Shown here in pieces: positions 1-43,341 of a stretch of DNA of 43,341 nt. Position 1 is the stretch's first letter, and the number at the start of each line of letters is the position of its first letter. The stretch lies in assembly GCA_022616535.1 (NCBI GenBank), contig JAKEEM010000004.1, forward strand, positions 1 to 43,341, written 5' to 3'. The position numbers and the translations under genes are program-made. Source of the DNA: Chlorobiota bacterium (GTDB taxonomy: Bacteria; Bacteroidota; Ignavibacteria; Tepidaquicellales; OLB5). The notes under the pieces are model-generated. The model was not told the origin of the DNA. It saw only the letters and a list, made by a program, of their open reading frames with translations, and did no database searches.

Positions 1-2
1 AT

Positions 3-959
3 GAAGCATGTAATGAGTGCGAGAACTGCAAAAAAATCACCTCGCTCAGGTCTGAGCTTATGCAGCTTATTTGCGCACTGCCTGCTGGAAAAACCGATGA
101 AGGAGATTCAGACACGATTGAAAAGCTTTCGGCAGCGGATTTTGACGCCTATATGGAGGAGCTTGAAGCCAAATCCCAAAATCCATACTACAAAATCAGC
201 CTGCCTAATGCCAACAATATCAGAATAGGCAGTATAAGGGATTTAGTTAGTAAGATTTACTTATCAACTTCAGCCGGCAACATAAAAGTTTTTTTAATTT
301 CGGAAGCGGAAAAGATGCGGCAGGAAGCGGCAAACGCACTATTAAAGATTCTGGAAGAGCCGCCTAAAAACAGCGTGATTATTCTGACAACATCAAAAAT
401 CAATGCACTGCCGCGGACGATTATTGGCAGGTGCCAGAAAATCCATTTTGAACCGCTGACAAATGAACAAATTCAGGCAAAGCTTGAGGAAACGCTTATG
501 TTTTCGAAAAAGGAAATTTCACTTGCCTCAAATCTGAGTCTAGGGAGCTATACGAGAGCCGCACAGCTTCTTGAAATGGGAGTTGAGGAAATCAGGGACA
601 CTGCCATAAAATACCTGCTATCTTTATTAAAAGATGATTACGCCGAAACCGTTCTTATCAGCAGAAACGTAACTGCAAAAAACGATAAGGATAAGACAAG
701 ATATTTTTTGTTTTTTCTTAATACATGGTTCAGGGATTTAATGCTCGTAAAATACTCGCAAAACCCGGGTGAGGAACCAATATCAAATGTTGATTTATTG
801 GAAAGACTTACCAAGCTTAACAGCAACTATCCCAATTCAGATATTTTTAAAATTATTATTGAGCTTGAAGAAGCCGAAAAGCTAATTGCACAAAACGTCC
901 AGTTAACCCTTATATTGGTCAATCTGGCTTTTAAGCTGAAAAGGCATTTTAACCCTTAA
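3..959 (+). CDS. holB: DNA polymerase III delta' subunit, 5' end cut by window edge
   Basis: This is the clamp-loader subunit delta', an AAA+ family member that helps load the sliding clamp during replication. The frame is open from the first bases of the window, so the gene starts upstream and the ATG at 60 is internal. The first residues read EACNECENCKKI, which fits the end of the Cys4 zinc module (CxxCxxC) of DnaX/delta' proteins. Next come an AAA+ Walker-B-like segment (ISEAEKMRQEAANALLKILE, then EPP) and a sensor-1/arginine segment (LPRTIIGRCQKI). The C-terminal part is helical, as expected of the clamp-loader collar. The Walker A region lies outside the window. A tau/gamma (dnaX) product is less likely because the sequence ends soon after the collar-like domain. 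Confidence 0.85.
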   Translation, partial: EACNECENCKKITSLRSELMQLICALPAGKTDEGDSDTIEKLSAADFDAYMEELEAKSQNPYYKISLPNANNIRIGSIRDLVSKIYLSTSAGNIKVFLISEAEKMRQEAANALLKILEEPPKNSVIILTTSKINALPRTIIGRCQKIHFEPLTNEQIQAKLEETLMFSKKEISLASNLSLGSYTRAAQLLEMGVEEIRDTAIKYLLSLLKDDYAETVLISRNVTAKNDKDKTRYFLFFLNTWFRDLMLVKYSQNPGEEPISNVDLLERLTKLNSNYPNSDIFKIIIELEEAEKLIAQNVQLTLILVNLAFKLKRHFNP

Positions 960-1034
960 AAAATTAATATTTCAATTAAACCTTTTTATACCTGCCCTGT
1001 CTAATTAATAAAGTTAGAAAGGAGAAAAAAACAA

Positions 1035-1253
1035 ATGAAAAGCATAAAATCTGTTTTACTGGCATTTATAATGATTATGGGGCTTATAGGAATAAATACA
1101 AGTGAAACAAATGCAGGTCCGAGGGTAAGAATTTATGTTGGAACGCCAAAAATCCACAAACCGGGACCAAATTATGTATGGGTTGAAGGGCATTACAAAA
1201 TCAATAAATACGGTAAATTGGTCTGGGTACCGGGACACTGGAAAAGAGTTTAA
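1035..1253 (+). CDS. small secreted WxxGxW/H repeat protein
   Basis: This 72-residue protein has a Sec signal peptide: Lys near the start, a hydrophobic stretch at about residues 8-20, and a likely cleavage near ETNAG. The short mature part contains two copies of an aromatic motif, WVEGHY and WVPGHW, in the sequence YVWVEGH...LVWVPGHW. That is the pattern of the WxxGxW / YxWxxGH small-repeat proteins, which are common in envelope-associated contexts and have no established biochemical role. The start is well supported by an AAAGGAG ribosome-binding site about 10 bases upstream, which is stronger than for most genes here. A terminator-like hairpin follows about 55 bases after the stop, so the gene is probably monocistronic. 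Confidence 0.7.
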   Translation: MKSIKSVLLAFIMIMGLIGINTSETNAGPRVRIYVGTPKIHKPGPNYVWVEGHYKINKYGKLVWVPGHWKRV

Positions 1254-1307
1254 AATCAATTCAAATATCTGCATAAAATCTCACAAAGTCCTCTGGGTTA
1301 CCTCCGG

Positions 1308-1345
1308 AAAGTCCGTTAATTTAAGCGGGCTTTCTTCTTTTTTCA
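1308..1345 (+). terminator. rho-independent terminator after the WxxGxW gene
   Basis: AAAGTCCG at 1308-1315 pairs with CGGGCTTT at 1326-1333, with one G-U pair and a 10-base loop. A T-rich run (TTCTTCTTTTTT) follows. The polarity suits the plus-strand gene ending at 1253. The hairpin lies just beyond the stop of the convergent hydrolase gene. Confidence 0.65.
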
Positions 1346-2305
1346 TTTCTCGATAAATATCTTCTGCTCCCCTATTTTTAAGGGGAAAATTTTATCCCCA
1401 AGCCTTTGTTCTTCTATTATATTTTTTAGAATATATCCCGGCTCCATAGGGTCTGCCTGTGCAAACTGAAGCGTTCCATAATGAATAGGCAGGAACCATT
1501 TGGCGTTTATATCATTAAACAAATAAACGGCGTCAATCGGGAAAACGTGATTTCTTGTTCCGCACTGGTTGCAGTCCGCGCAGGGACCGATCGGAATCAA
1601 AGCCAAATCGATATTAAATTTACCGCCGAGCTTTTTAAATCGCTCCGGCTCATAGCCTGTATCGCCCGCAAAGTAAACGGTCATCCCGTTATACTCAACT
1701 ATGAACCCTGTATAAGCATTATAGCCCCACATATAGCCGTCTAGTCCGTACCTGCCGCCCCAGTGCCGGGCAATAACACTAGTGACTTTTATTCCGTTAA
1801 CAATTTTTGTTTCACCGATAAAGTCTTTTTCATACCCGTTTGAATTTTTCATCCTCACAAGCGGAAAATTAAAATTAGGCAGAAAATCCTCAAGCCCTTC
1901 GGGAAAAAAAAGCGGAGTTTTACTGTTTTTCTCTTCAAGTATCTGCAGACTTCCGTAGCTCAGGTGGTCAAAATGCGAGTGTGAAATTAAAATTAAATCG
2001 CATATGGGAATATTTTCGATATCAATCCCCGGTTCAATAACGCGTCTTGCAAGCTCACCAACGGTTTCGGTCAGAAACGGGTCGGTTATTATGACTTTAT
2101 CATCCATTTGCAAAAGCATTGTAGCATGACCAATCCACAAAGCAGAAAGTCTAACGTTTGGTTTTACGGGTTTTTTAATTTTGCGAGGAATTTTTTCGGG
2201 TTCAGAGAAGAAAGTGGGAACATTGCGAACAGCAACCAAAAACATATTGCATGAAAGACCGATTAACGACACAAATACAATAAAAGCTAAAAATCTCCTT
2301 CTCAT
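1343..2305 (-). CDS. MBL-fold metal-dependent hydrolase (UlaG / NAPE-PLD-like), exported
   Basis: This 320-residue protein belongs to the metallo-beta-lactamase fold. It shows the metal-binding motif HSHFDH, a later HWGGRYG segment, the GDTGY strand-Asp motif and a C-terminal PIHYGT histidine. The early WIGHATMLLQ and TDPFL segments and the HWGGR are typical of the NAPE-phospholipase D / UlaG-like branch, which hydrolyses phosphodiester or lactone bonds. The N-terminus is hydrophobic and ends IGLSC, a weak lipobox, so the enzyme is probably membrane-anchored or periplasmic. The substrate cannot be read from sequence. It converges with the small secreted protein gene and is transcribed alone. 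Confidence 0.8.
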   Translation of the reverse strand: MRRRFLAFIVFVSLIGLSCNMFLVAVRNVPTFFSEPEKIPRKIKKPVKPNVRLSALWIGHATMLLQMDDKVIITDPFLTETVGELARRVIEPGIDIENIPICDLILISHSHFDHLSYGSLQILEEKNSKTPLFFPEGLEDFLPNFNFPLVRMKNSNGYEKDFIGETKIVNGIKVTSVIARHWGGRYGLDGYMWGYNAYTGFIVEYNGMTVYFAGDTGYEPERFKKLGGKFNIDLALIPIGPCADCNQCGTRNHVFPIDAVYLFNDINAKWFLPIHYGTLQFAQADPMEPGYILKNIIEEQRLGDKIFPLKIGEQKIFIEK

Positions 2306-2362
2306 TCCAAAACCTACGTAAAAAAGAATTATTTTTCAATTACAACTGTAATATGCAATAAT

Positions 2363-2370
2363 TAAATTTG
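2363..2370 (+). promoter_or_regulatory. possible Bacteroidota -7 element (TAnnTTTG)
   Basis: TAAATTTG matches the Bacteroidota -7 consensus TAnnTTTG and lies 31 bases before the glycosyltransferase ATG at 2402. No TTTG is seen at the expected -33 distance, so support is partial. Confidence 0.3.
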
Positions 2371-2401
2371 TTGTGCAGTTGCCTGAAACTAACCAAACAT
2401 T

Positions 2402-3225
2402 ATGCTGAAGGCATCACTTATCATTTCAGTTTATAAAAAAATACATGAGCTTGAGCTTATCCTAAGCGCTCTTACAATTCAATCGAATAAGGATTTTGAG
2501 GTATTAATTGCTGATGACGGCTCAGGTGATAATATGAAAGAATATATTAAAGCTTTCCAAAAAACCTCCAATTTAGTCATGAAACACGTGTATCAGGACG
2601 ATATTGGTTTCAGGAAGAACAAAATTTTAAACTCGGCAATTCTGCAGTCAAAAACCGATTACATTATTTTTATTGACGGAGATTGTATTCCCCACAGCAG
2701 TTTTGTAAATGAACATATAACAAATAAAAAACCAAATACAGTTTTGTGCGGAAGAAGAGTGAATTTAAGCAAACGACTTTCGGAGAAAATAAATAAGGAA
2801 ATTATTTTAACCAAGGAGTATGAGAAAATCAAATTTACTCACTTTTTCGATTCATGGCGCGATAAAAGAGTTCGCTCTACTTTTATAGAAGAGGGATTGG
2901 TTTTCAAAAATAAATCACTCAGAAAATTCCTTTCAAGGGCAATCCGCATATAATCGGCTGTAATTTTTCATTAAATAAAAAAATGCTCGAAAAAATTAAT
3001 GGATTCGATGAAAACTATATCGGCGCAGGAATCGGAGAGGATTCAGATATTGAATTCAGATTACGACTTGCAGGAGTGCAATTTAAATCAATAAGAAATC
3101 TTGCTGTTTTATTTCATTTATATCACAACTCAACTGCCGAGGTAAAACAAAATTACGATTATTTCGCTTCGGTTCAAAAAAGGAATGCTTTTGCGTGTAA
3201 AAACGGCTTGGTTAAGCTTTCTTAG
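2402..3225 (+). pseudogene. glycosyltransferase family 2 gene with a single-base frameshift
   Basis: Two adjoining frames encode one GT-A fold glycosyltransferase of about 274 residues. The first frame (2402-2953) has the family-2 hallmarks: SLIISVYKK, the nucleotide-binding ADDGSGDN and the DxD-type IDGDC. The second frame resumes with NPHIIGCNFSLNKKMLEK and includes GEDSDIEFRLRLAG, the ED motif of the galactosyltransferase-type C-terminal domain. Codons are continuous if one base is restored in the GGGC at 2937-2940, where SRGNPHIIGCN would be expected. Without it, the first frame stops at 2953 with an unrelated RI tail and no ED motif. The gene is either inactivated or affected by a base-calling error. 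The first frame alone could not make a full catalytic domain. Confidence 0.75.
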
Positions 3226-3245
3226 AAATACTTTTAGAAATACTT
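3222..3245. repeat. 12-bp perfect tandem duplication spanning two convergent stops
   Basis: TTAGAAATACTT occurs twice head to tail (3222-3233 and 3234-3245). The first copy holds the TAG stop of the plus-strand glycosyltransferase. The second copy encodes the last KYF-stop of the minus-strand protein. It looks like replication slippage. Confidence 0.8.
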
Positions 3246-3824
3246 GAAGTAAATCCCGAAATTATACCTGCTGCTGCTTTTTTGATTATAATTAAATTTC
3301 AAGCCGAGCATTCCGAAAAGCGTATATGCGCAAGCTTCATAAGTTGGACCGTCAACTAATTCACCTGAAACCGTTTTTTGCGAATAATACCCCGCCCCAA
3401 ATGAAAAAGCAAAATACTCCCCTTTATGAGAAACCGGGAAAACAATTCTCGCCCCCGCTTTATACATAAATTTTTTTAATTCGGAATACTTGAATCCGCC
3501 GGGAATGTAAGACGGTTCAAAAAACAGCTCAGCCGAACCGGAAAATCTTTTTGCGGGAATAATATAAAAAAAATTAAGTTTTGAAACGTATTTGTTGGTA
3601 TTAAAAGAGTATGAAAAGGGAATTACCTGCCATTCAAGCCCAAACTTCAGTTTTGAGTTATCTTCACCCCTGTCGTCAAAATAAGTCGGTGAGGGAATTG
3701 CCTGCAAAAGGGTCCAGGTAGTCCATTTCCAAACTTCATTAGCAGATTTGAGCTGGGAGGCTGAGTGCTTTGATAATAACAGCAATAATATAATAATGTA
3801 TTTATTCAATTTAGCAGTTGACAC
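3234..3824 (-). CDS. exported beta-strand-rich protein, probable small outer-membrane barrel
   Basis: I do not recognise a named family. The 196-residue protein begins with a classical signal peptide (KLNKYIIILLLLLSKHSASQ, cleavage near SAS-Q). It continues with alternating aromatic and polar strands such as LKFGLEWQVIPFSYSF, FSGSAELFFEPSY and FAFSFGAGYYSQ. It ends in aromatic residues (YNFGIYFKYF), as expected of an outer-membrane beta-barrel C-terminal strand recognised by BamA. The length suits an 8-stranded barrel. It converges with the glycosyltransferase fragment, with only 8 bases between the stops. Function unknown. Confidence 0.55.
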   Translation of the reverse strand: MSTAKLNKYIIILLLLLSKHSASQLKSANEVWKWTTWTLLQAIPSPTYFDDRGEDNSKLKFGLEWQVIPFSYSFNTNKYVSKLNFFYIIPAKRFSGSAELFFEPSYIPGGFKYSELKKFMYKAGARIVFPVSHKGEYFAFSFGAGYYSQKTVSGELVDGPTYEACAYTLFGMLGLKFNYNQKSSSRYNFGIYFKYF

Positions 3825-3871
3825 TTTTAATGGACGTAATTATATACAATTTTGTTCAAAATAACCTGGAA

Positions 3872-3931
3872 AACCTCACCCCTATCCCCTCTCCTATTGG
3901 GAGAGGGGTGTCCGTAGGACGGAGTGAGGTT
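3872..3931. repeat. palindromic intergenic repeat with three-way-junction fold
   Basis: The outer inverted repeat AACCTCAC (3872-3879) / GTGAGGTT (3924-3931) encloses two more hairpins: CCCCTCTCC (3886-3894) / GGAGAGGGG (3900-3908), and GTCC / GGAC (3910-3920). The 60-bp unit is GC-rich against AT-rich surroundings and could form a cloverleaf in DNA or RNA. It resembles REP/MITE-like intergenic repeats that produce spurious LTPIPSPxGRG translations. The apparent open frame across it (3818-4051) is therefore not a gene. Confidence 0.7.
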
Positions 3932-4014
3932 AAAAAATCTAAACCTTTCCCCTTGAGAACACGAGTTAGGGATTGGTTACGCAATTATACATTTATATTA
4001 ACAACTTTTAAAGT

Positions 4015-4022
4015 TATTTTTG
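4015..4022 (+). promoter_or_regulatory. Bacteroidota-type -7 element upstream of the PHP gene
   Basis: TATTTTTG matches TAnnTTTG. It sits inside a 15-base string (GTTATTTTTGTATTT, 4013-4027) that is repeated exactly at the lon promoter (35125-35139). A TTTA lies 19 bases upstream as an imperfect -33. A start site near 4028 would give a leader of about 20 bases to the ATG at 4051. Confidence 0.45.
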
Positions 4023-4050
4023 TATTTCTCAGCAGTTTTATTGTAATTTA

Positions 4051-5127
4051 ATGTACGAATACACAGGAGCAATACATATCCATTCTGTTTATTCCGACGG
4101 CACCGGCAAAATCGAGGATATTGCCAAGGCGGCGTATGATTCAGGCCTCGAATTTATTATGATGACCGACCACAATACACTGAAGCCGAAGCAAGACGGT
4201 TACGAAAAATGGCTTAATAATGTAATGGTAATAATCGGATACGAAGTGAACGATATGCAGAATAAAAACCACTACCTTACTTTCGGAATGGATGAGGTGA
4301 TTGGCACTTATCAGGTGCTGAATAACGGGGAGATTGGATGCAAGCTGCCCGCAAGGGAATACGTAAAACGGATTAAGGAAAAAGGCGGTATTGGATTTTT
4401 AGCTCACCCGGACGAAGAACGAAACCACCTGCCGGAACATCCCTCCTATCCATGGACAGAAGAAACCGATGACTATACAGGGATTGAAATATGGAACCAC
4501 ATGAGCGAATGGATTGAGGGTATGAACGACGGCAATAAATTCGACAGGTTTCTGCATCCATTGAAATCAATAGTGGCTCCATCCCCAAAAACGCTTAAAC
4601 GCTGGGATGAAGCTTCATTTAAACGGAATGTTACAGCAATAGCAGGAGTAGATGCACACGCATTAAAGCAAAATGTCCTCGGTTTTTTTGAGGTCGAAAT
4701 ATTTCCGTACAAGGTCTTATTCAAGTCCATCAGAACTCACTTCTTAACAGAGAAACCATTGAGCAGGAAGGATAATTCAAAATTCGAAGAAGATAAAAAG
4801 CAGATTCTAACAGCATTAAAAAACGGAAGATGCTTTGTTTCAAATTATTATCACGGAAATGCAAAAGGATTCCGCTTTATAGCCGATTACAAAGGCAGTA
4901 CTTACAATACAGGCGACACGATTATTTACAAAGGTGAAAAAATTATCCTGCGGACTCTTGTACCAAAGGATTGTAAAATTAAGCTTGTTCATAACGGCAA
5001 AGTTATTGATGAAAAATACGGAATGAACACAGCGTGGGATGTTAGCCAAAGCGGAATTTACAGGGCTGAATGCTGGATTGAGGATAAAGGGTGGATTTTT
5101 TCAAATCATATAAGAATAATTAATTGA
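4051..5127 (+). CDS. PHP-domain metal-dependent phosphoesterase
   Basis: This 358-residue protein has the full set of polymerase-and-histidinol-phosphatase (PHP) metal ligands: HIH at residues 9-11, SDGT (Asp17), TDHN (40-42), Glu65 in GYE, AHPDE (His119) and GVDAH (201-203). These build a trinuclear metal site that hydrolyses phosphoesters. The last 100 residues look like a beta-sandwich (FIADYKGSTYNTGDTI..., LRTLVPKDCKIKLVHNGKV), as in CehA-type stand-alone PHP proteins. No signal peptide is present, so it is probably cytoplasmic. Its stop is 4 bases before the purF start, so the two are likely co-transcribed. The substrate is unknown. A link to purine or phosphoribosyl metabolism is suggested only by position. 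Confidence 0.8.
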   Translation: MYEYTGAIHIHSVYSDGTGKIEDIAKAAYDSGLEFIMMTDHNTLKPKQDGYEKWLNNVMVIIGYEVNDMQNKNHYLTFGMDEVIGTYQVLNNGEIGCKLPAREYVKRIKEKGGIGFLAHPDEERNHLPEHPSYPWTEETDDYTGIEIWNHMSEWIEGMNDGNKFDRFLHPLKSIVAPSPKTLKRWDEASFKRNVTAIAGVDAHALKQNVLGFFEVEIFPYKVLFKSIRTHFLTEKPLSRKDNSKFEEDKKQILTALKNGRCFVSNYYHGNAKGFRFIADYKGSTYNTGDTIIYKGEKIILRTLVPKDCKIKLVHNGKVIDEKYGMNTAWDVSQSGIYRAECWIEDKGWIFSNHIRIIN

Positions 5128-5131
5128 AGAA

Positions 5132-6694
5132 GTGAAACATATTAAAGAGCTGAATTTTAGTTTTTCGGATAAATCTGTAAAAACGCAAAGCAAGTGGGAT
5201 GATATTGACGATAAACCGAAAAGCAACTGCGCGGTATTCGGTATCTACAACCACCCGCAGGCAGCCGTGATGACATATTACGGTCTCCACTCCCAGCAGC
5301 ACAGGGGACAGGAGGCATCGGGCATATGCACATCGGAATTTTTACCCGGCGAAAATAAATACAGGTTTAACATTCACAAAGGGCACGGGATTGCGCTGAA
5401 CGTTTTTTCAGACAGAAATATTTTAACAAGAGTTTTAAAGGGAACCTCTGCAATCGGGCATAACAGGTATTCTACAACTGGAGCATCCGACAGCAGGAGC
5501 AATATACAGCCGTTTAAAGTAAATTTTAAAGGCGGGCACCTGGCGCTTTCTCATAACGGGAATTTCACCAATACAAAAGAGCTGAGGGAAAAGCTTCAAA
5601 ATGAAGGAACGATATTCCAGACCTCAACGGACAGCGAAATTCTTCTTCATTTAATCGCCCGCTCAAAGCAAAAGGAGCTGATTGATAAAATCCTTGAAGC
5701 GTGCAAGCAAATACGCGGCGCTTATTCCATAGTTCTGCTTACGGACGATAAGCTTTTTGCAATTAAAGACCCCTACGCTGTAAGACCGCTTTCGATGGGC
5801 AGGCTGGAGGAGAGCTTTGTTTTTGCATCAGAAACGTGCGCGTTCGATATAATAAACGCTGAGTATATCAGAGATATAAAGCCCGGTGAAATAGTTCAGA
5901 TTGACGAAGAAACGGTGAAAACCGGTAAAGAGAAATCATATTTTATCGACAAAAAGGGCGAAACAAAGCATTGTATTTTTGAATATGTTTATTTCTCACG
6001 GCCGGATTCGACAATATTTGAAAACACAGTCGATAAAGTACGCCGCCAGCTTGGAAAAAATCTTGCAATCGAAAAACCCGCACCAAAAGCAAATGTGGAG
6101 GATAAGAAAGTTGTAGTCATAAGCGTGCCGGATTCAAGCAACACTGCGACACTTGGGTTTTTAACGGAGACAATAAAATCAAATCCTTATGTTAAGCTGG
6201 AACTTGGCTTAATCAGAAGCCACTACATAGGCAGAACATTCATTCAGCCGGGACAGGATAACCGGGAAATCAGAGTTAAAGCAAAGTTCAACACCGTTAA
6301 ATCCGTTTTAAAGGACAGGATTGTTGTTATTGTTGACGATTCGATTGTAAGAGGAACTACTGCAATGCTCCTTGTTAAGCTTGTAAAGGAAGCGAAGCCA
6401 AAGGAAATACATTTGCGTATTACATCGCCCCCGATTGTCTCACCCTGCTATTACGGTATGGACTTCCCTTCAAAAGAAGAGCTTATTGCAAACCAAATCA
6501 ATAATGACCTTGAAAAACTGAGAGAGTATCTTGGTGTTGATTCAGTGGAGTATTTATCGCTTGAGAAGCTTCATGAATCCGCCCCGCAGGGTGTAAATTC
6601 CAGCGGTGAGAAAATCGGCTACTGCGATGCTTGTTTCAGCAGGAATTACCCTATTCCAATCGAGGAAATCGAAAAAACGGAGTTTGAGGAGTAA
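5132..6694 (+). CDS. purF: amidophosphoribosyltransferase
   Basis: PurF catalyses the first step of purine biosynthesis: glutamine-dependent conversion of PRPP to phosphoribosylamine. The catalytic N-terminal cysteine is Cys33 in SNCAVFGIYN, so about 32 residues must be removed as a propeptide, as in the Bacillus subtilis class. The Ntn glutaminase domain follows (HSQQHRGQEASGI, GHNRYSTTG). The phosphoribosyltransferase domain has the PRPP loop VVIVDDSIVRGTT. Cysteines for a 4Fe-4S cluster are present: KHCIFEYVYFSRPDS, SPCYYGMDF and YCDACFS. The chosen start is a GTG 4 bases after the PHP stop. There is no ATG before the conserved cysteine. Length (520) is slightly above the usual 460-505 because of the propeptide. 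Confidence 0.95.
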   Translation: MKHIKELNFSFSDKSVKTQSKWDDIDDKPKSNCAVFGIYNHPQAAVMTYYGLHSQQHRGQEASGICTSEFLPGENKYRFNIHKGHGIALNVFSDRNILTRVLKGTSAIGHNRYSTTGASDSRSNIQPFKVNFKGGHLALSHNGNFTNTKELREKLQNEGTIFQTSTDSEILLHLIARSKQKELIDKILEACKQIRGAYSIVLLTDDKLFAIKDPYAVRPLSMGRLEESFVFASETCAFDIINAEYIRDIKPGEIVQIDEETVKTGKEKSYFIDKKGETKHCIFEYVYFSRPDSTIFENTVDKVRRQLGKNLAIEKPAPKANVEDKKVVVISVPDSSNTATLGFLTETIKSNPYVKLELGLIRSHYIGRTFIQPGQDNREIRVKAKFNTVKSVLKDRIVVIVDDSIVRGTTAMLLVKLVKEAKPKEIHLRITSPPIVSPCYYGMDFPSKEELIANQINNDLEKLREYLGVDSVEYLSLEKLHESAPQGVNSSGEKIGYCDACFSRNYPIPIEEIEKTEFEE

Positions 6695-6903
6695 AGACTG
6701 ATAAACGAAAATATTAATGTCTATAAATTCTAATAAATCTAAAAAAAAGAAAAATCGACTTACTTAAAAACAAATTGTCTAGTTCAAGAATACAAAGAGA
6801 TAACGGAGAAAAATGAAGAAACTTGAGCGCAGTTATGAAGGACATTCGTTAACAAATTAAAAAAACTGTTAAAGTTCTTAATTAATAATTCATTAATTTG
6901 AAT

Positions 6904-7515
6904 TTACTTTCCTCTTAAAATTTCTTTAATTATATCCTCGGGTGACATATCCGTAAATCCATTTTTACCTGAAACTGCCTTAAGCATTTTATCGGCTTCA
7001 ATTCTGTTATAACCTAATGTTAAAAGTGCCGAAACAATCTCCCCTTCTTTGCTTAACTCACCGAATTTCCCAGCGTCAAAAGCAGAGCTTGAATTCCCAG
7101 CACTGGTTTTGTAAAGCTTATCCTTCAGCTCAAGGGCAAGGCGCTCTGCAGTTTTTCTGCCGACACCCGAAACCGACGTCAGCGGCATATAATTGCCTTT
7201 TAAAATCAAATCAACAAGCTCCCTGTAATTTATTGCAGAAAGTATACTTAAAGCCGTCTTTGGTCCGATACCTGAGACCGAAATAATCTGCCTGAAGCAC
7301 TCACGCTCACCTTCATCGGAAAAACCGTAAAGTGTAACCGAAAAAGGATTATCTTTTACATGCAAATGAGTTACGAACTTAACTTCGTCGCCGGGTTTGC
7401 CACAGGATTCAAAAGCGGGTATTGTAATATTAACAAAATACCCGATGCCGTTTGATTCAACAACGGCGCTTGTTGGTTTTTTTGTGATTAATATGCCTTT
7501 GATGTAGTCTATCAT
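6904..7515 (-). CDS. ruvA: Holliday junction DNA helicase subunit RuvA
   Basis: RuvA binds four-way DNA junctions as a tetramer and positions the RuvB motor for branch migration. The 203-residue protein starts MIDYIKGILITKKPT, the typical OB-fold domain I. Two helix-hairpin-helix motifs follow (VSGIGPKTALSIL and VSGVGRKTAERLALEL). A linker and the C-terminal domain III that contacts RuvB (ALLTLGYNRIEADKML) complete it. It starts one base after the ruvC stop and is the last gene of the recJ-yebC-ruvC-ruvA operon. ruvB is not in the window. Confidence 0.95.
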   Translation of the reverse strand: MIDYIKGILITKKPTSAVVESNGIGYFVNITIPAFESCGKPGDEVKFVTHLHVKDNPFSVTLYGFSDEGERECFRQIISVSGIGPKTALSILSAINYRELVDLILKGNYMPLTSVSGVGRKTAERLALELKDKLYKTSAGNSSSAFDAGKFGELSKEGEIVSALLTLGYNRIEADKMLKAVSGKNGFTDMSPEDIIKEILRGK

Positions 7516-7516
7516 C

Positions 7517-8065
7517 TCACATTTGACGTTTTACTTTTGATGGATTCTTAGCAACATAGTCTTCCCATTTATGATTTTTTTTTCTGCTAACGCCATTTAA
7601 AAGCCTGTTATGATGGCATAGTGCAACAGCAATGGCATCGGAAATGTCCAATTGTTTGGGAAGAGACTTAATCTTTAGCAATTGGCACACCATATACCGT
7701 ACCTGTTCTTTTGAAGCATTTCCGAGTCCCACTACTGATTTTTTTACTTCTCTTGGCGAGTATTCGGTAGTTGGAATTTGCTTATTAACCGCGGCAAGAA
7801 TGGATACTCCCCTTGCGTGTCCGAGCTTAAGTGTTGACTGTACATTTTTGCTGTAAAAAGCGGTTTCGATTGCAAATTCATCGGGCTTGTAAATATCAAT
7901 TACTTCGACAAGGTTATCATAGATTTGCTTTAGTCTCATTGGAAATTTTTTTTTGGAAGGGATTTTAATAACACCTGAGCTTAGTATTTCGAGCTTCTCG
8001 TTTACCCCGCTAAGCACGGCATAACCCGTAAAAAGCGTACCCGGGTCAACTCCCAAGATTATCAT
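7517..8065 (-). CDS. ruvC: Holliday junction endonuclease RuvC
   Basis: RuvC cuts Holliday junctions symmetrically as a dimer with an RNase H-like fold. The four acidic catalytic residues are visible: Asp7 (GVDPGT), Glu67 (FAIETAFY), and Asp140 with Asp143 (LDISDAIAVALCHH). The 182-residue length is normal, with a short basic tail. It lies between yebC (55 bases upstream) and ruvA (1 base downstream), the usual recombination neighbourhood. Confidence 0.95.
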   Translation of the reverse strand: MIILGVDPGTLFTGYAVLSGVNEKLEILSSGVIKIPSKKKFPMRLKQIYDNLVEVIDIYKPDEFAIETAFYSKNVQSTLKLGHARGVSILAAVNKQIPTTEYSPREVKKSVVGLGNASKEQVRYMVCQLLKIKSLPKQLDISDAIAVALCHHNRLLNGVSRKKNHKWEDYVAKNPSKVKRQM

Positions 8066-8120
8066 TTACAAAAATAATATGTAAAAGTGAATTAAAAAAA
8101 GCACTCTTAAGAAAAGTATT

Positions 8121-8882
8121 TTAAGAGCTCCCAACGGTTTCCATTACTTTCTCATCTATATCGGCGTTTGTGTAAACATTTTGCACGTCGTCATTATCCT
8201 CAACTGCACTAATGAGCCTGACAATCTGCTCGGCTTCCCTGCCTTCCACTTTAGTTGTAGTTTTGGGAACATACTGCAGCGAAGCACTTTCGACTTTCAA
8301 TCCCGCTAAATTCGAAGTTTCAACTGCTTTCCTTACCGATTCAAAGCTATCGACAGAGGTTATGACTTCGAAATAATCTCCTTCATCCCTCAGGTCTTCG
8401 GCACCAGCATCAAGAATAACATTCATTAAATCTTCCTCCGAATAGCTTCCTTTGGAAGCATTTATAACGCCCTTTCTTTCAAAGTTCCAGCTTACTGCAC
8501 CCGCTTCGGCAAGGGTGCCGCCGTTTTTAGTAAACAGGTGCCGCAAATCCGCTACCGTCCTGTTCCTGTTATCGGTAAGGGATTCGATAATGAGCGCAAC
8601 CCCGCCTGGTCCGTAAGCTTCGTAGGTGATTTCTTCGTAATTAACCCCTTCGAGCTCTCCTGTCCCTTTTTTAACAGCACGGGTGATATTATCAGCAGGC
8701 ATATTGCTTGCCTTTGCATTTTGAATTGCGAGCCGCAATCTTGGATTGCCGTTTGGGTCGCCCCCGCCAAGCTTGGCCGATACGGTAATTTCCTTAATAA
8801 TTTTAGTGAACATTTTCCCGCGTGCGGCGTCATTTGCACCTTTTTTTCTCTTAATCTGCGCCCATTTTGAGTGTCCGGACAT
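8121..8882 (-). CDS. YebC/PmpR family protein
   Basis: This 253-residue protein has the signature start [19 protein letters not shown] and the [21 protein letters not shown] segment of the YebC/PmpR/TACO1 family. Members have been described as DNA-binding transcription regulators and more recently as ribosome-associated factors that relieve stalling, for example at polyproline. Three domains can be recognised: a basic N-terminal helical domain, then two alpha/beta domains. It sits 8 bases after recJ and upstream of ruvC, the classic yebC-ruvC arrangement, so co-expression with the recombination genes is likely. Confidence 0.93.
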
Positions 8883-8890
8883 ATGATAGA

Positions 8891-10672
8891 TTAATTAATT
8901 CTTAAATCCCTAACCCTGAATTGGGTTTTTGTATTCCCGTTCCAGTGGTTTTCTTCCACAGAATATACCAAATCAATTTTGTTGCCCGTTTTAAGGTTAA
9001 TACGCTCTTCGCTGTCGGTTTCCGGTGACTGGTAATAAACACATTCAAATACATAGCTGTCAAACTTGTTTCCCTCAGATACCGCTTTTCGCACCTTAAA
9101 CACCGTGGTTGAATTGTTATAGGTTTTCGGCTCTCCTACAATTTGCAGGTTTCTTGTCAAAAAAATCGGCGTCATATTCCCGGGGCCGAACGGCTCGAAA
9201 TGATTAAGTATTTTTACAAACCTGTGATTTACTTCATTAACATCAAGTTCGGTTTCAATCCGGATTTCAGGAACGAGCAAATCCTGCCCAAGCTCGCTTG
9301 AATCAATTATGTTTTTTGCAATCCGGTTAAAGGTACTGCGGAACTCATCTACTTTCTCAAGCTCGATTTCAACCCCAGCTGCGTGATAGTGCCCGCCGAA
9401 CTGAACCACCGCATCGCACTGTTCGGAAGTTCTTTTTATTGCATCATAAATATTGAAATTATTTATGCTTCTGGCAGAGCCTTTGGCGTAACCGTTAAAG
9501 GTAGTAAGTATAATAGACGGGCGGTAGTATTTTTCAACCATCCTGGAAGCAATGATTCCAAGCACCCCCGGATGCCAGTCAGGGTTATGAAGGACAATTG
9601 CAACATCCTTTTCAATATTACCGACCACACCGTTTACATAGCTCTCATATGAATCCTGTGCCTGCCCGTAGATTTCGCTGTCAATTTTTTTCCTGTTTGA
9701 GTTTTCCTGCTCAAGAACGTTCATCAGTTCCTCTGCTTCGGTAATATTTTTGCAGGTTAAGAACTTAACAGCTCTTGTTGCATCACCAAGCCTGCCGACG
9801 GCATTTATTCTTGGACCTATTGTAAAAACAACATTGGAGGTCGATAAATGCTCAAGCCGTAAGCCGGAGTTTTTAATGATTGTTCCAAAGCTGGGCCGGG
9901 GGCTTGTCTTAATCTGCTGAAAGCCGAAATGTATCAGCGTTCTGTTTTCGTCTATAACGGGAACCATATCGGCAGCGGTTGCAACGGCAACAAAATCCAA
10001 AAGATTATGCCACAAATCTAAATTAAGCTTATTGCACACTGCCTGAACAAGCTTAAAGGCAACTCCTGTTCCGCAAAGATTTTTAAAAGGATAAGTGCAA
10101 TCTGACTGCATTGCATCCAAAACAGCAAGCGCATCGGGAAGTGTTTCAGGCGGCTGGTGGTGGTCGCAAATGATTATGTCTATGCCGAGTGATTTCGCGT
10201 AGCTTACCTGTGACACTGCTGTGATGCCGCAGTCAATTGCTACAATGAGCTTAATGCCGTTTTGATTTGCAAAATCGATTCCGGAACTGGATAAGCCGTA
10301 GCCGTCGGTAAACCTGTCGGGGATAAATACCTCGGTCGGGACCCCGAGTGAGTTTAAAAAGGTGTAAAACATCGAAACACCGGATGTACCGTCTACGTCA
10401 TAATCGCCGAAAACAAGGATTTTTTCCTTATTTTTAATGACTTCTACAATTCTTGAGGACGCTTTATCCATTCCCTTCATCAGGAACGGGTCGTAAAGAT
10501 TCTTTAAATCATGGACAAAAAAATTCTTGGCATCAGCCCGTGCGGAAATATTACGCCTAACCAGGATTCTGGCTAAGGATTTGGGAACGTTTATTTCTTC
10601 TGCAAGCTGTATGACTTTATTTTCATCTGTATCGTTTGATATAGTCCACTTCTTCTTTAACGGGTTGGACAT
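8891..10672 (-). CDS. recJ: single-stranded-DNA-specific exonuclease RecJ
   Basis: RecJ is a 5'-3' single-strand exonuclease used in recombination and repair. The 593-residue protein carries the DHH-family motifs: [10 protein letters not shown] at about 89-98 (motif I), AIDCGI, then CDHHQPPE at about 169-176 (motif III). The DHHA1 domain has [12 protein letters not shown], and an OB-fold C-terminal region follows. All metal-binding Asp/His residues appear intact. It is the first gene of the leftward recJ-yebC-ruvC-ruvA cluster and starts about 30 bases downstream of the tRNA-Leu gene on the same strand. Confidence 0.95.
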
Positions 10673-10702
10673 TAATTGTTCTATTTATTTTATTATTCAT
10701 AG

Positions 10703-10787
10703 TGCCCGGAGCGAGACTCGAACTCGCACTCCGTAACCGGAACTGCGCCCTGAACGCAGCGTGTATACCAAATTTCACCATCCGGGC
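10703..10787 (-). tRNA. tRNA-Leu (anticodon CAG)
   Basis: On the minus strand an 85-base class II tRNA can be folded. The acceptor stem is GCCCGGA / TCCGGGC with discriminator A. The D-arm contains AAATTTGGTATAC. The anticodon stem is CTGCG / CGCAG with loop TTCAGGG, giving anticodon CAG. The long variable arm is TCCG-gtta-CGGA, typical of Leu or Ser. The T-arm is GCGAG-TTCGAGT-CTCGC. CCA is not encoded. The discriminator A and class II arm fit leucine. It lies immediately upstream of recJ on the same strand. Confidence 0.92.
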
Positions 10788-10967
10788 TTGCACAGTGAGA
10801 TACAAATTGCTTATTTTTCTCAAGTGCTGATGGTAGTCTATCTTTATAACTACATAAATTACCAATTTTTTTCTATAATCTCAATTTAATAATAAGTACG
10901 TATTATTTAAAATAACACGCTAATACAGTTTTACAATACAAAGGATTAATTTTATTAGATATTATTG

Positions 10968-10997
10968 TTGACAAACCGAAAAAAATTGATTAATTTG
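10968..10997 (+). promoter_or_regulatory. candidate promoter for the SBBP-type T9SS gene
   Basis: TTGACA and TAATTT are separated by 17 bases. Read as a Bacteroidota promoter, TTG lies 20 bases before TAATTTG, which is one base short of TAnnTTTG. Transcription would start near 11005, so the C10 tract would lie in the leader. Confidence 0.35.
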
Positions 10998-11020
10998 TCT
11001 TAACTGGGCTTTATATTTAT

Positions 11021-11030
11021 CCCCCCCCCC
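11021..11030. repeat. homopolymeric C10 tract
   Basis: Ten consecutive C lie 86 bases before the ATG at 11116. It is the longest G/C homopolymer I noticed in the window. Such tracts are prone to slippage and can act in phase variation, but they are also a common site of length error. Confidence 0.85.
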
Positions 11031-11115
11031 AGAAAAATAAAGCTTTTTTTATGAATCAAAAAATAATTCCCTGCCCTCAACCTGAAAGGGAAAAAACTAT
11101 CCTCAAGTTAAGCAT

Positions 11116-12703
11116 ATGAAAAAAATAATTTACTTTTTAACTGTTAACTTCGCATTACTAACTTGTTAACTGCTTTGCTCAGCAGCCGGTGCTTGAGTGG
11201 GTTGCAAGACACAATGTGCCCGCCGGGTATGTGCCGGTAATTAATGATGCCGTTACCGACTCATTTGGTAATACATATATTACAGGGTATATATGGATAC
11301 ATGACCAATTTGATACTCGCGATTGCATCACACTTAAGTTTAATTCTTCAGGTGAATTAGTTTGGTCACGAACATATAATGGTCTTCCTAATTTAGCGGA
11401 TGAATCCAATGCGCTTTGCGTTGACAAGAAAGGAAATTGCTATATCGCTGGATTTTCAGTCTTATCAGGTTATTTAATTATAAAATACAATATAAATGGA
11501 GATTCGGTTTGGGTTAGAACATATAATAGTTCAAATGGACCCAATCAAGCCAGAGATATAGCTATAGATTATCAAGGAAATATTTATGTTACAGGCCACT
11601 CTTATCAATCTACTTTTCCAGATTTTACAACCATAAAATATGACTCATTAGGCAACCAGTTGTGGATTGTGTTTTACAATGGGCTTAGCGACCGAAATGA
11701 TTTTGCGAGACAAATTACTTTAGATAAAAACAATGATGTTATAATATCAGGTAATTCTCAAAGATCGGGCAGCATTAACGATGTTGTAACAATAAAGTAC
11801 AATTCATCAGGGGATTCCATCTGGAACAAAATGTATTCAGGTGTTAACAATCAAGGGGCTGGCGGACCAAATAATTTGCTAACCGATGATTCAAGTAATA
11901 TATATTTTTATTGCAACGGCAGCAGAATAATAAAATACAATTCAAGCGGAGATAGCCTATTAATATTCGGAGTATCGGATAGTATTCAAAGCATGTCCTT
12001 TTGTCTGGACTCAACTCACAATTTTTATATAGCGAGCACAGTTCCCGGTATGAACATAAGAACCGATTGCATTACAATTAAATATAACAGCACAGGCACT
12101 TTATTATGGCAGCAGAAATATGCAGGGAGTTTATTTTTAAGCGATGACGCCGGCAGAGATGTAGCTATAGACAAATACGGAAACGTTTATGCCGCAGGGT
12201 ATATGGATTCAGGCAGAATTGCTTATGACTACCTTACAATAAAGTATGATAATGACGGCAATTTTTTATGGAAAGCAAGATATGGCTTCGGAAGTTCATT
12301 TATTGATGATAAAGCTTATTTTATTGGGCTTGATACCGCTATCAACATATACATAACTGGGCTAAGCGGAGGAGCGATTTCAACCATAAAATATTCACAA
12401 CCGCCTGTAGGGGTTATTAATTTGGGCGGTGAAGTTCCTAAAGAGTTCAAATTATTTCAAAACTACCCTAACCCGTTTAACCCAATTACAAATGTCAAAT
12501 TCCGAATTCCAAATGAATCGTTTGCAAAATTAACTTTGTATGATGTACTTGGTCGTGAAATTGCAATCCTCGTAAACGAACAGCTAAAACCAGGCACATA
12601 TGAAATACAATGGGACGGAACGAACTATCCGAGCGTCGCGTATTTTTATAGAATTGAAGCTGGAGATTATATAGAATCAAAGAAAATGGTGCTGATAAAG
12701 TAG
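11116..12703 (+). CDS. T9SS-exported SBBP-repeat beta-propeller protein, frameshift in the signal peptide
   Basis: The main frame (from 11171, first start-like codon GTG 11189) encodes about 510 residues. It consists of SBBP-type beta-propeller repeats with recurring xNIYVTGHS...TIKYDSxGNQLW units. It ends in a type A T9SS sorting domain (NYPNPFNPITNVKFRI; LTLYDVLGREIAIL; SKKMVLIK). Such domains direct outer-membrane export and surface attachment or release. The frame lacks a Sec signal. In the preceding frame, an ATG at 11116 encodes MKKIIYFLTVNFALLTC and then a stop at 11167. Removing one base near 11164-11170 fuses it to CFAQQPVLEW, a complete signal peptide with cleavage at FA-QQ. The gene is thus probably frameshifted, or mis-sequenced there. 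Confidence 0.8.
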
Positions 12704-12710
12704 TACAAAC

Positions 12711-12740
12711 AAAAAAGGGCAGTTTAAAACACCGCCCCTT
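12711..12740. terminator. probable bidirectional terminator between convergent genes
   Basis: AAGGGC (12715-12720) can pair with GCCCCTT (12734-12740) with one bulged C. An A-run precedes and TTTA follows. The hairpin lies between the T9SS gene ending at 12703 and the thioredoxin gene ending at 12762 on the other strand. Confidence 0.4.
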
Positions 12741-12761
12741 TACTTCAAACCCCAAAACATT

Positions 12762-13322
12762 TTACAAATGCTTATTTATTAGACTTAAGAAATCCTCTTT
12801 GCTGCGCGAGCCGATAATTGCTTCGACAATTTTGCCGTCCTTATTTATAATATATGACTGCGGGACGACATTCTGGTTCTGCCCCGAAGCATCCATATAC
12901 TTTGCAACCAACCCGTCAATATCAAGCACAACTGGGTATGGGAGATTATTGGAGTTCAAAAACCTGTCCAGCACCTGCTGGTTATCATCAACCGAAACGC
13001 CCACTATTACAAAGTCCTTACCTTTCAGCTCACTTGAAATCTGCGATAAAGCAGGAAGCTCTTTTCTGCATGGCGGGCACCACGTTGCCCAGAAATTCAC
13101 AAATATCACCTTGCCCTTATGGTCGGAAAGCTTTACCTTCTTTCCGTTTTCCGTCCATGAAAAATCAACCATTTCATTTTGAGCGGTGTTTTTCTGAGTC
13201 TGGTTCTGTTTCGTCTGGGCATTATCCTTAGGCTTGATATCTTTCATCTGGGCACTGTCTTTTTTGCCGCAGCCAAAAGGGATAATGACAGCGATAAATA
13301 AAACTAAAACGGATTTATACAT
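12762..13322 (-). CDS. TlpA/ResA-type thioredoxin-like lipoprotein
   Basis: This 186-residue protein belongs to the AhpC/TSA-thioredoxin TlpA family of periplasmic thiol-disulfide reductases. An N-terminal lipoprotein signal ends IPFGC (Cys18). A polar Lys/Gln linker follows, then the domain with the redox motif WCPPC (Cys82/Cys85) preceded by KVIFVNFWAT. The cis-proline loop is NVVPQSYII. Family roles include cytochrome c maturation and repair of envelope disulfides. It starts 20 bases after the anti-sigma factor stop, so it is probably the third gene of the sigma/anti-sigma operon. That suggests membership of an envelope-stress or redox regulon (inference). Confidence 0.85.
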   Translation of the reverse strand: MYKSVLVLFIAVIIPFGCGKKDSAQMKDIKPKDNAQTKQNQTQKNTAQNEMVDFSWTENGKKVKLSDHKGKVIFVNFWATWCPPCRKELPALSQISSELKGKDFVIVGVSVDDNQQVLDRFLNSNNLPYPVVLDIDGLVAKYMDASGQNQNVVPQSYIINKDGKIVEAIIGSRSKEDFLSLINKHL

Positions 13323-13342
13323 TAATCAAGAAATTTTTAAAA

Positions 13343-14251
13343 TTATTTATTGAAGCTCGTAAATGCTGCATGCATTTTCTGCTTTGGCAGTGTTGTTACA
13401 GATGCACAGATAATATTATCTATGTACCACAAAGTCATAGTGCAGTCGTTTTCGTCAATCTCATCGCACATATAATATTTAGCTTTAACAATTTCATCGT
13501 GAACAGCGCCGGGGAGCTCCAGGCTGTTTTTCTGAACTGCCGCAACAGGGGTCTGGTAGATATAAATTATCTCTTCGCCGTTCATATAAATCAAATGGGC
13601 AAGCTTCTGCCCGTTATATTCGTCACAAAGACATCCTTCAAGCTTATAATTTTCAATCACAGGTATATACGCTTTGAAATTAGCGTTATCGCTCACATAT
13701 TTTTCAACTTCCGTAGCATTACCCGATTTAAGCTGGCACTTAACATCTCCGGAAAGCACCTTGTGGAAGACGTTTACCGCCTGGACCATAATGCTTTTTT
13801 CAGTGCCGGCTAATATATACGGATTTTTAGTCGCATGGGTGCTGCTGTTAAGCACCACCGCAGCAGCTATAATAGCAAATACCAAGACCGCAGCGTAAGC
13901 GTATCTCGGAACGCCAAGGAATTTTAAATTAACTGTATTTTTCAGCGATTGAGTGAATGAAGGGTAAGCCAAAGATTGTGTGCTAAATATTTGCTTAGAA
14001 CGTGAAATTAACGCATCGATTGAATCCATTACCTTCGCATAGGTCACTTCCGGAACTTCCGCCGAATCAAGGCGCGAGGCATAAATGTTTTTGGTAAAAA
14101 TCTCGGCCTGATACTTCTTAAACAGTTTTTCATCCTTGTTAAGGGCTTCCTCTATCTGCTTTCTCAGCTCGGGATCGGAAATCTGGTTATCAATGTATGA
14201 TGTGATTAATTCGTCAACGTTAAAAGTTGTAATATTTTGACCCATAGGCAT
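13343..14251 (-). CDS. putative membrane-anchored anti-sigma factor
   Basis: This 302-residue protein has a helical N-terminal cytoplasmic part of about 100 residues (ELITSYIDNQISDPELRKQIEEAL, an anti-sigma-like opening). A single membrane span follows at about 117-136 (YAYAAVLVFAIIAAAVVL). The external domain of about 165 residues is rich in cysteines (GCLCDEYNG, YYMCDEIDENDC). The N-terminal helix resembles anti-sigma/zinc-finger-family anti-sigma factors, but no HxxxCxxC motif is visible, so it would not be a ZAS protein. Its position directly downstream of an ECF sigma gene supports the call. The cysteines outside may sense redox state, and the next gene is a TlpA-type reductase. An internal ATG at 14245 is an alternative start. 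Confidence 0.6.
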   Translation of the reverse strand: MPMGQNITTFNVDELITSYIDNQISDPELRKQIEEALNKDEKLFKKYQAEIFTKNIYASRLDSAEVPEVTYAKVMDSIDALISRSKQIFSTQSLAYPSFTQSLKNTVNLKFLGVPRYAYAAVLVFAIIAAAVVLNSSTHATKNPYILAGTEKSIMVQAVNVFHKVLSGDVKCQLKSGNATEVEKYVSDNANFKAYIPVIENYKLEGCLCDEYNGQKLAHLIYMNGEEIIYIYQTPVAAVQKNSLELPGAVHDEIVKAKYYMCDEIDENDCTMTLWYIDNIICASVTTLPKQKMHAAFTSFNK

Positions 14252-14315
14252 TGTAAATTTTTTGATGGTTTAAGTAAAATAACATTCTCCAATTTAAAAT
14301 TATATTTTCCCTACA

Positions 14316-14356
14316 GCCTGCCTGCTGTTTTGCCCGCCTTTGGAGGGCAGGCAGGC
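14316..14356. repeat. GC-rich palindromic repeat inside the sigma/anti-sigma operon
   Basis: GCCTGCCTGC (14316-14325) and GCAGGCAGGC (14347-14356) are perfect 10-bp inverted repeats around a loop that can itself pair (TGCCC / GGGCA). The right arm and flank (GGGCAGGCAGGCGTTAAAA) nearly match the element at 24248-24264. The hairpin lies in the 119-base gap between the sigma and anti-sigma genes. Confidence 0.75.
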
Positions 14357-14370
14357 GTTAAAAAATACTT

Positions 14371-14958
14371 CTAAACCTCGGTTTCAACGCTGTAACCTCT
14401 GGACTTAGCGTAGTCCCGAAGCTTTCTCTGCAAAATTTTTCTTCCTCTGTGAAGCCTGCTTCTTACTGTACCTATAGGGACATTTAAGAACTCGGCAATC
14501 TCTTCATAGCTTAAGCCTTCCAAATCGCAAAGTATCACAACCGTCTTATAATCATCCTGTAGCGAGTTCAGTGCTCCCATCAAATCGTCATCCAGCAAAT
14601 TGCTGAATACCTTGTGCTCCAAATCATTGGGGTCTATGACATCGTCTCTTATCGAATCATAAAAATTCTGCACATCTTCATAGTCAACTTTTGAGGGCTC
14701 CTTCTTGTTCTTACGGTACTTATTTATGTAGCAATTCTTCATTATTCGGAACAGCCACGCTTTGCAGTTAGTTCCTTTTTCAAACTTGTGGAAGAACCTG
14801 AAAGCGCGCATATATGTATCCTGCAGCAGGTCATCTGCCTCAAGCTGGTCGCCGGTCATTCTAAGTGCATAATTATAAAGGAGCTTCATGTGAGGAATTG
14901 CCTCTTTTTCGAAGTCCTTTTTCCTCGCTTCAAGCTCTGCGGGACTTAAACCATCCAA
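14371..14958 (-). CDS. ECF (group 4) RNA polymerase sigma factor
   Basis: The protein has at least 195 residues with the two sigma-70 domains of ECF factors. Region 2 is LYNYALRMTGDQLEADDLLQ followed by DTYMRAFRFFHKF and the WLFRIMKN core. Region 4 is a helix-turn-helix (GLSYEEIAEFLNVPIGTVRSRL). It would direct RNA polymerase to an envelope-type regulon and be held by the downstream anti-sigma factor. The start is uncertain. TTG at 14958 is the only usable in-frame start I found, but the frame stays open another 30-40 codons upstream with coding-like sequence (NQPENIAETDDFYESDESIE). An AAAAGGGG at 15065-15058 sits near a non-standard ATA codon (15051-15049). The true N-terminus may therefore be longer. 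Confidence 0.88.
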   Translation of the reverse strand: MDGLSPAELEARKKDFEKEAIPHMKLLYNYALRMTGDQLEADDLLQDTYMRAFRFFHKFEKGTNCKAWLFRIMKNCYINKYRKNKKEPSKVDYEDVQNFYDSIRDDVIDPNDLEHKVFSNLLDDDLMGALNSLQDDYKTVVILCDLEGLSYEEIAEFLNVPIGTVRSRLHRGRKILQRKLRDYAKSRGYSVETEV

Positions 14959-15305
14959 TCCGGTCTCAATACTCTCATCGGACTCATAAAAATCATCAGT
15001 TTCAGCTATATTTTCGGGCTGATTGATATTTTTGTTGTTGTTTTTGATTATTGTATTCCCCTTTTTTGTGAAATTTTCACAATTTTATATATATTTTAAA
15101 TTAACCAAAATATTAATCTAAATCAAGAACCTGAATCAAAGTAAATTACCGATTTTGGTTAGCATTTAATATGACAAAATTTTCCTTAAATTAGTGTAAA
15201 ATATTGTAAATGATTCCAAAAGCCTCCTTTGAAGCTAACAATTGTTAGTTCTGCTTAAAAAACATTTCAGGCAGAACAAAAGTTTTGTTTCAGAGTTAAA
15301 TAACC
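14959..15305. other. divergent intergenic region with palindromes
   Basis: The region separates the sigma gene (minus) from a lipoprotein gene (plus). The left part may encode a longer sigma-factor N-terminus. The right part holds two palindromes (15235-15248 and 15275-15289) and a hairpin TTCTGC/GCAGAA (15249-15254/15271-15276). No other gene is seen. Confidence 0.55.
15235..15289. promoter_or_regulatory. palindrome cluster, possible operator
   Basis: CTAACAATTGTTAG (15235-15248) is a perfect 14-bp palindrome. AACAAAAGTTTTGTT (15275-15289) is a second perfect palindrome around one central base. Both lie within 75 bases of the ATG at 15306, where a regulator could bind. No regulator is identified. 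Confidence 0.4.
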
Positions 15306-16226
15306 ATGAAAAACATAATACCAATAATTCTATCAATTTTCCTGATTTCCAACTGCCGCTCAAATCTCAATCCCCCGGCTGAGAGGGTCGAAAGAACATA
15401 CGAAGTTAAAGACTCAGAAGTTAAAGACTCCGATGTTAAGGACTCAGCAACTTTAAATTACGAGCAGAAAATTACGGAACTCAAAAGCAAGCTCTCGGAA
15501 GACTTTACAGTAACGGGTCATTCATATTTTGTAATTGCAAGCAATCTAAGCGATGATGAAACGGAAAAAATTACTTCAAATACAATCGACCGCGCTGTGG
15601 AATGTTTCTACAATGATTACTTTGAAATTAAGCCGAACGATATTACTGTTATATTCCTTTTAAAAAATGACGAAACCTATAAATACTGGGCAAAGAAACT
15701 TTATGACGACGATGATTTATCACGCTATGGCTATTACAAGCCCTCGGAAAAGACAATGCTGATGAATATATCAACAGGGACAGGCACTCTGGTTCACGAG
15801 ATGACGCACGCTTTGGTTAGGTATGATTTTGAAGATATACCGAGCTGGTTTAACGAGGGGCTCGGCTCGCTTTATGAAAGGTGTTCGCTGAACAACAAGC
15901 AGATTCTCGGCTACGTTAACTGGCGGCTGCCTGCTTTGCAGGATGCGATAAATGATAAATCGTATACCACGCTTGATAAACTTGTTAATATGAACTCAAA
16001 TGAATTTTACGGCTCAAGAAGCGATGTGAACTACGCGCAGGCAAGATATTTATGCCTGTATTTACAGGAAAACGGGCTGTTGAAAAAATACTACAAGCTG
16101 TTTCGAGATACTTACTCGCAGGATAACACAGGCAAAACTCAGCTTGAAAAAATTACGGGCAAAACAATAAGCGAGCTGGACAAGGATTACGTAAGCTGGG
16201 CAAAATCGCTAAAATACGATCCGTAG
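15306..16226 (+). CDS. lipoprotein zinc metallopeptidase (HExxH, peptidase-MA-like)
   Basis: This 306-residue protein has a lipoprotein signal (IPIILSIFLISNC, Cys17). A short linker carries three tandem VKDS units, encoded by 15-bp repeats at 15402-15446. The catalytic domain has HEMTH (His164, Glu165, His168) and a downstream glutamate in WFNEGLGSLYE (Glu184). This is the gluzincin arrangement seen in peptidase MA/DUF1570-like proteins, so zinc-dependent proteolysis in the periplasm or at a membrane surface is likely. The substrate is unknown. The TAG stop (16224-16226) lies within the left inverted repeat of the following MITE-like element, so the original C-terminus may have differed. It diverges from the ECF sigma operon. 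Confidence 0.75.
   Translation: MKNIIPIILSIFLISNCRSNLNPPAERVERTYEVKDSEVKDSDVKDSATLNYEQKITELKSKLSEDFTVTGHSYFVIASNLSDDETEKITSNTIDRAVECFYNDYFEIKPNDITVIFLLKNDETYKYWAKKLYDDDDLSRYGYYKPSEKTMLMNISTGTGTLVHEMTHALVRYDFEDIPSWFNEGLGSLYERCSLNNKQILGYVNWRLPALQDAINDKSYTTLDKLVNMNSNEFYGSRSDVNYAQARYLCLYLQENGLLKKYYKLFRDTYSQDNTGKTQLEKITGKTISELDKDYVSWAKSLKYDP
15402..15446 (+). repeat. three tandem 15-bp units encoding EVKDS/DVKDS
   Basis: The units at 15402-15416, 15417-15431 and 15432-15446 differ by a few bases. They stay in frame and lengthen the linker after the lipidation site of the metallopeptidase. Confidence 0.8.
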
Positions 16227-16320
16227 GGAACGCGTCTGAACTATATTTTTTTACAGACAGTTCTTCTTCTATGAAAGAATAAATCTAATTTAAATTTTTA
16301 CGCGGAGGTGCGTTCCCTAC
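16223..16320. mobile_element. 98-bp MITE-like element with 11-bp perfect terminal inverted repeats
   Basis: GTAGGGAACGC (16223-16233) and GCGTTCCCTAC (16310-16320) are perfect inverted repeats bounding a 98-bp non-coding unit. An inner hairpin GTCTG (16234-16238) / CAGAC (16254-16258) adds to the fold. No transposase is present, and no target-site duplication is obvious. The left repeat supplies the stop codon of the metallopeptidase gene. Confidence 0.6.
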
Positions 16321-16539
16321 ATAATTTACGGTCAGCAAAGGTTGAAGGGGGCAAGGTTAAGGATTGGCGCGTTTATGAGGATAATAGGAAGAAAATTGAA
16401 AATCTTTGGACCATGATTCGTAGGATGAAAGAGTTTCATTGCAGAGTCGTCTCAAAAAGACCATAGAAACTGTTTATGAATAGATAAAAAAGATAATTAT
16501 ATTTGTATATATTTTATCAACCTAATTAAGCCCATATTT
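16321..16539. other. intergenic stretch, possible degenerate coding remnant
   Basis: After the MITE-like element an open frame runs to a TAG at 16464-16466. It reads KVKDWRVYEDNRKKIENLWT with no proper start. This may be a gene remnant or chance. A TATATTTG at 16498-16505 matches the -7 consensus TAnnTTTG and could serve the gene at 16540. Confidence 0.3.
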
Positions 16540-17796
16540 ATGAAATACAAATTAGCTTTATTCGCTTTATTGTTTTTTTCAACAAAGCTTTGCAACAGCC
16601 AATGGCTTGAATTAAACACAGGTAACAATATACGTTTGAATTCAATATCAGCGGCAAATGATTTTGTTTGCTGGTCAGCCGGTGAAAACGGAGTAGTCAT
16701 CAGAACGATTAATGGAGGCACTAACTGGATTTCCGTTGGCGGAGGGGCAATCGGCAGTGCAATTATCTATAATATATTTGCAGTCGACTCAAACACTGCT
16801 TTATGCACTACCACCCCATCTAATTCAACCAATGTGTACAGAACATCAAACGGGGGTAATACGTGGACTCAGGTATTTTCACAGAACGGAGGTTTTATTA
16901 ATGCAATTTGGATGACGTCCGCAACAAACGGTTTTATGATGGGAGACCCTGTTGGAGGAAGGTGGTCCCTTTGGAAAACATTTAATGGGGGAAGTAGCTG
17001 GGATTCAACAGGTTTATACCTTAATCAGTTTCCAAACATGGCTGGATGGGTTAACGCAATGCATATGGTTGGTAATAGCATTTGGTTTAACACTAACGGT
17101 TTTACAATATATTATTCCAGTAACTATGGCAATAATTGGGTTCAACAATTTGGACCCGACGCCGGGTCAAACGGGTCGGTATGGTTTAATAATCTTACGA
17201 CTGGACTTTCAAGCGGTAACTTAGATTTACGTTACTCTACAAACTCTGGTATGAGCTGGTTTGCTAGAACAAATCCGAGTTCTAACGGCACTCCTGTTCT
17301 CATGGGAAAGGGCTCGCAGTTTTGGGCATGTGTATTTAATTCACCATCACAAATTTATATGACGACTAATAATGGTATTAACTGGGTAGTTGAATATACA
17401 CCTCAATCAGGTCAACTTTCTCATATTACCGCTTCAAGAAATGGAAATAGTGGGTGGGCATGTAAAACAGACGGAGGGGTTGTAAAAAAAGACATATTAG
17501 TTGCAATAAATCAAATTTCAAATGAAATTCTAAACCGCTATGAACTTAAGCAAAATTACCCAAACCCATTTAACCCAAAAACCACAATAAGATTTTCAGT
17601 TCCTAAGACATCCAGGATATTTTTGAAAGTCTATGACTTGCTTGGCCGCGAGGTATCAATATTAGTTAATCAATTTTTACAGCCGGGGAATTATTCAGTA
17701 AATTTCAACGGTTCAAATATTGCAAGTGGAATTTATTATTATACAATAAATGCAGATGAGTTTATTGAGACCAAGAAAATGGTATTGATTAAATAA
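16540..17796 (+). CDS. T9SS-exported BNR/Ycf48-like beta-propeller protein
   Basis: This 418-residue protein has a signal peptide (YKLALFALLFFSTKLCNSQ). About 300 residues of propeller repeats follow, with Asp/Asn-box-like units such as TINGGTNWISV, TSNGGNTWTQV, TFNGGSSWD, SNYGNNWVQQ and TNNGINWVVE. These resemble BNR/sialidase or Ycf48-like repeats. The C-terminus is a type A T9SS sorting domain (NYPNPFNPKTTIRFSV; VYDLLGREVSIL; TKKMVLIK). The mature protein is probably surface-exposed or released. Propellers of this kind bind glycans or proteins, but no catalytic residues can be assigned. Confidence 0.85.
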   Translation: MKYKLALFALLFFSTKLCNSQWLELNTGNNIRLNSISAANDFVCWSAGENGVVIRTINGGTNWISVGGGAIGSAIIYNIFAVDSNTALCTTTPSNSTNVYRTSNGGNTWTQVFSQNGGFINAIWMTSATNGFMMGDPVGGRWSLWKTFNGGSSWDSTGLYLNQFPNMAGWVNAMHMVGNSIWFNTNGFTIYYSSNYGNNWVQQFGPDAGSNGSVWFNNLTTGLSSGNLDLRYSTNSGMSWFARTNPSSNGTPVLMGKGSQFWACVFNSPSQIYMTTNNGINWVVEYTPQSGQLSHITASRNGNSGWACKTDGGVVKKDILVAINQISNEILNRYELKQNYPNPFNPKTTIRFSVPKTSRIFLKVYDLLGREVSILVNQFLQPGNYSVNFNGSNIASGIYYYTINADEFIETKKMVLIK

Positions 17797-17823
17797 AAGA
17801 TGAAAAAAAATCCTTTAGACTAA

Positions 17824-19170
17824 TTAGAACAGCTTCTCTAAAATATACTTTTTAATTAAATCCTTATGAATTCTTTCCTGCTTCATTGAGTCCCTGTCAC
17901 GGATTGTAACCGTGTTATCCTTCAGAGTATCGTAATCGACTGTAACGCAGTAGGGAGTCCCGCACTCGTCCTGCCTGCGGTAGCGCCTTCCAACCGCGCC
18001 TGATTCATCATAAAACACGTTAAATGAGCTTTGCAAATCATCCTTAATTCCGTGTGAAACCTCCTGCAAGCCGTCTTTATTGACAAGCGGGAACACTGCG
18101 CATTTAATCGGGGCAAGCTTCGGGTGAAAACGTAAAACGGTTCGTTTTTCGACCTTGCCAAGAGCCGTTGGAGCTTCGTCTTCATCATAAGCATTGCATA
18201 AAAAAGCCATAAACCCGCGAGAAGCGCCGGCGGATGTTTCGATTACGTATGGGATATACCTTTCCTTCGTTTCGTCATCATAGTACTCAAGTTTTTTGCC
18301 GGAAAACTTTACGTGCTGTGAGAGGTCAAAATCGCTGCGGTTGTGAATGCCTTCGATTTCACCCCAACCGAAGGGAAAATCAAATTCAATATCAACCGCA
18401 TCTTTTGCATAGTGAGCCAGCTTGCTCTGAGGATGAGGCACAAATTGAAGGCGCTCCTTTCTTATACCGTAATTTATCCACCAGTTGAGCCGGTTTTGTT
18501 TCCAATACTCATATTTCTCCGTGTCAATCCCCTGCTTAACAAAATACTGCATTTCCATCTGCTCAAACTCACGCGTGCGGTATAAAAAGTTCTTTGTGTT
18601 GATTTCATTGCGGAAAGCCTTGCCGATTTGCGCAATACCGAACGGCAGTTTTTGGCGGGTTGAGTCTTTTACATTATTAAAATTTACAAAAATTCCCTGA
18701 GCAGTTTCCGGTCTAAGGTAAACAACAGCATCTTCTGATTCCACCGCGCCTATGAACGTCTTAAACATTAAATTAAACTGTCGCGCTTCGGTAAACTTGC
18801 CTTCATCCCTGCATTTTGACGCTTTCCTGCCTTTGTAAGCATTGCTGCCGCATTTGGATTCGTCAATCTGGTCAGCCCTGAAGCGTGCCTTGCACTCTTT
18901 GCAGTCAACCATCGGGTCGGTGAAATTTTCAACGTGCCCCGATGCTTCCCAAACCTTCGGGTGCATTAAGATGGATGCGTCGAGCCCTTCGATATCATCG
19001 CGGAAGGTCATACTTTGCCACCACGCCTGCTTAATGTTGTTCAAAAGCTCAACACCTAAGGGACCGTAATCCCAGCACCCGTTTAAGCCGCCGTAAATTT
19101 CCGATGACTGGAAAATAAATCCCCGCCTTTTGGAAAGCGACACAATTTGAGCCATTAAATCATTTTTCAT
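17824..19170 (-). CDS. glyQS: glycyl-tRNA synthetase, dimeric (class IIa) form
   Basis: The enzyme charges tRNA-Gly with glycine. The 448-residue protein is the single-chain alpha2 type. Its N-terminus [20 protein letters not shown] is typical. A cysteine pair CKECKARF follows in the insertion. Class II motif 2 is [20 protein letters not shown] and motif 3 lies around [11 protein letters not shown]. The C-terminal anticodon-binding domain starts near [19 protein letters not shown]. Length is somewhat short, as is usual for Bacteroidota versions. It is transcribed alone, divergent from the methyltransferase gene. No T-box or other leader element was recognised upstream. Confidence 0.95.
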
Positions 19171-19308
19171 TCAAAACCGCCTTAATATTAAGAAATAAAA
19201 AACGAAAATACTTAAATTAAAAATCTATTTAAAGTTACTAAAAATAACCATTTCAACTCAGTTCATTAATAGATATTTTGCACGATTGTTTGAATTTTAA
19301 AACACAAT

Positions 19309-20118
19309 TTGCAATACGACCCGATAAAAGACCGGCTTGGCAGAATTGTTAAAAAATCACCCTTTCTCAGGAAGATTTTCTACAATTTGCTTGGATTGAT
19401 GTTTCTGCGTGAGTGGTATGTAAAACGCAGAATAAAGGAGCTTTACAAAGGAAACCCGCCAAATGAAATACTCGATGCCGGATGCGGCTTCGGACAGTAC
19501 TCATACTTCACGGCGAGGCGATTTCCGGAAGCAAATATACTGGCAGTGGATGTTAAAATCGATTACCTTGACGACTGCAGGTATTTTTTTAACCGCTCGG
19601 GGATTAAAAACACTGAATTTGAATTTGCAGACCTAACAAAAATTAATTTTGAAAATCGTTTCGATTTCATTTTATCGGTAGACGTAATGGAGCATATTGA
19701 AGACGATATCGGAGTGTTTAGAAAGTTTCACAAAGCTCTGCGGAGCGGCGGGAGAGTTTTAATCAATACTCCTTCGAATCTCGGCGGAAGCGATGCTGAG
19801 TCTGAGCAAGATGAAAGCTTCATCGGTGAGCATGTTCGGCTCGGCTATTCAAAGGAGGATATTTGCTCAAAGCTTATGGAAGCAGGATTTGAAATTGAGA
19901 GCTTCGAATATACTTACGGCAAGTGGGGAAACAGGTATTGGAAGCTTGGAATAAAATATCCGATGCTTATGCTGAATAAGTCACAATTTTTTTTTATTAT
20001 TCTCCCTTTTTACTACCTGCTTACAATCTGGTTAACTTTATTATTTATGCTGTTAGATGTTAATGAGAAAAATAAATCCGCAGGAACAGGGGTTTTAGTT
20101 ATAGGAAGGAAAGCCTAG
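19309..20118 (+). CDS. SAM-dependent class I methyltransferase with C-terminal membrane segment
   Basis: This 269-residue protein has the Rossmann methyltransferase motif I EILDAGCGFGQYS, an acidic loop (AVDVKIDYLDDC), and motif IV FDFILSVDVMEHIED, followed by LRSGGRVLINTPS. The C-terminal part has a strongly hydrophobic stretch (FFFIILPFYYLLTIWLTLLF, about 226-245), so the enzyme is probably membrane-associated. Its place ahead of glycosyltransferase, YfhO and flippase genes suggests methylation of a lipid-linked sugar or glycan (inference). The start is a TTG at 19309. No suitable ATG lies nearby in frame. Confidence 0.8.
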   Translation: MQYDPIKDRLGRIVKKSPFLRKIFYNLLGLMFLREWYVKRRIKELYKGNPPNEILDAGCGFGQYSYFTARRFPEANILAVDVKIDYLDDCRYFFNRSGIKNTEFEFADLTKINFENRFDFILSVDVMEHIEDDIGVFRKFHKALRSGGRVLINTPSNLGGSDAESEQDESFIGEHVRLGYSKEDICSKLMEAGFEIESFEYTYGKWGNRYWKLGIKYPMLMLNKSQFFFIILPFYYLLTIWLTLLFMLLDVNEKNKSAGTGVLVIGRKA

Positions 20119-20148
20119 CTTGCCACAAAGTCACTCAGGCACAATAAA

Positions 20149-20196
20149 ATGTCAAATGTCAAATGTCAAATGTCAAATTTGGCATTTGGTCTTTAG
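20149..20196. repeat. 7-bp tandem repeat (x4) plus inverted tail upstream of a glycosyltransferase
   Basis: ATGTCAA is repeated four times head to tail at 20149-20176. ATTTGGCATTTGG follows, and the unit AAATGTCAAA can pair with TTTGGCATTT to form a hairpin. The repeat ends about 12 bases before the ATG at 20209, where slippage could change leader length or folding. Confidence 0.75.
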
Positions 20197-20208
20197 CATT
20201 TGGCATTC

Positions 20209-21558
20209 ATGAAGAAGGTTCTTATCATATCATATTACTTCCCTCCTTCCGGCGGGCCTGGAGTTCAGAGAGTTCTGAAGTTCGTTAAATACTTGCCTGA
20301 GTTCGGCTGGGAACCGGTCGTTTTGACCGTTAAAGATGGCGACTTTCCGGCGAGGGATGAATCATTATTAACCGAAATACCTAAAAATATCAGAGTCTAC
20401 CGCACAGAAATTTTTGAACCTTATGATTTCTACCGCAAATTAACCGGAAGGAAAAAAGGGCAGGCAATTGATGTTGATAACATCGAAAAAGCAAGTAAGA
20501 AACAATTTTCTGATAAGATTGCTGAATTCATACGTGCAACATTTTTTATTCCGGATGCAAGGAAAGGATGGAAAAAGTTTGCTGTAAAAGAAGGGAAAAA
20601 AATCATCGACACGGAAAAACCGGATTTGATTTTTTCGTCATCTCCACCCTACACCTGCGCGCTGATTGCAATGGAATTGAAAAGATACGTAGAGAAAAAG
20701 TACGGTAAAAAAATGGTATGGGTTTCAGATTTCCGCGACGCGTGGACGGACTATCTGACCACTCCTAATAGGTGGTTTTTGCCGAAGAAAATCGATAAGC
20801 ATTATGAAAAAACCACTCTCAACGAGGCAGATGTATTAACTATTGTAGCCAGCGGAATGAAAGACGATTTTGACAGAAAATACCCCGAAATCTCAAAAAA
20901 GACTAAATACGTATTAATAAGAAACGGGTTCGATTCCGAAGATTACATAAGTGTAAATTTTGAAAACAAAAAAAATGAAAAATTCACTGTTGTTTACACC
21001 GGCTCAATGTACGGCAAAAGGAATCCATATTACTTTTTAGACTCAATTGCAGAACTTGTCGAAAACGGTAAAGTTGATAATAATAAGATTAAATTTATTT
21101 TTGTCGGCAGAATGGGACGGGATATTCAGAAATATATAAATAACTCCCCGTTAAAGAGTACGATTGAATTAATTTCGTACGTTCCCCATTCGGAAAGTAT
21201 AAATTACTTAATAAAAGCCGATGCAATGCTGTTATTAATTGATGAGGATAAATATTCAAAAATGATTTTATCTGGCAAGGTGTTTGAATATTTGGGGACG
21301 GCGCTCATAACAAAAAAACCGATTTTTGCCATCACAGGTGAGGGCGAGGCAAAAGACTTGATTGAGGAAACAAAATCAGGGGTTGTTATCCCTCATCATA
21401 AACCCGAAATACTTGCAATTGAATACCTGAAATTATATAATGGTTTTTTTGAAAATAAAAATACATTTTTACTTGATTCAGAGGCAATAAAAAAATACGA
21501 CAGGAAGCATTTAACAGAGAAGCTGGCAAGGGTATTTAATGAATCTTTAGTAAATTAA
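20209..21558 (+). CDS. glycosyltransferase, family 4 type (GT-B fold)
   Basis: This protein of about 449 residues has the GT4 opening VLIISYYFPPSGGPGVQRVL, with a Gly-rich loop, and the acceptor-side segments FSSSPPYTCALIA and WVSDFRDAWTDY. The donor-binding half has VVYTGSMYGKRNPYYFLDSI, FVGRMG, and SGKVFEYLGTALITKKPIFA ahead of a glutamate-rich EGEAKDLIEE. It probably transfers a nucleotide-sugar residue to a glycan precursor at the cytoplasmic membrane. I chose the ATG at 20209 rather than a TTG nine bases earlier, because family members begin MKKVLIIS. The next gene begins 19 bases after its stop, so it is in an operon with the YfhO gene. Confidence 0.85.
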   Translation: MKKVLIISYYFPPSGGPGVQRVLKFVKYLPEFGWEPVVLTVKDGDFPARDESLLTEIPKNIRVYRTEIFEPYDFYRKLTGRKKGQAIDVDNIEKASKKQFSDKIAEFIRATFFIPDARKGWKKFAVKEGKKIIDTEKPDLIFSSSPPYTCALIAMELKRYVEKKYGKKMVWVSDFRDAWTDYLTTPNRWFLPKKIDKHYEKTTLNEADVLTIVASGMKDDFDRKYPEISKKTKYVLIRNGFDSEDYISVNFENKKNEKFTVVYTGSMYGKRNPYYFLDSIAELVENGKVDNNKIKFIFVGRMGRDIQKYINNSPLKSTIELISYVPHSESINYLIKADAMLLLIDEDKYSKMILSGKVFEYLGTALITKKPIFAITGEGEAKDLIEETKSGVVIPHHKPEILAIEYLKLYNGFFENKNTFLLDSEAIKKYDRKHLTEKLARVFNESLVN

Positions 21559-21577
21559 ACCCCGTTTAAAACAGTAA

Positions 21578-24154
21578 ATGGCAAAACAAGTAAAGAAGGA
21601 ATCCTCGCAAAACAAACCGTCACAATTAAGAAAAGAACAAAGCTTTACTATTGATTTTATACCGGAAAAATGGCAAACCCCTGTTTTTCTGGCCTTAATT
21701 TTGGTTTTAATATTAATATTCTTTAATGCTGGATTATTCGGTGGAAAGGTGTTTTCCTCAGCGGATAACGTAGCTTCGGAAAGCTTTAAAACATTTCTAA
21801 ACGATGCAAAAGCAAAGGGTGAGTTTCCGCTCTGGGTTCCCTATATTTTCAACGGGATGCCCAGCTTTGCGGCGCTGGTTCCACATCTGGAAAGAATGTA
21901 TGACTTCTCGCACGCCGTTTGGGTAACAGTTCGTGATTTGCTATATATGCTATTTTCAGGCAACAATGTGTGGGCAATAGTTTTGTTTTACATCATTTTT
22001 GCATTCTCGTTTTACTTCCTTGCTGAATATAAGTTTAAAAACAAGCTGATTGCCCTTTATTGTGCACTTGCTGCAGTTTTCATCACTCCCATTATTCAAA
22101 TGATAATTGTAGGCCACAACAGCAAGATGATTGCAGTTATGATGTTTCCCGCAGTGTTTTTAATGCTTGAGAAAATCTATGATATGATTGCTGAGGGAAA
22201 AGTGAAGGAAAATATCTTTAAGCTATTGTTGTATTTTGGAATACTTGTTTTTTTCCTTCACGTGCAGATGAGCTCAAACCATGTGCAAATGCTGTTTTAC
22301 TTCTTCAGCGGAATTGGTATTTACCTGGTCTACCGCTTAATATACAACATACTTAAGAAAATTAATGTTAAACCGGCCATTGCAGCACTTGTGATTTTTA
22401 TTATTGGCGTAGGACTTTCTGCAATGATGTACGCTGATTCGTATCTCTCAAGCAGGGAGTATAACAAATATTCAATCCGCGGAGTGCCGCCTATAACCCA
22501 GCAGGGAGAGTTTAAAACTTCCGGTGCGGCGGATTATGAGTATTCTACAAACTGGTCATTTTCTCCAATTGAGGTTATGACATTCTTCGTCCCCTATTGG
22601 GTAGGATTTGGTGACGTTGAAATTAAAGGTCAGAGAGCAAACACCTACTGGGGGCAGATGCCGTTTACAACATCACCTATGTATTTTGGAATTATAACGA
22701 TACTTCTTGCTTTTGTTGGCATATACTACAATTTTAAAAAGAGTGTGCTTGTTCAGGCACTGGTTGTAATTTCGTTTATTTCGTTAATTCTTTCTTTCGG
22801 GAGAACTTTTCCGGTTCTATACGACATTCTTTTTTACAATCTCCCCTATTTCTCAAGCTTCCGCGCGCCCGTGATGATTCATATTCTAATCAACGTTTCA
22901 TTTACTCTTCTTGCAGGGTATGGAATTAAATCTGTAATTGATACAGCAAAGGATAAAACCCGGTCAACAGGATTTATTACTAACGCAAAATATATATTCC
23001 CTATTCTTGCGCTGCCTGTGATAATTTCAATTATTGGATTTGAAAGTTACTACAAATCGCAGGTCGAATCAAGTCCACTAATCCAAAAGCTTCAGATGCA
23101 GGGAGCAAATTCACAGCAAATTCAGCAGTATGTATCGCAATACATCGTTCCGACTGCTTATGACAACGTAAAATCCGAAATGCTGATTGTGGGAGTTTTA
23201 TTACTCGTCGCATATGGTGTATGTTACTACTTCATTAAAGGAAAAATCAAATACGCTATGTTTGGATTTGCTCTGATTTTTATAATGATGTTTGACTTAT
23301 GGCACATTGATTTTAAAACACTGCACTGGGATAACAAAACTGATATCGAAAGCTATTTTAAAACACCGGATTACATCGACTGGATATTGAAGAATGAAAA
23401 AAATACTTACGAATTCAGGGTTCTCAACCTGCAAAAGGGAAAGCCCGTGAGGGAAAACACCCTTGCTTACTGGCGCATACAGAACAATTACGGATATCAG
23501 GGGGCAAAGCTAAGGGTATTTCAGGATTTGGATGATGTGGCGGGACTAACAAATCCAAACGCCTGGAAGATAATGAATACCAAATATATTATTACCGACC
23601 AGCCATATAATGATACTATGTTTACGCAGGTCTACAAGGGCAGCAAGTTTGTTTTGCTGAACAGGGATTTTCATTCTAAAGCATTTTTTGTCAACTCATA
23701 CAAGGTCGCAGGCGGACTTGAAATCCTAAACAACATTAAAAATAATGAATTTGAACCCAAAAAGCTTTCTTATTTGGAAAAAGATCCGGGCATTACAATC
23801 GAACCTCCTGATTCAACTGCAAAGGTACAAATCACAAACTATGACATCCATAACATTACGCTTGAAGCGGAGGCATCGGGGAACAACCTGCTCTTTTTGA
23901 GTGAAGTATATTACCCCGCAGGATGGAAGGCATACATAGACGGCAATGAGACAGAAATCTACAAAACAAATTATACATTCCGAAGCGTTATCGTGCCGAA
24001 GGGAAAGCACAAAATTGATTTCAAATTTGAGCCCGAAACGTATTACACGGGCAAAAGCATTTCGATGGGGACCAACATAGTTTTAATCCTGATTTTTGCT
24101 GCAGCTATTGGCGGAATAGTGATGAAACGGCGAAAAACTCCTCAAAATCCATAA
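21578..24154 (+). CDS. YfhO-family multi-spanning membrane protein
   Basis: This 858-residue protein has a short polar N-terminus and about 12 hydrophobic spans, from VFLALILVLILIFFNAGLF to about residue 560. A soluble region at about 575-830 and a last span (NIVLILIFAAAIGGIVM) with a basic tail follow. An acidic loop after the first span (SSADNVASESFKTFL) and the FPLWVPYIFNGMPSFA segment fit YfhO/GT-C-like proteins. In Firmicutes YfhO is linked to lipoteichoic acid glycosylation. Bacteroidota members are uncharacterised. A role in adding sugars on the outer face of the inner membrane fits its neighbours, but it is inferred. Confidence 0.75.
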   Translation: MAKQVKKESSQNKPSQLRKEQSFTIDFIPEKWQTPVFLALILVLILIFFNAGLFGGKVFSSADNVASESFKTFLNDAKAKGEFPLWVPYIFNGMPSFAALVPHLERMYDFSHAVWVTVRDLLYMLFSGNNVWAIVLFYIIFAFSFYFLAEYKFKNKLIALYCALAAVFITPIIQMIIVGHNSKMIAVMMFPAVFLMLEKIYDMIAEGKVKENIFKLLLYFGILVFFLHVQMSSNHVQMLFYFFSGIGIYLVYRLIYNILKKINVKPAIAALVIFIIGVGLSAMMYADSYLSSREYNKYSIRGVPPITQQGEFKTSGAADYEYSTNWSFSPIEVMTFFVPYWVGFGDVEIKGQRANTYWGQMPFTTSPMYFGIITILLAFVGIYYNFKKSVLVQALVVISFISLILSFGRTFPVLYDILFYNLPYFSSFRAPVMIHILINVSFTLLAGYGIKSVIDTAKDKTRSTGFITNAKYIFPILALPVIISIIGFESYYKSQVESSPLIQKLQMQGANSQQIQQYVSQYIVPTAYDNVKSEMLIVGVLLLVAYGVCYYFIKGKIKYAMFGFALIFIMMFDLWHIDFKTLHWDNKTDIESYFKTPDYIDWILKNEKNTYEFRVLNLQKGKPVRENTLAYWRIQNNYGYQGAKLRVFQDLDDVAGLTNPNAWKIMNTKYIITDQPYNDTMFTQVYKGSKFVLLNRDFHSKAFFVNSYKVAGGLEILNNIKNNEFEPKKLSYLEKDPGITIEPPDSTAKVQITNYDIHNITLEAEASGNNLLFLSEVYYPAGWKAYIDGNETEIYKTNYTFRSVIVPKGKHKIDFKFEPETYYTGKSISMGTNIVLILIFAAAIGGIVMKRRKTPQNP

Positions 24155-24232
24155 TTTGTAAGAAATTAACCAATTGATTTTCCAAAGAAGTTCGGTTATT
24201 TTATGTTTATAAATTCCTGTCTTTGCAGAAAA

Positions 24233-24264
24233 TTAACCCTGCGGACGGGCAGGCAGGGTTAAAA
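24233..24264. repeat. palindromic intergenic repeat
   Basis: TTAACCCTGC (24233-24242) and GCAGGGTTAA (24253-24262) form a perfect 10-bp inverted repeat with a 10-base loop. The string GGGCAGGCAGGGTTAAAA matches the right arm of the element at 14345-14363 except for one extra base there. This indicates a dispersed repeat family. Confidence 0.7.
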
Positions 24265-24283
24265 TAATTAAAATTCCTTAGCC

Positions 24284-26005
24284 ATGAAAAAGATAATTGT
24301 TACAATTATATTCCTATCATCCAATTTACTTTTAAGTCAAACACTTTTCCAAAAGATTACTAACCAGCCATTAGTTCAGGATAACGCATACGGTTCAGGG
24401 TGCGCGTGGGGCGATTATAATAATGATGGAAAACTTGATTTAATAGTGACATCTTACAATGATTTTGGCCCAAGCATTTATCCCCGTTTGTATAAAAACG
24501 TTGGTAACGGAAACTTCCAGCTTGTTACAAACAGCTCTGTTATGACAAACAGTCTATACCAAACATTGGCGTGTGCTTGGGGAGATTATAACTATGACGG
24601 GAAACTTGACTTATTTATTTCAACAGGTTTTAACCAGCCTGATTTGTTATATAAAAATATTGGCGGTGGAAATTTCATTAGAGTAACTGATTGCTCTCCA
24701 GTAACAGCTCCAGGACACAGCGGAGGTATAGCATGGGCTGATTACAACAGGGACGGTTATTTGGATATATTTGTTCCTCAGCATGGAACTAACTTATTAT
24801 ACAAAGGACTGCCAAATGGTCAATTCCAACAAATTACAACAGGACCGATTGTTACTGATGTTGGGATTCATAGAAGAGGTACATGGGGGGACTATAACAA
24901 CGACAAATATCCCGACCTGTTTGTTGCAAACGGTGATTTTCAAAATGATAATTTATATCTTAACAACAGAAACGGTACATTTACAAAAATTACAACAGGC
25001 GCTATTGTAAATTCCCCCGGTTATGGTTCAGGATGTTCATGGGGAGATTACAATAATGACGGATGGCTTGATTTATTTGTTGCAAACAGCGGACCGAATT
25101 TTTTATACAAGAATAACAGAAACGGAACTTTTACAAAGATAGCCACGGGTTCAATAGCAACAGATGCTAACAACAGTTTCGGCTGTAGTTGGGGAGACTA
25201 TGATAATGACGGGGATTTGGATATATTCGTTGCAAACAATGAACTTCAAAAAAATTCTCTTTACAGGAATGAAGGCGGCGATAATTTTGTAAAAATTACA
25301 AACGACATAGTTGTAAATGAAGTAAGCTCTAGTGCATCGTGGGGCGACTATAATAATGACGGTAAGCTGGATTTGTTTGTCGTGAATCAGGGTTACGGAA
25401 CCTCCGCTGAGAATGATTTTCTCTATAAAAACGTTAATGCCCATCCGTTCTATATTATAATCAAACTATTTGGAGGTGGCATAGGAACAAGGATTAAAAT
25501 CAGAATCGGAAATTATATTGCTATTCGCGAGGTATCAGGCGGCAACAGCTGCAGCTCGCAGGATATGCCGTGGGTCCACTTCGGTCTGGGATTTTTAGGC
25601 GATAATCCCACAGCAACAATAGATTCATTGATAGTGGACTGGCATGATGGAAACAGGGAAGTATTGACAAATGTTTCTATTAACCAAGTGATTGAGTTCC
25701 ATGGAATTATTTCTGTCCAGCAAACCAGCAGTGAGGTTCCGTCAAAGTATTCCCTTTATCAAAACTACCCGAATCCATTTAATCCTTCCACGACAATTAA
25801 TTATGACTTGGTTAAAAATTCACATGTTAAATTAAAGGTGTATGATATTTCTGGAAGTGAGATTAGCGTACTGGTCGATGAATTGCAGAGTTACGGAACA
25901 TATTCTGTTAAGTATAACGCGTCTAACCTTGCAAGTGGTGTATATTTCTATAAACTTCAAACGGAAGGGTTTACCGATACAAAGAAAATGATTCTGGTTA
26001 AATAG
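24284..26005 (+). CDS. T9SS-exported FG-GAP/VCBS propeller with ASPIC/UnbV domain
   Basis: This 573-residue protein has a signal peptide (KKIIVTIIFLSSNLLLSQ). At least seven FG-GAP/VCBS repeats follow, with the core WGDYNNDGKLDLFV. The DxNxDG loops are calcium sites of an integrin-like propeller. An ASPIC/UnbV-type module follows at about 385-475 (GTRIKIRIGNY, WVHFGLG, TIDSLIVDWHDG). This is the CRTAC1-like architecture. The C-terminal type A T9SS sorting domain reads NYPNPFNPSTTINYDL...YDISGSEISVL...TKKMILVK. It is probably a calcium-dependent surface adhesion or binding protein. It lies between glycan genes on the same strand and is followed by a strong terminator. Confidence 0.88.
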   Translation: MKKIIVTIIFLSSNLLLSQTLFQKITNQPLVQDNAYGSGCAWGDYNNDGKLDLIVTSYNDFGPSIYPRLYKNVGNGNFQLVTNSSVMTNSLYQTLACAWGDYNYDGKLDLFISTGFNQPDLLYKNIGGGNFIRVTDCSPVTAPGHSGGIAWADYNRDGYLDIFVPQHGTNLLYKGLPNGQFQQITTGPIVTDVGIHRRGTWGDYNNDKYPDLFVANGDFQNDNLYLNNRNGTFTKITTGAIVNSPGYGSGCSWGDYNNDGWLDLFVANSGPNFLYKNNRNGTFTKIATGSIATDANNSFGCSWGDYDNDGDLDIFVANNELQKNSLYRNEGGDNFVKITNDIVVNEVSSSASWGDYNNDGKLDLFVVNQGYGTSAENDFLYKNVNAHPFYIIIKLFGGGIGTRIKIRIGNYIAIREVSGGNSCSSQDMPWVHFGLGFLGDNPTATIDSLIVDWHDGNREVLTNVSINQVIEFHGIISVQQTSSEVPSKYSLYQNYPNPFNPSTTINYDLVKNSHVKLKVYDISGSEISVLVDELQSYGTYSVKYNASNLASGVYFYKLQTEGFTDTKKMILVK

Positions 26006-26026
26006 ACGAACTATTTATCGCAAATT

Positions 26027-26054
26027 AAGGCAGGATAATATCCTGCCTTTTTCA
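26027..26054 (+). terminator. rho-independent terminator
   Basis: AAGGCAGGA (26027-26035) pairs perfectly with TCCTGCCTT (26041-26049) around a TAATA loop, followed by a T-run. It ends the transcript of the FG-GAP gene and implies that the flippase gene has its own promoter. Confidence 0.8.
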
Positions 26055-26089
26055 TTTTATAAGTATGTGGAAATTAATATTTTTGCAGA

Positions 26090-27559
26090 TTGCTTCACGA
26101 CATTAAAAATACAATAAAGCAATCCGCAATTTATGGTCTAAGCAGGATTTCAACAAAACTGGTGGCTTTTATACTATTACCTTTATTAACCTTGAATTTC
26201 ACTGTCGCAGAGTATGGGATTTATGTTTTAACAGAGAGTCTATGGCAGATTTTATGGGCGGTTTTTTTGTTCGGATTTGAGTCAGGAATAGTTAGATGGT
26301 ATTTAGAATTACAAGATGAACTCAAACGGAAAAGATTCCTTTTCTCGGTCTCTGTTTTTTTATTTGTCTTCAATCTTATTTTAATATTAATTATTTACGG
26401 ATTCTCGCCCCAGTTCTCGCTTTTAATTTATGGAAATATTTCATATGCAAGACTTGTAGTTTATTCGTCACTGATTGCAGCAGTTGAGGCTTTTTCGTTT
26501 ATAATCTTTCTGCTTTTAAGGATAGAGGAAAAGGCAAAGACATATTCAATTTTTGCTATACTTATAACGTTAATAAGCTTATTGCTTCAAGTTTATTTTC
26601 TGCAGTATACAAATATCAAGCTTGAAGGTGTTTTTATATCAAAAATTATTGCTCCGCTTTTAATAATTCTCACATTGTTTCCATATTTCTTAAAACATAT
26701 CCGTTTTGGCTTCGAAAAAAAATTGCTAAAAGACTTGCTTAAATATTCATTTCCTATAATGGCAGCAAGTCTTGTTATAGCCCTGTTGAACCAGATTGAC
26801 CGTTATATTTTAGGATACTTCACAAACTTAACCGATGTTGGAATATTCGGACTTGCAAATAACATTGCCGGATTGATAAGTTTTCTTATAATCTCCCCCT
26901 TTTCCTTAGCATTCACTGTCTTATCATGGAAGAAACTTAACGATGAAAATGCAAAAAGGTTTTTCACAAAAACAACAACATATTTATTTCTCGCTGTTAT
27001 ATTTATTTCAGCAGCGATTTCACTGTTTACACCTCATTTAATAAAAGTATTTACACTTAAAACCGATTACTGGATTGCAAGCCAGTATGTTCCCCTTGTT
27101 ATTCTCGCAATGCCGTTCTACGGCATTCACTTCATAGGAGTATTTAGTTTTTACGTAACCAAAAAAACAAAATATGTTCTCTACAGTTATTTAGCAGCTC
27201 TTTTAATTAAGATTTTGCTGAACCTGGTTTTCATACCAAGTTTTTCTGTATATGGAGCGGCAATCGTAAATATATTAAGTTTCTTTTTACTTAGCTGGTT
27301 AATTTATATATTTTCTAAAAAAAATTACTTTTTTGCATACGAATGGCTAAAAATTTTGGAAATGATTTTTGCATATGCTTTAATAGTATTTCCTTTCTTC
27401 TATTTTAATTTTGAAGACCGCTTAATAGAAATAATACTAAAAGTTATTGCTCTTGCGGTTTTTCCGTTTCTTTTGTATATATTGAAGTTTTATGAGCCCA
27501 TCGAGATTAAGAGTATGAAGGGATTTATAAACAAACATCTGTTTAAAATTAAAGTCTGA
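26090..27559 (+). CDS. Wzx-type polysaccharide flippase (MOP/MATE-like superfamily)
   Basis: This 489-residue integral membrane protein has about 12-14 spans. The N-terminus IKQSAIYGLSRISTKLVAFI, with its early basic helix, is typical of O-antigen/teichoic acid flippases. The LNQIDRYILGYFTNLTDVG motif before span 7 is characteristic, with YILGYF and the following GIFGLANNIAG. It would flip lipid-linked glycan units across the inner membrane. The start is a TTG, the only start that keeps the conserved N-terminus. A TATTTTTG promoter-like string lies 4 bases before it (26078-26085), so the mRNA may be almost leaderless or the start may be imperfectly placed. It overlaps the next gene by one base. 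Confidence 0.85.
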   Translation: MLHDIKNTIKQSAIYGLSRISTKLVAFILLPLLTLNFTVAEYGIYVLTESLWQILWAVFLFGFESGIVRWYLELQDELKRKRFLFSVSVFLFVFNLILILIIYGFSPQFSLLIYGNISYARLVVYSSLIAAVEAFSFIIFLLLRIEEKAKTYSIFAILITLISLLLQVYFLQYTNIKLEGVFISKIIAPLLIILTLFPYFLKHIRFGFEKKLLKDLLKYSFPIMAASLVIALLNQIDRYILGYFTNLTDVGIFGLANNIAGLISFLIISPFSLAFTVLSWKKLNDENAKRFFTKTTTYLFLAVIFISAAISLFTPHLIKVFTLKTDYWIASQYVPLVILAMPFYGIHFIGVFSFYVTKKTKYVLYSYLAALLIKILLNLVFIPSFSVYGAAIVNILSFFLLSWLIYIFSKKNYFFAYEWLKILEMIFAYALIVFPFFYFNFEDRLIEIILKVIALAVFPFLLYILKFYEPIEIKSMKGFINKHLFKIKV

Positions 27560-28278
27560 TGAACTATAATAAATTACCAAAAGATGTTCTTTCCGTAATC
27601 AGACCTCCGATATGGGATGCATATTATTACGTCAGCTCCCTTACAAGAAAAGCTTATGAAAAAACTGTTCCTGTGTTATTAAAGAGCAATACAAAATATA
27701 ATATTTTAGACTTTGGGTGCGGTGCAAAACCTTATGAATATTTATTTGAAGGTTATATTAACAAATATGTTGGTGTAGATGTCGGAGAAAACCCCAAGGC
27801 TGAGATAAATATTGTCCCCGGGGAAAAACTTCCTTTTAACGACAATGAATTTGATATTATTTTATCCTCACAAGTTCTGGAGCATGTTGAAAACGTTGAA
27901 CAATATATGAATGAATGCAGGCGTGTTCTGAGGGGAGGGGGTCACCTGCTTCTTTCTACCCACGGCACATGGCAGTATCACGCATCGCCGTATGATTATT
28001 ACAGGTGGACTCGCATAGGCCTGAACTACTTACTTGAAAGCCATGGCTTTATAGTTGAAAAGTGTACCCCAATCTTAGGGCAGCTTGCAATAACATCACA
28101 GCTTAGATTGAGTTTCTACCATTCATTTGCAAATATGACAGGCACTCTTGGTAAAGTTCTGTTAGCTCCAGTTTCTCTGTTTTACCAGCTTAAAATGATG
28201 CTTGAAGATTTGATAACTCCGAAGAGAGTTAAAGAACGAGATTCAGCAATATTTTTAATGATAGCTAGAAAAAAATGA
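27559..28278 (+). CDS. SAM-dependent methyltransferase (glycan-locus)
   Basis: This 239-residue class I methyltransferase has motif I YNILDFGCGAKPYEYLF, the GVDVGENP acidic loop, motif IV NEFDIILSSQVLEHVENVEQ and motif VI RRVLRGGGHLLLSTHG. The GAKPY variant is common in methyltransferases of polysaccharide clusters that act on sugar or lipid-linked substrates. The ATG overlaps the flippase stop (TGATG), so the two are translationally coupled. The next glycosyltransferase starts 9 bases downstream. Confidence 0.83.
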   Translation: MNYNKLPKDVLSVIRPPIWDAYYYVSSLTRKAYEKTVPVLLKSNTKYNILDFGCGAKPYEYLFEGYINKYVGVDVGENPKAEINIVPGEKLPFNDNEFDIILSSQVLEHVENVEQYMNECRRVLRGGGHLLLSTHGTWQYHASPYDYYRWTRIGLNYLLESHGFIVEKCTPILGQLAITSQLRLSFYHSFANMTGTLGKVLLAPVSLFYQLKMMLEDLITPKRVKERDSAIFLMIARKK

Positions 28279-28287
28279 TTATCATTA

Positions 28288-29391
28288 ATGAAAAAATTTA
28301 AGATCCTATTTATAAAGAAATACGATGCAAATCCTAAATTTATTTTAAACGATATTGAAATATTGAAGGGAAAATTTGATGTAAAGGTTAATAATGTCAA
28401 AACAAAAAATAGTATTTTCATTATAATAACTCTTATTAAAGAATTTTTTTACCTGTTATTTAACACTTGGAGATTTAGGATTATTTTTATCTGGTTTGCC
28501 GATTATCATTCTTTTCTTCCGGTTTCCTTTGCGAAAATTTTCGGAAAGAAATGCGTTATTTGCGCAGGAGGATACGAATGCACATACATTCCGGAAATAA
28601 ATATGGGGGTTTTTACAGGTGAAACGTTTTCAAAAAAAGTCCGTTCCTTTTGCGCAAGTTACAGTCTAAGAAATTGCGGCATTATATTACCGGTTGATGA
28701 ATCTCTGATTGAAAACGTGAACACTTATATATATTCTGATTTACCCAATAAAACACCCCTTAAGGATGGCATGAAAAAATTTCTTCCCGCACTTAAAACA
28801 AAAATTGAAACAATTTACCTTGGTTATGATTCCGAAGCTTTTAGAAAAATAAACAACAATCCGAAAGAATACTCAGTCTTAAGCGCTGGTTTAATAATTA
28901 ACGATGACGAATACAAAAGAAAAGGGTTTGATTTGCTAATTGAGTCCGCTAAATATATGAAAGACGTGAAATTTGTTTTAATCGGGTTAAATGATGAATA
29001 CGCCGAAAAGTTATCTAAACTTGAGTTACGTAACGTTAGATTATTAAAAATATTGAATTACGAAAAACTAATTGAAGAATACAGTAAAGCAAAAGTTTTT
29101 GCGCAAATTTCAATGTTTGAAGGGCTGCCAAGCACAATCTGTGAAGCGATGTTATGCGAATGTATTCCCGTGGGTTCAAATGTGAATGGAATTCCCAAGA
29201 TTATTGATGAGTACGGTTTTTTAATCAATAAAAGGAATGTAAAAGACGTAATTGAAACGTTGTATAAAGCATTAAATTCTCCTGAGGAACTTGGATTAAA
29301 AGCCAGAAATCATATCATTAACAACTTCTCACTCCAAAACCGCAAAGCAAGGCTTCTTAATGTGCTGAATAATCTACTTAAAATCAGTTAA
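28288..29391 (+). CDS. glycosyltransferase, family 4 type
   Basis: This 367-residue GT-B protein has a less typical N-terminal acceptor domain (FRIIFIWFADYHSFLPVSFA; KCVICAGGYECTYIPE) and a standard donor-binding domain. That domain includes VLSAGLIINDDEYKRKGFDL, KFVLIGLNDE and the retaining-GT motif FEGLPSTICEAMLCECIPVG, in which two glutamates separated by seven residues contact the nucleotide sugar. It is the third gene of the flippase-methyltransferase-GT transcription unit. The donor and acceptor cannot be assigned from sequence. Confidence 0.83.
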   Translation: MKKFKILFIKKYDANPKFILNDIEILKGKFDVKVNNVKTKNSIFIIITLIKEFFYLLFNTWRFRIIFIWFADYHSFLPVSFAKIFGKKCVICAGGYECTYIPEINMGVFTGETFSKKVRSFCASYSLRNCGIILPVDESLIENVNTYIYSDLPNKTPLKDGMKKFLPALKTKIETIYLGYDSEAFRKINNNPKEYSVLSAGLIINDDEYKRKGFDLLIESAKYMKDVKFVLIGLNDEYAEKLSKLELRNVRLLKILNYEKLIEEYSKAKVFAQISMFEGLPSTICEAMLCECIPVGSNVNGIPKIIDEYGFLINKRNVKDVIETLYKALNSPEELGLKARNHIINNFSLQNRKARLLNVLNNLLKIS

Positions 29392-29474
29392 CTATTTGCC
29401 CTTTCTTTGCATTGGAATTTCAAGAAAGTTCGCTTAAATTTCATACTAATTATTAAAGTTTTACAAAATAAACT

Positions 29475-31922
29475 ATGAAAAATATTTTACTTTTTTTAAT
29501 GCTCTCTTTTACTTCCGCATTATTCACTCAGGATTTGTATATACCAAATAATCCATACGATAATGCCGATGAGCTCACTAAATCGAAAAAATCCTTCAAC
29601 CGAGAGCGCTGGTTTTACGAGCAGAGAATGTATCCCTTTAATTACATTCCTGAAGATGCTTACGGCAAAGCTGTTGAGCAGAGAAATGCAATGAGACAAA
29701 CACTCGGCTTTGCATTCGATAATGCAGTAACTTGGTCAAATATCGGACCATCACCGGGAACATACCCGGGCTACTCAAATATTTCAGGCAGAACTACTAC
29801 GGTCAGATACCATCCAACCAATCCGAGTATTATATACATAGGAGCGGCGTTCGGCGGAGTATGGCGTTCAACCAACGGAGGCAGTAACTGGGTTCCGATG
29901 TCGGATTTCGAGGTTTCGATGTCCTCGGGCTCAATTGCAATCGACCCGACCAATCCCAATATAATCTACTACGGAACCGGAGAGGCAACTTACAGCGGCG
30001 CATCTTACTATGGCAGGGGAATTTTAAAATCAACCAACGGCGGCTCAACATGGACAAATTATACATCGGGACTGCCGTCACTGACATACTGCTCAAGATT
30101 AGTTATAAGACCCGGTTTCCCAAATCAGCTTTTTGCCGCCATGGGAAACGGCGGACTCTATAAAAGCACTGATGCGGGAGTTACTTGGACACAGGTCGTT
30201 TCAGGAAGATGTGATGACATTGTTTTCTCGCCAAATGGGGCAAATGCATACATTACCGGAAGCGGAACCGGGTACAGGATATCGACAGACGGCGGTCTAA
30301 CATTTAATCCGAACGGTTCGGTATCCATGGGAACGAGAAACCATATTGCAATCTGCAGAAATGTTCCAAGTGTATTATACATCGCCGTGTATTCGGGCAG
30401 TTCAATTACAACGTGGAAATCAACAAACTCAGGTGCAAATTTCTCACAGGTTGCTGTCGGAACAAACTTTAGTGGCTCCCAGGCATGGTATGATTTTTAT
30501 ATGCAGGTTAATCCATTTGACCCCAATTATGCTTATGTCGGCTCAATCGATATATGGAGAACAACGGACGGAGGTACAAGCTTTCAAAACATTACCAACG
30601 GCTACTCAGGCGGTTATGTGCATGTTGACCAGCATAATATGGACTTCAGTCCTGTAAATTCAGATGAGCTAATTGCAGTAAATGACGGCGGCGTGTGGAA
30701 ATCAACCGACAGAGGAACAACCTTCACCAATATGAATGTTACTTTAACATTAACCCAGTTTTACAGAATAGCGTCAGACCCCTCCAACGTAAACCATGTA
30801 ATGGGCGGAACGCAGGATAACGGCACTCAGCGCACGCTTGGGACATTAAACTGGTCTGCGGCATTCGGCGGCGACGGGGGCGAAGTATGCTTCCATTCGC
30901 AAAACCAGCAGTACATTTTAGGGGAAACACAAAATAACGGTGTCAGGCGCTCTCAAAACGGCGGTTCAAGCTGGTCAAGCGCAACAAGCGGACTCAGCGG
31001 CTCAGGCGCCTGGGTTGGTCCCCTTATTTCGCACCCCACGACTTCGGGCATATTCTACACTGCACGCCAGCAGGTATTCAGGAGCGATAACTGGGGTGCA
31101 AGCTGGACGGCGATATCTTCAGGAACAAGCGGAACTATCAGAGAAATGGCTATCAGCCGTTCAAACCCAAGCGTTATGTATGCAACTTCGGGAAGCCAAA
31201 TATATAAGTCAACCAATGCAGGGACAACATATACAAATGTAACTTCGGGACTGCCGGCAAGAACAATAACAAGCGTTTATGTTCATCCTGATTCATCGAA
31301 TGTTGCAGTAATATCGTTTTCGGGTTTTGGAGCGGGAAAAATTTACAAAACCACGAACGGGGCTTCATCATGGTTCAGTATCAGCGGAAACCTGCCTGAT
31401 TCACCAACCAATGACGTTCTGATTTACTATCCCGGTACATCGACAAGCATTTATTATGCAGCAATGGACGTCGGTGTGTTCTTTACCAATAATTACGGCT
31501 CAAGCTGGATTGAGCTTGCCGACGGCCTCCCTAATACCGTGGCAATGCACCTTGATTACAATCAGGCAACAAACCGGCTCAGAATCGGAACACACGGCAG
31601 AAGCGTTTGGGAAACGGCTAATCCCGTGGGAGTAATTAATTATAACAACGAAATTCCTAATGAATTTTCACTCGGGCAGAACTATCCGAACCCGTTTAAT
31701 CCCGTTACAACCATTAAATATCAAATCATCAAAGCGGGCATGGTCAAACTCTTGGTTTTCGATATACTCGGAAGAGAGATAAAACAAATCGTTAAGGAAA
31801 ACCAGAAAGCGGGAACTTACACGGTTCAGTTCGACGCTACAGCACTGACAAGCGGGGTTTATTTTTACAAAATTCAAACAAACGAATTTTCCGAAACAAA
31901 AAAGATGATTGTTGTAAAATAG
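29475..31922 (+). CDS. large T9SS-exported BNR/sortilin-type propeller protein
   Basis: This 815-residue protein has a signal peptide (ILLFLMLSFTSALFTQ). An N-terminal segment rich in aromatic and charged residues follows (RERWFYEQRMYPFNYIPEDA). Next come many Asp-box/BNR units, including STNGGSNWVPMSD, STNGGSTWTNY, STDAGVTWTQV, TTDGGTSFQNI, STDRGTTFTN and QNGGSSWSSA. This resembles two stacked VPS10/sortilin-like or glycoside-hydrolase-74-like propellers, but catalytic aspartates cannot be assigned. The C-terminal type A sorting domain reads NYPNPFNPVTTIKYQI; VFDILGREIKQI; TKKMIVVK. It is probably a surface or secreted binding protein or enzyme. A terminator follows the stop. Confidence 0.87.
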   Translation: MKNILLFLMLSFTSALFTQDLYIPNNPYDNADELTKSKKSFNRERWFYEQRMYPFNYIPEDAYGKAVEQRNAMRQTLGFAFDNAVTWSNIGPSPGTYPGYSNISGRTTTVRYHPTNPSIIYIGAAFGGVWRSTNGGSNWVPMSDFEVSMSSGSIAIDPTNPNIIYYGTGEATYSGASYYGRGILKSTNGGSTWTNYTSGLPSLTYCSRLVIRPGFPNQLFAAMGNGGLYKSTDAGVTWTQVVSGRCDDIVFSPNGANAYITGSGTGYRISTDGGLTFNPNGSVSMGTRNHIAICRNVPSVLYIAVYSGSSITTWKSTNSGANFSQVAVGTNFSGSQAWYDFYMQVNPFDPNYAYVGSIDIWRTTDGGTSFQNITNGYSGGYVHVDQHNMDFSPVNSDELIAVNDGGVWKSTDRGTTFTNMNVTLTLTQFYRIASDPSNVNHVMGGTQDNGTQRTLGTLNWSAAFGGDGGEVCFHSQNQQYILGETQNNGVRRSQNGGSSWSSATSGLSGSGAWVGPLISHPTTSGIFYTARQQVFRSDNWGASWTAISSGTSGTIREMAISRSNPSVMYATSGSQIYKSTNAGTTYTNVTSGLPARTITSVYVHPDSSNVAVISFSGFGAGKIYKTTNGASSWFSISGNLPDSPTNDVLIYYPGTSTSIYYAAMDVGVFFTNNYGSSWIELADGLPNTVAMHLDYNQATNRLRIGTHGRSVWETANPVGVINYNNEIPNEFSLGQNYPNPFNPVTTIKYQIIKAGMVKLLVFDILGREIKQIVKENQKAGTYTVQFDATALTSGVYFYKIQTNEFSETKKMIVVK

Positions 31923-31957
31923 AAAAATACTTCAATTAATATTTACTAATATTTATG

Positions 31958-31988
31958 AAGGCTGGGTAAACACTCGGCCTTTTTTATT
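31958..31988 (+). terminator. rho-independent terminator
   Basis: AAGGCTGGGT (31958-31967) pairs with ACTCGGCCTT (31972-31981) with two G-U pairs around AAAC, followed by a T-rich run. It terminates the 815-residue cargo gene. Confidence 0.7.
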
Positions 31989-32036
31989 TATGCAAATATT
32001 TTACATAGAATAAATCGAAAAAAGGGACAGCCGAAT

Positions 32037-32360
32037 ATGGAAAAATTTATGGCTGGAGGAAGGGAATTTCCCCTGCCTGACGGTAAAATCGTCCGCTCGG
32101 CAAACATCACCCCGAACAAGGAATCAGGTATCGGTAATTGGACAAAGCAAGTGTTTTTGGAAAAATTTAAACATTTTGCAAATCCCGAAAACTTAAATAT
32201 TCAGCAGATAGGATATATGACTGTAATGCCGTGGAACGAATTTGCACTCGGGTTTAAAGAAGAGGACCTCGCAGCTGTTTATGATTATTTAATGACAATT
32301 AAACCGGTGAGCAACAAAGTTGAAAAAAATTGGATTACAGGGATTAAAATAGTATATTAA
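32037..32360 (+). pseudogene. cytochrome c domain remnant lacking the heme-binding CxxCH
   Basis: The 107 residues match the C-terminal part of a class I cytochrome c of the SCO/alcohol-dehydrogenase-subunit type. They show the sequence GREFPLPDGKIVRSANITPN, the GIGNWTKQVF helix, the axial-methionine segment MTVMPWNEFA and the final helix EEDLAAVYDYLMTIKPV. In this family a signal peptide and CxxCH lie some 60-80 residues earlier. None is found here: the frame upstream reads LHRINRKKGQPN, and a terminator lies at 31958-31988. The gene has thus lost its 5' part, presumably by deletion. It could still be transcribed, but the product could not bind heme or be exported. It converges with the HIT gene. 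Confidence 0.65.
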
Positions 32361-32366
32361 AAGAAA

Positions 32367-32705
32367 TTATCCGGGAGGCCATTTCATTGCTCTGCCGCCG
32401 AGCAGGTGGCAATGGAGATGAAAAACCGACTGACCGGCGATTTCACCTGAGTTGAAAACCAGGCGGTGTCCTTCAAGGTTCAAATCCCTGGCAATTTTTG
32501 AAGCTGCGGCAATAATATCAGCGGCAATACCTTTGTTAGACTGGTCAATTTCACTCGTCGATTCTATGTGTGTTTTGGGTATAATTAATACGTGAGTAGG
32601 TGCCTGGGGAGCAATATCGTTAAATGCTAAAATTCCGTCATCCTCGTATACTATAGCTGAGGGGATTTGTTTAGTTGCAATTTTACAAAATAAGCAGTCG
32701 TCCAT
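32367..32705 (-). CDS. HIT family hydrolase (Hint-like)
   Basis: This 112-residue protein of the histidine-triad superfamily hydrolyses purine nucleoside phosphoramidates or dinucleotides. The triad HLHCHLLGGR is at residues 96-105 (His96, His98, His100). The N-terminal CLFCKI pair (Cys4, Cys7), with later histidines, is the zinc site common in bacterial HinT/YcfF-type proteins. Length and architecture are normal for the HINT branch. It lies 24 bases downstream of the TPR lipoprotein on the same strand. Confidence 0.93.
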   Translation of the reverse strand: MDDCLFCKIATKQIPSAIVYEDDGILAFNDIAPQAPTHVLIIPKTHIESTSEIDQSNKGIAADIIAAASKIARDLNLEGHRLVFNSGEIAGQSVFHLHCHLLGGRAMKWPPG

Positions 32706-32729
32706 TAATAATTAAGCCCAGTTTTTAAT

Positions 32730-34922
32730 TTATTTTTCGTTTCCTGTCGGGTCCTCTACAGGTGCACCTTCTTCCTTCTTCATCGGAGTTTCGGGATTTT
32801 CCTCTTTTAACTCTTCGGATTTATTTTCAATTTTTTGGATGTTATTTTCTTCCAGCGGCGGCGGCTCGTTTTTCAAAGAATCATTTGAAATCACTGTGCT
32901 GTCAACTGGTGCTTTAAAACTTTCGTATGCACTAACTTTTCCGGAAATCAACGATGCAGCTTCTGAGTCAGGCACAGCTTTTACAAGTGATGAATAATAG
33001 AAATAGGCACTGTCGGGGTTCATTAAAATATTTTCGTAAATCCATCCGCAGGCGTAAAGAGCCTTATCCAGATGTTTAGAGCCGGGAAAAGAAACTATAA
33101 TTTCTTTAAAGCCGCTGAGTGCTGCTTCATAGTCTTGTGCTACAAACTTTTCCTCTGATACAAAAAACAGGCTGTCGCTTGAGTCATAAGTATTTTCATT
33201 AACCGCAGAAATACTTAGAAGCGCTCTTGTGGAATTTGCAACAGTTGAGTTGGGGAACTCGCGGATAATCTGCCTCAGAACCTCCTCGCTCTTTGCTTCA
33301 TTATTAAGGGTTCTGAATAAATCTGCAAGCGCAAAGAGAACTTTCGCTTTAAAATCATAATCCCCGGACTGCTCAAACGCCTGATTAAGGTAATACTCGC
33401 TTGAATCAGGCTCGCTCAAATCATACAAAAACAGCTCGGCAAGCTCAAACTTGGATTTTGCGATTTCCTCTTCCTTAATTCTGGCTGAATCGACCTGGGA
33501 CGTTTCAAGCGAGTCATAATAATACGTGCCGCTTAGCCCGCTTGGCTTCCCGATACCTTCTCCTTCGTCGCCTTTTTCTTTATTTTCGATTCCGTTTTCC
33601 CCCTCTTTGCCTGTCTTAATTTTAAACTCATTGTCATAATCTGTATTAATCACGCTGCCTGATATCTTGGACTGCAACTCGAAATATTTTTTAAAAATTT
33701 CTATTTTTCTGCTTGCCTCCGAACTGTATGTGCCTGCTCCCTGCTCGGTTGAATACTTGTAGTATCGGTAAGAGTTCAAATAATCTTTAAGCTTATTTTC
33801 ATAATAACGTGCTATTCTAAAGCTGGCATCCGAAGATGGAACTGAAGAAGGATAATTAGTGATTACGAAGTAATACTGGTTCAGTGCTCTTTTGTTATCA
33901 CCTTTTTGCTCGTAATAAGTGCCCTTCAGGAAGTAGATTTTTCCCAAAAATTCCGGATTATCTTTGTAACTAACTTCCAAATCTTCAAGAGACCTCTGAG
34001 CTTTAGCAAAATCATTGCTTAAAATCAGATTTTTCGAATAATTAAATCTTGCGAGGTATTCCAAATCAAATGATGTATCGTAGTCCAATACTTTGCTGAA
34101 TTCCCTCACCGCCGATTTAGGGTTCAGTCTTGCAGTAACGGAGGCAACAATGAACTGCATCTGGGCTTTGAATTCATTATCACTTGAAAGCTTAATTGCC
34201 TTTTTAAAATTTTTTATAGAACTCTCGTAATCTTTTTTACTGAGATAATATTCAGCGACTGTCTGGTAACTTTCTGAGACAACCTGTTTATCTTTGGAAG
34301 TTTTTATCAGATTTTGAAGTCGTTCAAGTGCCGGCTTTTCATTATCGAGCCTGAGCTGTGTTCTTGCGTGAAACAGCAGCGCTTCATCCAGCAGCTTACT
34401 TGAAGATAAGCGCGAGGCAAACTCGCCGAATTTTCGCTCGGCTTTAAGGTAATCGCCCAAGTAGTAGTATGATTTTCCCACCAGAAGGACGGCTTTATCC
34501 ATAAACTCGCTGCTTTTGTGATACTGAATCACCTTTGACGCCTTCTCTATTGCCTTGTTGAAGTTATCCTTAGCTTCCTGTGAAAGATTCGGCTTTGCAA
34601 AAACAGTGTCGATTCTTTCATTGTAATTTACAAGGTCTCTTGTAACATAATCTTCGTATGCATTATCAAAGTTTTCAAGCGCGTTGAAGTAAGTATTAAA
34701 ATACGTTCCGAAGTTTTCAATACGATTGCCGATAAACATATAGCTTGTAAAGTCCTGAAAATCTTCGTCAAGTGTCAGCTTATAATTCGGCTCGGGGTCA
34801 TCGATGTGCTCATTTGTCTTTTCGTCGTAGGTCTTATAATTGAAGGTCGAGCATGCCTGAAAAAAAACTGCTGTAAAAAGGGCAAGAAAAGTGATGATTT
34901 TAAGCATTTTTTGAAATTTCAT
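32730..34922 (-). CDS. TPR-repeat outer-membrane lipoprotein, PorW/SprE-like candidate
   Basis: This protein of about 730 residues starts with a lipoprotein signal (ITFLALFTAVFFQACS). Many tetratricopeptide-type helical repeats follow. The segment FNKAIEKASKVIQYHKSSEF followed by VLLVGKSYYYLGDYLKAERKF resembles the N-terminal repeats of PorW/SprE, a TPR lipoprotein needed for type IX secretion and gliding in Bacteroidota. A low-complexity segment (about 430-450) and a Pro/Glu-rich tail (about 675-731) flank a second TPR block. The window contains four T9SS cargo genes, so a secretion role is plausible. A BamD/YbgF-like role is the alternative. The ATG at 34922 is preferred over a TTG one codon earlier. 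It diverges from lon. Confidence 0.6.
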   Translation of the reverse strand: MKFQKMLKIITFLALFTAVFFQACSTFNYKTYDEKTNEHIDDPEPNYKLTLDEDFQDFTSYMFIGNRIENFGTYFNTYFNALENFDNAYEDYVTRDLVNYNERIDTVFAKPNLSQEAKDNFNKAIEKASKVIQYHKSSEFMDKAVLLVGKSYYYLGDYLKAERKFGEFASRLSSSKLLDEALLFHARTQLRLDNEKPALERLQNLIKTSKDKQVVSESYQTVAEYYLSKKDYESSIKNFKKAIKLSSDNEFKAQMQFIVASVTARLNPKSAVREFSKVLDYDTSFDLEYLARFNYSKNLILSNDFAKAQRSLEDLEVSYKDNPEFLGKIYFLKGTYYEQKGDNKRALNQYYFVITNYPSSVPSSDASFRIARYYENKLKDYLNSYRYYKYSTEQGAGTYSSEASRKIEIFKKYFELQSKISGSVINTDYDNEFKIKTGKEGENGIENKEKGDEGEGIGKPSGLSGTYYYDSLETSQVDSARIKEEEIAKSKFELAELFLYDLSEPDSSEYYLNQAFEQSGDYDFKAKVLFALADLFRTLNNEAKSEEVLRQIIREFPNSTVANSTRALLSISAVNENTYDSSDSLFFVSEEKFVAQDYEAALSGFKEIIVSFPGSKHLDKALYACGWIYENILMNPDSAYFYYSSLVKAVPDSEAASLISGKVSAYESFKAPVDSTVISNDSLKNEPPPLEENNIQKIENKSEELKEENPETPMKKEEGAPVEDPTGNEK

Positions 34923-35102
34923 CAAATAAAGTTAAGCGTTTAATATGGAACTTTCAATTTAAAACGTATGGATTTGGTATATAATTTCACTTAAATAATC
35001 GCATTTGACAGCGGTTAAGTGAGGTTTACTGACCTGACACTTCTGTTAACTATGGAACTTAGGGTTAATTAAAAACGATTAAACATAGTGATTTTAAACT
35101 TA

Positions 35103-35134
35103 TTTGAATGTCCATTAAAATAGAGTTATTTTTG
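35103..35134 (+). promoter_or_regulatory. lon promoter, Bacteroidota consensus
   Basis: TTTG (35103-35106), a 20-base spacer and TATTTTTG (35127-35134) match the Bacteroidota housekeeping promoter TTTG-N19-21-TAnnTTTG. Only 7 bases separate the -7 element from the lon ATG at 35142. The transcript would therefore be leaderless or have a leader of just a few bases. Confidence 0.65.
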
Positions 35135-35141
35135 TATTTAT

Positions 35142-37580
35142 ATGAGTGAAACAGAGGAAAAAACCCAAACAATCGATGAATCCTTAATCAGTAAGACAAA
35201 TCTGCCGACAGCCCTGCCGGTCGTCCCGTTAAGGGATATTGTTATCTTCCCGTACATGATGTACCCCATCCTAGCGGGCAGGGAGTCAACCATCAGTGCT
35301 ATCAATTATGCACTTGAGCGCGAGAAATACATTATGATTATAACGCAGAAGGATTCGAAGATTGAGGACCCCGAGCCTAAACATCTTTACAGCTGCGGAA
35401 CTGTTGCAAGAATACTTCAGGTTATTAAGCTTCCTAATAACCTGATTAAAGTATTAATCGACGGGCTTGCCCAGGCAAAGGTTTTAAGCTTCAGGCAGAA
35501 CAATTTTCTTGAAGCAGATATCGAATACAACTTCTCAAAGATTGAGGAAACAGTTGAACTGAAGGCGCTTGTGAGACAGGCATCACGGCTGTTTCAGGAT
35601 TATATTTCGAACAACCGGAACGTGGCGCAGGAGTCGCTTCTTGCTTATGAAAATATAAAGGAACCCGACAGAAAGCTTTATTATATTGCCTCCACAATTC
35701 TCGTATCACTTCAAAGGAAGCAGAGAATACTTGAGCTGAATTCAATTATTGAGCAGTATTATGAGCTTATTAACATTTTAAGCTCTGAGCTTGAGATATT
35801 TAAAGTCGAAAAAGACATCGAAGCCAAGATAAGCCACAGCATGCAGAAAAACCAAAGAAGGTTTATAGTTCAGGAACAGATAAAAATACTTCAGGAAGAG
35901 TTAAATGAGGAAGACGAAACCGACCCCGAGTTCATTAAACTGAAGGAGCAGATACAGAATTCCAAAATGCCGAAGGAAGTAATGGAAAAGGCAATGGAGG
36001 AATTTAATAAGCTCAAGAAAATCCCGGCAATGTCACCGGAGGCAACTGTATCGCGCAACTACCTTGACTGGATGGTAAGCGTGCCGTGGAATACATATAC
36101 AAAAGATAATCTTGATATAGCACACGCAAAAAAAATACTTGACGAAGACCATTTCGGACTGGAAAAACCAAAGGAAAGGGTTTTAGAGCACATTGCAATT
36201 TTAAACAACCTTGAAAGGATAAACAAAGGAAAAAAAGAAAAAGCAGACCTGAAGGCAAGGGCTCAGATATTATGCCTTGTCGGACCACCGGGAGTTGGCA
36301 AAACCTCTCTTGGAAAATCGATAGCAAGGGCGCTTAACAGAAAATTCGTGAGAATATCTCTCGGAGGTGTTAGAGACGAGGCAGAAATCCGCGGGCACAG
36401 AAGAACTTACATCGGCTCAATGCCGGGAAAGATAATACAATCGATGCGCAGGGCAGCAACGTGCAACCCGATTATACTAATGGATGAAATCGATAAAATG
36501 GGGATGGATTTCAGGGGCGACCCGGCAAGCGCGCTGCTTGAAGCTCTTGACCCGGAGCAGAACAACACGTTTAATGACCACTATCTTGACGTTGACTACG
36601 ATTTATCGAAGGTGCTTTTTATAACGACGGCTAATGTGCAGTATGCAATTCCCCTGCCGCTTCAGGACAGGATGGAAATAATCCATATGTCAGGCTACCT
36701 TGACCACGAAAAGCTTGAAATTGCCAAAAGACACATAATACCCAAGCTTTTAAAAGAACACGGCTTATCAGAAGAAGAGGTCGTAATACCCGACGGTGCA
36801 ATAAAAAAATTGATAAACGAATATACAAGGGAAGCAGGTGTGAGAAACCTTGAGCGGGAAATTGCCTCATTAATGAGAAAGATAACAAAGGAACTCGTCT
36901 TAAAGAAGGTGAAAGTAAACGGAGTAAAGCAAAAGAAATCCGAGGCACTTAAAATTACAGGCGAGCTGGTTGAAAAATACCTTGGTGTCCCGAAATTCAA
37001 GGAAAAAAGAGCCGATAAAGAGGATAAGGTCGGCTCGGCCGTTGGTTTGGCGTGGACTTCAATGGGAGGCGATATACTTGATATCGAAGTCAGCGTTATG
37101 CCCGGTAAGGAAAAACTGACTTTAACCGGACAGCTTGGCGATGTTATGAAAGAATCGGCTTTTGCGGGACTCTCTTATATCCGTTCAAACGCAAAAAAAT
37201 TCGGCTTAACAAATTCGTTTTTCTCTAATAAAGAAGTGCATATTCATATTCCCGAAGGAGCTATACCCAAAGACGGTCCTTCTGCGGGAATAACAATGAC
37301 TATTGCAATGCTCTCTGCATTAACAGCCATCCCATCACGCTCGGATGTTGCAATGACGGGTGAAATAACCTTGAGAGGAGAGATCCTTCCAATAGGAGGG
37401 CTTAATGAAAAGCTCCTGGCCGCGCAGAGAAGCGGGATAAAAACCGTTTTAATACCGAAGGAAAATCAAAAAGACCTGAAAGAAATACCTGATAAAATAA
37501 AGGAAGGACTGAAGATTGTTACGGTCGAAAATCTGGAAGATGCGCTGAAGTATATCTTCAAAAAGAAATTTAAGAAGTGA
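35142..37580 (+). CDS. lon: ATP-dependent protease Lon
   Basis: Lon unfolds and degrades damaged and regulatory proteins as a hexamer in the cytoplasm. The 812-residue protein has the substrate-binding N-domain ([20 protein letters not shown]). The AAA+ domain has Walker [10 protein letters not shown] (381-389) and Walker [11 protein letters not shown] (443-452). The P-domain has the Ser-Lys dyad (Ser714 in [11 protein letters not shown], Lys757 in [10 protein letters not shown]). All key residues are intact and length is normal for LonA. It starts very close to a consensus promoter. No CIRCE/HrcA-like inverted repeat was seen upstream. It ends immediately next to the stop of the convergent barrel gene, with no spacer. 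Confidence 0.96.
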
Positions 37581-38453
37581 TTATTTTAAGATTTTATCAG
37601 GAAGTCTGTATTTTTTCTCCTTAACACCGAAGAAATAGCTGATTCCAACACTGCCTGAGTAATATGCGAACTGTTTCCAGCCGGCAAATAAAACAGGGTC
37701 GTCTCCTGTCGGAATAGGGTCGTCATTAAGATGAGTTTCAAAGTGAGTCGAGCCTTCGGGAATTTGCTCCCCAACTTCGGTATCCTTCATAAGCAAATTA
37801 GCGTGTGTGAATTTGAAACCGAGATTAAGCCCGATATTTCTGGCAAAAGCATATTCAAGCCCGACAAACACGGAATAACCAAGCCTGATTCCGGATTTTA
37901 TATCAACGCTGATTACGTTATTATCCTGCGTGTTCATAAGCCGTGAACTTCCTGAAATAGAGCTTATCAGCGTGTTGGCTCCTATAAAATACTTAACTTT
38001 ATGAGTCGGTGTGAAGTTATACTCCATACCTACCCCTCCGTTAATTGAATTGTAAGCAACCTCTCCTTCCTGGTCGTTGCTTGCAATCATATTGCTTTTA
38101 AACCTGTCGAAACCGGTTACAATATCAATCCAAAACTTTCCGGTTTTATTAATGGGGATTTTACCGATGAGATTAAAGCCAAAGCCGTTTCTTACGCCAA
38201 ATGTTTTACCCTCAAGCAAATCCTGCCTGCTGAAACCGCCGTTGTGAGAAGTAAGCTCCATAGCCCCGCTGTTGTAGCCGCCGTTAAAGTGGAGTATGAA
38301 CTTCGGAACGGTTCTGAGAGTAACAATTGTGATGATTTTAGTCTTTTTTGTTACAACTGTATCGATTTTCAGCTGGTAATTCTGTGAAAATAAATTATTA
38401 CTGTAAATTAAAACAAAAACAAGTAATATTTTTAAAAATAGCTTATTCATCAT
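37581..38453 (-). CDS. outer-membrane beta-barrel paralog 1 of the SPOR/barrel cluster
   Basis: This 290-residue protein has a signal peptide (FLKILLVFVLIYSNNLFSQ). A barrel follows with the features shared by all members of the cluster: KFILHFNGGYNSGAMEL near the start, FGVRNGFGFNLIGK, EGEVAYNSINGGVGMEYNF, FIGANTLISSISG, and the last strands GWKQFAYYSGSVGISYFFGV then KEKKYRL. Alternating aromatic and small residues suggest 8-10 strands. No enzymatic motif is seen and I do not recognise a named family. The ATG overlaps the stop of paralog 2 by 4 bases, so the two are co-translated. It is the last gene of the SPOR1-barrel2-barrel1 unit. Confidence 0.7.
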   Translation of the reverse strand: MMNKLFLKILLVFVLIYSNNLFSQNYQLKIDTVVTKKTKIITIVTLRTVPKFILHFNGGYNSGAMELTSHNGGFSRQDLLEGKTFGVRNGFGFNLIGKIPINKTGKFWIDIVTGFDRFKSNMIASNDQEGEVAYNSINGGVGMEYNFTPTHKVKYFIGANTLISSISGSSRLMNTQDNNVISVDIKSGIRLGYSVFVGLEYAFARNIGLNLGFKFTHANLLMKDTEVGEQIPEGSTHFETHLNDDPIPTGDDPVLFAGWKQFAYYSGSVGISYFFGVKEKKYRLPDKILK

Positions 38454-39283
38454 CTCGTATTTTTCATTCCGAAATAGTAATTTATGCCGGTATAAAACTG
38501 GCTGTAAAGAAATTGTTTCCAGCCGGAGTAAGCCGGAGGATTCGGGTCGTTTGACTTAATTTTATCATCGTTTAAGTAGGTTTCGCTCGGGCTGTTTGAA
38601 GCTTTGTTCTGGCGCCCGATAAGATTTGCATGGGTTAAACGGTAACCCAAATTAAAGCCAACTCTGTTGTTGAAAGCGTATTCGAATCCGAGATTTAAGC
38701 TTAAGCCGACTCTGAAAGAGCTCCTTATTCTCAAATTAAAATCGGTTGAATCGGTCGCAAGTACTGCTTTGCCGCTGATAAAATTGGCAATTATATCAAG
38801 CCCTACATACGGCTTAATTTTCTTTTGCGGCGAAAAATTATTTTCAACGCCTAATGAACCTGAAAAAACGTTATAGGCTACCTTCCCTTCGGGAGACTCG
38901 GATATAACAAAATTGCTTAAAAACCTGTTATATGATGTCCCTACATTTAATCTTATATATCCTTCTTTATTCAGCCGGATTTTCCCTAAGAGGGAAACAC
39001 CGAAGCCGTACCTTGTGCCGAAATTTCTTCCCAGCTCAAAATCATCTTTTCTGAATCTTGTATTATCATCGGAAGCAAGGTCCATATGCCCAATATTATA
39101 AGCAAAACTTAACTGCAGTGTTACCATAGGAGCCTTACCGCGCTTGAGCATGTTAAAAATCTTTTTATTTGCAGGAAAATTGTATGATGTGTCTTTGGAT
39201 GTAAAGCTTGTCTCCGGCTGAGAAAATAACTCAGTTCCGGTAAGAGAAATCATTATTGATAATATTAAAAATTTGAACTTCAA
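38450..39283 (-). CDS. outer-membrane beta-barrel paralog 2
   Basis: This barrel has about 277 residues. From the TTG at 39283 it reads MKFKFLILSIMISLTGTELF then SQ, a good signal peptide starting 13 bases after the SPOR1 stop. An ATG at 39331 would add 16 residues and overlap SPOR1 by 35 bases, so I prefer the TTG. Cluster motifs are present: LQLSFAYNIGHMDL, FGTRYGFGVSLLGK, IRLNVGTSYNRFLSNF, EGKVAYNVFSGSLGVENNF, PYVGLDIIANFISGKAVL and GWKQFLYSQFYTGINYYFGM. It is closest to paralog 4 by eye. Function unknown. Confidence 0.7.
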   Translation of the reverse strand: MKFKFLILSIMISLTGTELFSQPETSFTSKDTSYNFPANKKIFNMLKRGKAPMVTLQLSFAYNIGHMDLASDDNTRFRKDDFELGRNFGTRYGFGVSLLGKIRLNKEGYIRLNVGTSYNRFLSNFVISESPEGKVAYNVFSGSLGVENNFSPQKKIKPYVGLDIIANFISGKAVLATDSTDFNLRIRSSFRVGLSLNLGFEYAFNNRVGFNLGYRLTHANLIGRQNKASNSPSETYLNDDKIKSNDPNPPAYSGWKQFLYSQFYTGINYYFGMKNTR

Positions 39284-39296
39284 GCTGCTTGTTCTG

Positions 39297-39743
39297 CTAT
39301 TTAATTTTCTTTGTAATAACAAATGCGTCAAAGTATCCTAAGCGTCTTGCTTGTTCCCAATACTTCATTGCCTCTGCGCGGTTATTAAAAGTGCCTATTC
39401 TTATTTTATATATACCGTTCTGCAATTCATAATATACATCGCCGCCTACCTTCTGCTTGGCCAAAGCAAGAAATCTTTCGAAGTTATCTTTATTAATGAA
39501 AGCACCGATCTGAACAGTAAATGTAAAGGTTTCTTTTACTTTAACATCTAATTTCAGCTCTTCTTTTTTAGTTATATCCTCTTTTATATCCGTGATAATT
39601 CCAATTGTATCTATTACCAGTGTTTTTTCATCATAATCGACTCTATACTCGGCAATATCATATTCACCGGAACTGCACCCGATGTAAGAAAAACTTAAAA
39701 AAATTAAAAATAGTAATATATGTATTTTCACAAATTTTAACAT
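39297..39743 (-). CDS. SPOR-domain lipoprotein 1
   Basis: This 148-residue protein has a lipoprotein signal (ILLFLIFLSFSYIGC) and an acidic linker of about 50 residues. The C-terminal SPOR domain reads FTVQIGAFINKDNFERFLAL, YYELQNGIYKIRIGTFNNRA, then YWEQARRLGYFDAFVI. SPOR domains bind peptidoglycan glycan strands stripped of stem peptides, often at division septa. With a lipid anchor, the protein would bridge a membrane and the cell wall. The residues after the lipid cysteine (CSSGEYDIAEYRV) resemble those of barrel paralog 4 (CGSGSYNIEKGDV). It is the first gene of its unit, 188 bases after the upstream barrel 3 and separated from it by a terminator. Confidence 0.8.
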   Translation of the reverse strand: MLKFVKIHILLFLIFLSFSYIGCSSGEYDIAEYRVDYDEKTLVIDTIGIITDIKEDITKKEELKLDVKVKETFTFTVQIGAFINKDNFERFLALAKQKVGGDVYYELQNGIYKIRIGTFNNRAEAMKYWEQARRLGYFDAFVITKKIK

Positions 39744-39870
39744 AAATCAATATAGTTCATAATCTTATCAAAAACAATGATTATAAAGAAAAAAATTAGA
39801 AAAAACTATTAATTTTATTAAATTTAATGCGGTTAGCAATTTATAGAATCCCCCTTTGTACAATATAAAA

Positions 39871-39909
39871 CAAAAAAGGTTAGCTACAAATAACCAAAAT
39901 AGCTAACCT
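39871..39909 (-). terminator. rho-independent terminator after barrel paralog 3
   Basis: On the minus strand AGGTTAGCT (39909-39901) pairs perfectly with AGCTAACCT (39885-39877) around a 15-base loop, followed by TTTTTT. It lies 23 bases after the paralog 3 stop and divides the barrel/SPOR array into separate transcription units. Confidence 0.8.
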
Positions 39910-39931
39910 ATGAAAAATTTCTTGTATTATA

Positions 39932-40756
39932 TTAATTTAATTTATATTTCTTCTCCTTAACGCCAAAATAGTACCCAATCCCCAAAACTATCGAATAAAA
40001 TGAAAAATTCTTGTTCCCTGCAAATTTCAGGTTAGGGTTATCAGCATCCCTTAATTTAAATTCCCTATCTGAGTTATTCCCCTCTGCCTGCCTGAAAAGG
40101 GCGTTTGCATTGGTAAACCTTGCACCAATATTAAGCCCTAAATCGTTTGCAATTAGATATTCGGAGCCGACCATAAAACCATACCCCATACGGAAGCTGT
40201 TTAATATATCGTATTCCTCCACATAGGGCTCACCGATACCCCTGTTTTCAAACCATATTTTAGCGTGCCCGTTAATCATACTTGCATTCAGCTCGGCAGC
40301 AAGAAAAATTTTATAGCGGTGCCCGGGCGTAAAGTTATATTCAAGTCCCAAGGCACCTGTGAAGCAGTTATAGGTAGCTTTGCCGTCATCGGCTAAAGTG
40401 GTTTTATCGCCAAATGTGTAAGAAAGGAGCCTGTTATAAGTAAGCGACTGAATAAATCTGATATCGCCCCTGTTTGTGAGTGACATCTTTGAAATTACTG
40501 ATGCCCCATATCCTTTATCAGCCCCGAATGTTTGTCCGTCATAAATATACTCCGACCTTACGTCATCGTTGTATGTTCCCGATAATTCCAAAACAGCCTG
40601 ATTATAATTTAAGCTGAACTGAACCGTATACTTAGGTGAACTCCTGAGAAGCATGTATCTTTTAATCTGAGTTCGCTGTCCGTAAACCAAACCCGAGGCG
40701 GAGAGAAGAATTACAATAACTGCAAGCTTTATTTTTAGGCTAAACTTATCCCCCAT
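39932..40756 (-). CDS. outer-membrane beta-barrel paralog 3
   Basis: This 274-residue barrel has signal peptide LAVIVILLSASGLVYG-Q. Shared features are KYTVQFSLNYNQAVLEL, FGADKGYGASVISK, IRFIQSLTYNRLLSYTF, GKATYNCFTGALGLEYNFTP, AAELNASMINGHAKI, FRMGYGFMVGSEYLIAND, LNIGARFTNANALF and the end GNKNFSFYSIVLGIGYYFGV with KEKKYKLN. Its C-terminal sequence is also the best match to the partial fifth paralog (LRDxxxxxLKFxGxKNFxFY). It starts 11 bases after the paralog 4 stop and is followed by a terminator. Function unknown. Confidence 0.7.
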   Translation of the reverse strand: MGDKFSLKIKLAVIVILLSASGLVYGQRTQIKRYMLLRSSPKYTVQFSLNYNQAVLELSGTYNDDVRSEYIYDGQTFGADKGYGASVISKMSLTNRGDIRFIQSLTYNRLLSYTFGDKTTLADDGKATYNCFTGALGLEYNFTPGHRYKIFLAAELNASMINGHAKIWFENRGIGEPYVEEYDILNSFRMGYGFMVGSEYLIANDLGLNIGARFTNANALFRQAEGNNSDREFKLRDADNPNLKFAGNKNFSFYSIVLGIGYYFGVKEKKYKLN

Positions 40757-40767
40757 TTGAGAAATAG

Positions 40768-41631
40768 CTATTTATTGAACTGGTAAACTATATCTTTAAT
40801 ACCCAAATAAAAATTCACTCCAACAAAAAAAGTTGTAAACGTAAAGTTTTTAAAACCCCCGAATTCCAGCGGACCGTTGACAACCTTTTTATCCCTGATA
40901 TTAATTTCATTGGGGTTGTTATTGGATTCAGATTTTTTTAAAACCTGATTGGCATTTGTTACCTTTAAGCCGACATTAACTCCAAACCTGTTATTAAACA
41001 TATATTCCAGGCCTGAATAAACCATGTAGCCGATTCTGAAAGTATTTTTTATCGTAACAGTTCTTGTTGTGTTATTGGTTAAATTGTTAAGACTTGCTTT
41101 TCCGGAAATAAAGTTTACCTGGATTTCACCGGCAATATAGGGCTTGAGCCTGAAGCTGGGGCTGAACGAATTTTCAAGTCCAACGCCAATGCTTAAGACG
41201 TTATAACCCACGCTTCCGTAAGGTGACTTGCTTGTGAAAAAATTACTTTGAAAGCGGTTGTAGCCGGTGCTTACGTTTAACCTTACATTGCCTTCCTTAT
41301 GCAATGGCAGTTTCCCGATCACCATAAAGCCAAATCCGGTTCTGACGCCGAAGTTTTGTCCCTCTAAAAATTGCTGAGTATCTAAAACAGTGGAATAGTT
41401 GGAAGAAAGCTCAGCCATTCCCAAATTTAAACCACCTGAAACTTGAAGTGTAAATAAGGGAGCGCTTTTGATTTTATAAAAATTTTTTAACTTAGCTCCG
41501 GTCGATTTATACTTGAGAGTATCTTTAACATCTCCTTTTTCAATGTTATAGCTACCCGAACCGCAGCCAAATAAAAAAATAAATCCTATAATTATAGGGG
41601 CTATAGAAAAATACTTAAATTTCAAAATCAA
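40768..41631 (-). CDS. beta-barrel paralog 4 with a lipoprotein-type N-terminus
   Basis: This protein of about 287 residues has the same barrel as its neighbours: LFTLQVSGGLNLGMAEL, FGVRTGFGFMVIGK, VRLNVSTGYNRFQSNF, YGSVGYNVLSIGVGLENSF, GEIQVNFISGKASL, FRIGYMVYSGLEYMFNN, FGGFKNFTFTTFFVGVNFYL. Unlike them it begins with a lipoprotein signal, FSIAPIIIGFIFLFGC, followed by GSGSYNIEKGDVKD, which resembles the SPOR lipoproteins. It may be a lipidated barrel, or may have gained this N-terminus by recombination. The start is a TTG at 41631. A second TTG two codons later gives MKFKYF, like the MKFKFL start of paralog 2. Confidence 0.7.
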   Translation of the reverse strand: MILKFKYFSIAPIIIGFIFLFGCGSGSYNIEKGDVKDTLKYKSTGAKLKNFYKIKSAPLFTLQVSGGLNLGMAELSSNYSTVLDTQQFLEGQNFGVRTGFGFMVIGKLPLHKEGNVRLNVSTGYNRFQSNFFTSKSPYGSVGYNVLSIGVGLENSFSPSFRLKPYIAGEIQVNFISGKASLNNLTNNTTRTVTIKNTFRIGYMVYSGLEYMFNNRFGVNVGLKVTNANQVLKKSESNNNPNEINIRDKKVVNGPLEFGGFKNFTFTTFFVGVNFYLGIKDIVYQFNK

Positions 41632-41723
41632 GAAATTTCTACTAAATTTTAAGTAGTTAGTCCTTTCTATTACAACTAAAATATTAAGAAAAAATCATAA
41701 ATGCAATAATCTTTTACTACTTA

Positions 41724-42242
41724 CTATTCCTTTGTAGTTTCCACGACAAATGTATCTGTAAAACCCTTATCGAAAATTTTGTTAAGAACAACAGCAGCAT
41801 CTTCAAGCGAGCCATAAGAACCGATTCTGATTTTATACATTCCGCCTACCTTTACGTAGTCAATATCCTGAATTTTTAGGATTTCTTTAGCTTTTTCAAC
41901 AAAATCAGAGATAAATTCTTCTGTATTAAAAGCGCCAATCTGAACTGAAAATGACTTATTAAGGCTAAGATTTTCGCTTGTTTTATTGGTCTTTCCCTTT
42001 AGAGTTCCGCTGTCTCTTATTTCCAGATTTATAACAACGGTTTCTTCAGGAGTTCCGCTATCTCTGTATTCTTTTTTAATATCTGTTTTTTCTGACTTTA
42101 CATCTCCGGCAGTCTGCTTAGGAGATGCGCCAATGTCTTCAGATTCAACCAATTCCATTTCATTTTCACTTGAACCACAGCCCGCTAAAACAAAAAATAC
42201 TATCAGTAAAAGTAGGGTCTTTACCTTAATGAATTTTTTCAT
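41724..42242 (-). CDS. SPOR-domain lipoprotein 2
   Basis: This 172-residue protein has a clear lipobox (LLLLIVFFVLAGC, Cys22). A linker of about 75 residues is acidic and Ser/Thr-rich with two RDSGT units. The C-terminal SPOR domain reads SFSVQIGAFNTEEFISDFVE, VKVGGMYKIRIGSYGSLEDA, FTDTFVVE. It is expected to sit in the periplasm, anchored by lipid and contacting denuded peptidoglycan. It precedes barrel paralogs 4 and 3 with a 92-base spacer, giving a SPOR-barrel-barrel order like that of the SPOR1 unit. That repeated order supports duplication of a whole module. Confidence 0.8.
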   Translation of the reverse strand: MKKFIKVKTLLLLIVFFVLAGCGSSENEMELVESEDIGASPKQTAGDVKSEKTDIKKEYRDSGTPEETVVINLEIRDSGTLKGKTNKTSENLSLNKSFSVQIGAFNTEEFISDFVEKAKEILKIQDIDYVKVGGMYKIRIGSYGSLEDAAVVLNKIFDKGFTDTFVVETTKE

Positions 42243-42436
42243 GTATTTTGCTCCAATTTTTTAATTGTTATGTCCTATTTTTGAATAATTTAGACTGCAA
42301 AATACTACGAAAAGACTATACCCTACAATACCGTTTAATAGGTATGAATACTACTGAAAATACACTATTAACTTGTCACCTCTTTAAGGGGCATGATTTT
42401 ATTTTTTACGTTTTAGCTTGGTTTTGCTTACTTTAT

Positions 42437-42901
42437 CTACCGCTTTTCTACTTTTAAGCTTGTTAATTCAACAACAAAACAGTCCATATAGCCTGCATTC
42501 TGGACTACAGGTAAAAAATTAATTGCCGCCTCTTTTGAGGCGAAACTGCCAAATCTGACCTTGTACAACCCGTCAACATCCTTATAATATATTTCTTCAT
42601 TAACCAGTTTTTTCTGAGCCCTTTTCATTAGAGAATAAGCCCGTCTTTCTTCATTAAATGCGCCGATTTGTATTATATATACTCTCGAAACCACTTCTTT
42701 TTCGGTGTATTTGGGTTCAGACGGGGTCTCGGTTTTTACTTCGGTTGTTTGCTCTTTTACATCGCTTACGGGTTCTGGTTCTTTTTTTACTTCCTCAACA
42801 GGCTCTTCGACTTCGATAATCTGATACATCGGTGAATTACAGCTTGAAACAAACGCTAATATAAGCAAAAGCCAAAAATATTTGATTTTACTTTGAATCA
42901 T
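42437..42901 (-). CDS. SPOR-domain lipoprotein 3
   Basis: This 154-residue protein has a lipoprotein signal (YFWLLLILAFVSSC, Cys21). A Glu/Val/Pro-rich linker (about 28-66, with VEEPVEEVKKEPEPV) could span the periplasm. The SPOR domain reads VYIIQIGAFNEERRAYSLMK, YYKDVDGLYKVRFGSFASKE, NAGYMDCFVVEL. Its upstream region carries an 18-bp tandem duplication that doubles a GGAGGG ribosome-binding-like site. It follows barrel paralog 5 by 308 bases and precedes SPOR2 by 194 bases. Role inferred as for the other SPOR lipoproteins. Confidence 0.8.
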   Translation of the reverse strand: MIQSKIKYFWLLLILAFVSSCNSPMYQIIEVEEPVEEVKKEPEPVSDVKEQTTEVKTETPSEPKYTEKEVVSRVYIIQIGAFNEERRAYSLMKRAQKKLVNEEIYYKDVDGLYKVRFGSFASKEAAINFLPVVQNAGYMDCFVVELTSLKVEKR

Positions 42902-42936
42902 TTGATATACTACCCTCCTTTGATATACTACCCTCC
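42901..42936 (-). repeat. 18-bp perfect tandem duplication doubling the Shine-Dalgarno of SPOR3
   Basis: TTTGATATACTACCCTCC occurs twice (42901-42918 and 42919-42936). On the minus strand each copy reads GGAGGG followed by TAGTATATCAAA. The proximal copy places GGAGGG 11 bases before the ATG, with the A of the ATG supplied by the unit's last base. Only the proximal copy is followed by TG. Confidence 0.85.
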
Positions 42937-43209
42937 ATAGCTGTAAAAATAATCTCTTTATAAGTTAAATACAAGTTTCCTTTATGTTTGCACAAAATCT
43001 AAAATACAAGTGATATTCCCATACTTCAATACAGTGTTCAGGGGAGAAGCTTATTCAGTATTACAAGGGCTCAAGTATGTATTTTTAAATCTTGCTCTCA
43101 AATTATGAGCAGCAAAAACAAGAAAATAAATAATAATCCGACAAATTCTGAAATTGAAAATTTTATTTTAAATTCCAAATCTTTTTCCTTATTAGTGTTA
43201 TTTAAATTC
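42937..43209. other. intergenic region between SPOR3 and barrel paralog 5
   Basis: No gene, clear terminator or consensus promoter was seen in this AT-rich stretch. It is the longest gap in the barrel/SPOR array and is a likely site for a SPOR3 promoter. Confidence 0.4.
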
Positions 43210-43341
43210 TCATTTAATTTTATAGGACTTATGTCCTACTCCAAAGTAGAAGTTGACCCCAAGAGATATGGTATAGAAAGTAAAATTTTTATCTCCTGAA
43301 AACTTCAGCTCCTGCTTGGAGTTTGAATCTCTTAATTGAAA
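43210..43341 (-). CDS. beta-barrel paralog 5, C-terminal 43 residues (cut by window edge)
   Basis: A minus-strand frame runs from the window end to a TGA at 43212-43210. It reads FQLRDSNSKQELKFSGDKNF and then TFYTISLGVNFYFGVGHKSY with a KIK end. This matches the end of paralog 3 (FKLRDADNPNLKFAGNKNFS then FYSIVLGIGYYFGVKEKKY) and paralog 4 (FTTFFVGVNFYLGIKD). It is therefore the last strands of a fifth member of the same barrel family, whose start lies beyond the window. The plus-strand open frame over the same bases (43105-43299) is a shadow. Confidence 0.75.
   Translation of the reverse strand, partial: FQLRDSNSKQELKFSGDKNFTFYTISLGVNFYFGVGHKSYKIK

What the first reader, a model, noticed from the sequence alone, without database searches (positions are those of the whole stretch)
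37581..43341. Array of five paralogous outer-membrane barrels interleaved with three SPOR lipoproteins
Seen: five minus-strand barrel proteins share motifs along their whole length (FGxRxGFG...GK, YNRFxSNF, GxVxYNxxxGxxGxE, FISGxAxL, final GxxYFG). They alternate with three short lipoproteins ending in SPOR domains. The order SPOR-barrel-barrel occurs twice (SPOR1-b2-b1 and SPOR2-b4-b3). Known: SPOR domains bind denuded peptidoglycan; barrels sit in the outer membrane. Inference: a duplicated module in which lipid-anchored SPOR proteins tie specific barrels to the wall or septum. I know of no named system with this layout.
Basis: partly seen in the sequence, partly recalled or inferred. Interest (0 to 1): 0.72.

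Follow-up and report, generated by a model that had tools for sequence, protein, structure and literature searches.

The report
Conserved barrel and wall-binding lipoprotein cluster
A run of small outer-membrane barrel genes mixed with lipoprotein genes that probably grip bare cell-wall sugar strands is kept in the same order across one family of Ignavibacteria, a group that appears to lack the usual Tol-Pal link between outer membrane and wall, so it is a good but unproven candidate for a replacement link.

Summary
The window has four complete paralogous barrels (b1-b4), the last 43 residues of a fifth (b5), and three lipoproteins with C-terminal SPOR domains (S1-S3). b5 is completed on contig C56, which overlaps this contig's end by exactly 101 bp. 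In 14 same-family genomes the order lon | b1 b2 S1 b3 b4 (S2) S3 recurs almost wherever contigs reach. The conserved core is S3-b4-b3 plus S1-b2-b1; S2 and b5 are sporadic. b4 is predicted to be an eight-stranded barrel (pLDDT 79.5; VIA Z 15-17 to E. coli OmpA, NspA and a Legionella porin), and b2 models alike. All 14 b4 sequences carry a lipobox cysteine, so b4 looks like a lipid-anchored barrel. The SPORs keep the residues used to bind denuded glycan. TolB was not found in 30 genomes of the order. This genome has only two OmpA domains, both on PD40 proteins. Best reading: a split OmpA-like tether or septal anchor, with barrel and wall-binding module on separate polypeptides. Direct SPOR-barrel contact is not shown: AlphaFold placed no interface, and the sister family has similar SPOR pairs without barrels. 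Co-duplication is neither shown nor rejected. No named system with this layout was found.

The parts
37581..38453 (-). b1: eight-stranded-type outer-membrane barrel, type I signal peptide
   Evidence: own clade with 100/100 support
38450..39331 (-). b2: barrel; Pfam OMP_b-brl above cut-off; start probably about 17 codons further in
   Evidence: clade 100/99; an orthologue modelled as an eight-stranded barrel
39297..39743 (-). S1: lipoprotein (lipobox, linker of about 50 residues, SPOR domain at 39312-39524)
   Evidence: groove residues kept
39932..40756 (-). b3: barrel, most divergent of the four
   Evidence: clade 100/99
40768..41631 (-). b4: predicted lipid-anchored eight-stranded barrel
   Evidence: Lipobox Cys invariant in 14 of 14 sequences; model pLDDT 79.5, eight strands; fold matches
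41563..41565 (-). codon of the predicted lipidated Cys23 of b4
41724..42242 (-). S2: accessory SPOR lipoprotein (SPOR at 41742-41960), present only here and in two relatives
42437..42901 (-). S3: SPOR lipoprotein (SPOR at 42470-42685), the core SPOR upstream of b4
   Evidence: PDB 1x60 SPOR domain E 1.1e-7
43210..43341 (-). b5: last 43 residues of a fifth barrel; rest on contig C56 (101-bp exact overlap)
   Evidence: groups with the b3 clade
35142..37580 (+). lon protease gene, convergent with b1; conserved neighbour, not thought part of the system

Best explanation
The cluster most likely encodes an outer-membrane to wall linkage built from separate parts. [quoted passage not shown] The eight-stranded barrels b1-b4, one of them (b4) itself lipid-anchored, are the membrane half and are held or gathered where the SPOR proteins bind. 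It works like OmpA, but with barrel and wall-binding module on different polypeptides and with denuded glycan as the ligand. This would help the outer membrane follow the wall during division in bacteria that appear to lack Tol-Pal. Shown: conserved cluster, lipoboxes, SPOR domains with their binding residues, barrel fold prediction, no TolB match. Inferred: glycan binding in these proteins, septal location, contact between SPOR lipoproteins and barrels, and the role in division.
For: Conserved order and spacing in the family: S1-b2 0-15 nt in relatives, b4-b3 6-12 nt in nearly all. SPOR residues matching Q270, F274, R309 and R311 of P. aeruginosa RlpA (PMC6895207) are kept: Q in 30 of 30, F or Y, and K-x-R in nearly all S1 and S3. 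The b4 model is an eight-stranded barrel closest to OmpA-type barrels. b4 lipobox 14 of 14, and its post-cysteine stretch is as conserved as the barrel (0.74 against 0.44-0.54 in b1-b3). No TolB in 30 genomes of the order, this one included; only two OmpA domains in this genome, both PD40-OmpA. One Amidase_3 present to make denuded glycan. Extracellular loops about as conserved as strands, which fits a structural role.
Against: The readthrough model of S1 with b2 left the S1 linker at pLDDT about 30 with pTM 0.53, so no contact was predicted (27 sequences only, artificial fusion). Sister-family SPOR lipoprotein pairs have no barrels beside them. One genus keeps a likely S3 apart from b4. The 108-212 nt S3-b4 gap (where S2 is absent) and the 150-207 nt b3-S1 gap suggest that S3, b4-b3 and S1-b2-b1 may be separate transcripts. 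Some genomes of the family have further OmpA-domain proteins.
Confidence: 0.4

Rival explanations
1. Neighbours only: a tandemly grown barrel array and independent SPOR division lipoproteins share a locus and perhaps expression, but do not work together.
For: Sister-family SPOR pairs stand alone; barrel arrays of four to five copies occur beside an LptF/G-like permease gene without SPORs in the same family; no predicted contact; a likely S3 is apart from b4 in one genome.
Against: S1-b2-b1 is tightly packed in every genome that covers it, across three genera; b4 carries a lipobox and a post-cysteine stretch resembling that of S1.
Confidence: 0.3
2. Surface antigens or adhesins: an Opa/NspA/OmpX-like array facing the environment.
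For: Fold and weak profile similarity to NspA and Opa60; several paralogues.
Against: Extracellular loops are about as conserved as the strands in all four orthologue groups, unlike variable surface antigens; strict one-to-one orthology over the family.
Confidence: 0.12
3. Small diffusion channels or solute-binding barrels (OmpW-like), with the SPOR lipoproteins unrelated or only stabilising.
For: OmpW among the fold and Pfam matches.
Against: No transporter genes in the conserved neighbourhood; does not explain the SPOR genes or the lipid anchor.
Confidence: 0.1
4. Accessory part of type IX secretion: barrels akin to PorG or SprF with a wall anchor.
For: PorW/SprE homologue nearby at 32730-34925; a likely S3 next to PorW in one genome; the genome has Por_Secre_tail proteins.
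Against: No Pfam match to PorP_SprF or PorG-type families in 38 members; no C-terminal cysteine pair, which SprF uses to join GldK (PMC12635249); PorW was not found beside the cluster in the other genomes mapped.
Confidence: 0.06

Closest known systems
E. coli OmpA (eight-stranded barrel plus wall-binding domain)
   Same: b4 model aligns to the OmpA barrel at Z 15.5 over 168 residues, 2.9 A; OmpA links outer membrane to wall
   Different: No OmpA-type wall-binding domain in the barrels; here the wall-binding module is SPOR, on separate lipoproteins; b4 has a lipobox
SPOR lipoprotein RlpA and other SPOR proteins (FtsN, DamX, DedD)
   Same: SPOR domain above cut-off with the glycan-contact residues
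   Different: S1-S3 hold only lipobox, linker and SPOR; no transglycosylase domain found; genes lie among barrel genes
Tol-Pal
   Same: Would serve a similar end, holding the outer membrane to the wall at division
   Different: No TolB and no Pal-sized OmpA-domain protein in this genome
OmpM of diderm Firmicutes
   Same: A barrel-based tether used instead of OmpA/Pal (PMC10628300)
   Different: OmpM has porin and wall-binding part on one chain; large trimeric porin
TamL of Bacteroidota (lipid-anchored barrel)
   Same: A barrel with a lipoprotein signal (PMC12045153)
   Different: TamL has POTRA domains and a 16-stranded barrel; b4 is a small eight-stranded barrel
Legionella Dot/Icm porin III (PDB 9nh2)
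   Same: Top VIA match, Z 16.7 over 184 residues, 3.1 A
   Different: 16% identity; shared fold only, no evidence of shared function

Membership tests
SPOR domain proteins (PF05036) | Pfam score above the curated cut-off | tested here: met
   34.0-49.7 bits against 21 in S1-S3
SPOR domain proteins (PF05036) | Conserved glycan-contact residues (Q270, F274, R309, R311 of RlpA) | tested here: met
   Q 30/30, F/Y, K-x-R in nearly all S1 and S3; R lost in the S2 of two relatives
SPOR domain proteins (PF05036) | Binding to denuded glycan and septal location | not testable with these tools
   Needs experiment
RlpA lytic transglycosylases | Double-psi barrel catalytic domain | tested here: not met
   Only SPOR found in Pfam above cut-off; NCBIfam RlpA match covers only the C-terminal part, far below cut-off
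Eight-stranded OmpA/NspA/OmpX/OmpW-type barrels (fold) | Closed eight-stranded barrel | tested here: met
   AlphaFold b4, eight membrane strands; Foldseek E to 4.9e-7, VIA Z 11-17. Prediction, not experiment
OmpA family tethers | C-terminal OmpA-like wall-binding domain on the same chain | tested here: not met
   No PF00691 in the barrels
Pfam OMP_b-brl (PF13505) | Score above curated cut-off | tested here: inconclusive
   b2 37.2 against 28.7 passes, b1 21.4 does not, b3 and b4 no match; 29 of 38 family members at E 0.01 or better
Lipid-anchored proteins (b4) | Lipobox with invariant Cys after a signal sequence | tested here: met
   14 of 14 sequences by pattern; lipidation itself not tested
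Type IX barrels (SprF/PorP, PorG) | Family profile match and cysteine pair in the C-tail (SprF) | tested here: not met
   No such Pfam family among matches of 38 members; no C-tail cysteines
Tol-Pal system | TolB with Pal | tested here: not met
   TolB_N absent in 30 genomes; the two OmpA domains of this genome are on PD40 proteins of 588-592 aa

The most novel reading that the evidence does not exclude
A dedicated Tol-Pal-independent outer-membrane anchor: SPOR lipoproteins and a lipid-anchored small barrel form one complex that couples the outer membrane to denuded septal wall in an order of bacteria without TolB.
Probability: 0.2. Interest if true: 0.75.

Novelty: new variant of a known kind. 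Interest (0 to 1): 0.5.

Why it matters
How diderm bacteria without Tol-Pal keep the outer membrane attached and pull it in at division is open. This locus gives a compact, conserved and testable candidate: a split OmpA-like tether with SPOR as the wall-binding half. The lipid-anchored eight-stranded barrel is an unusual membrane protein in its own right.

Tried and rejected
Rfam found nothing in the window. The simple Bacteroidota promoter motif (TTTG-N-TAnnTTTG) was not found consistently before any gene. No plasmid relatives of b4. Whole-module duplication could not be decided by tree tests. A split of S1 and S3 older than the split from the sister family was considered: the sister-family SPORs form their own clade (100/99), so it is not supported, but the rooting of S1 against S3 is unresolved. 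An acidic linker to basic barrel-tail contact was considered; similar basic tails occur on barrels elsewhere in the genome, so the idea has little weight. A readthrough S1-b2 chain was folded as a stand-in for a complex and showed no contact. BA9 has no b1/b2 hit, but its lon is only 61% identical, so missing contigs cannot be excluded. PorW-type type IX membership was considered and set aside for lack of profile or cysteine evidence.
Full report
What is there. The window is one whole contig (C53) of an assembly of 2.9 Mb in 77 contigs, 98% complete. Its last 5.8 kb carry, on the minus strand, four complete paralogous barrels, the end of a fifth and three SPOR lipoproteins. The last 101 bases of contig C56 are identical to the start of this contig's reverse strand, which completes b5. 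In transcription order the array is b5-S3-S2-b4-b3-S1-b2-b1, convergent with lon.

Conservation. A search of related genomes found b4 orthologues at 60-65% identity in 13 of the 14 other members of the same family. The exception, G006, has S1-b2-b1 on a short contig. Mapping showed the same order lon | b1 b2 S1 b3 b4 (S2) S3 almost wherever contigs reach. Named records from a separate scan are all Ignavibacteria, among them Chlorobi bacterium OLB5 and UBA2360. S2 occurs only here and in two relatives. b5-like barrels occur in two further genomes, between an iron-sulfur protein gene and lon. Gaps inside the units are small, while 150-207 nt separate b3 from S1 and 108-212 nt separate S3 from b4 where S2 is absent. 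Two exceptions are useful: in G002 a likely S3 lies elsewhere, beside a PorW homologue, and in isolate BA9 S3-b4-b3 stands without S1-b2-b1. So the array is made of units that can be separated.

History. Each of b1, b2, b3 and b4 is a clade with full bootstrap support, so the paralogues predate the family; b5 falls with b3. Their branching is unresolved: b1+b3 81/73, b2+b4 p 0.13, b1+b2 p 0.38, b3+b4 p 0.30, while b1+b4 and b2+b3 are disfavoured at about p 0.03. This permits, but does not show, duplication of a SPOR-barrel-barrel module. In the sister family the small SPOR lipoproteins are usually a tandem pair, at a conserved locus next to folD and often near deoC (these two named from sequence by eye), without barrels. 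SPOR-barrel adjacency is therefore a feature of this family, and similar SPOR lipoproteins can exist without the barrels.

The barrels. Sequence profiles place them only in general barrel families, with weak PDB profile hits to Opa60 and NspA. AlphaFold2 of b4 with 38 aligned sequences gave pLDDT 79.5, pTM 0.74 and eight membrane strands, plus a short strand before the first and after the last. Foldseek and VIA-align put it with OmpA, NspA, OmpW and Legionella porin III. b2 also modelled as an eight-stranded barrel. Extracellular loops L1 and L4 are 60-83% identical within orthologue groups, close to the strands, which argues against variable surface antigens.

A lipid-anchored barrel. All 14 b4 sequences have a lipobox with an invariant cysteine, while b1-b3 nearly all have ordinary signal peptides. 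The 28 residues from the cysteine on are 74% identical in b4 against 44-54% for the same stretch in b1-b3. They begin CGSGSYxIE, reminiscent of S1 (CSSGEYxxE) and S3 (CNSxxYEI). Profile scores between b4 and S1 are suggestive only (E about 0.002-0.03 for the best among 84 N-termini). Lipid-anchored barrels are known, for example TamL (PMC12045153), but that is a 16-stranded POTRA protein.

The SPOR proteins. Each has a lipobox, an acidic linker of roughly 50-70 residues and a SPOR domain. The residues that contact denuded glycan in P. aeruginosa RlpA (PMC6895207) are kept in S1 and S3, and partly lost in the S2 of two relatives.

Setting. No TolB was found in 30 genomes of the order, this one included, while controls with Tol-Pal scored. 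This genome has two OmpA domains, both on PD40-OmpA proteins. Ten of 15 sister-family genomes searched have no OmpA domain at all. One Amidase_3 is present. A conserved set of SPOR lipoproteins is thus a plausible main link between outer membrane and septal wall.

Mechanism and its limits. The favoured reading is a split OmpA-like tether acting at denuded, probably septal, wall. Contact between SPOR lipoproteins and barrels is the untested step. A stand-in model, reading through the S1 stop into b2 in one relative, gave pTM 0.53 and a disordered linker, no support for an interface. The alignment is shallow and the fusion artificial, so this is weak negative evidence. Independent neighbours remain the strongest rival.

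Verdict. No paper in the held library joins SPOR domains with Ignavibacteria.

Noticed in passing
32730-34925: A PorW/SprE-like type IX secretion lipoprotein (E 2.7e-54, 185 bits, below the 250-bit equivalog cut-off) lies on the far side of lon.
   Followed up: partly
L068 3481-6885, L069 5361-10029, L070 6284-10969, L076 6257-10978: A second array of four to five distant barrel paralogues next to an LptF/G-like permease gene and without SPOR genes, conserved in the same family.
   Followed up: partly
L102-L111 and L116, about 7.3-8.9 kb in most: In the sister family, small SPOR lipoproteins (mostly tandem pairs) sit at a conserved locus next to folD and often near deoC, with no barrels nearby.
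   Followed up: partly
genomes G000-G029: TolB was not found in any of 30 genomes of this order, and most sister-family genomes have no OmpA domain; Tol-Pal may be missing from the whole order.
   Followed up: partly
37581-43341 with contig C56 60000-68397 (L066): Relative to the other genus, the lon-to-S3 segment appears inverted next to the iron-sulfur protein gene and b5.
   Followed up: no
L085 8392-10694: Isolate BA9 has S3-b4-b3 with no S1-b2-b1 downstream on the same contig, and no b1 or b2 orthologue found elsewhere in the held assembly.
   Followed up: partly
43210-43341 and G000:C56:68297-68397: Contigs C53 and C56 overlap by exactly 101 bp and can be joined through the b5 gene.
   Followed up: yes
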